Part shown: one piece after another, positions 1 through 53,631 of the stretch
How the letters are laid out: each line of letters begins with the position of its first letter
How positions within the stretch are numbered: the stretch's first letter is position 1
DNA from: Ignavibacteriae bacterium HGW-Ignavibacteriae-1
GTDB taxonomy: Bacteria; Bacteroidota; Ignavibacteria; Kapaibacteriales; UBA2268
Length of the DNA stretch: 53,631 nt
NCBI GenBank assembly: GCA_002839825.1
Contig: PGYU01000017.1
Span: forward strand, 1 to 53,631
Reading direction: 5' to 3'
Position numbers and translations under genes: made by a program
Notes under the pieces: model-generated
Told to the model about the DNA's origin: nothing
Database searches by the model: none
What the model saw: the letters and a program-made list of their open reading frames with translations, nothing else

Positions 1-57
1 TTGTTGATATTCGAAAGTCGTTCCGCAAGTCTTACATTTATAATCATAAGTTGGCAT
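1..57 (-). CDS. FmdB-type zinc-ribbon protein, N-terminal fragment
   Basis: Only the first 19 codons lie in the window; the gene runs off the left edge. The peptide begins MPTYDYKCKTCGTTFEY, the standard opening of the FmdB/CxxC_CXXC_SSSS family of small putative regulatory proteins, which start MPxYxYxCxxCG. The CxxC pair at residues 8 and 11 would be half of a zinc ribbon. The ATG is at 57, about 80 bases downstream of the arsG-like gene on the same strand. Its function is unknown even in better-studied members. The family call rests on a short but distinctive peptide. Confidence 0.7.
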   Translation of the reverse strand, partial: MPTYDYKCKTCGTTFEYQQ

Positions 58-139
58 AAATCATTCAATAATTTGTTTCAAATAATAAAGCTAAGACGAT
101 AATTCAAGTACTAATATTTTATATTCCTAATGAGTAATA

Positions 140-838
140 TTACAGCATCGGGCTTATGATATGTCTCCAAACAAAATATAAGCCAACTGCGATAAACACC
201 CAACCTGTGATTTTAATAGCCCAATTTTGGAATTTATTGACATTGTCGAATGCTTTGGCAATTTTGTTTGCACTGAAAGCCAACATCACAGCAAAAATCA
301 ATACAGGCAACGCAGTTCCGAGTCCGTAAACCGTGGGAATAATAAAAATCGAATTGAACGACATTGACATTGGAATTAGACTTCCGAAATACAATCCTGC
401 CGATACGGGGCAAAATGTAAGAGCAAATATAAAACCTAATGCTGTAGCTCCGAAATAGCCGGAGTTTGCCAATTTGCCTTGCATTTTGTCGCTCAAATTT
501 CCACTCAAGCTGAAATTGACTTTAAAAACGTTTAGTAGGAATAGCCCAACCAATATCAATCCGGGACCAATTATCAAGTTCATATACTTTTGGAAAAAAC
601 GCCCAAGTTCGGGAATTGAGAAGAAACTCCAAAGTATCAAAGCCGCCAAAATCACATATGCCAAAACGCGCCCGAGCGAATAAAATACTCCGGACCAAAT
701 TGTCTTGTTGGCACCTTTGATATTCTTGCCGATATACGAAACAGCAGCAATATTTGTCGCCAAGGGGCAAGGACTAATTGATGTCAATATGCCGAGCCAC
801 AATGCAGAGCCGATTGCAATTAAAAAATCGGATTCCAT
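140..838 (-). CDS. arsG: ArsG-like organoarsenical efflux permease (CcdA/DsbD-type membrane protein)
   Basis: A 232-residue polytopic membrane protein with about six hydrophobic segments. It has two prolyl cysteine motifs inside the membrane, SPCP (Cys24) and TFCP (Cys143), as in the CcdA/DsbD electron-carrier fold. Proteins of this form that follow ArsE- and ArsF-like proteins in ars operons are classed as ArsG, proposed to export trivalent aminoaromatic arsenicals. It is the last gene of the arsenic operon, and its ATG overlaps the stop of the arsF-like gene by one base (TAATG). On sequence alone it could equally be a CcdA-type thiol-redox membrane protein. The ArsG name leans on gene order. 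Confidence 0.7.
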   Translation of the reverse strand: MESDFLIAIGSALWLGILTSISPCPLATNIAAVSYIGKNIKGANKTIWSGVFYSLGRVLAYVILAALILWSFFSIPELGRFFQKYMNLIIGPGLILVGLFLLNVFKVNFSLSGNLSDKMQGKLANSGYFGATALGFIFALTFCPVSAGLYFGSLIPMSMSFNSIFIIPTVYGLGTALPVLIFAVMLAFSANKIAKAFDNVNKFQNWAIKITGWVFIAVGLYFVWRHIISPML

Positions 839-1251
839 TATAATTCCTTCAAATACGCGTGTATCTCTTTTCGGACATAATTATTGAAATCTTTTTCATT
901 ACGGTTTAGTTCCCAGATTTTATCTGCAGCTTTCCATTTAGTTTCTTTGCCATTTTTGGTCAATGAGATGACCAAAGTTTGGTTGAACAAATCATAATCC
1001 TCAACAAAATGTTCATTAGCTTTTTCATCAAAGTTGACGACTTCAAATTTGACTTTGTTCGATTTTAATTCATTTGCGAATGATTTGTTGACAGTTTCGA
1101 CAATCATAGCTTCCATTTTTGTGCATGTTACGCATCTGAATTCGCCATGGAAGTAATATACCTTAACAACATTCTCCGCTTTTTGGGAAGTACTTGACAT
1201 AAGCATAACTGCTAATGACAAAAAAACGAGTGACATAATCAATTTTTTCAT
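838..1251 (-). CDS. arsF: ArsF-like exported thiol protein (nitroaromatic arsenical reductase subunit)
   Basis: A 137-residue protein with an N-terminal signal peptide or anchor and a thioredoxin-like body. The motif RCVTC (Cys40 and Cys43) sits shortly after the first strand. This matches the ArsF family, which with ArsE was linked to reducing nitroaromatic arsenicals in Shewanella. The ATG at 1251 is preceded by GGAG at a good distance; a TTG four codons upstream lies at the edge of that ribosome-binding site and is unlikely. It sits between the arsE-like and arsG-like genes. The fold and exported location are visible; the substrate is inferred from the operon. Confidence 0.68.
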   Translation of the reverse strand: MKKLIMSLVFLSLAVMLMSSTSQKAENVVKVYYFHGEFRCVTCTKMEAMIVETVNKSFANELKSNKVKFEVVNFDEKANEHFVEDYDLFNQTLVISLTKNGKETKWKAADKIWELNRNEKDFNNYVRKEIHAYLKEL

Positions 1252-1269
1252 GATAATCTCCAATTTAAA

Positions 1270-1503
1270 TTATTTTAATAATTCCATAAGTTGATTTTTA
1301 TTTAGTAATTTACCACTTGAAATTACTTTTTCATCCAAAACAAGTCCGGGAGTCATCATGATACCATAGTTCATGATATCATTAATGTCCGTAACTTTTT
1401 CCAAAGAGTAGTCATATCCCAATTCCTTGAGCGCTTCTCTTGTGTTTTCTTCCATTTTCAGGCATTTTGCGCAGCCTGTTCCCAAAATTTTTACTTTTTT
1501 CAT
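1270..1503 (-). CDS. arsE: ArsE-like small thioredoxin/glutaredoxin-fold protein
   Basis: A 77-residue cytoplasmic protein starting MKKVKILGTGCAKC, with the redox pair CxxC at residues 11 and 14. It has the cis-proline-type segment MMTPGLVLDEKV typical of TM0996/MTH895-type small thioredoxins. In ars operons this protein is called ArsE and is paired with ArsF. The gene starts 10 bases after the permease stop, with an AGGA ribosome-binding site. Without its neighbours it would be called a generic small thioredoxin. Confidence 0.72.
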   Translation of the reverse strand: MKKVKILGTGCAKCLKMEENTREALKELGYDYSLEKVTDINDIMNYGIMMTPGLVLDEKVISSGKLLNKNQLMELLK

Positions 1504-1513
1504 AAAATTGTTC

Positions 1514-2806
1514 CTATATTAAACTATAAAAATAACCAATAATACTTGACATGATTATGACTAAAATCACATAAGTAGCTGTCTTTTTTCCGCCCAACAC
1601 ACTATAAATCACAAGCATACTTGGAAGCGACAAAGCCGGACCTGCGAGTAAGAGCGACAGAGCAGGACCTTTTTGCATTCCGTTGCCCATTAGCCCTTGA
1701 ATAATCGGTATTTCCGTCAAAGTTGCGAAATACATGAATGCTCCTAAAACTGATGCTATAAGATTAGCTAAGTATGAATCTCCTCCTACTGCGGCATTAA
1801 TCCATTCCGATGGAATGATACCCTCTCCACCCGGCATTCCGAGTAAAAATCCGGCTATGATGACGCCATAGAACAACAAAGGCATAATTTGCTTTGCAAA
1901 ATCCCAACTATTATTGAACCAATTACGGTTATCTTCGCCACTAAAATAAAGTGACACGCCCAAACCTACAATTCCCAAACCGAATGCAACCGAAGGATTA
2001 GGGAACGCATATGCTGCAATGGTCACAAGCAAAGCTGTTACTGCCATATAAAGCACTTTCACATTGAACCAATAATACAATATCGCTCCGTAAATCAATG
2101 ATAAAATTGATGTCAAAATCCATTTATATTCATAAACAAAACTTGTCCATCCTTCGCTCGAATCAGGATTTCCCCAATTTGAAACAAGTATAATCACTAT
2201 CATTAACACGAAAAAGATTACGTTTTGTAACATCGGGCGTTCGGTTTCATCGCTTTCTGTTTCTGCCATTTGAATAGTTCTCGATTGGGCTTCTTTTATA
2301 AAAAGCCAACTCATAATTAGTCCGATAACGACGCTAAAAACGATTGCAGTCACGCCACGTGCAACTCCCAATTCAAAACCAATTACTTTAGCGGTCATGA
2401 TGACAGCCATTATATTGATAGCCGGACCTGAATATAAAAATGTAGTGGCAGGACCTAAACCCGCTCCCATTTTGTAAATTCCGGCAAACATTGGCAATAC
2501 CGTGCAAGAGCAAACTGCCAATACAAATCCTGAAACTGAAGCCACTCCATAAGCCATGAATCTGTTCGAGTTGGGACCCAAATATTTCAAGACAGCGGCT
2601 TGATTTAGAAATACTCCAATTGCTCCGGCGATATAAAATGCGGGAAGAAGACATAATATCACATGCTCTTGAGCGTACCATTGGGTAAGCTGCAAAGCTT
2701 GGTCTAATGCATTTGTAAACCGAAATTCGTCAATCGGTACAAATACAAATGCCAAAAATACTGCTGCAATCCAAGCAAGTATTTTCCATTCTTTTTTCCA
2801 TTCCAT
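1514..2806 (-). CDS. ArsP/SO_0444-type permease
   Basis: A 430-residue membrane permease of the DUF318/ArsP superfamily, with roughly ten hydrophobic segments and a charged linker near residues 190-205. The hallmark VCSCTVLP is present (Cys99, Cys101), followed by GIYKMGAGLGPATTFL and SGPAIN. ArsP-type permeases export trivalent organoarsenicals such as methylarsenite; close relatives in ars operons are often only labelled permease or Cu/Zn efflux. It stands between the ArsC-like reductase and ArsE. A GAGG ribosome-binding site precedes the ATG. Export of methylated arsenic made by the ArsM of the same operon is a reasonable inference. Confidence 0.75.
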   Translation of the reverse strand: MEWKKEWKILAWIAAVFLAFVFVPIDEFRFTNALDQALQLTQWYAQEHVILCLLPAFYIAGAIGVFLNQAAVLKYLGPNSNRFMAYGVASVSGFVLAVCSCTVLPMFAGIYKMGAGLGPATTFLYSGPAINIMAVIMTAKVIGFELGVARGVTAIVFSVVIGLIMSWLFIKEAQSRTIQMAETESDETERPMLQNVIFFVLMIVIILVSNWGNPDSSEGWTSFVYEYKWILTSILSLIYGAILYYWFNVKVLYMAVTALLVTIAAYAFPNPSVAFGLGIVGLGVSLYFSGEDNRNWFNNSWDFAKQIMPLLFYGVIIAGFLLGMPGGEGIIPSEWINAAVGGDSYLANLIASVLGAFMYFATLTEIPIIQGLMGNGMQKGPALSLLLAGPALSLPSMLVIYSVLGGKKTATYVILVIIMSSIIGYFYSLI

Positions 2807-2846
2807 AAAAAACCTCGGTTTGTGTTAGAAACCATTTATTATAAAT

Positions 2847-3464
2847 TTATTTAACTTTTGAAAAAACATACATCATTTCAATCGAAATCTGGCGAGAGCG
2901 TTCGTCATACTTTTGTGATTCCAACTCAGTGCCGTCGAATGCTTTCGGGTCTTCGAAAGGAAGAGCAATTCGTGCATCAACTCCAGGTACAAAAGGACAT
3001 GCTTCATCAGCTTCAGAGCAAACCATAATAGCGGCAAAATTTTCCGAGGGATTGAATTTATCGCTGAAAACTTTCGAAAATGCTGTAATAGTATTCGCAG
3101 AATTCCCGTATGAAACTTTATAAACGGGATTAGTGCCGTCTTTCTCGACATTAATCTCAAAACCGCATCTTCGCATCGAATTCACGGCAGTAATATTGAA
3201 TGCAGTGGCTTCAGTACCGCCTGAAAAAGTTTTTACATTCGATATGTCGTAATATTCAGCCGCAACAGCCGCCCAAATCTGAGCAATGTGACTACGTCGC
3301 GAATTATGCGTACAAATAAAATTCAATTTAATAATTTCATTTATCGAGAATTTATTCCGAATATAATTTGATAATATTTCGAGTTTATCTTTGCGTTCAA
3401 TTGAAATAGTCGAAAAATCTTGTGATTTTTCCAAATAATTCAATATTTTTTCATTAATTATCAT
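2847..3464 (-). CDS. arsC: ArsC-like arsenate reductase of the low-molecular-weight phosphatase fold
   Basis: A 205-residue protein with the P-loop C-x5-R (Cys51 to Arg57, reading CTHNSRR). It also has two more cysteines in the setting VCSEADEAC (Cys149 and Cys156). That spacing matches the Cys82/Cys89 shuttle of thioredoxin-coupled ArsC, so arsenate reduction to arsenite is well supported over plain tyrosine phosphatase activity. It carries about 45 extra N-terminal residues compared with classical ArsC (about 131 aa). The ATG at 3464 follows AAGGA; a TTG six codons upstream has no better site. It feeds arsenite to the adjacent Acr3 and ArsM. Confidence 0.82.
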   Translation of the reverse strand: MIINEKILNYLEKSQDFSTISIERKDKLEILSNYIRNKFSINEIIKLNFICTHNSRRSHIAQIWAAVAAEYYDISNVKTFSGGTEATAFNITAVNSMRRCGFEINVEKDGTNPVYKVSYGNSANTITAFSKVFSDKFNPSENFAAIMVCSEADEACPFVPGVDARIALPFEDPKAFDGTELESQKYDERSRQISIEMMYVFSKVK

Positions 3465-3488
3465 ATTTTTTTCCTTTTTCAAATTGTT

Positions 3489-4565
3489 TTACGGACACAA
3501 ATCCGGATTTTCAATTTTCAAATCTTCTGTAGATTTGAAATATTTTTCTTTAATTTTGATAGCAACCCCAACGAGGGCAATCATAACCGGTACTTCGACA
3601 AGTGGACCGATTACAGCCGCAAATGCTTCGCCCGAATTGATTCCGAAAACTGCAATTGCAACAGCTATTGCCAACTCGAAATTATTACTTGCTGCCGTAA
3701 ATGCTAATGTCGTTGATTTTGAATAATCCGCTCCTAATTTTTTGCTCATGAAAAATGAAACAAAGAACATGACTACAAAATAAATAATCAACGGAATCGC
3801 AATTCGAACCACATCAAGCGGTAATTCCAAAATTGCATCGCCTTTGAACGAGAACATTACAAATATCGTAAACAACAGTGCAATCAATGTGATTGGTGAA
3901 ATTGCGGGAATGAATTTGTTCGAATACCAATCTTCGCCTTTTCTTTTTTTCAGAATAAGTCGTGTCAGTAATCCGGCAAAAAACGGAATCCCCAAATAAA
4001 TCAATACACTTTCGGCAATTTGCCCGATTGTAATATCAATTTCCAGAACTTTCAGCCCAAACCACGAAGGCAAAATCGTAAGGAAAATATATGCATATAG
4101 TGAGAAAAACAATATTTGAAAAACAGAATTAAACGCCACAAGTCCCGCTGCGTATTCGGTATCGCCTTTGGCAAGGTCATTCCATACAATTACCATTGCA
4201 ATGCACCGCGCCAGACCAATGATTATCAATCCGGTCATGTATTCAGGGTAATCCTGCAGGAAAATTACTGCCAATGCAAACATCAAAATCGGACCGATAA
4301 TCCAGTTTTGGACAAGCGATAAACCTAAAATCTTGACATCGCGGAAAACTTTCCAGAGCTTTTCGTATTTAACTTTTGCAAGTGGGGGATACATCATTAA
4401 AATCAGACCAATAGCTATTGGAATATTCGTCGTGCCGGATTGGAAAAGCTCCCAAAATGAGGAAATTCCCTCGAAAATTCTTCCGCTCAACAGTCCCAAA
4501 GCCATTGCCAAGAAAATCCAAAGCGTCAAGTATCGGTCTAAAAATGATAATCTCTTTTGTTGCAT
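3489..4565 (-). CDS. acr3: Acr3 arsenite efflux permease
   Basis: A 358-residue protein of the bile acid/arsenite transporter superfamily with about ten membrane segments. It contains [13 protein letters not shown] with the conserved Cys121, and [13 protein letters not shown] with Glu297. These correspond to the two essential residues (Cys129 and Glu305) known from other Acr3 proteins. It exports arsenite using the proton gradient. Its ATG overlaps the arsM stop by one base (TGATG), so translation is probably coupled. Length and motifs agree with a complete, functional transporter. Confidence 0.93.
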
Positions 4566-5371
4566 CAGATTTTCACCCCGACGACTGTGATGCTCATTAT
4601 GACTTCCGGATTTTGCTTGAACGCAATGATTTCTTCGTCATTCAAATAATCTTTCAAAATCGAATCAGGCATATCAATGTTCTTTTGCTTCAAAATTTGG
4701 GCAGACGCGAATCCATTATTGGCAATGATTTTCATGTATTCATCTTTCAACAATGCTCCGGCAACGCATCCGGCATACATTTCAGCCGATTTCTTGACAT
4801 TTTCGGGCAATTCCGCACCGGTTACAATGTCAGAAACTGAAAATCTGCCGCCGGGCTTGAGAATTCGATAAATTTCCTTGAAAGCTTTATCTTTGTCCGG
4901 CACAAGGTTGAGTACACAATTGCTAATCACCACGTCCACACTGTTGTCGGGGAGAGGGATTTGCTCGATTTCACCCAAGATAAATTCGATATTGTCCAAT
5001 CCGATTGCAGCCTTATTTTTTTCAGCTTTATCAATCATTTCTTGTGTCATGTCCAAACCAATCACTTTGCCTGTCGAACCAACCTCTCTCAGAGCCACGA
5101 AGCAATCGTTTCCGGCACCTGAACCCAAATCAAGGACTGTATCGCCTTCCTTGATGCCGGCAAACTCTGTCGGAATGCCGCAACCAAGCCCCAAATCAGC
5201 ATTTGGATTGTAGCCCGCTAAGTTGGTATATTTGTCACTCATAATTGTGTAATCAATGTTATCGTCGGTACCACAACAGCATCCACAGCTACCGGGAGCT
5301 AAACTATCATTGAGAACGGCAATTTGACCGTATTTCTCTTTTACGACATCTTTTATTGAACCACTATTCAT
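4565..5371 (-). CDS. arsM: Arsenite S-adenosylmethionine methyltransferase
   Basis: A 268-residue class I methyltransferase that methylates As(III) with SAM. The SAM-binding motif is DLGSGAGND at residues 81-89. The three arsenic-binding cysteines of the family are present as Cys64 (GLGCG), Cys152 (SNCVLNL) and Cys202 (AGCVAGA). An extra cluster, CGCCC, lies at residues 29-33, as in many bacterial ArsM. It is the second gene of the operon, 49 bases after arsR and overlapping acr3. Product methylarsenicals could leave through the permease encoded downstream. Confidence 0.94.
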
Positions 5372-5420
5372 TTTTATACCCTTTTATATTTAGCAAAATA
5401 ACGAAATGATTTGCTTTTTT

Positions 5421-5762
5421 TTATGTGCCACAAATCATGTTTCTGTCTGTAGTTTGTAATCTCAGCCTGTCATTCAACAGCATAATATCGCGTTCAGTAT
5501 GTTTATCAATCATCGCCAAACAATCGTCAATCAGCAAATTGCGTTCTCGATTTATCCGGTAGTTGACCCACTTGCCATCTTTCTCATCCTCGATTAGCCC
5601 TGCTTCTTTGAGCAGAGAGAGGTGCTTCGAGACAGTGGAAGTAGCGAGTTGGAGTATATCGGTGATTTCGCACACGCATAGCTCACGCTCCTTCAGCATA
5701 GAGATGATTCTCATTCTGTTGCTGTCGCTCAAAGCCTTCAATATTTTCAACATTTCTTTCAT
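5421..5762 (-). CDS. arsR: ArsR-family metalloregulatory repressor
   Basis: A 113-residue winged-helix repressor. The metal-binding box ELCVCE (Cys29, Cys31) overlaps the start of the helix-turn-helix, whose recognition segment is ATSTVSKHLSLLKEAGL. Further cysteines are Cys81 and Cys111, and either might complete a three-coordinate As(III) site. It is the first gene of the arsenic operon and presumably represses it until arsenite binds. The ATG is only two bases from an inverted repeat (5765-5786), so there is no normal Shine-Dalgarno site in front of it. Confidence 0.93.
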   Translation of the reverse strand: MKEMLKILKALSDSNRMRIISMLKERELCVCEITDILQLATSTVSKHLSLLKEAGLIEDEKDGKWVNYRINRERNLLIDDCLAMIDKHTERDIMLLNDRLRLQTTDRNMICGT

Positions 5763-5764
5763 AT

Positions 5765-5786
5765 CGTTTCGTTAAATGACGAAACG
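5765..5786. promoter_or_regulatory. Likely ArsR operator (inverted repeat)
   Basis: CGTTTCGT and ACGAAACG form a perfect 8-base inverted repeat around the 6-base spacer TAAATG, immediately upstream of the arsR start codon. Its position and symmetry fit an operator for a small winged-helix repressor dimer. It occupies the place where the ribosome-binding site would normally be. Confidence 0.65.
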
Positions 5787-5812
5787 AAAGCAAGGATTAT
5801 TTTTCACATATG

Positions 5813-5820
5813 CAAATATA
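5813..5820 (-). promoter_or_regulatory. Possible -7 promoter element of the arsenic operon
   Basis: On the minus strand this reads TATATTTG, matching the Bacteroidota -7 consensus TAnnTTTG, about 50 bases upstream of arsR. The base run 19-20 bases upstream is T-rich but not an exact TTTG, so the -33 element is imperfect. The inverted repeat at 5765-5786 would lie downstream of the start site, where a bound repressor would block elongation or opening. Confidence 0.4.
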
Positions 5821-5864
5821 TTATTTTCTTGCACAATAAAAATATTTATAAATAATATTTAAAT

Positions 5865-5894
5865 AAAAAAAATGGGTGGCTAAATGCCACCCAT
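5865..5894 (-). terminator. Intrinsic terminator after the methylmalonyl-CoA mutase genes
   Basis: ATGGGTGGC (5872-5880) and GCCACCCAT (5886-5894) form a perfect 9-base stem with a 5-base loop. On the minus strand the stem is followed by a run of seven or more T. It lies 20 bases past the stop of the large subunit and separates it from the divergent-side arsR promoter region. Confidence 0.88.
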
Positions 5895-5913
5895 AATTTA
5901 TTAAATAGGAATT

Positions 5914-8085
5914 TTAATCTTTGTCTAACAGGTCGTGCATTAGCTTTTCGGCTGCAAGAGGAATAATTGTACCGGGACCAAAAATTTCATCGGCTCCGTT
6001 TTGATACAAAAATTCGTAATCTTGCGGGGGAATCACACCGCCGACGCAGATAATAATATCGTCACGTCCTAAAGTTTTCAACTCGGCTACAAGCTGTGGG
6101 ACTAAGGTTTTATGCCCTGCCGCGAGCGAACTGACGCCAATAATATGGACATCATTCTCAACTGCTTGTTTGGCAGTTTCGCGTGGAGTTTGGAAAAGAG
6201 GACCTACATCCACATCAAAACCCATGTCGGCAAAGGCTGTAGAGATAACTTTGGCGCCACGGTCGTGCCCATCTTGACCCATTTTTGCGACAAGAATTCT
6301 CGGACGGCGACCTTCCAAAGCTTCAAATTGGTCAGTCAAATCGCGAACTTTATCAATAGCGCCCGATTCAGCATAGGACGAGCTGTAAACACCTGATATA
6401 GTCCGAGTTTGCGCGTTATGTCTTCCTACTATTTTTTCAATTGCAGAAGAAATCTCGCCCAATGAAGCACGAACCTGTGCGGCTTTTATGGATAATTCGA
6501 GCAAATTACCTTCGCCTGTTTCGATAGATTTGGTAATTGCATCTAAAGCCATTTCCACGTCATTTTCATTACGATTAGCCTTAAGTTCTTCTAATCGTTT
6601 GAGTTGCTGGTCGCGAACCGCGGAATTATCAATATTTAAAATTTCGAGTGGGTCTTCATGTTCCAAACGATATTTATTTACACCGATAATATATTCAGCA
6701 CCCGAGTCAATTCTGGCTTGACGTCTTGCAGCAGCCTCTTCAATCCTCATTTTTGGGATTCCGGATTCGATAGCTTTTGCCATTCCACCAAGATTTTCAA
6801 TTTCTTGAATATGTGTCCACGCTTTTTTGACTAATTCATAGGTCAATTTTTCGACATAATATGAGCCGCCCCATGGGTCAATAACCTTGGTAATGCCGGT
6901 TTCTTCTTGCAAATAAATTTGAGTATTTCGGGCAATTCTCGCCGAAAAATCAGTTGGTAACGCAATGGCTTCATCGAGAGCGTTAGTATGCAAAGATTGA
7001 GTATGCCCCAAAACGGCTCCCATGGCTTCCATACAAGTTCTTACGACATTATTATAAGGGTCTTGCTCTGTAAGACTCCATCCTGATGTTTGACTATGTG
7101 TACGTAATGCCAATGACTTAGCATTCTTAGGGTTAAATTGTTTAATTATTTTAGACCAAATCAATCTGGCAGCACGCATTTTAGCAACTTCCATGAAATA
7201 ATTCATGCCAATAGCCCAGAAAAATGATAGACGTGGAGCGAATGCATCAATGTCAATTCCGGCTTTAATTCCGGTACGCACATATTCCAATCCATCGGCT
7301 AATGTATATCCCATTTCAATATCAGCTGTAGCTCCGGCTTCTTGCATATGATAACCGGAAATTGAAATACTGTTAAATTTCGGCATATTTTGCGAAGTAA
7401 ATTCGAAAATATCTGCAATTATTCGCATTGATGGTTCCGGTGGGTAAATATAAGTATTCCGCACCATATATTCTTTCAAAATATCATTTTGAATTGTGCC
7501 TGTAAGTTGTTCGTATTTAACGCCTTGCTCCAATGCAGCTACAATATAAAATGCCAAAACCGGAAGAACCGCACCGTTCATTGTCATGGAAACTGAAACT
7601 TTATCAAGCGGAATTCCATCGAATAAAACTTTCATATCCAAAATTGAATCTATTGCAACACCGGCTTTACCGACATCGCCAACAACGCGCTCGTGGTCTG
7701 AATCATAGCCTCTGTGCGTTGCCAAATCGAATGCAACGGAAAGTCCTTGCTGACCTGCTTCAATATTTCGTCTGTAAAAGGCGTTACTTTCTTCGGCTGT
7801 CGAAAAACCTGCATATTGTCTGATTGTCCAAGGACGAGTAACAAACATAGTTGGGTAGGGACCTCTTAAAAATGGTGCAATTCCGGCTGTAAATTTTGTA
7901 TGCTCTAATTGATTTTCATCATCAATATTATATAATGGGTCAATCGGAATATTTTCCATTGAGTTAATTTTTAATTCCGGAAAATCGGAATTCATATCAT
8001 TTAAAAATATTTCTTTCCAATCTTCAAATTTATTTTCGGCTTTGTCAAAATCCAGTTTAATTTTAGAAAAATCGGGCTTTTTCAT
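5914..8085 (-). CDS. mcmB: Methylmalonyl-CoA mutase, large (catalytic, B12-binding) subunit
   Basis: A 723-residue adenosylcobalamin enzyme interconverting succinyl-CoA and methylmalonyl-CoA. The N-terminal TIM barrel includes [18 protein letters not shown] and the C-terminal Rossmann domain has the base-off cobalamin motif DGHDRG, with the cobalt-ligand histidine near residue 607. Start choice: AAAGGAG at 8095-8101 lies 9 bases before the ATG at 8085, and the small-subunit stop ends one base before it. An upstream in-frame start at 8109 would place that Shine-Dalgarno inside the gene. No epimerase, MeaB chaperone or propionyl-CoA carboxylase gene lies nearby. The symbol follows one common usage; scpA/mutB are others. 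Confidence 0.95.
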
Positions 8086-8086
8086 A

Positions 8087-10240
8087 TTATAAAGCTCCTT
8101 TATGGTCATGTTTTTTAAATTTTGAATGTAGCATATTTAGCGAGTCAATTATATTGGATTTAATATGGATAAAATCGTCTATTCCTGCATTTTTGAATTC
8201 TTCAATTTTATCTTTCGGATAACCTGCCAAAATTAGAATTGAATTCGGATTATTTTCTTTCATCATTTTTGCAAAAGTTGGAATAAATTGAGCATATAAA
8301 TCATCATTTGAGCAAAATACATATGCTTTACTTTGCGGAATTGAAGTCAAATCAATATTCTCGACATCTTCAAATCCGGAATAAATATCGCAATCAAATC
8401 CGCCAACTTTGAAAAAATCATTAGAAAAATCAGCTCTTGGTTTGAATTCTTTTAATTTCCCGATACATATTAAAGGTAATTTCGGCAAAGTTCCATTTTC
8501 ATATTTGTAGAGAATTGCTTTTTCGCGAATTTCTTCAAATGGTGCAGATGAGCGATTTAATTCAAAATGTTCAATTTGGCAGTCGAATCCGATATTATGA
8601 ACTAAACTATTGAAAACCTCAGCCATCACAGCACCATTTTCAAAGGCTTTTACCGCCAAATCAATTGCTTGAACCGAGTTTACTTCCAATAAATTTTCAA
8701 ACTCATCCAAGTTTTGGTCAATTAATTCAATATTTCTACTTACCAATTTATTATCATAATCATTTACATATTTTTCGATTACTTCTTGGTCGCACAAAAC
8801 TGAATCGATATCCTTTTGGATTAAAATAGGATATTTATTTGTACCGATAATTACATCTTTACGAATTGCAAGATTGTCGTATCTTGATTTGAAAGTTTTG
8901 CGAACACTTTCAATCAATTGGTTTGATTTGAGACTTTCAAAAATTCCACCGCTTGATTCAATTTTTTGAAATTCATCCCAAGCTATGGTTGCTAATTCCT
9001 CAGTCAAACATTCAATATAATATGAGCCTGCTGCAGGGTCAATCGAATCAGTCAAATGAGATTCGTGCAGTAAAACATTTTGTGTATTTCGGGCTATTCG
9101 ACGCGAAAAATCAGTTGGTGCTCCGTAAACATTGTCAAATGGAGTGACTGTCAAGATGTCGCAAAGTCCCATAATTGCTGAAAATGCTTGTGAAGTGCCG
9201 CGTAAAATATTTACATGTGGGTCGAGAGCAGCGATGTCACGTTCGGATGTTGTAGCGTGAATTGTGATTTTGCAATTTTCCGGTGCAGCTCCAAATTCAT
9301 TAAAAATTTTGGCTGAGATTATTCTAGCGGCTCTTAGTTTTGCTAATTCCATAAAATAATTTGTGCCAACTGATAATCCTACGATGAATTTCTCGGCAAG
9401 ATTATTAATGTCAATTTCGCGGGCTTGCATTTGATTACAATATTCCGTCAGAACCGATGCCATATACGCAAGCTCATGAACAGCACTTCCGCCTTCGTCA
9501 TGAATGTGATTGGTCGCTACGCTTATCGTTTTGATTTGCGGAAATTCAGCAACTGCCTTCTTAGTAATTACCGCCATTTCATCGTATAGTCTTTCCAAAG
9601 CCACCGGCAAAGTGCCTTCAATACAGAGTTCTTTCAAAGGGTCGCAGACGATTGAAGCTTTTACTTGACTACTATCCTCAGATTTACTCTTCAAATATGC
9701 TACGAGAAGAGCAAATGCCGGCAATGACGCTAATCCCGCATCAATATGAATAGGGTAGAGCTTCAAATCAATTCCGTGGAGCGCTTTTTCCATATCTCCC
9801 AAATCCGAAATCATGTTCGCATAGCCCCAAATATCGTCTTCGTTGAAATCCTCATACATTGCAATTGCTTTGTCGAAGTTCAGCCTGATTGAGTTTTGTC
9901 CGTTTGCCAAGTCATTTTTCAGAGCTTTATTAACATTTTCACAGTCGGCGTAGGGAATGTTTTGACTTATTTCCCAACTTGATTTTTTGAATCCCGCGGG
10001 ATTTGCTCCGCGACTGAAAGGGTAAAATCCGGGCAAATTCGCCAAGAACGAAGTGCTTGCCCTGTCTTCTTTGTTGTAAATCGGTTTTAACTTGATGCCT
10101 TCGTATGTGTCCGTAAACATCAACTTATCAAAGGGAGCACCCTTCAGAGCAGCTTCTGCCTCAGACTTCCACTGTTCATAGTTTGCTTCGTCAAATTCGC
10201 TAAAAAAATTATCGAAGTTCGTTTCCATTATTTTTCTCAT
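8087..10240 (-). CDS. mcmA: Methylmalonyl-CoA mutase, small subunit
   Basis: A 717-residue paralogue of the large subunit that forms the heterodimer with it. It shares the barrel (for example [19 protein letters not shown]) but its C-terminal domain lacks the DxHxxG cobalamin-binding motif, as expected for the non-catalytic partner. The gene directly precedes the large subunit with a one-base gap. An alternative ATG four codons downstream at 10228 (METNFDNFF) looks more like family N-termini, so the true start may be there. An inverted repeat and a promoter-like box lie 20-55 bases upstream. Confidence 0.93.
8095..8101 (-). promoter_or_regulatory. Shine-Dalgarno site fixing the large-subunit start
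   Basis: On the minus strand this reads AAAGGAG, 9 bases before the ATG at 8085 and inside the last codons of the small subunit. It decides between that start and the upstream candidate at 8109, and indicates translational coupling of the two subunits. Confidence 0.8.
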
Positions 10241-10260
10241 ATTTTCAAAATTATGACAAT

Positions 10261-10293
10261 TCTATAATTCAAAATTACGAAATAAATTATAGA
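10261..10293. promoter_or_regulatory. Inverted repeat overlapping a promoter-like box before the mutase genes
   Basis: TCTATAATT (10261-10269) and AATTATAGA (10285-10293) are perfect 9-base inverted arms separated by 15 bases. Between them, on the minus strand, lies TAATTTTG (10270-10277), a match to the Bacteroidota -7 consensus. A further palindrome, CACAATTGTG, is at 10309-10318. The arrangement fits a regulator binding across the core promoter, but no regulator is identified and AT-rich sequence makes such repeats easier to form. Confidence 0.45.
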
Positions 10294-10348
10294 TAATGAA
10301 AATATTGTCACAATTGTGTTATTAAAACACCACTTTTAGGTTGGAAAT

Positions 10349-10389
10349 AAAAAAAACTGTCATAAAAATCGCTTGATTTCGATGACAGT
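10349..10389 (-). terminator. Intrinsic terminator after queA
   Basis: ACTGTCAT (10356-10363) pairs perfectly with ATGACAGT (10382-10389), with an inner AAATC/GATTT pairing. On the minus strand the stem is followed by eight T. It begins about 20 bases past the queA stop and separates the htpG-queA unit from the mutase genes. Confidence 0.88.
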
Positions 10390-10412
10390 CTTAAAAACTA
10401 TGAGGAAAGGGC

Positions 10413-11456
10413 TTATATAATCAGCATCGCATCGCCATAGGCATGAAATCTGTAGTCATTTTTCATTGCTTTTTTGTAGGCATTATGCAAATTCTCAGTG
10501 CCGGCAAATGTGGCAGCTAAGAGAAACGATGGTGTCTCCGATGGATGGAAGTTTGTGATGAATCGTGTTGCAATTTTGAAATCGTAAGGAGGATAGATGA
10601 AACGGTCTGTCCAGCCTTTGTTGGGTTTGACTGCTCCGGTTGTCAAAACTGATGATTCCATTGCTCTTACTACGCTACATCCGGCAGCGTAAACATTCTT
10701 TTTCGATTTCAAAGTGATATTAATTTTTTCTGCCGTTTCGCGCGAAATTTCAAAATACTCCGAATACATTCTGTGTTTGGTCAAATCTTCGACTTCAATT
10801 TTCTCGAAGATACCTTGACCAATATTCATGACTATTTTGGCGATTCTTACGCCTTTGTCTTCGAGTGCTTGGATTAATTCTTCGGAAAAGTGCAATCCTG
10901 CAGTAGGTGGAGCGATAGATGACAAATATTTATCATTTGCGAAAACGCATTGATAAGTTTGCTTGTCGTGTTCTTCAGGTGTACGCTTAATGTATTCCGG
11001 TAGTGGCATTTCGCCGATTCTTTCGATTACATCGAAAAGATTACCATCGTAGCTGAACCTTACTGTACGTCCACGTGAAGTAGTGTTGTCAATTACTTCG
11101 CAATAAAAGGCGCCATTGTCGAAATAGATTTTGTTCCCAATCCTCACTTTGCGAGCCGGCTCTACCAAGACATCCCAGATTCTATCTTCACGTTTTAGCT
11201 CTCTTAGGAGTAGGACTTCAATCGTAGCATTAGTTTTTTCTTTAGTTCCGAAAAGTCGTGCCGGGAAGACTTTGGTCTCGTTCAACACAATTACGTCACC
11301 TTTTTGGAAAATGTCTAATATCTTGTCGAACTTCGTGTCCTCAGTTTCACCGGTTTGACGGTTCAAGACCATCAATTTAGATGAATCTCGTGGGTCTGCG
11401 GGAAATTTCGCGACTGCATTTTTCGTAATTGTGTATTTGAATTCTGACAACTTCAT
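10413..11456 (-). CDS. queA: S-adenosylmethionine:tRNA ribosyltransferase-isomerase
   Basis: A 347-residue QueA, which transfers and isomerises the ribosyl part of SAM onto 7-aminomethyl-7-deazaguanine in tRNA to give epoxyqueuosine. It is full length. Family segments are clear: KFPADPRDSSKLMVLNRQTG near the N-terminus, the stretch APPTAGLHFSEELI, and a C-terminal NFHPSETPSFLLAATFAG. It follows htpG on the same strand with a 29-base gap, so the two are probably cotranscribed, and a strong terminator follows. No other queuosine gene is in the window. Confidence 0.96.
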   Translation of the reverse strand: MKLSEFKYTITKNAVAKFPADPRDSSKLMVLNRQTGETEDTKFDKILDIFQKGDVIVLNETKVFPARLFGTKEKTNATIEVLLLRELKREDRIWDVLVEPARKVRIGNKIYFDNGAFYCEVIDNTTSRGRTVRFSYDGNLFDVIERIGEMPLPEYIKRTPEEHDKQTYQCVFANDKYLSSIAPPTAGLHFSEELIQALEDKGVRIAKIVMNIGQGIFEKIEVEDLTKHRMYSEYFEISRETAEKINITLKSKKNVYAAGCSVVRAMESSVLTTGAVKPNKGWTDRFIYPPYDFKIATRFITNFHPSETPSFLLAATFAGTENLHNAYKKAMKNDYRFHAYGDAMLII

Positions 11457-11485
11457 AAGTAATTCCCTATATATATTTTTTTAGT

Positions 11486-13351
11486 TTAAATCTTATTTGT
11501 AGCGTGCAACATCATCTCATTTGCACGTTTCGTAAATTCGCTTACTTCGATGGATTGTCCATCGTTCAGCATTGCAATATCGAATATCTGTAAAATTGTA
11601 AGTTTCAATATCTCATTATCCGGTTCGGAGCTAAGTTTTTCCGATAAATTTTTCAAAATCGGATGTTCTGTGTTCAATTCTAAAATTCTCTTTGAGGCTA
11701 TGAATTCCTTATCCATCATTTTCATCATTTTTTCCATCTGCGGGTCTAAAGAATTTTTCCCTACAACTAATGACGCTACAGAATCAACTAATCGTTTAGA
11801 TTGAATTACATCTTCGACTTTATCGCCCAACACTTCTTTTGCGAATGTGATAATGGTTTTTACATCGTCATTTTCCGGATTCTCGTTTTCAGATTTGGCT
11901 TCAGGTATGGAAATATCTGCTTTTTCGATTGATATAAGATTCTTGCCATCATAATCGAAAATATACGGTATGGTGAACAAATCAACAGGGTCGAGCAAGT
12001 AAAGCACTTCTATGTCGTGCTTTTTGAAATATTCCATATTGGGGTTGCGGTCAACTTCGTTTCGATAATTACCCATTATATAAAATATTTCGCTTTGTTC
12101 AGTTCTCATATTCGACACATAACGATTAAGTGAAGTGAACTCTCCTGATGCTGTTTTGGAAGATTCAAATCGCAATAGTTCTACGATTTTGCTTTTGTTT
12201 GTGTAATCTTGATTAACGCCTGTTTTGAATAATGCACCAAATTGATTGAAGAATTTGTCGTACTTTTCAGGCTCTTTTGTGGACATTTCGTCAAGATGAG
12301 CCAGCATTTTACTAGTAATGATTTGCTTAATTTTCGCCATTACAGGGCTTGACTGAGTTACTTCACGAGAGACGTTCAAAGGCAAATCTTCAGTGTCAAC
12401 CACACCGCGAATGAATCGCAAATATTCGGGCAATAAATCTTTAGGGTCGTCTTGGATGAAAATCTTGTTAGAATATAAATGCAAATTTTTATCGGTTATA
12501 TCGCGAAATAGATTTGCCGGAGCTATTTGTGGTATGAAAAGAAGAGCTTTGAAATTAATATTGCCCTCGAGATTGAGATGCAAATGGGTGAGAGGTTCTT
12601 GGTAATCACCGCTTAAAAATTTGTAAAACTCGTTCAGTTCCTCAGTTGAAATCTCATCCTTGCGTTTGTGCCAAAGAGCTTGAACCTTGTTTACTTCTTC
12701 ATCGTTCACGTAAATCGGGAAATCAACAAAGTTAGAATATTTCTTGAGTAATTGCTTAATGCTCGTTTCATCAGCAAAGTGATGATATTCCTCTTTCAGC
12801 TTGAATGTTATACTCGTACCGCGATTTCTATCTTCAATCGGTTCAATTTCAAATCCATATTCGCCGCTTGATTTCCACCTATAGCTTTTGGAATCTTCAG
12901 CAGCATATCGTGATTCTACTACAACTTCGTCTGTAACCATAAAAACTGAGTAAAATCCTACGCCGAATTGACCAATGAGATTAGCATCAACGCTTTTACC
13001 GGATTCTTTTAATTTGCTTATTAATTCTGCGGTTCCTGATTTGGCAATTGTCCCCAAATGTTTGACCATATCTTCATGAGTCATACCGATTCCGGTATCT
13101 TCGATTGTCAGACTTTTGGCGTCTTTATCAACATGAATGCTGATTTTCAGTTCGCTTTCAGGATTTATAATGTTCGAATCGGTCAATTTCATGAAGCGTA
13201 CTTTATTAAGTGCGTCAGAGGAGTTTGATACTAATTCACGGAGAAAAACTTCAGGGTTGGTATATAATGAGTGAATGATTATATTGAGCAATTGCTTCAT
13301 TTCCGCTCTAAATTCAAAAGTTCCCGATTGCTCTGTAGATACTTGACTCAT
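11486..13351 (-). CDS. htpG: Hsp90-family chaperone HtpG
   Basis: A 621-residue bacterial Hsp90. The GHKL ATP-binding domain contains ELVSNSSDALNK, EDTGIGMT and GQFGVGFYSVFMV. The middle domain (DLPLNVSREVTQ) and the C-terminal dimerisation region follow in normal order, and the length is typical. It is cytosolic and helps fold client proteins under stress. It is divergent from the PBP4-type gene across 160 bases that contain an inverted repeat at 13390-13416; I see no CIRCE element. Confidence 0.97.
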   Translation of the reverse strand: MSQVSTEQSGTFEFRAEMKQLLNIIIHSLYTNPEVFLRELVSNSSDALNKVRFMKLTDSNIINPESELKISIHVDKDAKSLTIEDTGIGMTHEDMVKHLGTIAKSGTAELISKLKESGKSVDANLIGQFGVGFYSVFMVTDEVVVESRYAAEDSKSYRWKSSGEYGFEIEPIEDRNRGTSITFKLKEEYHHFADETSIKQLLKKYSNFVDFPIYVNDEEVNKVQALWHKRKDEISTEELNEFYKFLSGDYQEPLTHLHLNLEGNINFKALLFIPQIAPANLFRDITDKNLHLYSNKIFIQDDPKDLLPEYLRFIRGVVDTEDLPLNVSREVTQSSPVMAKIKQIITSKMLAHLDEMSTKEPEKYDKFFNQFGALFKTGVNQDYTNKSKIVELLRFESSKTASGEFTSLNRYVSNMRTEQSEIFYIMGNYRNEVDRNPNMEYFKKHDIEVLYLLDPVDLFTIPYIFDYDGKNLISIEKADISIPEAKSENENPENDDVKTIITFAKEVLGDKVEDVIQSKRLVDSVASLVVGKNSLDPQMEKMMKMMDKEFIASKRILELNTEHPILKNLSEKLSSEPDNEILKLTILQIFDIAMLNDGQSIEVSEFTKRANEMMLHATNKI

Positions 13352-13389
13352 AATTGTAATTTAAACAAATTGTTAAACATAACAAAATA

Positions 13390-13416
13390 ATGAAATTCCG
13401 AAATCCGAAATTTCAT
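13390..13416. promoter_or_regulatory. Inverted repeat in the htpG/dacB divergent region
   Basis: ATGAAATT (13390-13397) and AATTTCAT (13409-13416) are perfect 8-base arms around an 11-base spacer that itself holds a tandem CCGAAAT repeat. It lies about 40 bases upstream of htpG. It could be an operator or a hairpin in the htpG leader. It is not the CIRCE sequence. Confidence 0.35.
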
Positions 13417-13452
13417 ATTGCTTTGTGACGAAATGCTTATATGTATATTGAA

Positions 13453-13481
13453 TTTGGTTTGAAAATTTAATAGTATTTTTG
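13453..13481 (+). promoter_or_regulatory. Possible promoter of the PBP4-type gene
   Basis: TTTG (13453-13456) and TATTTTTG (13474-13481) resemble the Bacteroidota -33 and -7 elements, but the spacer is 17 bases rather than 19-20. It ends 30 bases upstream of the ATG at 13512. Confidence 0.35.
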
Positions 13482-13511
13482 AAGATTGATAAATTTTAAA
13501 AATTTGCGAAT

Positions 13512-15026
13512 ATGTTCAAATTATGCAATTTCATATTTCTGATAATGCTGGTGGGCAATGTTTATACAGCTCGTATATTTGCCCAAGAGAGCATTGATAC
13601 AGTTCCACAGGTCAATCCTTTGCAGGAGCTAAGGAATGATTTGGACGCTTTGATTGAAAGCCCTGACATGTCCAACGCTATTATTGGAGCATGTGTCCAA
13701 TCCATCGAATCGGGCGAGATGTTTTACAGATTGAACGAATCTAAAAATCTGATACCCGCATCAACTATCAAGATTGTTACTTCAATTGCGGCTCTTGATT
13801 ACTTTGGACCGGATTTCCGCTTCCAGACTAATATGTATTTAGACGGTGTGATTCAAGAAAATGGCGAGTATCACGGCAATGTGATTATTCGAGGTTCGGG
13901 AGACCCAACTATGTCGGAATATTTCTATGCCGAACCAATCAAAATTATCGAAGCTTTCGCAAAACAATTGGATTCTCTCGGAATCAGCACTATCAAAGGA
14001 AACATAATCGGCGATGATTCATATTTTGATAATATATATTATGGTCCCGGTTGGTCGTGGGACGATTTTATGTATCCATTTTCAGCTCAAATCAGTGCTC
14101 TATCCATTAATGACAATTCAATTTCATTAGAGATTACACCGGGCGATTCGGTTAATTCTTTATCAAAATATACCCTTATACCCGAAAATAATTTGGCTCG
14201 AATATTCAATTATGTGATGACAAGTGAACCAGACAAAATAACAGACATAATCACAGCAAGAGATTTCAAGAGCAATTATATCGAAATTTATGGTAATATC
14301 GCATTTGATTCCACGAAAAAAAGGACTCATGTGCAAAAAATCGCCATTGACAATCCAACAATGTTTTTCTTAGAGTTGTTCAAATCGTCATTGTCAAAGT
14401 TCCGCATAAGGCATAATGGAGCTTTGTTGCCAATTTCGATGTCGCAAAATCCAATATTATACACTAATCTGCTTCCGATTTATACTCACGTATCGCCACC
14501 TTTACTGGAAATACTAAAGGTAGTCAATGCCGAAAGTCATAATTTTTGTGCTGAAATGTTGTTGAAAACACTTGCTAAAGAAACTCAAGGTGAAGGTTCT
14601 TTTGATAAAGGCACGGATTATTTATTAAAGTATCTCAAGTCAAACAGCATAACCTCAGATAATATCAGGATTGTTGATGGCTCGGGATTGTCAAGGTTTA
14701 ATCTATTCACACCCAGAAATTTCGTTACCTTGTTGAATAATATTTACCGTTCAAATTATCGCGAACAATTTGTCAAAACTCTTGCCGAACCCGGGGAAGA
14801 AGGTACTTTGTTGAGGCGAATGAAACGCAGCCGGGCTGAAAATAACGTAAAAGCTAAGACCGGCTCAATGAACAATATATCATCAATCTGCGGTTACGTT
14901 ACAACAAGGGACAATGAAGTGCTTGCATTTTCGATTATGATGCTAAACTTCACTGCCCCGTTAACTACTGCACAAAATTTACAAGACCTGATTCTGATGC
15001 GTCTTTCGAGTTTCAGCCGCAAGTAA
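13512..15026 (+). CDS. dacB: D-alanyl-D-alanine carboxypeptidase/endopeptidase, PBP4 (DacB) type
   Basis: A 504-residue exported penicillin-binding protein of peptidase family S13, with an N-terminal signal peptide ending near residue 25. The three active-site motifs are in order: STIK (Ser84 to Lys87), SHN (342-344) and KTG (449-451). The long insert between the first two motifs is typical of class C PBPs. It trims or cleaves D-Ala cross-links in periplasmic peptidoglycan. It is a single gene, divergent from htpG and convergent with the FG-GAP gene 11 bases away. Confidence 0.93.
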   Translation: MFKLCNFIFLIMLVGNVYTARIFAQESIDTVPQVNPLQELRNDLDALIESPDMSNAIIGACVQSIESGEMFYRLNESKNLIPASTIKIVTSIAALDYFGPDFRFQTNMYLDGVIQENGEYHGNVIIRGSGDPTMSEYFYAEPIKIIEAFAKQLDSLGISTIKGNIIGDDSYFDNIYYGPGWSWDDFMYPFSAQISALSINDNSISLEITPGDSVNSLSKYTLIPENNLARIFNYVMTSEPDKITDIITARDFKSNYIEIYGNIAFDSTKKRTHVQKIAIDNPTMFFLELFKSSLSKFRIRHNGALLPISMSQNPILYTNLLPIYTHVSPPLLEILKVVNAESHNFCAEMLLKTLAKETQGEGSFDKGTDYLLKYLKSNSITSDNIRIVDGSGLSRFNLFTPRNFVTLLNNIYRSNYREQFVKTLAEPGEEGTLLRRMKRSRAENNVKAKTGSMNNISSICGYVTTRDNEVLAFSIMMLNFTAPLTTAQNLQDLILMRLSSFSRK

Positions 15027-15037
15027 ACCGTTAATTC

Positions 15038-17452
15038 TTAATTCGCAACAATGAATTTGTGCGAATAAATTACATTGTTCGTTGTATATCTCAGAACGTA
15101 GGCGCCGTTCGGCAAATCTTTACCGTTCAAATTTACTAGATGATTACCCGATTCTGTGAATTCATTTTTCAGACTCATAATTTCAATCCCTGACATATCG
15201 TAAATACTTAAATTTACATTTCCGGCGTAAGATACGTTATATTCAATCGTTGAATTTCCGGTTACAGGGTTGGGATAAATGCTTACGTGGCGATTGGCAA
15301 TATTCTCGCTCACGCTCGTTCCACCTGATTGAGGAATCAAATCTATATTGCCTTCATAATCAATCGAATAAGTTTTGTTGACGAGCAAATCATCGAATGT
15401 TAGTTCATGTCCATCAGAGAATCTCACTACTACGCTCACAATGTTTTCAGCATCGCCCAGACCAAAATGCAAATCGTTGCTGCTTTGCGATGCTCTGGCA
15501 TTAAGAACTGAACCCGGGAGAAATCTATGAAATTGTTTTGAACCAATATCAACTGTGATTTTACTGCCGTAACCTGAGGAATTTACAGTTGAATCAGCTT
15601 TTCCCTTCACTTTAAAGTTTATATAATTGGAATTCTGGGCAACGTTATTTTTGAATAACTTGACATAATCATTGGAACTCGCTACAAGTATATCCATTTT
15701 GCCGTCTCGGTTGTAATCAATTCTGACAGGCGACCATGCCCCGTGAATATATGCACCCCATTGCCAAGTATTATCTTCGAGTTGATGCAAATAATCAGCA
15801 CCTAAATTTCTGTAAAAGCGTGTGTTTTTTGCTTTGCCCGCATCTTTTGCATAATAAGCGTATTGGCAGTGTACTAAATCCAAATAACCGTCATTATCAA
15901 TATCAAGCCAAGCTGCACCTGCGTTCATTTCGTAGAACTGAAGTCTTGATTTTTCGGTGACATCTTCAAATTTGTTATTCTCGTTTATCTTATTTTCCAA
16001 TAGTAATGAGCGGTTGGATGACAAAGCTCTCTCGTCAGGGTGTCCCAAATTGCCAACTACTAAGTCGAGGTCGCCGTCATTGTCATAATCGCCCCAATCA
16101 GAGCCCATTCCATGCCCGAAATATTGTGGCGAATATGTCGCAACGCCTCGCGCACCTGTTGATGCGCCGACTTCCGTAAAGGTGCCATTTCCATTATTGC
16201 GATAGAGCAAATCAGGAGCTAAACGATATGTAGCAACAAAAATATCCGGCAATCCATCGTCATTATAATCAGTTATGCTTGCTCCCCAACAATCATAATA
16301 GGGAGCAGGTTCACCGGCAGCGATTCCTGCTTTAACGGTTACATTCTCAAATTTCCTATTTCCCAAGTTTCTGAATAATTGGTCGGGATAAAAAGTTTCA
16401 GTCCCGCCTTCCTCTTTCCGACCATAAGCTATGAATAAATCCAACAATCCGTCCATATCATAATCAATCCACATCGGAGATACAGTAGGAGCATTCATAA
16501 CCACTGTCGGGTCAGTATCTTCGGTGAAAGTTCCATCGCCATTACCGAAGTAAATTTTGTCATTGTCCCATCCACGCACAGCGAAAAAATCCAAATAGCC
16601 GTCGTTGTCAATATCGCCCCAAATTGTGCCCGAATTTGATACATTTATGCTACTCGACACATTTGTAAATGTGCCATTTCTGTTGTTTTTGAAGAAATGT
16701 CCTCCGGCAATTGCAATATCGTCCAATCCATCATTATTCCAATCGGCAACACTTGCGATTGCAGATTTAATTGGATTGCCCGCATTATCAACGAGTCCTG
16801 CCTCGATTGTAACATCAATCAAAGTTGGGTTGGGTGCAGGCAATGGTTTGCCTTCAGAATCAACATTGTCATATTCGATTTGCACTCCTGCCATATATGA
16901 GCCCGGTGTGGCGCTGGCAATAGTACCTCTCAAATTATAAAATTGAGGATTTGGTCGAAAAACATCTGCTAAAAATGATGTAACATTGTTCTGTGCCTGT
17001 GCTTTTGTGTCCACACCAAAGTAGGGTCCGCCCGGCTTGATTAAATGTTGAACTCCGATTGAGTTGATTCCACCGGATTTCAGATTCAAATATTCCACAT
17101 CTAATTCGTGCCAACCTTGCTGCCCGGTATAATCAATTATGAAGCCAGCATAGGAATTTATATATCTGCAAAAAATAGATGGAGGAAATGTTGGTCCGTC
17201 AGTTGGGTCGCCTACAATCCAAATTGTGTCCTTCTTGGCAACTGTGCCCGTGAGATAAATGAACACTTTTTTAATTTGACCGGGCGCGGGAGCTCGGATG
17301 ATAACTGTTTCTTCCCAATCGTTCCGGGTTCCGTCAGCAAAAGAACCTGCCAAGTTTCCGTTATCCACATGAAAATTGCCCGGTTGTTGGGCTTCCAACA
17401 TACCAATTGTAGCAAAGCAAAGCAAAATAGAAGTGAGTAATATTTTCATCAT
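15038..17452 (-). CDS. Secreted FG-GAP/VCBS-repeat protein with ASPIC/UnbV and T9SS sorting domains
   Basis: An 804-residue exported protein. After a signal peptide and an N-terminal domain come many FG-GAP/VCBS repeats rich in calcium-binding loops such as DWNNDGLDD, DIDNDGYLD and DYDNDGDLD, predicting a beta-propeller. An ASPIC/UnbV-like domain follows (HFGLGDAENIVSVVVRFSDG). The last 80 residues begin IYPNPVTGN and match a type A T9SS C-terminal sorting domain. The ATG at 17452 gives a clean signal peptide; the longer upstream reading adds an atypical hydrophobic leader. Likely cell-surface or released; the substrate is unknown. Confidence 0.88.
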   Translation of the reverse strand: MMKILLTSILLCFATIGMLEAQQPGNFHVDNGNLAGSFADGTRNDWEETVIIRAPAPGQIKKVFIYLTGTVAKKDTIWIVGDPTDGPTFPPSIFCRYINSYAGFIIDYTGQQGWHELDVEYLNLKSGGINSIGVQHLIKPGGPYFGVDTKAQAQNNVTSFLADVFRPNPQFYNLRGTIASATPGSYMAGVQIEYDNVDSEGKPLPAPNPTLIDVTIEAGLVDNAGNPIKSAIASVADWNNDGLDDIAIAGGHFFKNNRNGTFTNVSSSINVSNSGTIWGDIDNDGYLDFFAVRGWDNDKIYFGNGDGTFTEDTDPTVVMNAPTVSPMWIDYDMDGLLDLFIAYGRKEEGGTETFYPDQLFRNLGNRKFENVTVKAGIAAGEPAPYYDCWGASITDYNDDGLPDIFVATYRLAPDLLYRNNGNGTFTEVGASTGARGVATYSPQYFGHGMGSDWGDYDNDGDLDLVVGNLGHPDERALSSNRSLLLENKINENNKFEDVTEKSRLQFYEMNAGAAWLDIDNDGYLDLVHCQYAYYAKDAGKAKNTRFYRNLGADYLHQLEDNTWQWGAYIHGAWSPVRIDYNRDGKMDILVASSNDYVKLFKNNVAQNSNYINFKVKGKADSTVNSSGYGSKITVDIGSKQFHRFLPGSVLNARASQSSNDLHFGLGDAENIVSVVVRFSDGHELTFDDLLVNKTYSIDYEGNIDLIPQSGGTSVSENIANRHVSIYPNPVTGNSTIEYNVSYAGNVNLSIYDMSGIEIMSLKNEFTESGNHLVNLNGKDLPNGAYVLRYTTNNVIYSHKFIVAN

Positions 17453-17534
17453 AGCAATTCCCAAAGAAGTTTCTAAACACAATCTTAAAAATAGCAAAAA
17501 AAATGTCAATTTTCAAAGAAAATCGCAAAATAGC

Positions 17535-17561
17535 AAAAAAAAAGGCTCTCATGAGAGAGCC
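17535..17561 (-). terminator. Intrinsic terminator after the RRM gene
   Basis: GGCTCTC (17544-17550) and GAGAGCC (17555-17561) form a perfect 7-base stem with a 4-base loop. On the minus strand the stem is followed by nine T. It lies 40 bases beyond the stop of the RNA-binding protein gene. Confidence 0.9.
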
Positions 17562-17600
17562 GTGTGCTTTAAATAGTCTTAGGATAAACGAAAGATTGGA

Positions 17601-17843
17601 TTAATCTCTTTGTCTGGCTTCGTTAACTTTGATGTTTCTTCCATCAAATTCTTTGTCGTTTAATTGGTCAATAGCGGCTTGTCCACCATCATTGTCCATT
17701 TCGATAAAGCCGTAGCCTTTGCGTCTGCCGGTTTCGCGGTCAGTTATAAGTTTGACTGATTGAACCTCTCCGTATTCTTCGAACAAACGTCTAAGAGACT
17801 CTTCACTAGTTCTGTAATTCAAATTACCAACATAAATATTCAT
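17601..17843 (-). CDS. RRM-domain RNA-binding protein
   Basis: An 80-residue single-RRM protein of the bacterial glycine-rich RNA-binding type. RNP2 is IYVGNL (residues 3-8) and RNP1 is KGYGFIEM, with the aromatic residues that stack on RNA. The ATG at 17843 follows AAAGGG and yields the usual N-terminus MNIYVGNLNY; a longer reading from 17900 adds a nonfamily hydrophobic leader and is rejected. Such proteins are often cold-induced in bacteria. The 5' leader of about 110 bases holds a hairpin (17885-17900), and a strong terminator follows, so it is a single-gene unit. Confidence 0.92.
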   Translation of the reverse strand: MNIYVGNLNYRTSEESLRRLFEEYGEVQSVKLITDRETGRRKGYGFIEMDNDGGQAAIDQLNDKEFDGRNIKVNEARQRD

Positions 17844-17884
17844 AGAAAACCCTTTGAAAAAAAAAATAATACAAAAATAAAAAC

Positions 17885-17900
17885 TTGAGTTTATACTCAA
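17885..17900 (-). promoter_or_regulatory. Hairpin with U-rich tail in the leader of the RRM gene
   Basis: TTGAGT and ACTCAA form a perfect 6-base stem with a 4-base loop, inside the predicted leader of the RRM gene. On the minus strand a T-rich stretch follows before the ribosome-binding site. It resembles a weak attenuator or a temperature-sensitive leader structure. Function is inferred only from position. Confidence 0.4.
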
Positions 17901-17960
17901 AAATTAAAAACAAAATGCTCTAAATGCACATAGAAATCCTAAAAAGCTATTTAAGCATTA

Positions 17961-17968
17961 CAAAAGTA
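17961..17968 (-). promoter_or_regulatory. Possible -7 element of the RRM gene
   Basis: On the minus strand this reads TACTTTTG, matching TAnnTTTG. The expected -33 position is T-rich (TTTT) rather than TTTG. A start about 6 bases downstream would give a leader of roughly 110 bases. Confidence 0.42.
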
Positions 17969-18048
17969 AACAATTCTCACTACATTAAAAAATAAAATTC
18001 AGTCATTATGTCATATATTAGCATATTTATGCAAAATAATGTCATTTT

Positions 18049-20136
18049 TTACTTGCTTTTGCAATATTTATCCAAAAATAAGAAAACTCTGTCTGCCCAA
18101 ATCAAGTATTCTTGTGGTTTCTGAATAAAATGTGTTTCTTCCGGATAAATCAAAATTTCAGCAGGAATTCCCTGTGCTCTTGCAGCAGTAAAAGCTTCAA
18201 GACTTTGTGTGTAAGGCACTCTGAAATCATTCATCCCGGTCGAAATCAATATTGGTGTGTCCCATTGGCTGACATAATTGTGAGGCGAGTTTTTGTCATA
18301 ATTTGGTTTATGTTTGGGGTCCCAATATGGACCGCCATATTCCCAATTTGAAAAGAATAATTCTTCGGTTGAGCCATACATACTTTCAAAGTTAAATACT
18401 CCGCAATGCGACATAAAAGCACTAAAACGTTTATTATGGTGACCTGCAAGCCAAAATGCTGCATATCCGCCGGCACTTGCGCCGATAGCAGCTCTGCGGT
18501 CGTAATCAACGTATTGTTCAACTGATATATCATCGGTTGCTGCCAATATGTCGTTCATCGCCCATCCGCCCCAGTCAAGGCTAATAGCGTCATTCCATTC
18601 CTGTCCGAATCCCGGAACTCCGCGACGGTTTGGTGCTATTACAACATATCCTTGTGATGCGAATAAATACATATTCCAGCGGTAGTGGAAATTCGGACTT
18701 AGCATACTTTGCGGACCGCCTTGGCAATAAGTAATCATTGGGTGTGGCTTTGATGGGTCAAATTGAGGAGGGAAAAGCACCCAACAATGAATTTTTTTGC
18801 CGTCAAATGACGTTACCCATCTTTCTTCTACATGAATAGGATTGATTTTTTCGTATAATTCGCCATTGAAATCTGTCAAAGTAGTGTATTGACCACTTTG
18901 GATATCAATCGAAACCAAATCTTTCGGTTTAGTGAATGTTTCTCTTGCGGTAATAATATTTTTCCCGTCAGGAGTGATTTGCAATCCACCGCCAAATTTC
19001 TCTTTATGATTTGTTATACGAGTAATATTGCCACTTAAATCAGCATTGAAGATGTTATAACTACCTGAATCGGTTGCTACGAAATACAAAGATTTGCTGT
19101 CATTTGCCCAAACAAATTCGCTCACCCATTGGTCAATATTTATGCTGATATCAGTAATTGTGCCGCTGACCAACTCGAAAACTACCAACCGCGGTTTATC
19201 GGATTCAAAACCCGGTCTTTCTAACGAAAGATATGCCATGTAAGCTCCATCGGGTGAATATAGAGGCACTTTGTCGTATCCCATATTATCTTTGCTAACA
19301 TTGACTGTATTTCCGGTTTCAATATTAACGATATAAATATCGGAGTTTGTACTCATAACGAAATTGTCAACTTTCATACAAGTATAAGCAATGTGCTTGC
19401 TGTCTTTGCCCCAACATATTTCTTCTGCACCACCGTATGGTTTCAGAGGAGTATTGTAAACTTCGCCTTCCATCATATCTTTTGGAGTGCCACCTTCTAA
19501 GTTCTGTACAAACAAGTGGCTCTTATTTTCATCAGTCCATGTGTCCCAATGTCTGATTGGTAATTCATCGTAAATTTTGACATTGGCTTTGTCGTAATCG
19601 GGATACATTTCTTTCAGAGTAGGCTTCATTTGAACATCAGCAGTAAAGTAAAGGTGTTTGCCATCCGGTGACCACGCAGCATTAGCTACGCCTTGTTCCA
19701 TTGAAGTTATTTTTTGTGGTGTTCCTTTGGGGAAATCCATTGCATAAAACTGCTGGCTTCCTTCAGAGTTGGATATGAAACCTAATTTGGAACCGTCGGG
19801 CGAAAAGATTAAGTTTGATTGCGAAAACAAATCCTCTGTTAATCTTACTGTTTCGCCACCGTCAAGCTTCATTGCATAGAGGTCGCCATAGATTTTGTTA
19901 TCGGCAATTGCAGGCATTGATAAGCGATATACAATCCATTGACCGTCGGGTGAGAGTTTGAATTCGCCTAATCTTTTGGTTGAAAATAAGTCTAAAGACG
20001 ACATGTTTCGAAACCCGAGATTGCTTTGGTTTAATGATAAATCCATTGTCTTGACCTTGATTTTTTCTTCTTCTTTTGGCGAACAAGAAATTACTAAAAA
20101 TGTTAGAGCAATTATTGATATTATGATTTTGAGCAT
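18049..20136 (-). CDS. S9-family prolyl oligopeptidase-like lipoprotein
   Basis: A 695-residue exported serine peptidase. The N-terminus is a lipoprotein signal (LTFLVISC), so the enzyme is probably anchored to a membrane after lipidation. Residues 50-400 look like a TolB/WD40-type beta-propeller (repeated LSPDGQWIVY, FSPDGSKLGF, WSPDGKHLYF). The C-terminal alpha/beta-hydrolase domain has GASAGG with Ser554, GMNDFRVP with Asp637 and THF with His669. It would cleave short peptides, DPP4 or acylaminoacyl-peptidase fashion. The ATG at 20136 is preceded by GGAA. The exact specificity is not readable. Confidence 0.9.
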   Translation of the reverse strand: MLKIIISIIALTFLVISCSPKEEEKIKVKTMDLSLNQSNLGFRNMSSLDLFSTKRLGEFKLSPDGQWIVYRLSMPAIADNKIYGDLYAMKLDGGETVRLTEDLFSQSNLIFSPDGSKLGFISNSEGSQQFYAMDFPKGTPQKITSMEQGVANAAWSPDGKHLYFTADVQMKPTLKEMYPDYDKANVKIYDELPIRHWDTWTDENKSHLFVQNLEGGTPKDMMEGEVYNTPLKPYGGAEEICWGKDSKHIAYTCMKVDNFVMSTNSDIYIVNIETGNTVNVSKDNMGYDKVPLYSPDGAYMAYLSLERPGFESDKPRLVVFELVSGTITDISINIDQWVSEFVWANDSKSLYFVATDSGSYNIFNADLSGNITRITNHKEKFGGGLQITPDGKNIITARETFTKPKDLVSIDIQSGQYTTLTDFNGELYEKINPIHVEERWVTSFDGKKIHCWVLFPPQFDPSKPHPMITYCQGGPQSMLSPNFHYRWNMYLFASQGYVVIAPNRRGVPGFGQEWNDAISLDWGGWAMNDILAATDDISVEQYVDYDRRAAIGASAGGYAAFWLAGHHNKRFSAFMSHCGVFNFESMYGSTEELFFSNWEYGGPYWDPKHKPNYDKNSPHNYVSQWDTPILISTGMNDFRVPYTQSLEAFTAARAQGIPAEILIYPEETHFIQKPQEYLIWADRVFLFLDKYCKSK

Positions 20137-20168
20137 AATAATTTCCAAATAGTGTTAAATATAAACAA

Positions 20169-20199
20169 CAAATTTAACAAAAATCTGATTGATGTCATA
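20169..20199 (-). promoter_or_regulatory. Possible promoter of the S9 peptidase gene
   Basis: On the minus strand the -7 box is TAAATTTG (20169-20176). At a 19-base spacing upstream is TATG, one mismatch from TTTG. The predicted start is about 25-30 bases before the ATG. Confidence 0.48.
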
Positions 20200-20277
20200 T
20201 ATATTGCTTGTTAATTAACAATAAATTGATTCTGAGGAGCTTACTTTCCTTTGGCTGAAATTATAAATTAACTAGCT

Positions 20278-21393
20278 CTAAAGCAATTCTTCATATACTT
20301 TTTCATACTGGGGAATAATGATGTCAGTATTGAATTTTTCAACTGCGTGACGTCTAGAATTTTCTGAGAAAAGTTCCCATTTTCTTTTATTAGTCAGTAG
20401 TTCGATTACATATTTTGACATACGCTTAATATCGCCGAATTCAGCAACGTAGCCCGTTTCGCCATGTGCAACAACTTCGGGAATTCCACCGATATTCGAA
20501 GCAACAACCGGCACTCCGCAACTCATCGCTTCCAATGCTGCCAATCCGAAACTTTCGGATTGACTCGGCAATAAGAAAACATCTGCACATGATAAGAGTT
20601 CAATCAATGCGTGTTGTTTGCCCAAAAACTTTACGTGTTCGGAGATTCCAAGCTCTCTTGCTAATTTTTCAGCTTCGGTTCTGTCAGGACCATCGCCCAC
20701 GAGAACTAATCGAGCCGGCATTTCCTTCAAGACTTCATTCAAAATTAACACCGTATCTTTAACGCGTTTTACAGGACGGAAATTGGAAATATGAATCAAG
20801 ACTTTTTCTCCCTTCGGGCAAATCGCAGGTTTAATTTCTGAACAATCCTTGCGTTTGTACAATTCGGGGTCAATGAAATTATGAATTACCGATATGTCCT
20901 TGTTTATTTTGAAATGCTGCAAAGTATTATTTTTGAGATAGTTGGAAACGGCTGTAATCCCATCTGAATTGTCTAAAGAGTACTTTACCAAAGGATGAAA
21001 AGCAGGTTCGAGACCAACTAAAGTAATATCAGTGCCGTGTAATGTGGTTAAAAGTTTTATTTTTGTATCCGAGAGAACTTGTTTTGAAAGTATTCCACTA
21101 ATAGCGTGAGGAATTGCATAATGGGCATGGATAATATCCAGTTTTTCAAATTTGACGACATCAATTATCTTGCTTGTCAGAGCAAGAGTGTAGAGATTGA
21201 ACTCGAAAAGAGGGTAGTGCGATACGTCAACTTCGTGGTAGAAAATGTTTTCTCTAAATTTTTCCATCCGCATGGGAGCTGCGTAGCTAATGAAATGTAT
21301 CTGATGTCCTCTTTCGGCAAGTTTTTGTCCAAGTTCCGTAGCTACAATTCCGCTTCCACCAAAAGTGGGATAGCACACTATTCCAATTTTCAT
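20278..21393 (-). CDS. bshA: N-acetyl-alpha-D-glucosaminyl L-malate synthase (bacillithiol pathway)
   Basis: A 371-residue GT4 glycosyltransferase that joins UDP-GlcNAc and L-malate in the first step of bacillithiol synthesis. The BshA-specific N-terminus ([19 protein letters not shown]), [12 protein letters not shown], and [12 protein letters not shown] are all present. So is the donor-site segment [19 protein letters not shown]. The ATG at 21393 has AGGAG six bases upstream; the TTG directly before it is less likely. Divergent from the yigZ gene with 28 bases between. BshB and BshC are not in this window. Confidence 0.94.
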
Positions 21394-21421
21394 CAATTAC
21401 TCCTACCATCATCATTTTAAA

Positions 21422-22054
21422 ATGAAAAAATGTATAGACGATATTGATGTGTATTATACTGTAAAGAGTGCGGTACGAAATGCTATAAAAGTAAAATCTT
21501 CCGATTTTATCGCCTCAGTAATTCCGGTTTCTAATATTGAACAAGCTAACAATGAACTATCCAAAATCCGGACTGAATTTTACGATGCCTCGCATAACTG
21601 CTTTGCGTATAAGATTGGAGCTAAAGGTGATATGTACAGATATTCAGATGATGGAGAGCCCTCAGGTTCCGCAGGTAAGCCGATTTATTTTGCAATTGGG
21701 AAGTTTAATTATACGGACATTTTGGTTATTGTAACTCGCTTTTTCGGCGGTACCAAACTTGGGGTAGGTGGATTAGTTCGCGCTTATGGTGATGCTGCTG
21801 AATCCGCTATCCAACTTTGCACAAAAGAAGCAATTTATCTGACCGATACATTTGAAATTAGCTGTGAATACACCGATGTATCCACGATTAAGCGATTAAT
21901 TGCAGATGTCTCAATTGAATCCTCCGAAACATATTCCGAAAATGTTATTTTTAAAGCTAAGATTTTTAAATCATCATCAGATTCATTTATTGATTATATT
22001 TTTTCATCAACTAACGGCAGGATAACGCCTGTCAAAATCAACGAACAGGACTAA
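21422..22054 (+). CDS. yigZ: YigZ/IMPACT family protein
   Basis: A 210-residue member of the IMPACT (UPF0029) family, with the family signature DGEPSGSAGKPI and the N-terminal domain followed by a small C-terminal ferredoxin-like domain (near residues 145-205). In eukaryotes IMPACT modulates Gcn2. In bacteria the role is unsettled, though the fold resembles ribosome-associated and elongation-factor domains. It starts a plus-strand run ending at the EamA gene, with panC three bases after its stop. Confidence 0.88.
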   Translation: MKKCIDDIDVYYTVKSAVRNAIKVKSSDFIASVIPVSNIEQANNELSKIRTEFYDASHNCFAYKIGAKGDMYRYSDDGEPSGSAGKPIYFAIGKFNYTDILVIVTRFFGGTKLGVGGLVRAYGDAAESAIQLCTKEAIYLTDTFEISCEYTDVSTIKRLIADVSIESSETYSENVIFKAKIFKSSSDSFIDYIFSSTNGRITPVKINEQD

Positions 22055-22057
22055 ACT

Positions 22058-22930
22058 ATGAATATCATTACTACAGTTGCCGAAATGCAGCAAATTTGCG
22101 ATAAAATTAGGCTCGAAAACAAAACTATCGGCATTGTTCCCACAATGGGCTATCTGCACGAAGGTCATACTTCGCTTATTAAGATTGCCAAAAATAATGC
22201 TGATGTAGTTATCACAACTTTGTTTGTAAACCCAAAGCAGTTTGCACCAAATGAGGATTTCGAAAAATATCCCCGCGATTTTGAGCGAGATAGCCATTTA
22301 GCTGAAATCAACGGCACTGATTATATGTTCATTCCTGATGTGAGAGAAATTTACCCTATTGGCTATAACACAAAAGTCGAAGTAGATGGCGTGACCGACA
22401 AATTTGAGGGTGTTAGCCGCCCATCTCATTTTAGCGGAGTTGCAACTGTTGTAGCAAAGTTATTCAATTGCACTAAACCGCATTTTGCCGTGTTTGGTCA
22501 GAAAGATTTCCAACAATGTTTGTTGATTAAGCGTATGACAGTTGATTTGAATTTTGATATAAAAATTATAATAGCACCTACGATTAGAGAGCGTGACGGA
22601 TTGGCAATGAGTTCGAGAAATTCATATTTATCAGCCGAACATCGAGCCAAAGCGGGAATAATTTTCAAAGCAATCGAAGAAGCTAAAAGAGTGATTTCAA
22701 TAGGGCAGACTGACCGCAAAATCATTAATTCTCATATGTTGAAAGTATTGAAAGAAGTGAGCGACGTCAGGATAGATTACGTTGCATCCGCACTTTCGGA
22801 AACTTTAGAAGAGCCGGAACACTTCTTCCCGGGCGATAAAATTGTACTGCTAATCGCATGTTATCTGGGCAAAACGCGACTAATTGACAATTCTGTATGC
22901 GAAATCCCTTATTCCGACAAATTTAACTAA
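22058..22930 (+). CDS. panC: Pantothenate synthetase
   Basis: A 290-residue PanC that condenses pantoate and beta-alanine with ATP to make pantothenate. The nucleotidyl-transfer motif HEGH lies in VPTMGYLHEGHTSLI, and the AMSSRNSYL loop corresponds to KMSxRN. Length is normal. It begins 3 bases after the yigZ stop. PanD, which supplies beta-alanine, is encoded elsewhere in the window (38850-39233); panB is not seen. Confidence 0.96.
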   Translation: MNIITTVAEMQQICDKIRLENKTIGIVPTMGYLHEGHTSLIKIAKNNADVVITTLFVNPKQFAPNEDFEKYPRDFERDSHLAEINGTDYMFIPDVREIYPIGYNTKVEVDGVTDKFEGVSRPSHFSGVATVVAKLFNCTKPHFAVFGQKDFQQCLLIKRMTVDLNFDIKIIIAPTIRERDGLAMSSRNSYLSAEHRAKAGIIFKAIEEAKRVISIGQTDRKIINSHMLKVLKEVSDVRIDYVASALSETLEEPEHFFPGDKIVLLIACYLGKTRLIDNSVCEIPYSDKFN

Positions 22931-22945
22931 TAAAGCGAGAAAGCA

Positions 22946-23812
22946 TTGACAAACAAGTCGCAATCAATTTTATTTGCATTTGCTGCTGTTGCTCTCTGGT
23001 CAACAGTTGCAACCGCATTCAAGATTGCACTGGAATATCAATCACCTGATGATTTGCTCTTTTTGTCAGTATTTTTTTCAACCATTTTCTTTGGCATTTA
23101 CGTAATCTTCTCCAAGAAGACAAAATTCATATTGCCCAAGACAATTGATTTAGCCAAATCAGCTTTAGCCGGACTGATAAACCCTTTTTTGTACTATCTG
23201 GTGCTTTTCATTGCATATGATTTGCTGCCGGCGCAACTTGCACAGCCGCTCAATTACAGCTGGGTCATCGTTATTTCCATTTTGAGCATAGTTGTACTGA
23301 AACAAAAAATCAGAGCCGTAGAATTCGTATCTCTTTGCTTTGGATTGCTTGGAGTCGCAGTCATAGCCTCAGGCGGTAAGTTGATTTACGATACAAATTA
23401 CAGCGCTTTAGGCATATTTTTAGCAATAGGTAGCTCATTGCTTTGGGGAGCGTATTGGATTTTGAATCTGAAAGACAGCAGAGCAGTTGAAATCAAGCTC
23501 TTTTGGAGCTTTTTGTTTGGTACAATTTACATTTTCATTTACAGAGGCTTTTCCATTCCAACCTTATCGCCGGAAATTTTGCTGAGTTCGGGATATGTCG
23601 GATTATTCGAAATGGGAGTCACTTTCGTTTTGTGGATGAAAGCCTTGCAACTATCGCAAAACAATGCACAAATAGGCATGATAGTCTATTTGTCGCCGTT
23701 TTTATCGCTAATCATGATACATTTTGTGCTTGGCGAATCAATTCAAGTCACATCAATCTTTGGGCTTATTTTGATCATAGGCGGAGTTTTCCTCCGCCGT
23801 TTTATCAAATGA
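22946..23812 (+). CDS. EamA/DMT-family transporter
   Basis: A 288-residue inner-membrane protein with about ten transmembrane segments, composed of two EamA repeats (second near residue 150). The start codon is TTG at 22946, with no in-frame ATG nearby; the following peptide TNKSQSILFAFAAVALWST is the normal family N-terminus. It follows panC by 15 bases and ends 2 bases before a convergent small gene. The substrate is unknown; DMT transporters export amino acids or other metabolites. Confidence 0.85.
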   Translation: MTNKSQSILFAFAAVALWSTVATAFKIALEYQSPDDLLFLSVFFSTIFFGIYVIFSKKTKFILPKTIDLAKSALAGLINPFLYYLVLFIAYDLLPAQLAQPLNYSWVIVISILSIVVLKQKIRAVEFVSLCFGLLGVAVIASGGKLIYDTNYSALGIFLAIGSSLLWGAYWILNLKDSRAVEIKLFWSFLFGTIYIFIYRGFSIPTLSPEILLSSGYVGLFEMGVTFVLWMKALQLSQNNAQIGMIVYLSPFLSLIMIHFVLGESIQVTSIFGLILIIGGVFLRRFIK

Positions 23813-23814
23813 TA

Positions 23815-24096
23815 CTAAGATTTTAGCTGCTTAAATTCTTTATCAATGGCAGATTCCAAAGTTTTTTTCGCCATTGATCCAAAGAGAGTGAGCTCAATCA
23901 AAATTTCAACTTCATTATCTCGCAAAATTATATGCCCGTCTCCGAGCTTTGAATTAATGTATAAAGTGTTTTCAGACCAAGTCACCTTCTCCAACAAAGG
24001 TTTTAGAGCAGGTTGCGGTAAAATTTTAGTGTCAATATAATGCCTCATTTCCATTGCACTTGCCGTTGTCTGAAAAGTTTTATTAATAGTTGCCAT
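23815..24096 (-). CDS. Small protein resembling the PHA-granule region family
   Basis: A 93-residue protein without signal peptide or membrane segment. Its middle (YINSKLGDGHIILRDNEVEILIEL) followed by a helical end (KKTLESAIDKEFKQL) recalls the short proteins of the polyhydroxyalkanoic-acid system family (PHA_gran_rgn). The resemblance is one of pattern, read by eye. It lies alone on the minus strand, convergent with the EamA gene and divergent from the FKBP gene. No PHA synthase is nearby, so a granule role is not supported by context. Confidence 0.5.
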   Translation of the reverse strand: MATINKTFQTTASAMEMRHYIDTKILPQPALKPLLEKVTWSENTLYINSKLGDGHIILRDNEVEILIELTLFGSMAKKTLESAIDKEFKQLKS

Positions 24097-24148
24097 AATT
24101 TTTTTTCCTAAATCATTAAATTGTGTATATTCGTTTTGTAATAAAGAT

Positions 24149-24156
24149 TAAATTTG
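24149..24156 (+). promoter_or_regulatory. Possible -7 element of the FKBP-aro cluster
   Basis: TAAATTTG matches TAnnTTTG and lies 28 bases before the FKBP start codon. No TTTG is found at the expected upstream spacing. It is the only promoter-like box ahead of the long plus-strand gene run. Confidence 0.35.
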
Positions 24157-24184
24157 TATTTTTTTATTGTATGAGAAATAAATT

Positions 24185-24622
24185 ATGAAAATTGCTCAAG
24201 AAGGTGACAGAATAGTTGTTCATTTGATAGGTATGTTCGATGACGGATTCATTTTTGATAACACAAGCAATTCATCTCCGTATGAATTTTTATTAACAGA
24301 TGAGGAGCTCCTACCAGGTTTAAAGGAAAATATTCTCGGAATGAGAATTGGAGAGAAAAGGAATTTTTCGATTGAACCCGAACAAGCTTATGGTCTACAT
24401 AACCCTGATTTTATATTGCTTGTGGATAGGAAAGAACTGGTGTTCGACATTGAACCTGAGCCAGGAGACATTGTTGAGCTGCAATTGCCATCGGGTGAAT
24501 TGATTACTGTCGAAGTTGTTCAGAACCAAGGAGATGGCGTGCTGATTGATGCCAATCATCCTTATGTTGGGAAATCTTTGTCGTTTGAAGTCGAACTTGT
24601 TGATATAATAGAAAACGATTAG
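24185..24622 (+). CDS. slyD: FKBP-type peptidyl-prolyl isomerase, SlyD-like
   Basis: A 145-residue FKBP fold split by an insert-in-flap domain, the SlyD arrangement. N-terminal FKBP strands (DRIVVHLIGMFDDGFIFDNT) are followed by LLPGLKENILGMRIGEKR, the insert, and the closing DANHPYVGKSLSFEVELVDI. It has no histidine-rich metal-binding tail, unlike E. coli SlyD. It is probably a cytosolic folding helper. It begins the plus-strand run, 7 bases before the DAHP synthase gene, and may be cotranscribed with the aro genes although it has no known role in that pathway. Confidence 0.9.
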   Translation: MKIAQEGDRIVVHLIGMFDDGFIFDNTSNSSPYEFLLTDEELLPGLKENILGMRIGEKRNFSIEPEQAYGLHNPDFILLVDRKELVFDIEPEPGDIVELQLPSGELITVEVVQNQGDGVLIDANHPYVGKSLSFEVELVDIIEND

Positions 24623-24629
24623 ATTAATT

Positions 24630-25664
24630 ATGCTTAATAATATTGAAAAATTGAGGCATGAAATTGATAAGATTGACGACAAAATCGTCGAACTACTTAT
24701 TGATAGGAAGTCTCATACAGATGGCATCATCAAGCAAAAGGTGAATGCTCAAATTCCGATTTATGATTCCGACAGAGAGCTCGACATATTGAACAGGCTC
24801 AAAACAAAATTTCATAAGCAAATTGATAGTTTTCAGATTGAGCACATCTTTGGCGACATTTTGTTCTACTCAAAAATCGACTATTTCAAGTTTTCGGGCT
24901 TGCAAAATCTAAGTCTTGAGAAAATTTTAGCTGATGCTCCCTTTATTATCGCGGGACCGTGTACTGTTGAAAGTCACGAACAAATGGATAGCGTTGCTCA
25001 AAAACTTAGTAATCTCGGAATAAGGCTATTGAGAGGTGGAGCCTATAAACCGCGTACATCACCAATGTCATTTCAGGGTCTCGAAAACGAAGGAATTCGA
25101 TTGCTGAAGGAAACGGCTCTCAAATATGATATGTTTGTAGTCAGTGAGTTTACTGATTCAGAGCAATTGGAAAAGCATTATGACGAAGTAGATATAATCC
25201 AAATCGGCAGCCGGAATATGACTTCATCAGGATTCCTGAAACAAGTTGGTAAGCGCACTTCAAAGGACAAAAAACCTGTGATACTAAAGCGTGGTTTCGC
25301 TTCTACGATTAATGAATTTTTGCTTGCTTCACAGTATATCATAAATGAGGGCAATCCGAATGTGATGCTATGTTTGCGAGGAATTCGTTCGTTTGAACAA
25401 ATCGAATCTGAATTGCGTTATACACCCGACTTGGCATCTATTGTCGAGTTGAAGCGAAATTCGCCTTTGAAAGTTATTTTTGACCCGTCCCACGCTACCG
25501 GCAAAGCGAGTTATGTTTATCCTATATCTAAAGCAGCATTGGAGTTGGGTGCAGACGGACTGATGATTGAATGTCATGTAAACCCGGAGGAATCTGTGTC
25601 GGATTCATCGCAGACAATTTCTCCGCAAGAATTGGAAAGAATTTTGAAACTAATAATTAGATGA
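24630..25664 (+). CDS. aroF: Chorismate mutase-DAHP synthase fusion
   Basis: A 344-residue bifunctional protein. Residues 1-85 are an AroQ-type chorismate mutase (LRHEIDKIDDKIVELLIDRK). Residues 95-344 are a type I-beta DAHP synthase (IIAGPCTVES, LRGGAYKPRTSP, IFDPSHATG), which condenses phosphoenolpyruvate and erythrose 4-phosphate. In related fusions the mutase domain makes the synthase sensitive to chorismate or prephenate, so one protein probably links first committed step and pathway end. It opens a block of six aro genes that overlap or nearly touch. Confidence 0.95.
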   Translation: MLNNIEKLRHEIDKIDDKIVELLIDRKSHTDGIIKQKVNAQIPIYDSDRELDILNRLKTKFHKQIDSFQIEHIFGDILFYSKIDYFKFSGLQNLSLEKILADAPFIIAGPCTVESHEQMDSVAQKLSNLGIRLLRGGAYKPRTSPMSFQGLENEGIRLLKETALKYDMFVVSEFTDSEQLEKHYDEVDIIQIGSRNMTSSGFLKQVGKRTSKDKKPVILKRGFASTINEFLLASQYIINEGNPNVMLCLRGIRSFEQIESELRYTPDLASIVELKRNSPLKVIFDPSHATGKASYVYPISKAALELGADGLMIECHVNPEESVSDSSQTISPQELERILKLIIR

Positions 25665-25668
25665 TTAC

Positions 25669-26676
25669 ATGTTAATAATCGAACACGATGATGAATTCGA
25701 GTATCTCCGTCATATAGACGGTGATGTTTTTTTGATTGATGAAAATGCGTACAAACATTTCAAGTCGCACTTTGATTCATACAAAATTATCAAAATACCA
25801 AGCGGTGAAGAAAGTAAATCAATGAGCAACTTGGAACCAATCATCAAAAAATTGCTGAAATTCAATTTACGACGCAATCAAATGATTGTAGGAGTAGGTG
25901 GCGGAGTGGTTACCGATATAGCTGCTTTTTTGGCATCCGTTTATAAGCGTGGCACTAAGTTGGGTCTTGTCCCTACTACTTTGTTGGCTCAAGTTGATGC
26001 TTCAATCGGCGGCAAATCCGGCGTGAATTTCCATAATTTAAAAAATCTTATAGGTACATTCAAAACGCCTGAATATATCTATGTCAACAGGTATTTTCTG
26101 AACACATTGCCACGCGAAGAATTAAAAAATGGAATGGCAGAAGTTATCAAGTACGGATTGATTTATGATGAGAAACTCTTCAATTGGCTTATAGAAAATG
26201 ATTTGAAATCTATTTTGAAAGATGAAACCCTACTTGAAAAAATCATTTCACGCTCAGCAAATATCAAAAATGAAATCGTCGCCCATGACCCATTTGATGT
26301 TGGCTTTAGAAAGATTTTAAACTTTGGGCATACTTTGGGTCATGCTATTGAATTGCTCTACAATATTTCGCACGGACAAGCTGTAAGTATTGGTATGAGC
26401 TTCGGAATGGAGTTTTCGCATCTCAAAGGAGACATATCAAGTGACGAATTGATGTCTTTTTACAAAATCGTGAATGCTTACAATATGCAATACAAGTATG
26501 ATTTTGCAGTGGACGAAGTAGCAAAAATCGTGAGTCAGGATAAAAAAGCATCATACGATAAGATTGAATTTATTTTGCTGAAAGCAATCGGTGAACCGTA
26601 TATTTTCAACACCGATATAATCGAATTTAAGAGTGTATGCCATGAAGTGCTTAAGCTATGGAAAGAACGACCCTGA
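25669..26676 (+). CDS. aroB: 3-dehydroquinate synthase
   Basis: A 335-residue NAD-dependent enzyme, second step of the shikimate pathway. Motifs: VGGGVVTDIAAFLASVYKRG for NAD binding, LVPTTLLAQVDASIGGKSGVN, AEVIKYG, and the metal-binding histidines in NFGHTLGHAIE. It is at the short end for the family (usually about 350-370), through a compact N-terminus rather than loss of motifs. It starts 4 bases after the preceding gene and its end overlaps aroD. Confidence 0.96.
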   Translation: MLIIEHDDEFEYLRHIDGDVFLIDENAYKHFKSHFDSYKIIKIPSGEESKSMSNLEPIIKKLLKFNLRRNQMIVGVGGGVVTDIAAFLASVYKRGTKLGLVPTTLLAQVDASIGGKSGVNFHNLKNLIGTFKTPEYIYVNRYFLNTLPREELKNGMAEVIKYGLIYDEKLFNWLIENDLKSILKDETLLEKIISRSANIKNEIVAHDPFDVGFRKILNFGHTLGHAIELLYNISHGQAVSIGMSFGMEFSHLKGDISSDELMSFYKIVNAYNMQYKYDFAVDEVAKIVSQDKKASYDKIEFILLKAIGEPYIFNTDIIEFKSVCHEVLKLWKERP

Positions 26677-27274
26677 TTTGTTTTTGAATTTATTTGAGCG
26701 ATTTTCGCTTGTCGAGCTCAGGCAGGACTTGGCTCATTTCAATTACGAACAACTGAATTCTATCCCCAATGAATATAGACGAAAACTTATTTTGACCGAC
26801 AAAAGCGTTGATGAAACAAATTTGAAAGATTTTGTTGACAAAGCAATTGAACTCAAAGTAATGGCTGTAGATTTAGATGTTGAGTTTATCAATCCTAAAA
26901 CTATTGAATCAGTTTCAAAATTGCGAAGTAATGAAGTGCAATTGATTTTGTCAAAGCACGATGTGGATTTGTCCCAAAAAGCTGAATTAGAAAAAGTCTT
27001 CAGCATGTTTGATCAAGTTGAGTGCGACTACATCAAAATCGTTTATACCGAGTGCGAACGAAAGTACATCGTGGATTATATCTCAACTTTCAAGCTTTTT
27101 CAGCATAAATTGATTTCGTTTATAGCCGGAGATACGATGAAATTTACTCGAATGTTGAGCCTTGTTCTTGGTTCACCATTTACATATGTAGCTCTTGATG
27201 AAACGGCAAAAACGGGTGACGGGCAGTTGACGATAGATGAATATGATACTTTATCAAAAGTAATGGGTTTATGA
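26642..27274 (+). CDS. aroD: Type I 3-dehydroquinate dehydratase
   Basis: About 210 residues, a class I (Schiff-base) dehydroquinase, third step. Recognisable segments: LVELRQDL near the N-terminus, AVDLDVEF, LSKHD, the lysine segment YIKIV, and the closing SPFTYVALDETAKTGDGQLT. The catalytic histidine would be in SKHD. Start: the open frame extends to a GTG at 26633; the ATG at 26642 has AAGAG eight bases upstream. Both overlap the aroB end. The sequence is divergent, so the call rests on several weak motifs plus the operon. Confidence 0.85.
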   Translation: MKCLSYGKNDPDLFLNLFERFSLVELRQDLAHFNYEQLNSIPNEYRRKLILTDKSVDETNLKDFVDKAIELKVMAVDLDVEFINPKTIESVSKLRSNEVQLILSKHDVDLSQKAELEKVFSMFDQVECDYIKIVYTECERKYIVDYISTFKLFQHKLISFIAGDTMKFTRMLSLVLGSPFTYVALDETAKTGDGQLTIDEYDTLSKVMGL

Positions 27275-28500
27275 TTAGAGCGGCAGTAATAGGCAATCCG
27301 ATTTTGCACAGTTTAAGTCCTGTGCTGGCTCATCAGCTATTTCAGGTCTGTGAGTTGGATGGTCATTATTCGCGAATATGCGGTTCTGATTTTGATGATG
27401 TTATCAATCTTGTAAACTATCTCGAACTTGATTACATCAACATTACATCGCCTTTCAAAAGTGAGGCAACCAAACTTGGTCATATAATGCAATCTACTGC
27501 ATATGAAACTAAATTAGTCAACACGATTTTGTTCAATTCATCTCAAGCAATCGCTCTGAATACCGATACACATGCAATTTCGACAATCTTGAAGCAATTA
27601 CCTCAAACACATTTCAAAAGGGTGCTCATAATTGGCGGTGGTGACACCGCTTTAATCAGTTACCATGTTCTCAAAAACATAAGTGAAGAAATTATCGGAC
27701 TATCAATCCGAGATTCTAACAACCCTTATTATCAACTATTTAAGTTTGATGAGTTGATAAATTTTGATAGCCAATTTGATTTGATTATCAACACTCATCC
27801 CAAAAAAGCTTTCAACTATCCGGCTACCTTTTTCAAAGATTCGATTGTAATTGATGCTATTTATCATAAACCTTGGTTGAATCAATTTCAAAGCAAACTT
27901 TACATAGACGGACTCGAATGGCTGAAGCAACAAGGCTTGAAATCATTTGAATATGCAATTGATATTGATATTTTAAATTTTGAACTTGCTGAAGAGCCTG
28001 CTTTCAACGAAAAAAGCAACATTTACCTAAGCGGGTTTATGAAATCCGGCAAGACTACAATTGGCAAAGAGTTAGCGATTCGACTTAACTATGATTTTAT
28101 AGATTTGGACGAATACATTGAAAGGACAACCGGGATGACAATCCCCAATATTTTCAATTCAGTTGGAGAGAATGGTTTCAGAGAATTCGAAAGTAAATCG
28201 CTAAAAGAGATTTCAATGCGAACCAAAACTATTATCGCGCTCGGAGGTGGCACTGTACTCAATCCATTGAATGTTGAAGTTATCAACTCAAACGGATATA
28301 ACATTTGGATTTTCAATTACTTACGTGATATTTTGGAACGAACTGACAACATGGAACGACCACTCTTTACCGGAAACGTCGCAGAACTTTACGAAAGTAG
28401 AGTTGAAACATATTTTGAGTCATCTGATATGATTATTCATAACAATCAGCTTGATAAAACATTAGATTTGCTCGAAAATGAAATTCGTAACACGCTCTAA
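27271..28500 (+). CDS. aroEK: Shikimate dehydrogenase-shikimate kinase fusion
   Basis: A 409-residue fusion of steps four and five. Residues 1-240 are AroE-like: GNPILHSLSP binds shikimate, NITSPFK carries the catalytic lysine, NTD follows, and GGGDTA is the nucleotide turn. Residues 248-409 are AroK: Walker A GFMKSGKTTIG, DLDEYIE, FREFESKSL with substrate arginine, IALGGGTV, and ERPL in the lid. The gene overlaps aroD by ATGA and aroA by 23 bases. The fusion should be functional, since both active sites look intact. The symbol is descriptive. Confidence 0.93.
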   Translation: MIRAAVIGNPILHSLSPVLAHQLFQVCELDGHYSRICGSDFDDVINLVNYLELDYINITSPFKSEATKLGHIMQSTAYETKLVNTILFNSSQAIALNTDTHAISTILKQLPQTHFKRVLIIGGGDTALISYHVLKNISEEIIGLSIRDSNNPYYQLFKFDELINFDSQFDLIINTHPKKAFNYPATFFKDSIVIDAIYHKPWLNQFQSKLYIDGLEWLKQQGLKSFEYAIDIDILNFELAEEPAFNEKSNIYLSGFMKSGKTTIGKELAIRLNYDFIDLDEYIERTTGMTIPNIFNSVGENGFREFESKSLKEISMRTKTIIALGGGTVLNPLNVEVINSNGYNIWIFNYLRDILERTDNMERPLFTGNVAELYESRVETYFESSDMIIHNNQLDKTLDLLENEIRNTL

Positions 28501-29722
28501 TATCCAAGGTGTCATATCTGCGCCGCCTTCCAAAAGCCATTCACAAAGGCTTCTGCTTAATTCGATTTTAACAAGCTCAGAGTTAAAAATCAAAAATCTT
28601 TCAGATTGTGAAGATTCAATCCTGCTGATTTATGCTTTAAAACAATGGGGAAAGTCCATTAATTTCAACTCACATAGTGCAAAAATTCGTGGTGAAATTT
28701 CAAGAACTGAAAGCACTATCCACCTTGGAGAATCCGGTTTTTGTGCAAGAGTTTTACCATTAGTCGCACTTTGCTTTGAAGGAACAACTGTCTTCAGCGG
28801 GGCAAAAAGTCTGTTCCAAAGACCGCTTAGCGATTTGACTACAATTGCAAATCAATTGAGTGCTAAGATTGAAATAGATTACGAACGATGTACAATCACT
28901 TCTCATGGACCTGCTTTAGGAGCTGATATAAGCATTGATGGAAGCATAAGCTCGCAATATCTTACAGGAATTTTGTACTTGTTTTCAAAGCTGGAAGTTT
29001 TCAATACAATAGCTGTTAAATCATTGCAAAGTAAAGGATATATTGACTACACTTTAGATGCTTTGCAATCCATGGGTATTAGATTTGAAAATTATGATTA
29101 TTCAAAATTTAACCTCTTGAACATCAGCCATTTTCATGCAAATCAATTCGTCGTCGAAGGTGATTGGAGTGCAGCTGCATTTCTGATGGTCGTAGGAGCA
29201 ATAGCAGGAAAAATGAAAATTCTGGGATTGAATTTTGAATCAATCCAACCCGATAAAGCAATATTTGAATTATTACAAAAAATTGGTGCAAAAATCATCT
29301 TAACGAAGGAAAGCTTTGTTATTGAAAAATCAGAACTTATAGCATTCGATTATGATTCAACCCATACTCCGGATTTAGTACCTGCCTTGATTCCCTTGGC
29401 ATTGTCAATTTCAGGTAAATCAACTATAAGAGGTGTCGAACGTCTGAAATTCAAGGAAAGTGACAGGTTGGCAAATTTAGTTAATCAATTCAAGCAGATG
29501 GGCTCTGAGATTGAAATTTTAGATGGAGTTATTGAAATCAATGGTGGGAAATTCATCGGCGGGAATGCTCAAACTTTCAATGACCACAGATTGGCAATGT
29601 CTTTTGCTGTTGCAGGAGCGATTTCTGAGCGTGGAGTTACGATTGACAATGAAGAATGCGTCAGCAAATCATATCCCGAATTTTGGAATGATATGAAGAA
29701 AATAAATTTGGAATCAAAATGA
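28478..29722 (+). CDS. aroA: 5-enolpyruvylshikimate-3-phosphate synthase
   Basis: A 414-residue EPSP synthase, sixth step. The N-terminus ISAPPSKSHSQRLLL carries the substrate-binding lysine and serine. LGESGFCARVLPLVAL replaces the more common LGNAGTA/TRxL loop. DHRLAMSFAV with FKESDRLANL is near the end. The loop carries a serine and cysteine variant, which places it outside the classical E. coli-like pattern. It overlaps the upstream fusion by 23 bases and aroC by 4. Confidence 0.95.
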   Translation: MKFVTRSNIQGVISAPPSKSHSQRLLLNSILTSSELKIKNLSDCEDSILLIYALKQWGKSINFNSHSAKIRGEISRTESTIHLGESGFCARVLPLVALCFEGTTVFSGAKSLFQRPLSDLTTIANQLSAKIEIDYERCTITSHGPALGADISIDGSISSQYLTGILYLFSKLEVFNTIAVKSLQSKGYIDYTLDALQSMGIRFENYDYSKFNLLNISHFHANQFVVEGDWSAAAFLMVVGAIAGKMKILGLNFESIQPDKAIFELLQKIGAKIILTKESFVIEKSELIAFDYDSTHTPDLVPALIPLALSISGKSTIRGVERLKFKESDRLANLVNQFKQMGSEIEILDGVIEINGGKFIGGNAQTFNDHRLAMSFAVAGAISERGVTIDNEECVSKSYPEFWNDMKKINLESK

Positions 29723-30696
29723 ATACATTTGGTAGAATATTTAGAGTCAGTATTTTTGGTGAATCCCATGGCCCGATTGTGGGTGTAATGATTGACGGTT
29801 GCCCACCAGGAATAGCACTGAATGTTGATGATTTCAAAGCAGATTTAGACCGTCGCAAACCCGGAATTACTGGAACTACAACTCGAATCGAAGATGATAT
29901 CCCGAATTTTCTTTCGGGTGTTTTTGAAGGCAAGACTACCGGGGCACCATTAACGATAACATTCGAAAATAATCAGCAACGAAGCGGTGATTATGAAAAA
30001 AATCAATTTATTCCTCGACCGGGACATTCGGATTATACGGCGCATATCAAATTCAAAGGTTTCAATGATTTTCGTGGCGGTGGGCAATTTTCCGGCAGAT
30101 TAACTGCTGCATTAGTAGCAGCAGGCGTTGTTGCTAAAAAGTTGATTGGCACAATCAAAATCCAAGCACGAATTGTAGAAATTGGCGGTGAAGTAAATTA
30201 TGATGAAGTGCTCAATAATGCTATTCAATCCGGTGATTCACTTGGCGGAATTGTCGAATGCGTTATTTCCGGTGTTCCGATTGGATTAGGCGAACCATTT
30301 TTCGATTCCGTAGAATCAGTCATATCTCATGCAGTATTTTCGATACCTGCTATAAAAGGGATTGAATTTGGCAGAGGGTTTGAATCTGCCAAAATTAGTG
30401 GAAGTGATTTGAATGACGAGATAATAAGTTCTGACGGTAAGACAGCTACAAATAATGCAGGAGGTGTGAATGGTGGCATTTCTAATGGCAACGATATTGT
30501 TTTTCGGATTGCTGTTAAGCCGACTTCCTCAATCTCAAAAACTCAAAAAACGATTGATATCAGAACCGGCGAGCAAACTAAATTGATCACACAAGGGCGA
30601 CATGATGCCTGTATAGCACTACGTGTACCGCCTGTTTTAGAAGCTGTTGCAGCTATTTGTATTGCAGACTTCGTGATGCTAAATAAATCTTATTGA
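29719..30696 (+). CDS. aroC: Chorismate synthase
   Basis: A 325-residue FMN-dependent enzyme, final step to chorismate. It begins GRIFRVSIFGESHGPIVGVMIDGCPPG and has PRPGHSDYTAHIKF, FRGGGQFSGRLTAALVAAG and RHDACIALRVPPVLEA. The FSGRLTA form is that of clostridial and spirochaete chorismate synthases. It is somewhat short (350-390 is usual) but all main motifs are present. It overlaps aroA by ATGA and closes the pathway block. Confidence 0.95.
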   Translation: MNTFGRIFRVSIFGESHGPIVGVMIDGCPPGIALNVDDFKADLDRRKPGITGTTTRIEDDIPNFLSGVFEGKTTGAPLTITFENNQQRSGDYEKNQFIPRPGHSDYTAHIKFKGFNDFRGGGQFSGRLTAALVAAGVVAKKLIGTIKIQARIVEIGGEVNYDEVLNNAIQSGDSLGGIVECVISGVPIGLGEPFFDSVESVISHAVFSIPAIKGIEFGRGFESAKISGSDLNDEIISSDGKTATNNAGGVNGGISNGNDIVFRIAVKPTSSISKTQKTIDIRTGEQTKLITQGRHDACIALRVPPVLEAVAAICIADFVMLNKSY

Positions 30697-30697
30697 C

Positions 30698-30705
30698 TAT
30701 ATTTG
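30698..30705 (+). promoter_or_regulatory. Possible -7 element of the histidine kinase pair
   Basis: TATATTTG matches TAnnTTTG, starting 2 bases after the aroC stop and 26 bases before the kinase ATG. No TTTG at the expected spacing. If used, it would uncouple the kinases from the aro run. Confidence 0.35.
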
Positions 30706-30730
30706 TAAGATTATAAATATTAATGATTTA

Positions 30731-32206
30731 ATGATAGGAAAATTGCTAAATATTGTCTTGGATTCAACGAGTCAAGGAATTATAGTGACTGATGAAGATT
30801 TTTCGGTCATGTACTGCAATTCATCTGCATCACAAATTATTGATAATTCAGCTTATTCCAAGGATTTTATCAAAGAGTTGTTAAGTGATTCGTATAATGA
30901 ATTGAAATCGGCTAGCAACTACACATTACAGCTTTATTTGGATGATAATAATTCAGTAGCCAGAACTATTCAAATGAAAGCCAAGGATATTTCCCAAAAT
31001 GGCAGCAAATTCATCCTTTTTGAAATTTATGAATTGAACGATTCGAATGACATCCAAAACGATAATTCTCGGAATGCAAAAATAGATTTCATTTCAAATA
31101 TCAGTCATGAATTCCGAACTCCACTGAATGCAATTCTGGGTTATTCGGATATTTTGATTAACGAATCCGGTGATGAAAATCAAATTTCAAGACTGAACAT
31201 AATCAAACAAAATAGTAATAATCTTCTTTCATTAATCAATGACTTACTGAGTTTGTCTAAACTACAATCGGGATTAGTTGACGTCGTTGCGGATGAAATT
31301 GATTTAAAACAAGTCTTTGATGAAATTTACGATATATTCAGCTTTCAAATCAATATGAAGGGACTTGAATTTGATGTTAATTTCAATCAAGATGTCAATG
31401 TAAGACTGAAATTGGATGAAATTATGCTTCGCCAAATCTTGTTCAACCTGATTGGAAACGCCATCAAATTTACCCACGAAGGCTCAGTGATTGTAAAAGT
31501 TGAATTTCAAAATCTTCGAAATAAAAAATTAGACCTTGAATTTCAGGTGATTGATACCGGTATGGGTATTTCCGACGGTTATATGGCTCATCTCTACGAA
31601 ATATTTTCACAAGCGAATGAAAACAACAGCAAAAGTTTTGGTGGAGCCGGCTTGGGTTTGGCAATTGTCTCGAGATTAGTCAAAAAACTTAACGGTGAAT
31701 TGAAAATTGATTCAAAAATTGGTGTCGGTTCAAAATTCACACTGAAACTTGTTGATATTCCATTTATCAAATTGAAGAAAGCTTCAGAGACAAAGTACAT
31801 ACCTAGTGATGGATTTATCTTGAAAAATATCAAATCAATTCTTGTGGTGAATGACCAAAAATTGGATAGAGAAAATCTAAAACAAATGTTCAGGGCTTAT
31901 AATGCAAGCTATTATGAAGCAGATAAAGCTGAAAGTGCAATTGTATTAGCGTCTGAAATCAAGCCTGACTTGATTTTTATGAATTTGAGAATGTCAGGAA
32001 TGAATGGAATTGAAGCCGCAAGACATATCAAACTAAACAAAAACACTCGAAATATTCCAATTATAGCCATAAGCAATGTTCATTCAGGTTTGAAAATTGA
32101 CGAAGAAATGCATTTGTTTTATTCCACCATAAAAAAACCAATACAAAGTGATGAACTAAACTCAGTATTGCGAAGTATTGATAAAAATATTAAAGAAATT
32201 CTATAA
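30731..32206 (+). CDS. Hybrid histidine kinase with degenerate receiver domain
   Basis: A 491-residue protein without clear membrane segments. Residues 1-110 resemble a PAS sensor (STSQGIIVTDEDFSVMYCN). HisKA holds the phospho-histidine His126 (NISHEFRTPLNA). The HATPase domain has the N box at 239-247, DTGMGI (275-280) and GGAGLGL (304-310). Residues 367-486 are receiver-like, but the acceptor aspartate is Asn418 (LIFMNLRM), and the acidic pair is ND instead of DD (374-375); Lys468 or Lys469 remains. The receiver should not be phosphorylated in the usual way. It is followed 30 bases later by a second kinase. Confidence 0.93.
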   Translation: MIGKLLNIVLDSTSQGIIVTDEDFSVMYCNSSASQIIDNSAYSKDFIKELLSDSYNELKSASNYTLQLYLDDNNSVARTIQMKAKDISQNGSKFILFEIYELNDSNDIQNDNSRNAKIDFISNISHEFRTPLNAILGYSDILINESGDENQISRLNIIKQNSNNLLSLINDLLSLSKLQSGLVDVVADEIDLKQVFDEIYDIFSFQINMKGLEFDVNFNQDVNVRLKLDEIMLRQILFNLIGNAIKFTHEGSVIVKVEFQNLRNKKLDLEFQVIDTGMGISDGYMAHLYEIFSQANENNSKSFGGAGLGLAIVSRLVKKLNGELKIDSKIGVGSKFTLKLVDIPFIKLKKASETKYIPSDGFILKNIKSILVVNDQKLDRENLKQMFRAYNASYYEADKAESAIVLASEIKPDLIFMNLRMSGMNGIEAARHIKLNKNTRNIPIIAISNVHSGLKIDEEMHLFYSTIKKPIQSDELNSVLRSIDKNIKEIL

Positions 32207-32236
32207 ACATATTTTGTATAATAATGTTAGCATATA

Positions 32237-33391
32237 ATGAATAACCCTACAACTACATTTCCTGAAACCTTTGTTCCTAAAGTAATTGTTATTGATGACA
32301 ATGACCAAAACCTTGAAATAGCACGTACTTACTTAAATAGCTTAAAGTATAATGTTAGCATAGCAAGCTCGGGGAGAAAGGCGATTTCCATGATTGACGC
32401 GGACAAACCCGATCTCATAATTTTAGATATTATGATGCCTGTGATGGACGGTTTTGAATTTTGTAGTATCGTCAAATCTCAGAAATCTACTAAGGATATC
32501 CCGATTATTTTTCTTACAGCACTGTCGGAAACAAGAGATATTGTGAAGGCGTTCAATTACGGTGCTGTTGATTATATCACCAAACCTTTCACCAGAGAGG
32601 AATTCATTTTACGAGTTAAAAATCACATCAATATTATAAACCAAACTCGAATCATTAAAGAGCAAAATCAAAAACTTAGTTTTTTGAATCAAGAGAAAGA
32701 CGGCTTATTGCAAATCACGGTTCATGATTTGAAAAATCCATTGCAAACAGTTTTGGGATATTCGGATTTGATTATCCGCAGACTTACAAAAAACGACGAG
32801 CACGACTTAATGAAATTTGTCAATCCATTGCGTCAATCAACCTTGCAGGCGATAAATATTATTCAGGATCTGCTTGAAGTGAATCGTTTAGAAGAAGGGA
32901 ATTATATACTCGATATGGAAAAAATTGATTTTAGAGACGCACTGATGCGAGCTGTTGACTCATTCATGCATAAAGCCTCAGATAAACAAATTTCGATAAT
33001 TTACAACGAGACAGACGAAGATTGTTTCGTAGAAGCAGATGGGGTCAAACTTGAAAGAGTTTTTGATAATTTGATTTCGAATGCTTTGAAATTTTCTCCG
33101 CCCAATACGAAAATCACTATTAATTGCAAAATTGTTCAATTAGGAAGTCAATCGCACGTAATAGCTGAAATAATAGACCAGGGACCGGGTTTTAAAGAGG
33201 AAGATATTCCGATGATGTTCAAAAAATTTGCTAAACTATCAGCTAAACCTACAGGAGACGAAAGTACTACAGGATTGGGTTTGTCCATCGTGAAAAAGCT
33301 AACAGAAGCAATGGGTGGCAATGTTTCCTTCGAAACAGCTCAAAATAAAGGGACGACATTCTCTGTAAAATTTGAACTTTTGAAAGTTTAA
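32237..33391 (+). CDS. Receiver-histidine kinase protein
   Basis: A 384-residue protein in the reverse order of a hybrid kinase. An intact receiver comes first: acidic pair Asp20-Asp21, acceptor Asp64 (LIILDIMMP), Thr94 and Lys116. A short coiled linker (residues 130-155) follows, then HisKA with His163 (VHDLKNPLQ) and a HATPase domain (DQGPGF, GLGLSIV). No membrane segment or output domain is seen. It may take phosphate from the upstream kinase onto Asp64 and so control its own kinase domain. Its end overlaps the convergent DUF5686 gene by 4 bases. Confidence 0.93.
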   Translation: MNNPTTTFPETFVPKVIVIDDNDQNLEIARTYLNSLKYNVSIASSGRKAISMIDADKPDLIILDIMMPVMDGFEFCSIVKSQKSTKDIPIIFLTALSETRDIVKAFNYGAVDYITKPFTREEFILRVKNHINIINQTRIIKEQNQKLSFLNQEKDGLLQITVHDLKNPLQTVLGYSDLIIRRLTKNDEHDLMKFVNPLRQSTLQAINIIQDLLEVNRLEEGNYILDMEKIDFRDALMRAVDSFMHKASDKQISIIYNETDEDCFVEADGVKLERVFDNLISNALKFSPPNTKITINCKIVQLGSQSHVIAEIIDQGPGFKEEDIPMMFKKFAKLSAKPTGDESTTGLGLSIVKKLTEAMGGNVSFETAQNKGTTFSVKFELLKV

Positions 33392-35826
33392 AATGATGCA
33401 TTTGTGAATGTTAGAATGAATTGTGGTTTGCTTCTTTGCGATAGTCTCGCTGTTAAGTCAACTCGAAAAAAAATCAGAATTTTGTTTAATCCGATTCCTG
33501 TTTCGTAGTAATATTTATCCGAAGTTGCCGCTGTGGTAGGCGGTATAAAGGAATTCACGCTGTCAGAAGCAAAAATCGCATCTTTGCCAAAATCCGTAAA
33601 CGCTAATCTCCCGAAAGTAATGAATTCAATTCCAAATGCTGCCACACTTGGAATCCTCAAAATTCCGGGTATTAATTCTCCAAAATTGTGTTCAAATGAT
33701 GCAATGAAAAATTCTGAGCCGTAAAATTCTTTTACATTCAAAGCTCTGAGAGAAATCGAACTCGCTATACCGGAAGTAGATGATTCGAGACTGAAGAATT
33801 TTTGTGGCGGTACTTTTCCAAGGGAATATCCGCCCATAATTCTGAAATCGGCAAGCCACGATGGCATTGTTTGGAATCTGACAAAAAATGCTCCATGAAA
33901 TCTCGTGAAATCAAAATCGCTACCGATTGCTTTATTTGAAATTTCAGCTGCTAATTGGAAACCACTTTCAGAGAATCTTCGCCGAGAATGATAATCCCAA
34001 TTCATTTCCATTCCGATTGAATTCAAATTACCTTCGATTATCCTTGGGTTGTCTCGGCTAACGCCTTTCCCGAAAATCGAAAAAGTGCTGTTGACATTGG
34101 CATTCATCTGCTTATCCGATTTGAAGTACAATTTTATTCTTTTCGGTCGGAAAAAATTGTCACGCCGCAGGAAAACTAATTGACCAATTCCTGCTTCAAC
34201 ACCAAATTCAAAACCTTGGGCATAGAAGTAATCACCGTAATCTCGCCCGCTAAACAGAGTAACTAAACTCATTGTAGGCTTTCGTAATTGTGACAGCTCA
34301 TCAGACCTGTTCAAGCTTTTATGCACTAATGAATAAACCGAAAATTGCTCCAATTCATCGAAATAATATTGCAACTGAGACTGTCCGTAGAGTTCATCAT
34401 CAGCGAATCCATATCCGAACTTGTTTTCCATAACAAGTCCGCCTGTTAGCGGAGTACGAAGCCCCATACCCAGATATAAACCTTGTACTCGATTGTATGA
34501 AATTACATCCTCAAATCCTGTGAAAGGTTTGCGGTCTAACCGTGAAATAGTTCGTGCTACAACGCCAAAATATTCATTGAAAAGATTTTGGCGCAAAGCC
34601 GAATCCGGATTTTCCATGTTCAATCTAATAGATTCATATGCTTGAATTTCCTTCGGGTTCAAAAGTCCGAAATCATTCCTTTTCCAAAATGTAGAATCAA
34701 ATTCCGATGCAGTAGCTGCTGCTTCAACTCTTCGACGATTAAAGTATGAATTGGGAATCGGCTGATTTATCTCGTAATCATACGCTCGAGTTGTAATTCT
34801 GATGTCTAATCGGGGCGTCATGAGCCACAAAATATTGGCTTCAGCGGACCCGAAAAGGTCCAATTCTTTGGGCATTACAAAACTTGAATCAATAAAACTA
34901 AATGTCTGATTGAATCGTAAAATTGCCGAAAAAGGCAACTGAACGGCTTGAGTAGGGGATAGTTCGACATATTTCGGAATCAGATTCAAAGTATCAATCA
35001 ACAAAATCCCTGTGAACATTTTTCTCGTTCTGCTTTTGGGATAGGCGAGTATCCTCGCTATCATCCTGTTTTCGGGGTCGTAATACTTTTCATCAAGAAT
35101 GAATTCGTAAAATTCGTGTGCATCGGGATAAAATGGTGTAGCAATCTTTTCGCCGAGTACAGTTACTATATCGTCGTATGAATTGGTGTTCGTGCCGAAT
35201 GTGACAAAATTTGAGCTTGGTGGAATATTTTGGCTTTGTCGTCTTTGGATTATTTCATTAAAATAGCTGTCAGGTGCTCTGAAGTATCCTTTTGAATATG
35301 ACTCGAAAATTGATACTATTGTGGTGTCGGTTTTATCCTCACTTCTACCGGCTGTTGATGAATCAGTTGCCGCAGAAAACTTCGTATAAAGCATGTAAGT
35401 ATAGGTTTGGAGCGAATCTTTGAAGTTTTGTTTCCGTTCATTTACCTTCCTCATTATTCTTTCCCCCGGGTCTTCGGCTATTACCACCACAGCTTCAGTC
35501 ATGGACGAACTGCTCTTCAGAAAGATTTCGTTTGTATATGAATCTTTAGTCAAATCAATATCCATGATAAATTTCTCTCTGCCGACCATGGAAAACATAA
35601 TCGTGTGTTTGCCGGGCATTAATCGCAAATTAAACGAGCCGTCGCTTTTGGTAAATGTGCCAACGTGTAAAGCCGCTACCCGAACAGTCACGCTTTGCAG
35701 GGCTTTGCCTTCTTCGCGGTCATAAACATAGCCGGACAGCACAAAAGTTGTATCTTTCATAAAAAGATTTTCTTTTGCGCTGCTTTCAGTCGTACTAAAC
35801 AATATCAAAAGCAAGAATATTAACAT
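33388..35826 (-). CDS. DUF5686 outer-membrane protein with carboxypeptidase-regulatory-like domain
   Basis: An 812-residue exported protein. After a signal peptide, residues 28-110 form a CarboxypepD_reg-like beta-sandwich (VLSGYVYDREEGKALQSVTV, then KSDGSFNLRL). The rest matches the DUF5686 family, with many alternating amphipathic strands toward the C-terminus and a terminal aromatic residue (TNASF), as in an outer-membrane beta-barrel. No TonB plug is visible. Such proteins are common in Bacteroidota, function unknown. It is convergent with the kinase pair and 150 bases downstream of the small T9SS gene on the same strand. Confidence 0.85.
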   Translation of the reverse strand: MLIFLLLILFSTTESSAKENLFMKDTTFVLSGYVYDREEGKALQSVTVRVAALHVGTFTKSDGSFNLRLMPGKHTIMFSMVGREKFIMDIDLTKDSYTNEIFLKSSSSMTEAVVVIAEDPGERIMRKVNERKQNFKDSLQTYTYMLYTKFSAATDSSTAGRSEDKTDTTIVSIFESYSKGYFRAPDSYFNEIIQRRQSQNIPPSSNFVTFGTNTNSYDDIVTVLGEKIATPFYPDAHEFYEFILDEKYYDPENRMIARILAYPKSRTRKMFTGILLIDTLNLIPKYVELSPTQAVQLPFSAILRFNQTFSFIDSSFVMPKELDLFGSAEANILWLMTPRLDIRITTRAYDYEINQPIPNSYFNRRRVEAAATASEFDSTFWKRNDFGLLNPKEIQAYESIRLNMENPDSALRQNLFNEYFGVVARTISRLDRKPFTGFEDVISYNRVQGLYLGMGLRTPLTGGLVMENKFGYGFADDELYGQSQLQYYFDELEQFSVYSLVHKSLNRSDELSQLRKPTMSLVTLFSGRDYGDYFYAQGFEFGVEAGIGQLVFLRRDNFFRPKRIKLYFKSDKQMNANVNSTFSIFGKGVSRDNPRIIEGNLNSIGMEMNWDYHSRRRFSESGFQLAAEISNKAIGSDFDFTRFHGAFFVRFQTMPSWLADFRIMGGYSLGKVPPQKFFSLESSTSGIASSISLRALNVKEFYGSEFFIASFEHNFGELIPGILRIPSVAAFGIEFITFGRLAFTDFGKDAIFASDSVNSFIPPTTAATSDKYYYETGIGLNKILIFFRVDLTARLSQRSKPQFILTFTNASF

Positions 35827-35972
35827 TAAATGCTTCTTTTAAAATTTCGTTTCGTTTTGAATTAAATTATACAGGATTTCAAATCATCCAATCATAATAT
35901 AAACGGAATCATTGATAGGTATAGTGTAATCAAGATTTTTAGGCATAGAGAGAGAGAAATTCTAGTGGGAAA

Positions 35973-36389
35973 TTATTCTAACTTGACAAGTTTAAGTTGG
36001 ATTGTCTCATTTTCCGAAAAAAGTCTCAGAAAATATATTCCGCGTGGGGCTTTGGTGAATCTTTCATCTTGTACTTCAATTGATTCACTATTGATAACTT
36101 CAAATTTGACATCATCAATCACGATTTGTCCGAGTAAATCTGTAATTGAAATGCTGCCGGCAGTGAACTCTGTAGATTTTGATGTTATGATAAATGCTCC
36201 ACCGGTTGGATTTGGGTGCAATAATACCGTAGGATTTACAGGATTTGACGTTTCGACTACATTAGTTCCTGAATCAGCTTTATTCCATTCTGAACGCTCA
36301 AATCCTTGAATTTTGCACTTATCTAATTCCTCAGCGAAGGAATTCGCGAAGGTGAAAATAAAAACTACAATATATAATATACTTTTCAT
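35973..36389 (-). CDS. Small secreted protein with T9SS-type C-terminal domain
   Basis: A 138-residue protein made almost entirely of a signal peptide (to about residue 19), a short spacer of 30 residues with one cysteine, and a type A T9SS sorting domain. The domain begins VLLHPNPTGGAFII and ends FLRLFSENETIQLKLVKLE. Nothing is left to act as cargo, so it may be a remnant of a larger gene or a small surface peptide. It lies 24 bases before the AhpD-like gene's end on the same strand. The start has a normal signal sequence. Confidence 0.8.
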   Translation of the reverse strand: MKSILYIVVFIFTFANSFAEELDKCKIQGFERSEWNKADSGTNVVETSNPVNPTVLLHPNPTGGAFIITSKSTEFTAGSISITDLLGQIVIDDVKFEVINSESIEVQDERFTKAPRGIYFLRLFSENETIQLKLVKLE

Positions 36390-36413
36390 GATTGTTTGAA
36401 TATTTTGATATAA

Positions 36414-36758
36414 TTAACTACGACTTAACCGCTCTTCCATTGCTTCTACGGCAAATCGTAAGTGCGGGATTACGATTGAGCCGCCAATAACAAGTGCAAT
36501 GTTCATTGTCTCATTCAGTTCTTCGCGCGTAGCTCCACATTCGATAGCTTTGTCAATGTGATAAAGCACACAATCATTACATCGCAGTACTAATGAACAA
36601 GCCAATCCCATCAATTCCTTTGATTTCGATGATAGGGTACCTTCCGAATAAGCGTTAGTATCAAGGTTGTAAAAACGCTTATATGGCAAAAAATCTTGTG
36701 AATTGACTAACTCATTTCCGCGAGTTCGTCTATATTGGAAGTCTTCAAATAAACTCAT
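36414..36758 (-). CDS. AhpD-like carboxymuconolactone decarboxylase family protein
   Basis: A 114-residue alpha-helical protein of the CMD/AhpD superfamily. It has the redox motif CNDCVLYH (Cys60, Cys63, His67) and the following ECGATREELNETMNIALVIGG. This is the peroxidatic-type arrangement of AhpD, not the lactone-binding form of true decarboxylases, so thiol-based peroxide or disulfide chemistry is likely. No peroxiredoxin gene is adjacent. A near-perfect promoter lies 55-85 bases upstream. Confidence 0.88.
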   Translation of the reverse strand: MSLFEDFQYRRTRGNELVNSQDFLPYKRFYNLDTNAYSEGTLSSKSKELMGLACSLVLRCNDCVLYHIDKAIECGATREELNETMNIALVIGGSIVIPHLRFAVEAMEERLSRS

Positions 36759-36812
36759 CTTAACTTTCGCTTTGCTTTAATTTGTTCATAAATTTTGTTT
36801 TATATCTAATTT

Positions 36813-36843
36813 CAAAGTTAAGTTAAAATAAATTGAATTCAAA
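36813..36843 (-). promoter_or_regulatory. Bacteroidota-type promoter of the AhpD-like gene
   Basis: On the minus strand TTTG (36840-36843) is followed after exactly 19 bases by TAACTTTG (36813-36820), a full match to TTTG-N19-TAnnTTTG. The transcript would start near 36807, giving a leader of about 50 bases before the ATG at 36758. Confidence 0.65.
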
Positions 36844-36945
36844 CACATTATTTAAAGTAACAGCTGAAAAAAAGTTTGAAATTTCAATTTTCACATAACA
36901 ATTTTTTTTGCTACTTTGCATCGTAATATAAAAAGGAGAATACAA

Positions 36946-37299
36946 ATGTTCGTAAAAAATTCAACTCAAAACGGTTATCTTGTACTTTTGATAGCCGAAC
37001 AGAAGTTAACAGTAAACATTTCGAACGAATTTAGAGAAGGGTTGATTCAACTAATCAATGAAGGTCATTACAAAATTGTACTTGATTTGTCAAAGGTTAC
37101 ATTTATGGATAGTTCGGCTTTAGGCTCTGTGATCGCGGGGTATAATCATTTGCTGGAAGTATCTAAAAAAATGAACGAAGAAGCATCATTTCGCATTTGC
37201 TGTTTGACACCGAATGTTCAATCTTTGTTTAATTTACTCAGAATTACTGACATCATTGGAGTTTACAACACCGTAGAAGATGCAACAACAAAAATCTAA
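36946..37299 (+). CDS. STAS-domain anti-anti-sigma-like protein
   Basis: A 117-residue single STAS domain. The phosphorylation loop reads VTFMDSSALG, with Ser56 or Ser57 as the site, as in SpoIIAA/RsbV. Such proteins switch partners when phosphorylated by an anti-sigma kinase. No kinase, phosphatase or sigma factor gene lies next to it. The ATG at 36946 is fixed by AAGGAG at 36933-36938; a TTG ten codons earlier is not supported. It converges on gpmA, sharing a terminator-like hairpin. Confidence 0.9.
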   Translation: MFVKNSTQNGYLVLLIAEQKLTVNISNEFREGLIQLINEGHYKIVLDLSKVTFMDSSALGSVIAGYNHLLEVSKKMNEEASFRICCLTPNVQSLFNLLRITDIIGVYNTVEDATTKI

Positions 37300-37331
37300 C
37301 CCGTCCAAAATCACTCGAATCTGAACGGGTT
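37298..37331. terminator. Hairpin between the STAS and gpmA genes
   Basis: AACCCGT (37298-37304) pairs with ACGGGTT (37325-37331) around a 20-base loop. On the minus strand it is followed by AGATTTTTG, so it probably ends gpmA transcripts; on the plus strand the tail is less T-rich. It overlaps the STAS stop codon. Confidence 0.6.
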
Positions 37332-37337
37332 TAGTGC

Positions 37338-38084
37338 TTATTTTGCTTTGCCTTGGTTCGCTACGGTTTCCATAGCTTTTTTGAGGGTTTCTTCATCAGC
37401 GAGAAACTCTCTTTTTATTGGTTGCAAATTTTCGTCCAAATCATATACAAGCGGTATCCCTGTTGGGACATTAAATTTCAAAATTTCGTCATCGGGCATT
37501 TTATCCAACATTTTGACCATTGCTCTTAATGAATTGCCATGAGCGGCGATGATTAAGCGTTTGCCGGACTTAATTTCCGGAACTAAAATATCATTCCATA
37601 ATGGCATGACACGTTCGACTGTATCTTTTAGACATTCACCTTTTGGGAGAAGATTTTTCGGAACATCAGCATAGCGGCGGTCGTGACCCGGATAATATTC
37701 ATGACTTTCGTCAAGTGCAGGCGGAGGAGTGTCGTAGCTGCGACGCCAAATCAAAACTTGTTCTTCGCCATATTGCTTTGCCATATCGGATTTGTTCAAT
37801 CCTTGCAAAGCTCCGTAATGACGTTCGTTCAATCTCCAATCCCTGATAACCGGAAGCCAAAGCAAATCCATTTCGTCCAAAATTGTCCAAAGTGTGCGGA
37901 CAGCTCTTTTGAGTACCGAAGTGTATGCCACATCGAATGTTAATCCCGATTCTTTCAGCATATGAGCAGCAGTAAGGGCTTCTGTCCGACCTTTTTCGGT
38001 CAAATCCACATCAACCCATCCGGTAAATCTGTTTTCCTGATTCCAGGTGCTTTCGCCGTGTCGTACTAATACTAACTTATACAT
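37338..38084 (-). CDS. gpmA: 2,3-bisphosphoglycerate-dependent phosphoglycerate mutase
   Basis: A 248-residue glycolytic enzyme interconverting 3- and 2-phosphoglycerate. The catalytic histidine motif is [17 protein letters not shown], with [12 protein letters not shown] and the second histidine in [12 protein letters not shown]. Length is typical of GpmA. It overlaps the end of the nucleotidyltransferase gene by 8 bases, so it is the last gene of a panD-ntp-gpmA unit. The grouping of these three functions is unusual. Confidence 0.96.
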
Positions 38085-38853
38085 TGTCGTTTTCCATTGT
38101 TTGTTTTAAATGTTGTAAAACTTGTTCGGCGCGAAGCAAATCTTCCACAGTATTGATACCTTGCAATTCTGCAAAATCCGAACAATTTATTGCATGAACC
38201 GATTCGCCCGCATCTCGCAGGATTTGGATGATATCGGTCAAATAATATTCATTTTGGGCATTTTTGTTGCCAATTTTTTGGAGTGCATCGAAAAGTAATT
38301 TGCTGTCAACGAGAAAGATTCCGCTGTTTATCTCTTTAACGAGTTTTTGCTCAGCGTCGGCGTCTTTTTCTTCGACGATTTTGATAAAACTATCTGCCGA
38401 ATCTCTTATGATGCGTCCATATCCGGTCGGATTTGGGGCATCAGTGGAAAGTACCGAAACCTTTGAAGCGGCTTGAGTATGCAGATTTATAAATTTCCGA
38501 ATCGTGGAAGTACGCATCATTGGTACATCTCCGGCAAGTATAAGCACATCGCCGTCGAAATCGGCAAGTTTGTCATAAGCTGACATTACAGCGTGACCTG
38601 TGCCGAGTTGCTCTTTTTGTTCGGCAAATTCAATATTTGGTAAGTCCAAGCTTTTGATGTGTTCGATGACTTGGTCCTTTTGGAAACCAACCACAATCAC
38701 AGATTTTTCCGGATTAAGCTCTTGGATTAACTCAAGCACATAATCAATCAGAGCTTTGTTTTGGAGTTTGGTCAGAACTTTGGGTAATTCGGGATTGAGC
38801 ATACGCTTGCCCTTACCTGCAGCAAGCACAATTGTAGATAGATTCCTTGTCAT
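38077..38853 (-). CDS. GlmU-like nucleotidyltransferase without acetyltransferase domain
   Basis: A 258-residue sugar-phosphate nucleotidyltransferase. [12 protein letters not shown] and LPKVL form the nucleotide-binding loop; [21 protein letters not shown] and EINSG follow as in the pyrophosphorylase half of GlmU. The left-handed beta-helix acetyltransferase half is absent, so it should make UDP-GlcNAc (or a related UDP-sugar) from the 1-phosphate but needs GlcNAc-1-P made elsewhere. It overlaps panD by ATGA and gpmA by 8 bases. The specificity is inferred. Confidence 0.85.
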
Positions 38854-39233
38854 TCGCCTAATTCGTTTGTGATTAAATGCGAAATTTGCTTGATGTGATT
38901 TTCTTTGTCCAACAATACCACAAGTGGCTTATAGTTCTCGATTTCTTTGGCGTTCAACTGGCAGTAGCTCATGACGATAATCAAATCACCGACAGAAACT
39001 AAACGGGCTGCTGCACCATTGACGCACATTACACCCGTGCCGCGTTTGCCCGGAATCACGTAAGTTTCGAATCTTTCGCCATTATTTATATCAACCACCG
39101 AAACCTTCTCGTAGGGGCGGATGTCGGCGGTTTCCATCAATTCAATATCAATTGTCAAACTACCTTCGTAATATAATTCCGCTTGGGTTACAGTAGCTTG
39201 GTGAATCTTCGATTTTAAAAAATTTCTTAACAA
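38850..39233 (-). CDS. panD: Aspartate 1-decarboxylase
   Basis: A 127-residue pyruvoyl enzyme making beta-alanine for pantothenate. The self-cleavage site is Gly24-Ser25 in YYEGSLTID, where serine becomes the pyruvoyl group. GKRGTGVMCVNGAAAR is the conserved middle. The start is TTG at 39233, giving the family N-terminus MLRNFLKSKIHQATVTQ; AAAGG lies 8 bases before it and no ATG fits. It heads a three-gene unit; panC is at 22058-22930. Confidence 0.94.
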   Translation of the reverse strand: MLRNFLKSKIHQATVTQAELYYEGSLTIDIELMETADIRPYEKVSVVDINNGERFETYVIPGKRGTGVMCVNGAAARLVSVGDLIIVMSYCQLNAKEIENYKPLVVLLDKENHIKQISHLITNELGE

Positions 39234-39271
39234 TTCAATACCTTTTTGCTAATTTGTTATGGTACGAGAAA

Positions 39272-39303
39272 CAAAAGTAACTCTATTTTGCATCTTGAGC
39301 AAA
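39272..39303 (-). promoter_or_regulatory. Bacteroidota-type promoter of the panD unit
   Basis: On the minus strand TTTG (39300-39303) is followed after 20 bases by TACTTTTG (39272-39279), matching the -33/-7 consensus. The start would be near 39266, about 33 bases before the TTG start codon. Confidence 0.6.
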
Positions 39304-39356
39304 AGTTAATATAAAGACGTAGGAGGGAGTGAGGTATTTAGAATTTGTAAAAATAG

Positions 39357-41474
39357 CTACTTTATAGATAGAGTTTCAACATCAATCCATATATTACTAT
39401 CATTATCTTGAAAATCAGAACCCGGGTATGCCCATACTTCCTTGTCAAGGTTGAATATTCCGCTGGACGCTACTTCTCCGAAAGCCAAATCAATACTTGC
39501 AGTATGTTCTTTCTCATAGATAACATTATATTCACAAGAGATAGTAAGCCTGAAAGTAATGCTTGATACATGAGAAAAGGAGTTATTCTTGAAGGTAATT
39601 TCCATTTTGTCAATGCACTCGGGATTTTTATATTCATCACAATATATCCACAAATGATTTTCATAAGACACTAAATCAGTCTTATTCGCCCCTTTTTGTA
39701 AAAAAAGTTCTATAACAGCTATGTTATTGTTAAAGTTAGCCGTCTTTAGAGCTGTCCATCTGGTATTAGTATCAGTTACTTCAGCACCATTTTCTAATAG
39801 AAATTTTACGATTTTTGTGTTTCCATTAGAACTGGCAAATATTAAAGCTGAATCTCTATCTTCGTTCATAGCATTTATATCTGCACCATTTTGTACAAGA
39901 AGCTGTACTATTTCTAAATGTCGCTCTGCGCATGCTAACATAAGGGGAGTCCACCCTAGGTCAGTTTTCGCATTAACATCAGCTCCATTTTTTATAAGCA
40001 TGTTTACAATATCTGTTTCACCTAAAGTACTAGCTGAATGCAAGGCAGTTTTTCCCAATATGGTTTTTGCATTAACATCTGCCCCTTTTTGTATAAGAAA
40101 TTTTACAATATCTCTATAGCCACGGTTACAAGCAATGTGAAGAGCAGTATATCCTCCGGCGTTTTTTTCATTAATATCAATACTATCTTTTAATAGAAGT
40201 TTTACGATTTCAAAATTTCCGAGTTTTGTAGCTTCAAACAAATGATATTCTGCGACATCCGCTCCTGATTCAATTGTTTTTTTTGCTTCATCTATGTCAT
40301 CGTTTTCTATTGCTACTAATAACCTTTTATCAAGACTATCTTCTTTTGCTTCAGCACCATTTTGTTTAAGGAGCACAACGATTTCTGTGTGACCATAGTA
40401 GATAGCAGAATTTAGAGCGGTATAACCAATCTTATCTTTCGCATTGACATCCGCTCCTTTTTGCAAAAGAAGTTTTACTATTTCAAAGTGACCTGCTTCA
40501 CAAGCCTTCATCAAGGCTGTATCTCCCCATTTAGGAATTACATTAGTATCAGCACCTTTTTCTAAAAGAAGTCTTGCGATTTCTGTATGCCCACGAAAAA
40601 TAGACTTAATTAAAGCGGTCTCGCCCCATTGATCTTTAGCATTTACATGTGCTCCTTTTTCCAAAAGAATTTTTACTATTTCTGTACTGCCATGATTATT
40701 TGCAAGCATAAGAGCAGTCTCTTCATGCTCGTTTTTAGCATTGACATCAGCACCTCGTTGTATAAGTAGTTCTACAATTTCTAAGCAGCCTTTACTACTT
40801 GCTAACAATAAAGCTGTTCCCCAAAATGAATTATTTCTAGCATTAACATCTGCACCATTCTGTAAAAGAATTTGTACTATTTCAGTTTGACATTCATTAC
40901 TAGCCCTCATTAGAGCTGTCCCACCCCATTGATCTTTAGAATTTACAACTGCTCCTTTTTCCAAAAGAAGTTTTACTATTTCAATGTTTCCAAACTTGCT
41001 TGTCTTCATTAGGGCAGTCTCGCCCATTTTATCTTTAGAATGAACATCAGCTCCATTCAGTAAGAGTATTTCTACAATCTCTAAATTCCTATTTTGGATA
41101 GCTCTATTTAGAGCTGATTGCAAAGTTCCAACTTTTACATTTACATCAGCACCTTCATGTATTAGAAGTTTAACAAGTTTAGGATTCCCTGAATCAATAG
41201 CTAACCATAAGACCGGATAACCTTCTGTATTAACTTCTGCACCATTTTGTATAAGTAATCTTACAATTTCTATGTGTCCGAGTTCGCAAGCTCGTTTAAG
41301 AAGATATTGCTTAATATTCGTTCCAGAATCTATTAATTTTTTCACCTCATCAATGTTACCATTCTCAACAGCTTCAATTAGCCTCTCATTCAGACTATTT
41401 GATTGGGAGAATGATTCGGTAGTAAATCCGATGAAAAGTAGAAAAGCTATCAATAAAATAATTTTAGTATTCAT
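39357..41474 (-). CDS. Exported ankyrin-repeat protein with duplicated architecture
   Basis: A 705-residue protein with a signal peptide (MNTKIILLIAFLLFIGFTTESFSQ region; ATG at 41474). About 18 ankyrin repeats fill residues 27-600 (GADVNAK, GETALM, GHTEIVKLLL). A distinctive opening module (SLNERLIEAVENGNIDEVKKL) at residues 27-81 recurs at 380-431 (SLDKRLLVAIENDDIDEAKK), so two ankyrin blocks are joined head to tail. Residues 605-705 are a beta-rich C-terminal domain I do not recognise. It should act in the periplasm or outside. No partner gene is adjacent. A textbook promoter precedes it. Confidence 0.9.
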   Translation of the reverse strand: MNTKIILLIAFLLFIGFTTESFSQSNSLNERLIEAVENGNIDEVKKLIDSGTNIKQYLLKRACELGHIEIVRLLIQNGAEVNTEGYPVLWLAIDSGNPKLVKLLIHEGADVNVKVGTLQSALNRAIQNRNLEIVEILLLNGADVHSKDKMGETALMKTSKFGNIEIVKLLLEKGAVVNSKDQWGGTALMRASNECQTEIVQILLQNGADVNARNNSFWGTALLLASSKGCLEIVELLIQRGADVNAKNEHEETALMLANNHGSTEIVKILLEKGAHVNAKDQWGETALIKSIFRGHTEIARLLLEKGADTNVIPKWGDTALMKACEAGHFEIVKLLLQKGADVNAKDKIGYTALNSAIYYGHTEIVVLLKQNGAEAKEDSLDKRLLVAIENDDIDEAKKTIESGADVAEYHLFEATKLGNFEIVKLLLKDSIDINEKNAGGYTALHIACNRGYRDIVKFLIQKGADVNAKTILGKTALHSASTLGETDIVNMLIKNGADVNAKTDLGWTPLMLACAERHLEIVQLLVQNGADINAMNEDRDSALIFASSNGNTKIVKFLLENGAEVTDTNTRWTALKTANFNNNIAVIELFLQKGANKTDLVSYENHLWIYCDEYKNPECIDKMEITFKNNSFSHVSSITFRLTISCEYNVIYEKEHTASIDLAFGEVASSGIFNLDKEVWAYPGSDFQDNDSNIWIDVETLSIK

Positions 41475-41502
41475 TTTAGTCTCACACTTGGTAATTGCTT
41501 GG

Positions 41503-41533
41503 CAAATATAATGTAATAACAAGAAAATACAAA
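41503..41533 (-). promoter_or_regulatory. Bacteroidota-type promoter of the ankyrin gene
   Basis: On the minus strand TTTG (41530-41533) precedes TATATTTG (41503-41510) by exactly 19 bases, a full consensus match. The predicted start near 41497 gives a leader of about 23 bases before the ATG at 41474. Confidence 0.68.
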
Positions 41534-41644
41534 GCAAATTCTTCAAAAATGATTGATGATTCGCTATTCATTTCATCTTTACTTTCATATGCACTATATT
41601 TCTTAATTTTGTAATTGTACTTTTTAACAAAATGGAAAAAATCA

Positions 41645-43267
41645 ATGAAAAAAATAATCGAATGTGTTCCGAATTTTTCTGAAGGACGAAATAAAGAAAT
41701 TATTGAAGCAATTGCCGAAGCTATCAGACAAACTGAGGGCGTGACCTTGCTCGATGTTGACCCGGGCTATTCCACAAATCGCACCGTCTATACTTTCGTG
41801 GGCGATGAAGTGAGCGTCGTAGAAGGTGCATTGGCTGCCGCAAGAGTAGCACATAAACTAATTGACATGAGCAAACAAACAGGAGAGCATCCTCGTATGG
41901 GTGCATTGGACGTTTGTCCCTTCATTCCGGTTCGTGGTGCCACGATGGAAGATTGTGTGGATTGTGCCAAGCGTTTTGCCGAAAAAGCTTCTACAGAGCT
42001 CGGAATCCCGATTTATTTGTACGAATATGCCTCAACTCAAGAACACCGCAAAACTTTGCCTCAAATACGTCAGGGCGAATACGAAGGCTTTGCGAAGAAA
42101 ATCAAATTGCCGGAATGGAAACCGGATTACGGACCTGCGGAATTTATTCCCAAATGGGGCGCCACTGTCACAGGTGCGAGATTTTTCTTGATTGCATACA
42201 ATGTAAATGTACTCGGCACACATAATCAGGCTCACCGTATAGCGCTAAATCTTCGCGAAGCAGGCAGGGGAGAAGGCGAACCCGGCAAATTGAAAGAAGT
42301 GAAGGCTTTGGGCTGGTTTGTTGAGGAATACGGCATGGCTCAAATTTCGATTAATCTCACAAATTACAAAGTAACGCCGATTCATATAGCATTCGAGGAA
42401 GCCAAAAAAGAAGCAGAAATCCTCAAAGTCGGCATTGCCGGCTCAGAAATGGTAGGGCTTGTTCCTTTGGAAGCTATGTTGATGTCTGCGGAATATTATA
42501 TCGAAAAGGAAAATCTCTTTATACTTGAAGATGAGCAAAAAATTAAGCTTGTGATTGATAGATTGGGACTGAATTCTATCGCTCAATTCGACCCTAAAAA
42601 GCGGGTAATCGAGTATATGATTGACGAGAAAAAAGATGAACCTTTGGCAAATTTGAGCGTCCGTGATTTCGTGGAATCAATTTCCGCAAGAACTTCTGCT
42701 CCGGGTGGTGGTTCTGCATCGGCGGCAATCGCAGCTATTGGTGCAGCTTTGGGTTGTATGGTTGCACAGTTGACTTACGGTTTCAGAAAATTTGAGCATC
42801 TCGACGACAAAATGAGGGAGATTATTCCAAATCTTCTGAAAGTAAGCCGCGAACTTATTCCAATGATTGATGCTGATACAAACGCTTTTGGCGATTACAT
42901 GGAAGCGCTCAGAATGCCTAAAGGCACTGATGAGGAAAAAGCCGAACGAATTGCTGCTATACAAAAAGGCTTGAAATCAGCAATTGAAGTGCCCTTGAAT
43001 ACTATGAGATTCGCCGATTCTGCTTGGGATGCAATGCTCGAAACAGCCAAATTCGGCAATATTAGTTCGAAATCCGACATAGAAGTTGGCGCCAAAGCCC
43101 TCGAAACAGGCATTTGGGGCGCATGGAGAAACGTTATGATAAATATGGACGGCATTAAAGATGCTGAATTTAAAGCATCAAAAACGAAAGAAGCCGATGA
43201 ACTCGTCCAACGTGCATCGCTAAAATCTAAAGAAATTATTGACTTATTGGCAGCGAGAAAGAGCTAA
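41645..43267 (+). CDS. ftcD: Glutamate formimidoyltransferase-formimidoyltetrahydrofolate cyclodeaminase
   Basis: A 540-residue bifunctional folate enzyme. Residues 1-180 and 181-300 are the two formimidoyltransferase subdomains (ECVPNFSEGRN, GEHPRMGALDVCPFIP, GTHNQAHRIALNLREAGRG). Residues 345-540 are the cyclodeaminase (SVRDFVESISARTSAPGGGSASA). It passes the formimino group from formiminoglutamate to tetrahydrofolate, then releases ammonia. This is the last part of one histidine-breakdown route, but no hut gene is nearby. The ATG at 41645 is preferred over a TTG ten codons upstream. TAATTTTG at 41604-41611 may be its -7 box. Confidence 0.95.
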   Translation: MKKIIECVPNFSEGRNKEIIEAIAEAIRQTEGVTLLDVDPGYSTNRTVYTFVGDEVSVVEGALAAARVAHKLIDMSKQTGEHPRMGALDVCPFIPVRGATMEDCVDCAKRFAEKASTELGIPIYLYEYASTQEHRKTLPQIRQGEYEGFAKKIKLPEWKPDYGPAEFIPKWGATVTGARFFLIAYNVNVLGTHNQAHRIALNLREAGRGEGEPGKLKEVKALGWFVEEYGMAQISINLTNYKVTPIHIAFEEAKKEAEILKVGIAGSEMVGLVPLEAMLMSAEYYIEKENLFILEDEQKIKLVIDRLGLNSIAQFDPKKRVIEYMIDEKKDEPLANLSVRDFVESISARTSAPGGGSASAAIAAIGAALGCMVAQLTYGFRKFEHLDDKMREIIPNLLKVSRELIPMIDADTNAFGDYMEALRMPKGTDEEKAERIAAIQKGLKSAIEVPLNTMRFADSAWDAMLETAKFGNISSKSDIEVGAKALETGIWGAWRNVMINMDGIKDAEFKASKTKEADELVQRASLKSKEIIDLLAARKS

Positions 43268-43359
43268 TTTTCGAAAACGCCGATTTCGATACTTACACGT
43301 CGTTTTGTAAAATATAATTATCAATTCAGATAATCGGTAAATAAAGTAAAAAATTTATA

Positions 43360-44463
43360 ATGAGATCCACAATAGCTAAGATAAATGTTGCAAATTTGAA
43401 GCATAACCTGCAAATGATGCGCCAAGTTGCTCAAAAAATGGAAATAATGCCTGTAGTCAAAGCAGATGCTTACGGACACGGTATAGTCGAAATCTCCAGA
43501 ATATTGCGAAGTGAAAAAGCGCGCATAATCGGCGTAGCATTCGCTGATGAAGCAGTGAAACTGAGAGAATCGGGCGATACCGGCGAGATTTTCGTGCTAA
43601 TCCCGGGTACAGAATATGATACAGATTTGTATTGTGCCTATAATCTCCAAGCGTCCGTAGAGGATTTTGATGTGTTGAAAAAGCTCTCGCACGAAGCACA
43701 TTCGCGAAACATGACCATCAAAACCCATTTGTTCATCAACACGGGAATGAATCGCGATGGAATCAAGCCGGAAATGGCATTAGATTTTATGAACCGTGCA
43801 GTCGAATTGCCGGGAATTGATATGTTCGGGATATTGACACATTTAGCAGGTTCGGAATTGGAGGACAGAACATTTTCCGATCATCAATTGGATTTGTTCG
43901 ATAGTGTTCTTGCGGAGTTGCAAAATGCCGGGCATAGTTTCAAATATATTCATGCCTTGAATAGTGCCGGAACTTTGAATTTTTCCGACAGACCGTATAA
44001 TTTGGCTCGTTGTGGCATATCACTTTACGGATATATGGATTATAAGCAATTGTCGGATAAGCTTAATTTGAAACCAATACTCGAGCTTGTCTCCAAAGTG
44101 ATTAACATCAATACTGTTGACGCGGGCGATACCGTGGGTTACAGCTTAAATTATATCTCGGACGCTAAACGTAGAATAGCAGTTGTACCGCTGGGCTATG
44201 GCGATGGCTATCATCGAGTATTGGCAAATAAAGCACATTGCTTGATTAAGGGACGAAAATTCCCAATAGTCGGTACGATTTGTATGGATCAATGCTTGAT
44301 TGATATAGGCGACGAAAATGTCCATATTGGCGATGACGTTGTGTTTATAGGTAATCAGGGCGAAGAATCAGTTGATGCCTATGATTTGGCAAATGCAATG
44401 GGTACAATTCCATATGAAATTACAACTGCTTTGAAATGGCGAATTCCACGAATTTACCTTTGA
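43360..44463 (+). CDS. alr: Alanine racemase
   Basis: A 367-residue PLP enzyme making D-alanine for peptidoglycan. The PLP lysine is Lys34 (VVKADAYGHG), the second catalytic base is probably Tyr261 (VGYSLNY), and GTICMDQC and the C-terminal beta domain are present. Normal length. It follows ftcD by 92 bases and precedes scpA by 73 bases, on the same strand. It complements the D-Ala-trimming PBP4 encoded earlier, though the two are not linked. Confidence 0.96.
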   Translation: MRSTIAKINVANLKHNLQMMRQVAQKMEIMPVVKADAYGHGIVEISRILRSEKARIIGVAFADEAVKLRESGDTGEIFVLIPGTEYDTDLYCAYNLQASVEDFDVLKKLSHEAHSRNMTIKTHLFINTGMNRDGIKPEMALDFMNRAVELPGIDMFGILTHLAGSELEDRTFSDHQLDLFDSVLAELQNAGHSFKYIHALNSAGTLNFSDRPYNLARCGISLYGYMDYKQLSDKLNLKPILELVSKVININTVDAGDTVGYSLNYISDAKRRIAVVPLGYGDGYHRVLANKAHCLIKGRKFPIVGTICMDQCLIDIGDENVHIGDDVVFIGNQGEESVDAYDLANAMGTIPYEITTALKWRIPRIYL

Positions 44464-44536
44464 TGTGGAAAACTTGTAAACAAATAAGCTGCATTTATGC
44501 TTACTTTTATTGAATTTTTAAATTCATACTTATAAG

Positions 44537-45256
44537 ATGTACAAAATAAGATTACCGAATTTTGAGGGTCCTTTCGACTTGTTGCTTTATTTCATCAAGC
44601 GGGACGAACTCAATATATATGACATTCCGATTGCGCGTGTCACATCGGAATTTTTGGAATATATCAGAATCATTCGCTTTTTCGACCTCGAATTAGCCGG
44701 AGAATTCATACTGATGGCTTCCACGTTGATGTACATCAAAGCCCAACTTTTGCTTCCAAAGCCAAAATCGGACTCCGACAGTGAGGTAGAAGACCCACGA
44801 ACAGCATTAGTTCAGAAATTATTAGAATACAAGCAAATGAAAGATGCGGCTCACGAGCTAAGTCTGAAAGCCGATGATAACAAGTATATTTTTTATAGAA
44901 ATCTTTTCGATGCGGATAAAGAAGTTATAGAAGCCAGCGCCGATTACAAAAATGCCACGCTATTTGAATTGATAAAAGCATTTCAAAAAGTGATGGAAAA
45001 AGCTAAAGAGGTGAGTTTTGACCACATTGTAGAGATGCACAATATCTCGGCTGAAGAGAAAGCCAATGATATAATTTCACAATTGAAAACTAAATCAAGA
45101 TTGAGCTTTTTCACGCTTACACAAAATCAATCCGTTTCTCACCTAATCGTCACTTTTTTGGCGATTCTAGATTTGATGAAATCACAAATCATCATGATTT
45201 ATCAAGATGAACACTTCGATGATATTATTATTACAGACAGGACAATATTGAATTGA
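44537..45256 (+). CDS. scpA: Segregation and condensation protein A (kleisin)
   Basis: A 239-residue kleisin that bridges SMC heads. The family opening LPNFEGPFDLLLYFIKRDELNIYDIPIA is clear, followed by LAGEFILMASTLMYIKAQLLLP. The C-terminal winged helix (VTFLAILDLMKSQII) binds the SMC cap. Its stop overlaps the scpB start by four bases (TTGA). smc itself is outside the window. Confidence 0.95.
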   Translation: MYKIRLPNFEGPFDLLLYFIKRDELNIYDIPIARVTSEFLEYIRIIRFFDLELAGEFILMASTLMYIKAQLLLPKPKSDSDSEVEDPRTALVQKLLEYKQMKDAAHELSLKADDNKYIFYRNLFDADKEVIEASADYKNATLFELIKAFQKVMEKAKEVSFDHIVEMHNISAEEKANDIISQLKTKSRLSFFTLTQNQSVSHLIVTFLAILDLMKSQIIMIYQDEHFDDIIITDRTILN

Positions 45257-46002
45257 AAGAATCAAACGAAATAAAGCAAGTTGCACCATTTTTGCAATTG
45301 AATTATGATGAACAAAAGTTAGCTCTCGAAGCAATCATTTTCTCATCCGAAGTGCCCTTGAATACAGCCACCATGCGTAAATTGTTGGTTACCGATTATT
45401 TATCGTCGAAAAAGCATAATAATGATGATGAAATTGACCAAGTTAGCATCAATGACGAGATTGCCGAATCTATGGCTGACGATTTGTATTTCGAGAATTT
45501 AATTGACGAAATCAATTCCGAACTTGACAATTCCGGACGTCCATTCAGGATTATCAAATCGGGCGGCGGATGGCTCTATTCGGTTAAAGCTGAATATGGC
45601 GAACTCATAAACAGCGTGTTGAAGACTAAATTGCGTAAAAGGCTTTCGCAAGCTTCTCTTGAAGTGCTTGCGATTATAGCATACAAGCAGCCTGTCTCCA
45701 AACCTGAGATTGAACAAATCCGAGGTGTAAATTCCAACGAAGTCGTTAATTCACTAATCGAAAAAAATCTTATCAAAATTGCGGGTAGGAGCGAGGCTCT
45801 CGGTAAGCCGATTTTATATGCCACAACTAATGATTTCCTCCGTACTTTTGGTTTGAATTCCCTCCAAGAATTGCCAAAATTGAAGGAAATTGAAGAAATT
45901 GCTTCTTCTGACATTCATGAGCCTATCGAATCTGAAAATGAAGTAGAACAAGACTTCAATTTCAACGGATTTATACTTCCTATGGATAATGAATTGAAAT
46001 AA
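45253..46002 (+). CDS. scpB: Segregation and condensation protein B
   Basis: A 249-residue ScpB with two winged helices (LALEAIIFSSEVPLN; LSQASLEVLAIIAYKQPVSKPEIE; GRSEALGKPILYATT). The start is TTG at 45253, inside the TTGA that ends scpA, and no ATG lies near. It has two acidic stretches not in shorter ScpB: about residues 57-80 between the helices of the first domain, and the tail from residue 210. It works with ScpA and SMC in chromosome condensation. Confidence 0.95.
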   Translation: MKESNEIKQVAPFLQLNYDEQKLALEAIIFSSEVPLNTATMRKLLVTDYLSSKKHNNDDEIDQVSINDEIAESMADDLYFENLIDEINSELDNSGRPFRIIKSGGGWLYSVKAEYGELINSVLKTKLRKRLSQASLEVLAIIAYKQPVSKPEIEQIRGVNSNEVVNSLIEKNLIKIAGRSEALGKPILYATTNDFLRTFGLNSLQELPKLKEIEEIASSDIHEPIESENEVEQDFNFNGFILPMDNELK

Positions 46003-46080
46003 TTTTTCAAATTGACAAAATATTAAAAATATTCTTTCGTTTATAAATATGTCAATATGTTCATATTTAAGGAAAGTAAA

Positions 46081-46449
46081 ATGCAATTTTTATCAAAACA
46101 AGAATTTATCGAAAAGATTTTCGATTTCGAAACGAAATCAGAATGGGAATTTTCAGGTGCTCGTCCGGTTGTAATTGATTTTTATGCCGATTGGTGCGGA
46201 CCATGCAAGGTATTATCACCTGTAATGGAAGCCTTATCAAAAGAGTACGATGGCAAAATTGATATTTATAAAATTGATACCGAACAAGAAACTGAATTGG
46301 CAGCCGCTTTTGGCATCAGAAGCATACCTTCTGTATTGTTCATCCCATTGAACGATAAGCCGCGTATGTCGGTTGGGGCAATGCAAAAAGACGATTACAA
46401 ACGTGCATTCAACGAAATTTTTGGTATTTCCGAATCGGAAGTTAACTAA
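46081..46449 (+). CDS. trxA: Thioredoxin
   Basis: A 122-residue thioredoxin with the active site WCGPC (in FYADWCGPCKVLSPVMEAL), cis-proline segment IRSIPSVLFI, and a slightly extended N-terminal helix. No signal peptide, so cytosolic. AAGGAAAG directly upstream fixes the ATG at 46081; the open frame extends to 46057 without support. It is followed after one base by a small membrane protein gene. It could serve ArsC or other reductases, but that is a general role. Confidence 0.93.
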   Translation: MQFLSKQEFIEKIFDFETKSEWEFSGARPVVIDFYADWCGPCKVLSPVMEALSKEYDGKIDIYKIDTEQETELAAAFGIRSIPSVLFIPLNDKPRMSVGAMQKDDYKRAFNEIFGISESEVN

Positions 46450-46450
46450 G

Positions 46451-46639
46451 ATGCAATCCAAGTATATTAAGTTTATTGCACTGACAGTTTTGGGTGGAGC
46501 TATCGGTTATGCATACTACTACTTCGTAGGATGCAATACCGGTACATGCCCGATTACGTCAAATTGGCACGTATCAACTCTCTATGGTGCAGTTATCGGA
46601 TTTATTGCAGCTTTTCCAAGCAGCAAAAAAACGAAATAA
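46451..46639 (+). CDS. Small membrane protein, DUF6132-like
   Basis: A 62-residue protein with two hydrophobic segments around the motif GCNTGTCPITSN, the signature of DUF6132-type proteins in Bacteroidota and Chlorobi. The ATG is one base after the thioredoxin stop, so they are coupled. The two cysteines beside a thioredoxin suggest a redox or rhodanese-related link, as these small proteins are often found next to thiol-redox genes. Function is unknown. A longer overlapping reading starting inside trxA is rejected. Confidence 0.75.
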   Translation: MQSKYIKFIALTVLGGAIGYAYYYFVGCNTGTCPITSNWHVSTLYGAVIGFIAAFPSSKKTK

Positions 46640-46736
46640 GAAAGTAAAAAATCTCCCATAATAATTAGAGTCGTTTTATTTGATAATTTGCATATTTTTT
46701 TATATGTTGAATCTTTAAAATAGGACGGCTTTAATT

Positions 46737-47903
46737 ATGATATACGAAATCAATCAAGGAAATATCCCAATCAAGTTGTGGCTTGATGATGCAGACATTG
46801 ATTCGATGAATCAAGCTATCAATTTGTCAAACTTCCCATACGCTTTCAAGCACATTGCTCTAATGCCCGATGCACACGTTGGGTACGGAATGCCGATTGG
46901 CGGAGTGATGGCAACGAAGGATGTCATAGTCCCAAATGCTGTCGGTGTGGACATTGGGTGCGGTATGTGTGCCGTTAAAACCACATTCACACATATTGAT
47001 ACAGCAAATTTGAAACGCATCCTTGGCAAAATCCGCGAATTTGTCCCACTTGGATTCAATCATCACAAGGAAATGCAAGACATTGCAATTATGCCAAGCC
47101 CGGATTCTGTGTCAGATTTTGATTCAATTACTAGCCGTCAGTTTAATAGTGCTCGCCGCCAAGTCGGTACGCTCGGTGGTGGAAATCACTTTATCGAAAT
47201 CCAGAAGGGTTCTGATGGATTCATATATTTGATGATTCACAGCGGCAGTAGAAATATTGGAAAAACTGTTGCCGAACACTACAACAATCTTGCAAAAAAT
47301 CTAAATGCAAAATATAAGGAAATTCCCGAAAAATGGGATTTGGCGTTTTTGCATTTAGATAGCGATGATGGTCGCAAATATCTGAGCGAAATGGAATACT
47401 GCGTCAAATTTGCTCTGGCAAATAGATTGCTGATGATGGAAACCGTACAAGAAATTGTCGTTGACATTGCCGGAGACTGCGATTTTGATGAATCAATAAA
47501 TATTCCACACAACTTTGCATCGCTCGAAGAGCATTTTGGCGAACAAGTTTGGGTGCACAGAAAAGGAGCTACACCGGCTTATAAAGGATGCATCGGCATC
47601 ATTCCCGGTTCGCAAGGCACATTTTCATACATCGTAGAAGGCTTGGGCAATCCCGAAAGCTTCGAATCAAGCTCGCATGGAGCCGGTAGAAAAATCGGGC
47701 GAAACCGAGCAATTAAAGAACTTGACTTTGATGAAGAAGTTGCCAAAATGAATAAACTCGGCATTCTGCATGGAATCCGCTCTTCAAAGCAATTGGACGA
47801 AGCTCCGGGAGCTTATAAGGATATATATCAAGTTATGCAAAACCAAAGTGATTTGGTCAAAATTTTGATTGAATTATCGCCATTAGCAGTTGTTAAAGCT
47901 TAA
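46737..47903 (+). CDS. rtcB: RtcB-family RNA ligase
   Basis: A 388-residue RtcB, of the shorter bacterial class. All metal and guanylation residues align: MPDAH (43-47), Cys75 in DIGCGM, His151 in GGGNHFIE, His168 in IHSGSRNIG, His258 in NIPHNF, and the GMP-accepting His314 in SSHGAGR. It joins 2',3'-cyclic phosphate or 3'-phosphate RNA ends to 5'-OH ends with GTP and Mn. No archease, RtcA or RtcR gene is adjacent. It overlaps the convergent lamin-tail gene by 4 bases. Confidence 0.95.
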   Translation: MIYEINQGNIPIKLWLDDADIDSMNQAINLSNFPYAFKHIALMPDAHVGYGMPIGGVMATKDVIVPNAVGVDIGCGMCAVKTTFTHIDTANLKRILGKIREFVPLGFNHHKEMQDIAIMPSPDSVSDFDSITSRQFNSARRQVGTLGGGNHFIEIQKGSDGFIYLMIHSGSRNIGKTVAEHYNNLAKNLNAKYKEIPEKWDLAFLHLDSDDGRKYLSEMEYCVKFALANRLLMMETVQEIVVDIAGDCDFDESINIPHNFASLEEHFGEQVWVHRKGATPAYKGCIGIIPGSQGTFSYIVEGLGNPESFESSSHGAGRKIGRNRAIKELDFDEEVAKMNKLGILHGIRSSKQLDEAPGAYKDIYQVMQNQSDLVKILIELSPLAVVKA

Positions 47904-48751
47904 TTTGATTTTACAATTTTGGTATTTAAAATTCCATTAGGAGATTTCACTTTTATGAAATATATTCCTGTGGGAGTCGGGTTGCCGGATTCATCAAGCC
48001 CGTCCCAATAGCTGTTGTAATATCCCGATTGCATATAATTTTCAAGTATTGTCTTTACTTTGTTGCCCAAAACATCATAAACTTCAATCAACAAATCACC
48101 ATCAACTTGTGTGTCAAATTCGATGTTTATAGAGCTAATAGCAGGATTTGGGAATACGTTTAGTAGCATATCATCAATTCCTTCATCTTCGGTGTGAGTT
48201 GCAGAATTTGGTCTTCCGGGAGTGCCATGCATGACATATGACGGTCGCCATGATTGAGCTTTGGAATTGTCGAGTTCGTGACTGATTAGCTCTAAAGACG
48301 GACCTAAGCTATCGGTTTCAGGATACCAAGGGCTCTTGCTCTTATAATTGACTGAATCAACTATTTGCAGATTTGAATTGTAAATCCTGACCATATCATC
48401 AGTACCGAAGCCAAATGTGAAAGAACCAACATAGTTCTCAATCCCGGGATGTACATTTGTAAACTTGTTTTTGCTTTCTATGATTACTAAGAAATCTCTC
48501 TTTTTAATTATTGTATTTGCCGGAAACGCAAAATGGCGTGTGTCCTTATCGTCTTTTAATAGCCAACCGCTAATATTCAAATCTGCATCACTCGGATTAT
48601 ACAATTCAATCCAATCATTAGTATCAAAAGCTTTGAGTGATTTGTACATTATTTCATTGATTACAACTTCATCCGATTGGGCCGCAATATTTTGAGTTGA
48701 AAAAAACATAGAGACTGCAAAAAACAATACAAAAATATTTTGAAACTTCAT
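47900..48751 (-). CDS. Secreted lamin-tail-domain protein with C-terminal sorting domain
   Basis: A 283-residue exported protein. After a signal peptide ending near residue 25, residues 28-150 are a lamin-tail domain (VVINEIMYKS, DWIELYNPSD, ISGWLLKDD). Residues 195-283 are a T9SS/FlgD-like Ig domain (NVFPNPAISSI, then WDGLDESGNPTPTGIYFIKV). The ATG at 48751 follows GGGAG. Lamin-tail proteins are common on the surface of Bacteroidota and may bind DNA or glycans, but the ligand is unknown here. Convergent with rtcB. Confidence 0.87.
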   Translation of the reverse strand: MKFQNIFVLFFAVSMFFSTQNIAAQSDEVVINEIMYKSLKAFDTNDWIELYNPSDADLNISGWLLKDDKDTRHFAFPANTIIKKRDFLVIIESKNKFTNVHPGIENYVGSFTFGFGTDDMVRIYNSNLQIVDSVNYKSKSPWYPETDSLGPSLELISHELDNSKAQSWRPSYVMHGTPGRPNSATHTEDEGIDDMLLNVFPNPAISSINIEFDTQVDGDLLIEVYDVLGNKVKTILENYMQSGYYNSYWDGLDESGNPTPTGIYFIKVKSPNGILNTKIVKSN

Positions 48752-48843
48752 TATAAAAACTCCCGTGGTTTTACTTATTACTGTTAATAATATAGACACA
48801 TGAATCGGCAAAAAATCTCAGGAAATTACCGATTGTGGACAAT

Positions 48844-50394
48844 TTATTTAAAAATTTCTAAAAAAACATCATTAGGCAAGATTTTTTTGAATTTCTCCAA
48901 ATTTTGTCGGAGAAGACTAACGTTTTCAATTTCATCCGAGGATGAAAAAAAAGTCACCTCATCATAGGCGCATCCGATGTTATCGCGAATTTTCAACTTT
49001 GCGACAGGAAGCCATGATTCAGGAATGTAATCTTGAAATCCTTGCACGTATATAATTGCAATTTTTGCCTCTCGCTCGCGAGTTAATTTTTCAATCGAAC
49101 TTTTGTTGAAATTATTCTGAATTCTCATTTGGATAACATCTCTATCCGCTAAACCAATCATATCAGCTAATCGAATAGACGTGAAATAGCAACAAGCACC
49201 GATATCATTCAACACCACAGAAGATTCATCATAATAAGCATGTAAAAATTTGCTCATCTGAATCTGTTGGTCATGAATGTTTTTGGACATTTGTGGTAAG
49301 TTTTGCAGTGATTCTGCATACCTCATGACAGACGGAATTGAGAATAATATGAATATAGAAGCAAAAGCTAAGCGATTAGAAAGTTTCGGATACTGTTCAA
49401 ACAAAATTTTCAGACTAAAAATGAAAGTGAAGCAATACATCGCCATCAAATAAGATTCATACCTATAAACCCAGCCGGTTTTTGCAAAGGCAATATGCAT
49501 CAATGCTGTCAGAGTGCATAATATATGTAACTTGAAAAGCAAAGTTGAACGATTCTTTGCAAAATATAGATAAATAAGATAAAAAATTGATAAGCTGATT
49601 AGTGCTGCCAAATGAGGCGCATCTATGAATTTTCCAACGAGCTTCATCGGAAACTTCAATGCAGCACTTATATTTCGGGGTGCGTCGCCTTTCAATAGTA
49701 TCGAATTTGGCAAAAACATGTCTCCGTTCATAAGCGAAATGATACCGTAAATGACGATTGGCAGCACGCCCACAGCCATGATGATTGCAACTTTTCGGTA
49801 TCTTTTTTCATATAATTCAATCAATGAAAACGCTATGATTATAAAAATGCTTTCATACCTGACACAAACTAAAGCAAAAGCTAAAAGAGCAAGATATTTG
49901 AAATGAGTTTCGTTCTTATTGTATATGATGTATGATGTTAAGAATAGTATTGAAACTAAAATGTGAAGTAAATGCTCCATGCCATTGTATATATTAGCAC
50001 TTATGGGCGATAGAATGAAAATTCCAACTACTAAGATAATTCCCCACAAGTGACTTTGCATCTCTTTTTCGGAGAATCTAAATAGCATGTAGAAAAGCAA
50101 TAGGGCAAATAATGTATTCAACACCAATGGAATATAAATACCCCAGTCAGTAAGTATGATTAAACCGCTTATGAGTATTGGGTAAATTGGAGATGATGAT
50201 GAAGAGGTAAAGCCATGCTTGGTAACGCCCCAAACGCCATGATTAGCTAGATTATCGGCTGTTGCTAAATGGATATATGTATCATCAAGCGGGTAAACAT
50301 ATTCGCCAAATTTTTCATTAATTTGAACTATATGCAGAAGCGTAATTGCAAGAAACAAAATTGAAATGACAAGCGGAATAATGTACTTATTCAT
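48844..50394 (-). CDS. GT-C-type multi-pass membrane glycosyltransferase-like protein
   Basis: A 516-residue membrane protein with 9-11 predicted transmembrane segments and a soluble C-terminal domain of about 130 residues. The first periplasmic loop carries LDDTYIHLATADNLA, the acidic pair and placement seen in lipid-sugar-dependent GT-C enzymes. The C-terminal part has VLNDIGACCYFTSIRLADMIGLADRD, common to this unnamed group. It may transfer sugars to cell-surface lipids or proteins; substrate unknown. The ATG at 50394 is preferred over a TTG at 50418. It follows the GNAT gene by 4 bases. Confidence 0.75.
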   Translation of the reverse strand: MNKYIIPLVISILFLAITLLHIVQINEKFGEYVYPLDDTYIHLATADNLANHGVWGVTKHGFTSSSSSPIYPILISGLIILTDWGIYIPLVLNTLFALLLFYMLFRFSEKEMQSHLWGIILVVGIFILSPISANIYNGMEHLLHILVSILFLTSYIIYNKNETHFKYLALLAFALVCVRYESIFIIIAFSLIELYEKRYRKVAIIMAVGVLPIVIYGIISLMNGDMFLPNSILLKGDAPRNISAALKFPMKLVGKFIDAPHLAALISLSIFYLIYLYFAKNRSTLLFKLHILCTLTALMHIAFAKTGWVYRYESYLMAMYCFTFIFSLKILFEQYPKLSNRLAFASIFILFSIPSVMRYAESLQNLPQMSKNIHDQQIQMSKFLHAYYDESSVVLNDIGACCYFTSIRLADMIGLADRDVIQMRIQNNFNKSSIEKLTREREAKIAIIYVQGFQDYIPESWLPVAKLKIRDNIGCAYDEVTFFSSSDEIENVSLLRQNLEKFKKILPNDVFLEIFK

Positions 50395-50398
50395 TATC

Positions 50399-50869
50399 CT
50401 AACCGGTGATTGAGCCAAAATTATCTGCGTTTAGTCTGTGCAAAATCCAATCATTCAGCCCTTTGGCACCGAGCTTCTCGTAAAATTCTCGTGCAGGATT
50501 CCACTCTAAGACATTCCATTCCATTCTGCCGCAAGATTTTTCAGTTGCAATTTTGGTACATTCCTTGAAAAGTTTGAAACCAATTCCTTTGCCTCTGTGA
50601 CTTTCTTTTACGAACAAATCCTCAATGTATAAACCGGGTTTGCCTTCAAAAGTTGAAAAATTGAAGAAATATATTACAAATCCGGCGGCTTCATTGTCGT
50701 AATCAGCAATTAAACAATGTGCATATCGAATTTCGCCAAATAAATTTTTGGAAATGGTATCCTTATCAAAAACTACAGCATCGCTTAATTTTTCAAATTC
50801 TGCCAAATCTTTGATAAATTGCATTATCAAATCAATGTCGTCAATAGTTGCTTTCCGAATAGTTATCAT
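50399..50869 (-). CDS. GNAT N-acetyltransferase, SAT1/thialysine-acetyltransferase-like
   Basis: A 156-residue acetyltransferase. The acetyl-CoA loop is RGKGIG, followed by EWNVLEWNPAREFYEKLGA. The whole matches the diamine (spermidine/spermine, thialysine) N-acetyltransferase group in length and pattern, including FFNFSTFEGKPGLYIEDLFV. The substrate is inferred from family resemblance. It overlaps glgA by 4 bases (ATGA) and is followed by the membrane glycosyltransferase gene. Confidence 0.88.
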   Translation of the reverse strand: MITIRKATIDDIDLIMQFIKDLAEFEKLSDAVVFDKDTISKNLFGEIRYAHCLIADYDNEAAGFVIYFFNFSTFEGKPGLYIEDLFVKESHRGKGIGFKLFKECTKIATEKSCGRMEWNVLEWNPAREFYEKLGAKGLNDWILHRLNADNFGSITG

Positions 50870-52341
50870 CTTGAGACCGCCTTTTCCTTAGCCCATTTGA
50901 ATACTTTGAGGTATTCGAGAGCAGATTGTGCAGAAGAATAGTTTCTCGCCATTCCGTTTTTACGTATCAAATCCCAATGTGGCTCTTGTCTATATACTGA
51001 CAAAGCACGTCGTATCGCATAGGTGAAATCGTCGGCGTTATATTGCCAAAATGTAAAACCCCAACCTTGACCACTATCGGGAATGTACTCGGTAACTGAA
51101 TCTGCCAATCCTCCGGTATTACGGACAATTGGAATAGTACCGTATTTGAGTGCATACATTTGAGTCAGTCCGCAGGGTTCAAACCGCGAAGGCATCATAA
51201 GAAAATCTGAAGCTGCAAAAATTCTATGAGACAAATTTTCATTATATCCAATCGTAATAAAACAATTTTTGGGATATTTTTCTTTTAGATAGTTGAAATA
51301 ATCAACATATTGCTGTTCACCATTACCAAGCAAAGTAAATCGTAGTGCATTATTAGCCAAATAATGCTCTAATTTTATGCGAATCAAATCAATTCCCTTT
51401 TGTTCGGTCAATCGCGAAACCATACCAAAGAGAGGCATATCGAGGTTGTCAGATTCGTCCAAGCCAAATGATTTGAGATACTCAATTTTATTAGCTTGTT
51501 TCAAATGCAAAGAATCGGCATTATAATTATGAGTGATGTATTTGTCGCTTTCAGGATTCCAAACATCATAATACACACCGTTCAAGATGCCAACCAAATC
51601 TGCTCCGCGAACATTTAACTCGTCACGCAAGCCTTCGCTATAGTAATCATAGCGAATTTCTTTTGCATAAGTAGGGCTGACCGTCGTGATTTTATCGGCA
51701 AACATGATACCCGTTTTCATCGAATTAACAGCGCCAAATTGTTCAAACCACGAACCCGGAAAAATTTCTTTCATTCCGAATCCTGAGTAAAGCATTGCAG
51801 TTTCCGGATTGAATTTGCCTTGGTAAGCTAAATTATGAATTGTATAAACACCGGCTGTGTCTGAAAAGTGCGGGTCAGTGTTGTAATATGATTTGAGAAA
51901 AGCCATGGTAAAAGCTGTATGAAAGTCATGAGCATGAATAATATGAGGAGAAAAATTCAGAGCCTTAGCCGCTTCGAAAACAGCTCGACTGAAAAAGATA
52001 AATCTTCTATCATTATCGTCATATTCTTGCGGATCACCATATATACCATGTCTGTCAAAATAATCGTTATGTTCGACCAAATAAACAGGGACTCGCGAGC
52101 CATTGAGGTAACCAAGCCATAATCGAGCAAATTCTGTCCAATATCCCATCGGGACAATCAAGGTTTTATCAAGAGGTGTGAAACCATACTTATGCACATC
52201 AATGAAACCATATTTGGGCATAATGATAATCGGGTTCTGTCCGTATTTTTGCCATTCAATGGGCAATGCTGCCGTAATATCGGCAAGTCCGCCGGCTTTG
52301 GCATAGGGTGCTACTTCTGTAGATGCTAATAGTATATTCAT
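50866..52341 (-). CDS. glgA: Glycogen (starch) synthase
   Basis: A 491-residue GT5 enzyme adding glucose from ADP-glucose to glycogen. KAGGLADITAALP near the N-terminus binds the donor, and SRFEPCGLTQMYALKYGTIPIVRNTGGLADSV is the conserved C-terminal segment; VSRLTEQKG is intact. The ATG at 52341 is used; the TTG just before it has no better site. Neither has a strong Shine-Dalgarno. glgB and glgC are not in the window. It is upstream of the GNAT gene and 74 bases after ispE. Confidence 0.95.
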   Translation of the reverse strand: MNILLASTEVAPYAKAGGLADITAALPIEWQKYGQNPIIIMPKYGFIDVHKYGFTPLDKTLIVPMGYWTEFARLWLGYLNGSRVPVYLVEHNDYFDRHGIYGDPQEYDDNDRRFIFFSRAVFEAAKALNFSPHIIHAHDFHTAFTMAFLKSYYNTDPHFSDTAGVYTIHNLAYQGKFNPETAMLYSGFGMKEIFPGSWFEQFGAVNSMKTGIMFADKITTVSPTYAKEIRYDYYSEGLRDELNVRGADLVGILNGVYYDVWNPESDKYITHNYNADSLHLKQANKIEYLKSFGLDESDNLDMPLFGMVSRLTEQKGIDLIRIKLEHYLANNALRFTLLGNGEQQYVDYFNYLKEKYPKNCFITIGYNENLSHRIFAASDFLMMPSRFEPCGLTQMYALKYGTIPIVRNTGGLADSVTEYIPDSGQGWGFTFWQYNADDFTYAIRRALSVYRQEPHWDLIRKNGMARNYSSAQSALEYLKVFKWAKEKAVSR

Positions 52342-52415
52342 CAATTCAATTTATTTCGTTGCAACAAAATAAGCTACAAAACTAACGATAAAATTCATAG
52401 AAATTAAACATAATA

Positions 52416-53261
52416 TTAAAAACCGGGATAGCTGATATGCGTAAAGTAATTGCTGAACTTGCTTTCAGCCGATTTTGCTTCGGAAAATTTTGTGAACAAT
52501 CCAAATAGCGAAGAACCCGAACCGGACATTGAAGCATATATTGCTCCATTTTTGTATAGTTCGTCTTTGATGCTTGATAATTCAGTATGGCTTTCAAAAA
52601 CGAAAGGCTCAAAATCGTTCACTAAATTTTTTCTCAACTTTTCACTATCAAATATTGAAGTCTGCAACAATTTCGGCAAATCAGTCACTTCGCGGCTGAA
52701 ATTTTCATCTCGACCTAATGATTGGTATGCCTCTTTTGTTGAAACGTGAATTGACGGATGCACGAGTAAGATATAATATGGCATGTAGAAGCTAAAATAT
52801 TTGAGCTTTTCACCTCGCGATTTGCCTTCAGCAGCACCGTATTTCAGAAAATAGGGCACATCTGCACCGATTGTTTTGGCAATTTCAAACAAATCTTCAT
52901 AACTTAATCTCAAATCACAAAGAATGTTCAAAGCTTGCAATGTACTTGCTGCATCAGTACTGCCACCTCCAAGACCTGCACCTTGAGGTATAATTTTATT
53001 TACATCAACTTGGACTCCGCCTTTGTAGCCCGCCTTATCAAAAATTTTTCGTGTCGCTATGTAAATCAGATTTGTCTCTTTTGGGATAATCGAATCCAAA
53101 TTTGTTTCAATTTCATTTTCACTTAATCGGAAAGTCATTTCGTCAAATAAATCAATGCTTTTGAATACAGTATTTATGCTATGATATCCGTCATTATTCT
53201 TATTTAAAATTTCGAGACCTAAATTTATTTTGGCTCGTGCGTATTTTTTTAATATTTTCAT
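52416..53261 (-). CDS. ispE: 4-diphosphocytidyl-2-C-methyl-D-erythritol kinase
   Basis: A 281-residue GHMP kinase of the MEP isoprenoid pathway. KINLGLEI opens the fold, PQGAGLGGGSTDAA (around residue 95) is the phosphate loop, and ASMSGSGSSLFGLF closes the site. Length is normal. It is divergent from the kinase-like gene at the right edge across 43 bases, and the glgA cluster follows downstream. Isoprenoid precursors feed the polyprenyl lipids used by GT-C enzymes. Confidence 0.95.
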   Translation of the reverse strand: MKILKKYARAKINLGLEILNKNNDGYHSINTVFKSIDLFDEMTFRLSENEIETNLDSIIPKETNLIYIATRKIFDKAGYKGGVQVDVNKIIPQGAGLGGGSTDAASTLQALNILCDLRLSYEDLFEIAKTIGADVPYFLKYGAAEGKSRGEKLKYFSFYMPYYILLVHPSIHVSTKEAYQSLGRDENFSREVTDLPKLLQTSIFDSEKLRKNLVNDFEPFVFESHTELSSIKDELYKNGAIYASMSGSGSSLFGLFTKFSEAKSAESKFSNYFTHISYPGF

Positions 53262-53304
53262 ATTCTTAGTTTTTACTGATTCACATATTTGTTATTAAGG
53301 ATTG

Positions 53305-53631
53305 ATGGAAGAAATTATAAAAGAACAGTTTCTGAACGAGAATGACGAAAGTATAGAAAAGTCATCAAAGAAAAAAGAGAAAAAATTGAAGGAGAATATT
53401 CCATTCGAGCAAGAGTTGCTCAGAAAGGGTATTCACTTGGTGTCGTTGAATATTCCGGTGCTATACATATTTGTTTCCAAAACATTTGCATTATCAATAC
53501 TGATACCATTGTGTATTGTGTTTGTAACGATTGATATTCTTAGCAAAAAAAATCAAGCTGTTTCGGAGTTGGTGCACAAATATTTTGGCGGGATGCTAAG
53601 AAAGCATGAGAAAAAGAAAAAAAGATTGATC
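53305..53631 (+). CDS. Dolichol/phytol kinase-like membrane protein, N-terminal fragment
   Basis: An open frame from ATG 53305 (AAGGA four bases upstream) with no stop to the window's end, so it is the first 109 codons. After a lysine- and glutamate-rich N-terminus come LLRKGIHLVSLNIPVL, a membrane segment (ALSILIPLCIVFVTIDIL) and YFGGMLRKHEKKK. These match the CTP-dependent lipid kinase family (dolichol/phytol kinase, phosphatidate cytidylyltransferase-like), where RKGIH and the later acidic-arginine-histidine motif recur. Substrate unknown. It is divergent from ispE. Confidence 0.7.
   Translation, partial: MEEIIKEQFLNENDESIEKSSKKKEKKLKENIPFEQELLRKGIHLVSLNIPVLYIFVSKTFALSILIPLCIVFVTIDILSKKNQAVSELVHKYFGGMLRKHEKKKKRLI

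Follow-up and report, generated by a model that had tools for sequence, protein, structure and literature searches.

The window analysed here, a stretch of 53,631 nucleotides of contig PGYU01000017.1 from Ignavibacteriae bacterium HGW-Ignavibacteriae-1, carries six consecutive plus-strand genes at 24630-30696 that together form a complete shikimate row: chorismate mutase (CM, AroQ)-DAHP synthase (24630-25664), AroB (3-dehydroquinate synthase, 25669-26676), AroD (type I 3-dehydroquinase, 26642-27274, with an alternative GTG start at 26633), AroE-AroK (a 409-aa shikimate dehydrogenase-shikimate kinase, 27271-28500), AroA (EPSP synthase, 28478-29722), and AroC (chorismate synthase of the short form, 325 aa, 29719-30696). 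Open reading frames and Pfam matches, all above gathering scores, bear out a sequence-only reading of this DNA in which all seven steps of the shikimate pathway, and chorismate mutase as well, are encoded contiguously on a single strand, in the order of the reactions (DAHP synthase, AroB, AroD, AroE, AroK, AroA, AroC) and with two fusions, CM-DAHP synthase and AroE-AroK. Its count of seven steps stands; its starting point, DAHP, is the product of step one, and the pathway begins with PEP and erythrose-4-phosphate. The row is as compact as had been described, successive junctions being a gap of 4 bases, an overlap of 35 (AroD ATG at 26642) or 44 (GTG at 26633), and overlaps of 4, 23 and 4. The genome contains a single match for each of the five profiles searched (AroC, AroE, AroB, AroD, and CM_2).

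Matches to NCBIfam models passed the equivalog cut-off for CM-DAHP synthase (NF009239, 294.8 bits, curated cut-off 279), AroB (TIGR01357, 331 bits vs 305), AroA (TIGR01356, 308 bits vs 287), and AroC (TIGR00033, 358 bits vs 212; PF01264, 389 bits), and the first of these proteins has PF01817 at residues 8-81 and PF00793 (DAHP synthase I) at residues 103-340. AroD, AroE and AroK are divergent in sequence and fall below the cut-off of every NCBIfam model listed, so their names rest on Pfam (PF01487 for AroD, 65.5 bits vs 22.2; PF08501 at residues 6-86 and PF01202 at residues 257-395 for AroE-AroK), fold, and context. The second AroE domain is not recognized by Pfam in the 409-aa protein. An AlphaFold model of this protein, built from an alignment of 6 sequences, has a mean pLDDT of 77 and a pTM of 0.75, with 10-residue blocks scoring lower in the AroE half (54-87) than in the kinase half (58-95), and Foldseek finds about 255 aligned columns with solved shikimate dehydrogenases and 175 with a solved shikimate kinase. 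Both domains share one open frame, and both folds are present in the predicted structure.

Alignment shows that AroE retains SPFK and NTD, AroD a His and a Lys, and AroA SKS..R; the SPFK lysine, the NTD aspartate, and the AroD and AroA residues presumably have catalytic or active-site roles. One loop of AroA, N-A-G-T in common EPSP synthases, has GESGF in its place here and takes several forms in this operon type (GESGL, GEAGL, ESA, and others), and SGT is retained in that loop in all eight sister-family AroA proteins shown. The GESHG motif of AroC is intact in 14 other AroC starts printed and reads GESHS or GESHN in four genomes of the same family (L021, L031, L034, L042), where AroC is located apart from other aro genes.

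An FKBP-type peptidyl-prolyl isomerase gene (24185-24622, plus strand, PF00254), which the earlier reading had left out, ends 7 nt upstream of the first aro gene and is probably the first gene of the transcription unit. In a tblastn comparison of 22 loci it adjoins the aro row, directly upstream of CM-DAHP synthase, in L041, L022, and L026, and the small divergent ORF upstream of it (24096-23815, minus strand) is likewise present in all three. The interval between that ORF and FKBP (24097-24184) is a likely promoter region, and TAAATTTG at 24149-24156 fits the -7 consensus of Bacteroidota, TAnnTTTG; a sigma-70 pattern scan was uninformative (28 sites vs 25.3 expected). Farther upstream lie a plus-strand terminator-like hairpin with a T-run (23780-23798; 7-bp stem, 6 G-C pairs; a consensus match only) and an EamA transporter gene (22946-23812), whose product scores weakly, at 54 bits against a cut-off of 300, with the YddG model of aromatic exporters and has a homologue (95%) adjoining the row in L041. 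Downstream, a sensor-kinase gene starts 34 nt after AroC. Among the 22 loci, the two downstream kinase genes adjoin the row in L041 alone, a locus of the same genus; L023 has kinase homologues of 28-30% identity about 2 kb from the row on its opposite side. Terminator-like sites are more frequent in the region than in shuffled sequence (11 vs 4.2, SD=2.2); six of the 11 lie on the plus strand within genes of the unit, one of them, at 29901-29918 in aroC, with a T-run, and these sites within genes slightly lower confidence in a one-operon reading.

Seventeen genomes of the same family (f1) have AroC, and in ten of them DAHP synthase, AroB, AroD, fused AroE-AroK, AroA, and AroC occur in this order in one neighbourhood (the HGW-Ignavibacteriae-1 row, L041, L022, L026, L023, L024, L025, L028, L029, and L030), with domains some hundred bases apart in several rows and up to 1353 in L029. 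The row is split in the other seven (G225, G232, G168, G173, G231, G215, G221); in G232 it reaches the contig end and AroC lies on a separate contig. All 17 carry AroE and AroK in one open frame, and in L023 AroD is also joined to give a 664-aa AroD=AroE=AroK protein (an equals sign marks a fusion, taken as an open frame without internal stop). CM is fused before DAHP synthase in eight of the 17 and placed after AroC in L024, and none is found at the loci of the remaining f1 genomes. One further family genome (L163, G234) has a 404-aa open frame for AroE with no detectable AroK, and genome profile searches for AroC, AroB, and AroD find none there.

The sequence-only reading named an ordinary order as evidence against itself, and the synteny survey largely finds this: the order is the commonest arrangement in its own family and recurrent in Spirochaetota and elsewhere. 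Since the same row also occurs in the same-genus genome G205, and the order in 10 of 17 family genomes and in other phyla, its arrangement is not a matter of chance. The accompanying remark that bacteria often scatter these genes is fair: 8 of 10 class-level AroC loci fetched have no second aro domain within about 9 kb, the exceptions being L052, with AroB, AroD=AroE and AroA, and L057, with AroK=AroB (one open frame at 5466-7151, genome G128 of the same class).

Across the phylum, AroC was found in 136 of 148 genomes of a phylum sample, 11 of the 12 without it belonging to the same family or order and one (G137) lying elsewhere, and AroE in 317 of 345 phylum genomes, with all 20 of the AroE-less genomes that were listed (28 in total) falling in the same order. 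Among at least 80 named loci listed by an AroC alignment search, 42 have fused DAHP synthase and CM, AroB, AroA, and AroC, many of them titled Chitinophagaceae or genera thereof, and two have the whole row with AroE=AroK: L118 (Spirochaetia UBA5550) and L138. The latter belongs to a MAG filed as Micrarchaeota and is perhaps misbinned, transfer being the alternative. AroE occurs in 214 of the 247 genomes searched in L118's phylum; nine of these, chosen among the matches listed for AroE open frames of at least 420 aa, comprise three with the full row and AroE=AroK followed by CM, four with AroD=AroE, and two with AroE alone, so that the row with AroE=AroK is present in four Spirochaetota genomes (L118, L191, L192, L193). 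L126, titled Deltaproteobacteria and ranked in Myxococcota, has the row without AroD; AroE is present in 38 of 46 genomes of its phylum and AroE=AroK is known only for L126 itself, in a count that leaves out five other long open frames. In L105 (Deltaproteobacteria UBA2409) AroE=AroK is shorter and AroB has no match at the locus. Two Bacteroidales MAGs carry an AroD=AroA fusion (L112:7471-9489 and L129:7198-9501), confirmed by Pfam in L112.

Searches of the 99 genomes of the order matched AroC in 34 (17/30 in f1, 3/3 in f34, 10/10 in f37, 3/3 in f38, 1/1 in f39), AroE in 34, AroB in 31, and AroD in 31; none of the four was found in the 52 genomes of families f2, f3, f4, f35, and f36, whose members are probably auxotrophic for aromatics, a condition concentrated in this order. 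The profiles disagree in a few genomes: G234 has AroE only, G189 (86% complete) AroC only, G221 lacks AroB and AroD, G193 lacks AroB, and in G166 AroD is missed by Pfam, although the locus shows a weak AroD domain. In 14 control genomes the profiles matched AroC in 14, AroE in 14, AroB in 11, and AroD in 7.

The sister families that retain the pathway fuse its genes differently. All three f34 genomes have DAHP synthase, AroB, AroD=AroE, AroA, and AroK, with AroC elsewhere. Of the nine f37 genomes surveyed, all but G189, six (L141-L146) carry AroB=AroD=AroE, followed by AroA in three of them; G185 and G197 have AroD=AroE with AroB apart and G193 an AroD=AroE cut by the contig start. The f38 loci read DAHP synthase, AroB=AroD=AroE, AroA=AroK, AroC (L049), DAHP synthase, AroB=AroD=AroE, AroA, AroK, AroC (L147), and DAHP synthase, AroB, AroD=AroE, AroA, AroK, AroC (L047), and the f39 locus L044 reads DAHP synthase, AroB, AroD=AroE=AroA, AroK, AroC. 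Trifunctional AroB=AroD=AroE fusions, in frames 834-959 aa long, thus occur in eight genomes of two families (L141-L146, L049, L147), and assembly error is unlikely for a fusion found in that many; AroD=AroE=AroK, AroD=AroE=AroA, and AroA=AroK are known from one genome each. Pfam confirmed the domains on a single chain in L142, L049 (both proteins), L023, L044, L112, and L118. In the available portions of the literature surveyed, including PMC3018139 and PMC11237513, we found no description of bacterial AroB-AroD-AroE, AroD-AroE-AroK, or AroD-AroE-AroA proteins, and absence from print is not claimed.

Two trees were built, both by quick searches with SH-aLRT support only and on sequences of uneven composition. 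In the first (DAHP synthase, AroB, AroA, and AroC concatenated; 49 rows, including 15 of the 17 f1 genomes), f1 forms one clade (99) joined with distant Bacteroidota (only 89), and Myxococcota, Spirochaetia, Termititenax, and others lie further out, a grouping favoured by the sampling, because the named rows were picked by likeness to this AroC type. Families f34, f37, f38, and f39, together with the class member G014, fall beyond a long branch (100), and a single clade of the order plus G014 is rejected, though with an AU p of only 0.020. The second tree (AroE plus AroK; 40 rows, including 14 of the 17 f1 proteins) separates 21 fused proteins and one unfused protein (from the genome of L064) from 18 unfused (SH-aLRT 98) and again rejects the order as one clade (AU p 0.0034). 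A single clade of all fused proteins is no worse a fit than the unconstrained tree (p 0.51). The L105 protein is nested within f1 and a clade of f1 alone is likewise not rejected (p 0.324), so several origins of the AroE=AroK fusion are possible. Recent transfer into this genome, as judged by composition, is rejected, since within the contig the row has no GC anomaly (0.372 vs 0.375); any transfer would thus be old.

The same absence of a GC anomaly, the single clade (99) formed by the enzymes of the family, and a skeleton of DAHP synthase, AroB, AroD, AroE ... AroA ... AroC common to both operon types would also suit vertical descent of the row within the order: the sister families would then have exchanged theirs for another operon, AroE=AroK would be ancestral and widely lost, and nothing would have been transferred into this family. 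We regard this as doubtful: with AroE=AroK rows in several phyla it requires very many losses, and in the phylum of L126 the fusion is known in just one of 38 AroE carriers, with the five long frames left out. We consider it likely instead that this is a biosynthetic operon of an ordinary kind, belonging to a reaction-ordered, AroE=AroK-fused type that had one origin and spread across several phyla; Spirochaetota, this family of Bacteroidota, and others would have exchanged it, and the sister families would hold a separately descended shikimate operon.

As an ordinary operon of this type, the unit would serve housekeeping biosynthesis with the genome's only matches for AroB, AroD, AroE, AroC, and CM. 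FKBP, CM-DAHP synthase, AroB, AroD, AroE-AroK, AroA, and AroC would be read as one transcript, starting probably within 24097-24184, and their translation may be coupled through the gene overlaps. In the Bacillus-type fusion, the CM domain acts as a feedback sensor of DAHP synthase, and by analogy the N-terminal CM here most likely has a double role in prephenate formation and feedback control of its partner. AroE-AroK is predicted from its sequence to carry 3-dehydroshikimate to shikimate-3-phosphate on one chain, and the main effect of the fusion would be equal amounts of the two activities.

The picture drawn from a single genome thus becomes a comparative one, in which several phyla share one operon type, the sister families have a different shikimate operon, and other families lack the pathway. 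More interesting than the HGW-Ignavibacteriae-1 row is how repeatedly adjacent shikimate genes have become fused across the order. We give roughly an even chance to the order being a natural laboratory of fusion, in which two separately descended, largely reaction-ordered operons had their neighbouring genes fused in different ways; the series, with two or three activities in several orders, supplies ready-made natural proteins with which to ask why the enzymes of a pathway fuse.

Operons that follow the order of their reactions are already known. The aro cluster of Pyrococcus is reaction-ordered, with a non-homologous GHMP-type kinase. Here the order may be a functionless historical accident kept by descent, a reading we hold to be a real possibility though somewhat short of an even chance: AroK is placed after AroA in the sister families that have it in the row, and the row is split in 7 of 17 family genomes, but metabolic operons of Escherichia coli show an excess of colinearity, for which stochastic stalling in low-expression operons is proposed as the cause in the part of PMC2684527 consulted. 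The operon of Enterococcus faecalis, which under the names used in the accessible part of PMC1173090 runs aroD, aroAIbeta, aroB, aroG, tyrA, aroF, aroE, pheA, likewise has most shikimate genes in one row; it differs in its order, in including tyrA and pheA, and in having no fusion in that table.

Of the two fusions, CM-DAHP synthase has the architecture of NF009239 (PRK12595), identical with no difference found. AroE-AroK fusions are already in print, from archaea and two bacterial assemblies, in the part of PMC11237513 consulted; the archaeal proteins join the same two activities, whereas the present one is bacterial and lies within a complete reaction-ordered row, the comparison being one of activities and not of domain order or kinase type.

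The sequence-only reading had likened the row to a step towards the fungal pentafunctional AROM protein. Shikimate enzymes are fused in AROM/Aro1 as they are here, but the row fuses only AroE with AroK and keeps AroB, AroD, and AroA separate, so that the five activities lie on four chains; DAHP synthase and CM, joined in the other fusion, are outside AROM's five domains. The domains of AROM run DHQS, EPSPS, SK, DHQase, DHSD, according to the part of PMC9074039 available, that is B-A-K-D-E, and in the AROM structure 7u5s SK occupies 859-1008 and SDH 1274-1551, with K before E and D between. Here E precedes K and D is a gene of its own, and the idea of an AROM precursor is rejected on the ground of domain order, E-K being absent from B-A-K-D-E. 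The AROM-type model TIGR01809 scores 32 bits against a cut-off of 196, a value that does not discriminate, since this AroE also falls below all other NCBIfam AroE models listed. It could still be argued that the order of the genes and the many ways in which neighbours are joined among families of the order (E=K, D=E=K, D=E, B=D=E, D=E=A, A=K) arise from an enzyme assembly that channels intermediates, and mark a step towards an AROM-like multienzyme; as E-K is no part of AROM's arrangement, we think this very improbable. In the f38 genome G159, AroB=AroD=AroE (864 aa) adjoins AroA=AroK (659 aa) at L049:10158-14704 (minus strand), so that two neighbouring proteins together hold all five activities of AROM; the blocks A-K and D-E also occur in AROM. 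If the order is such a natural laboratory, its bacterial trifunctional enzymes could show, outside eukaryotes, whether fusion of the AROM kind serves channelling or equal dosage only.
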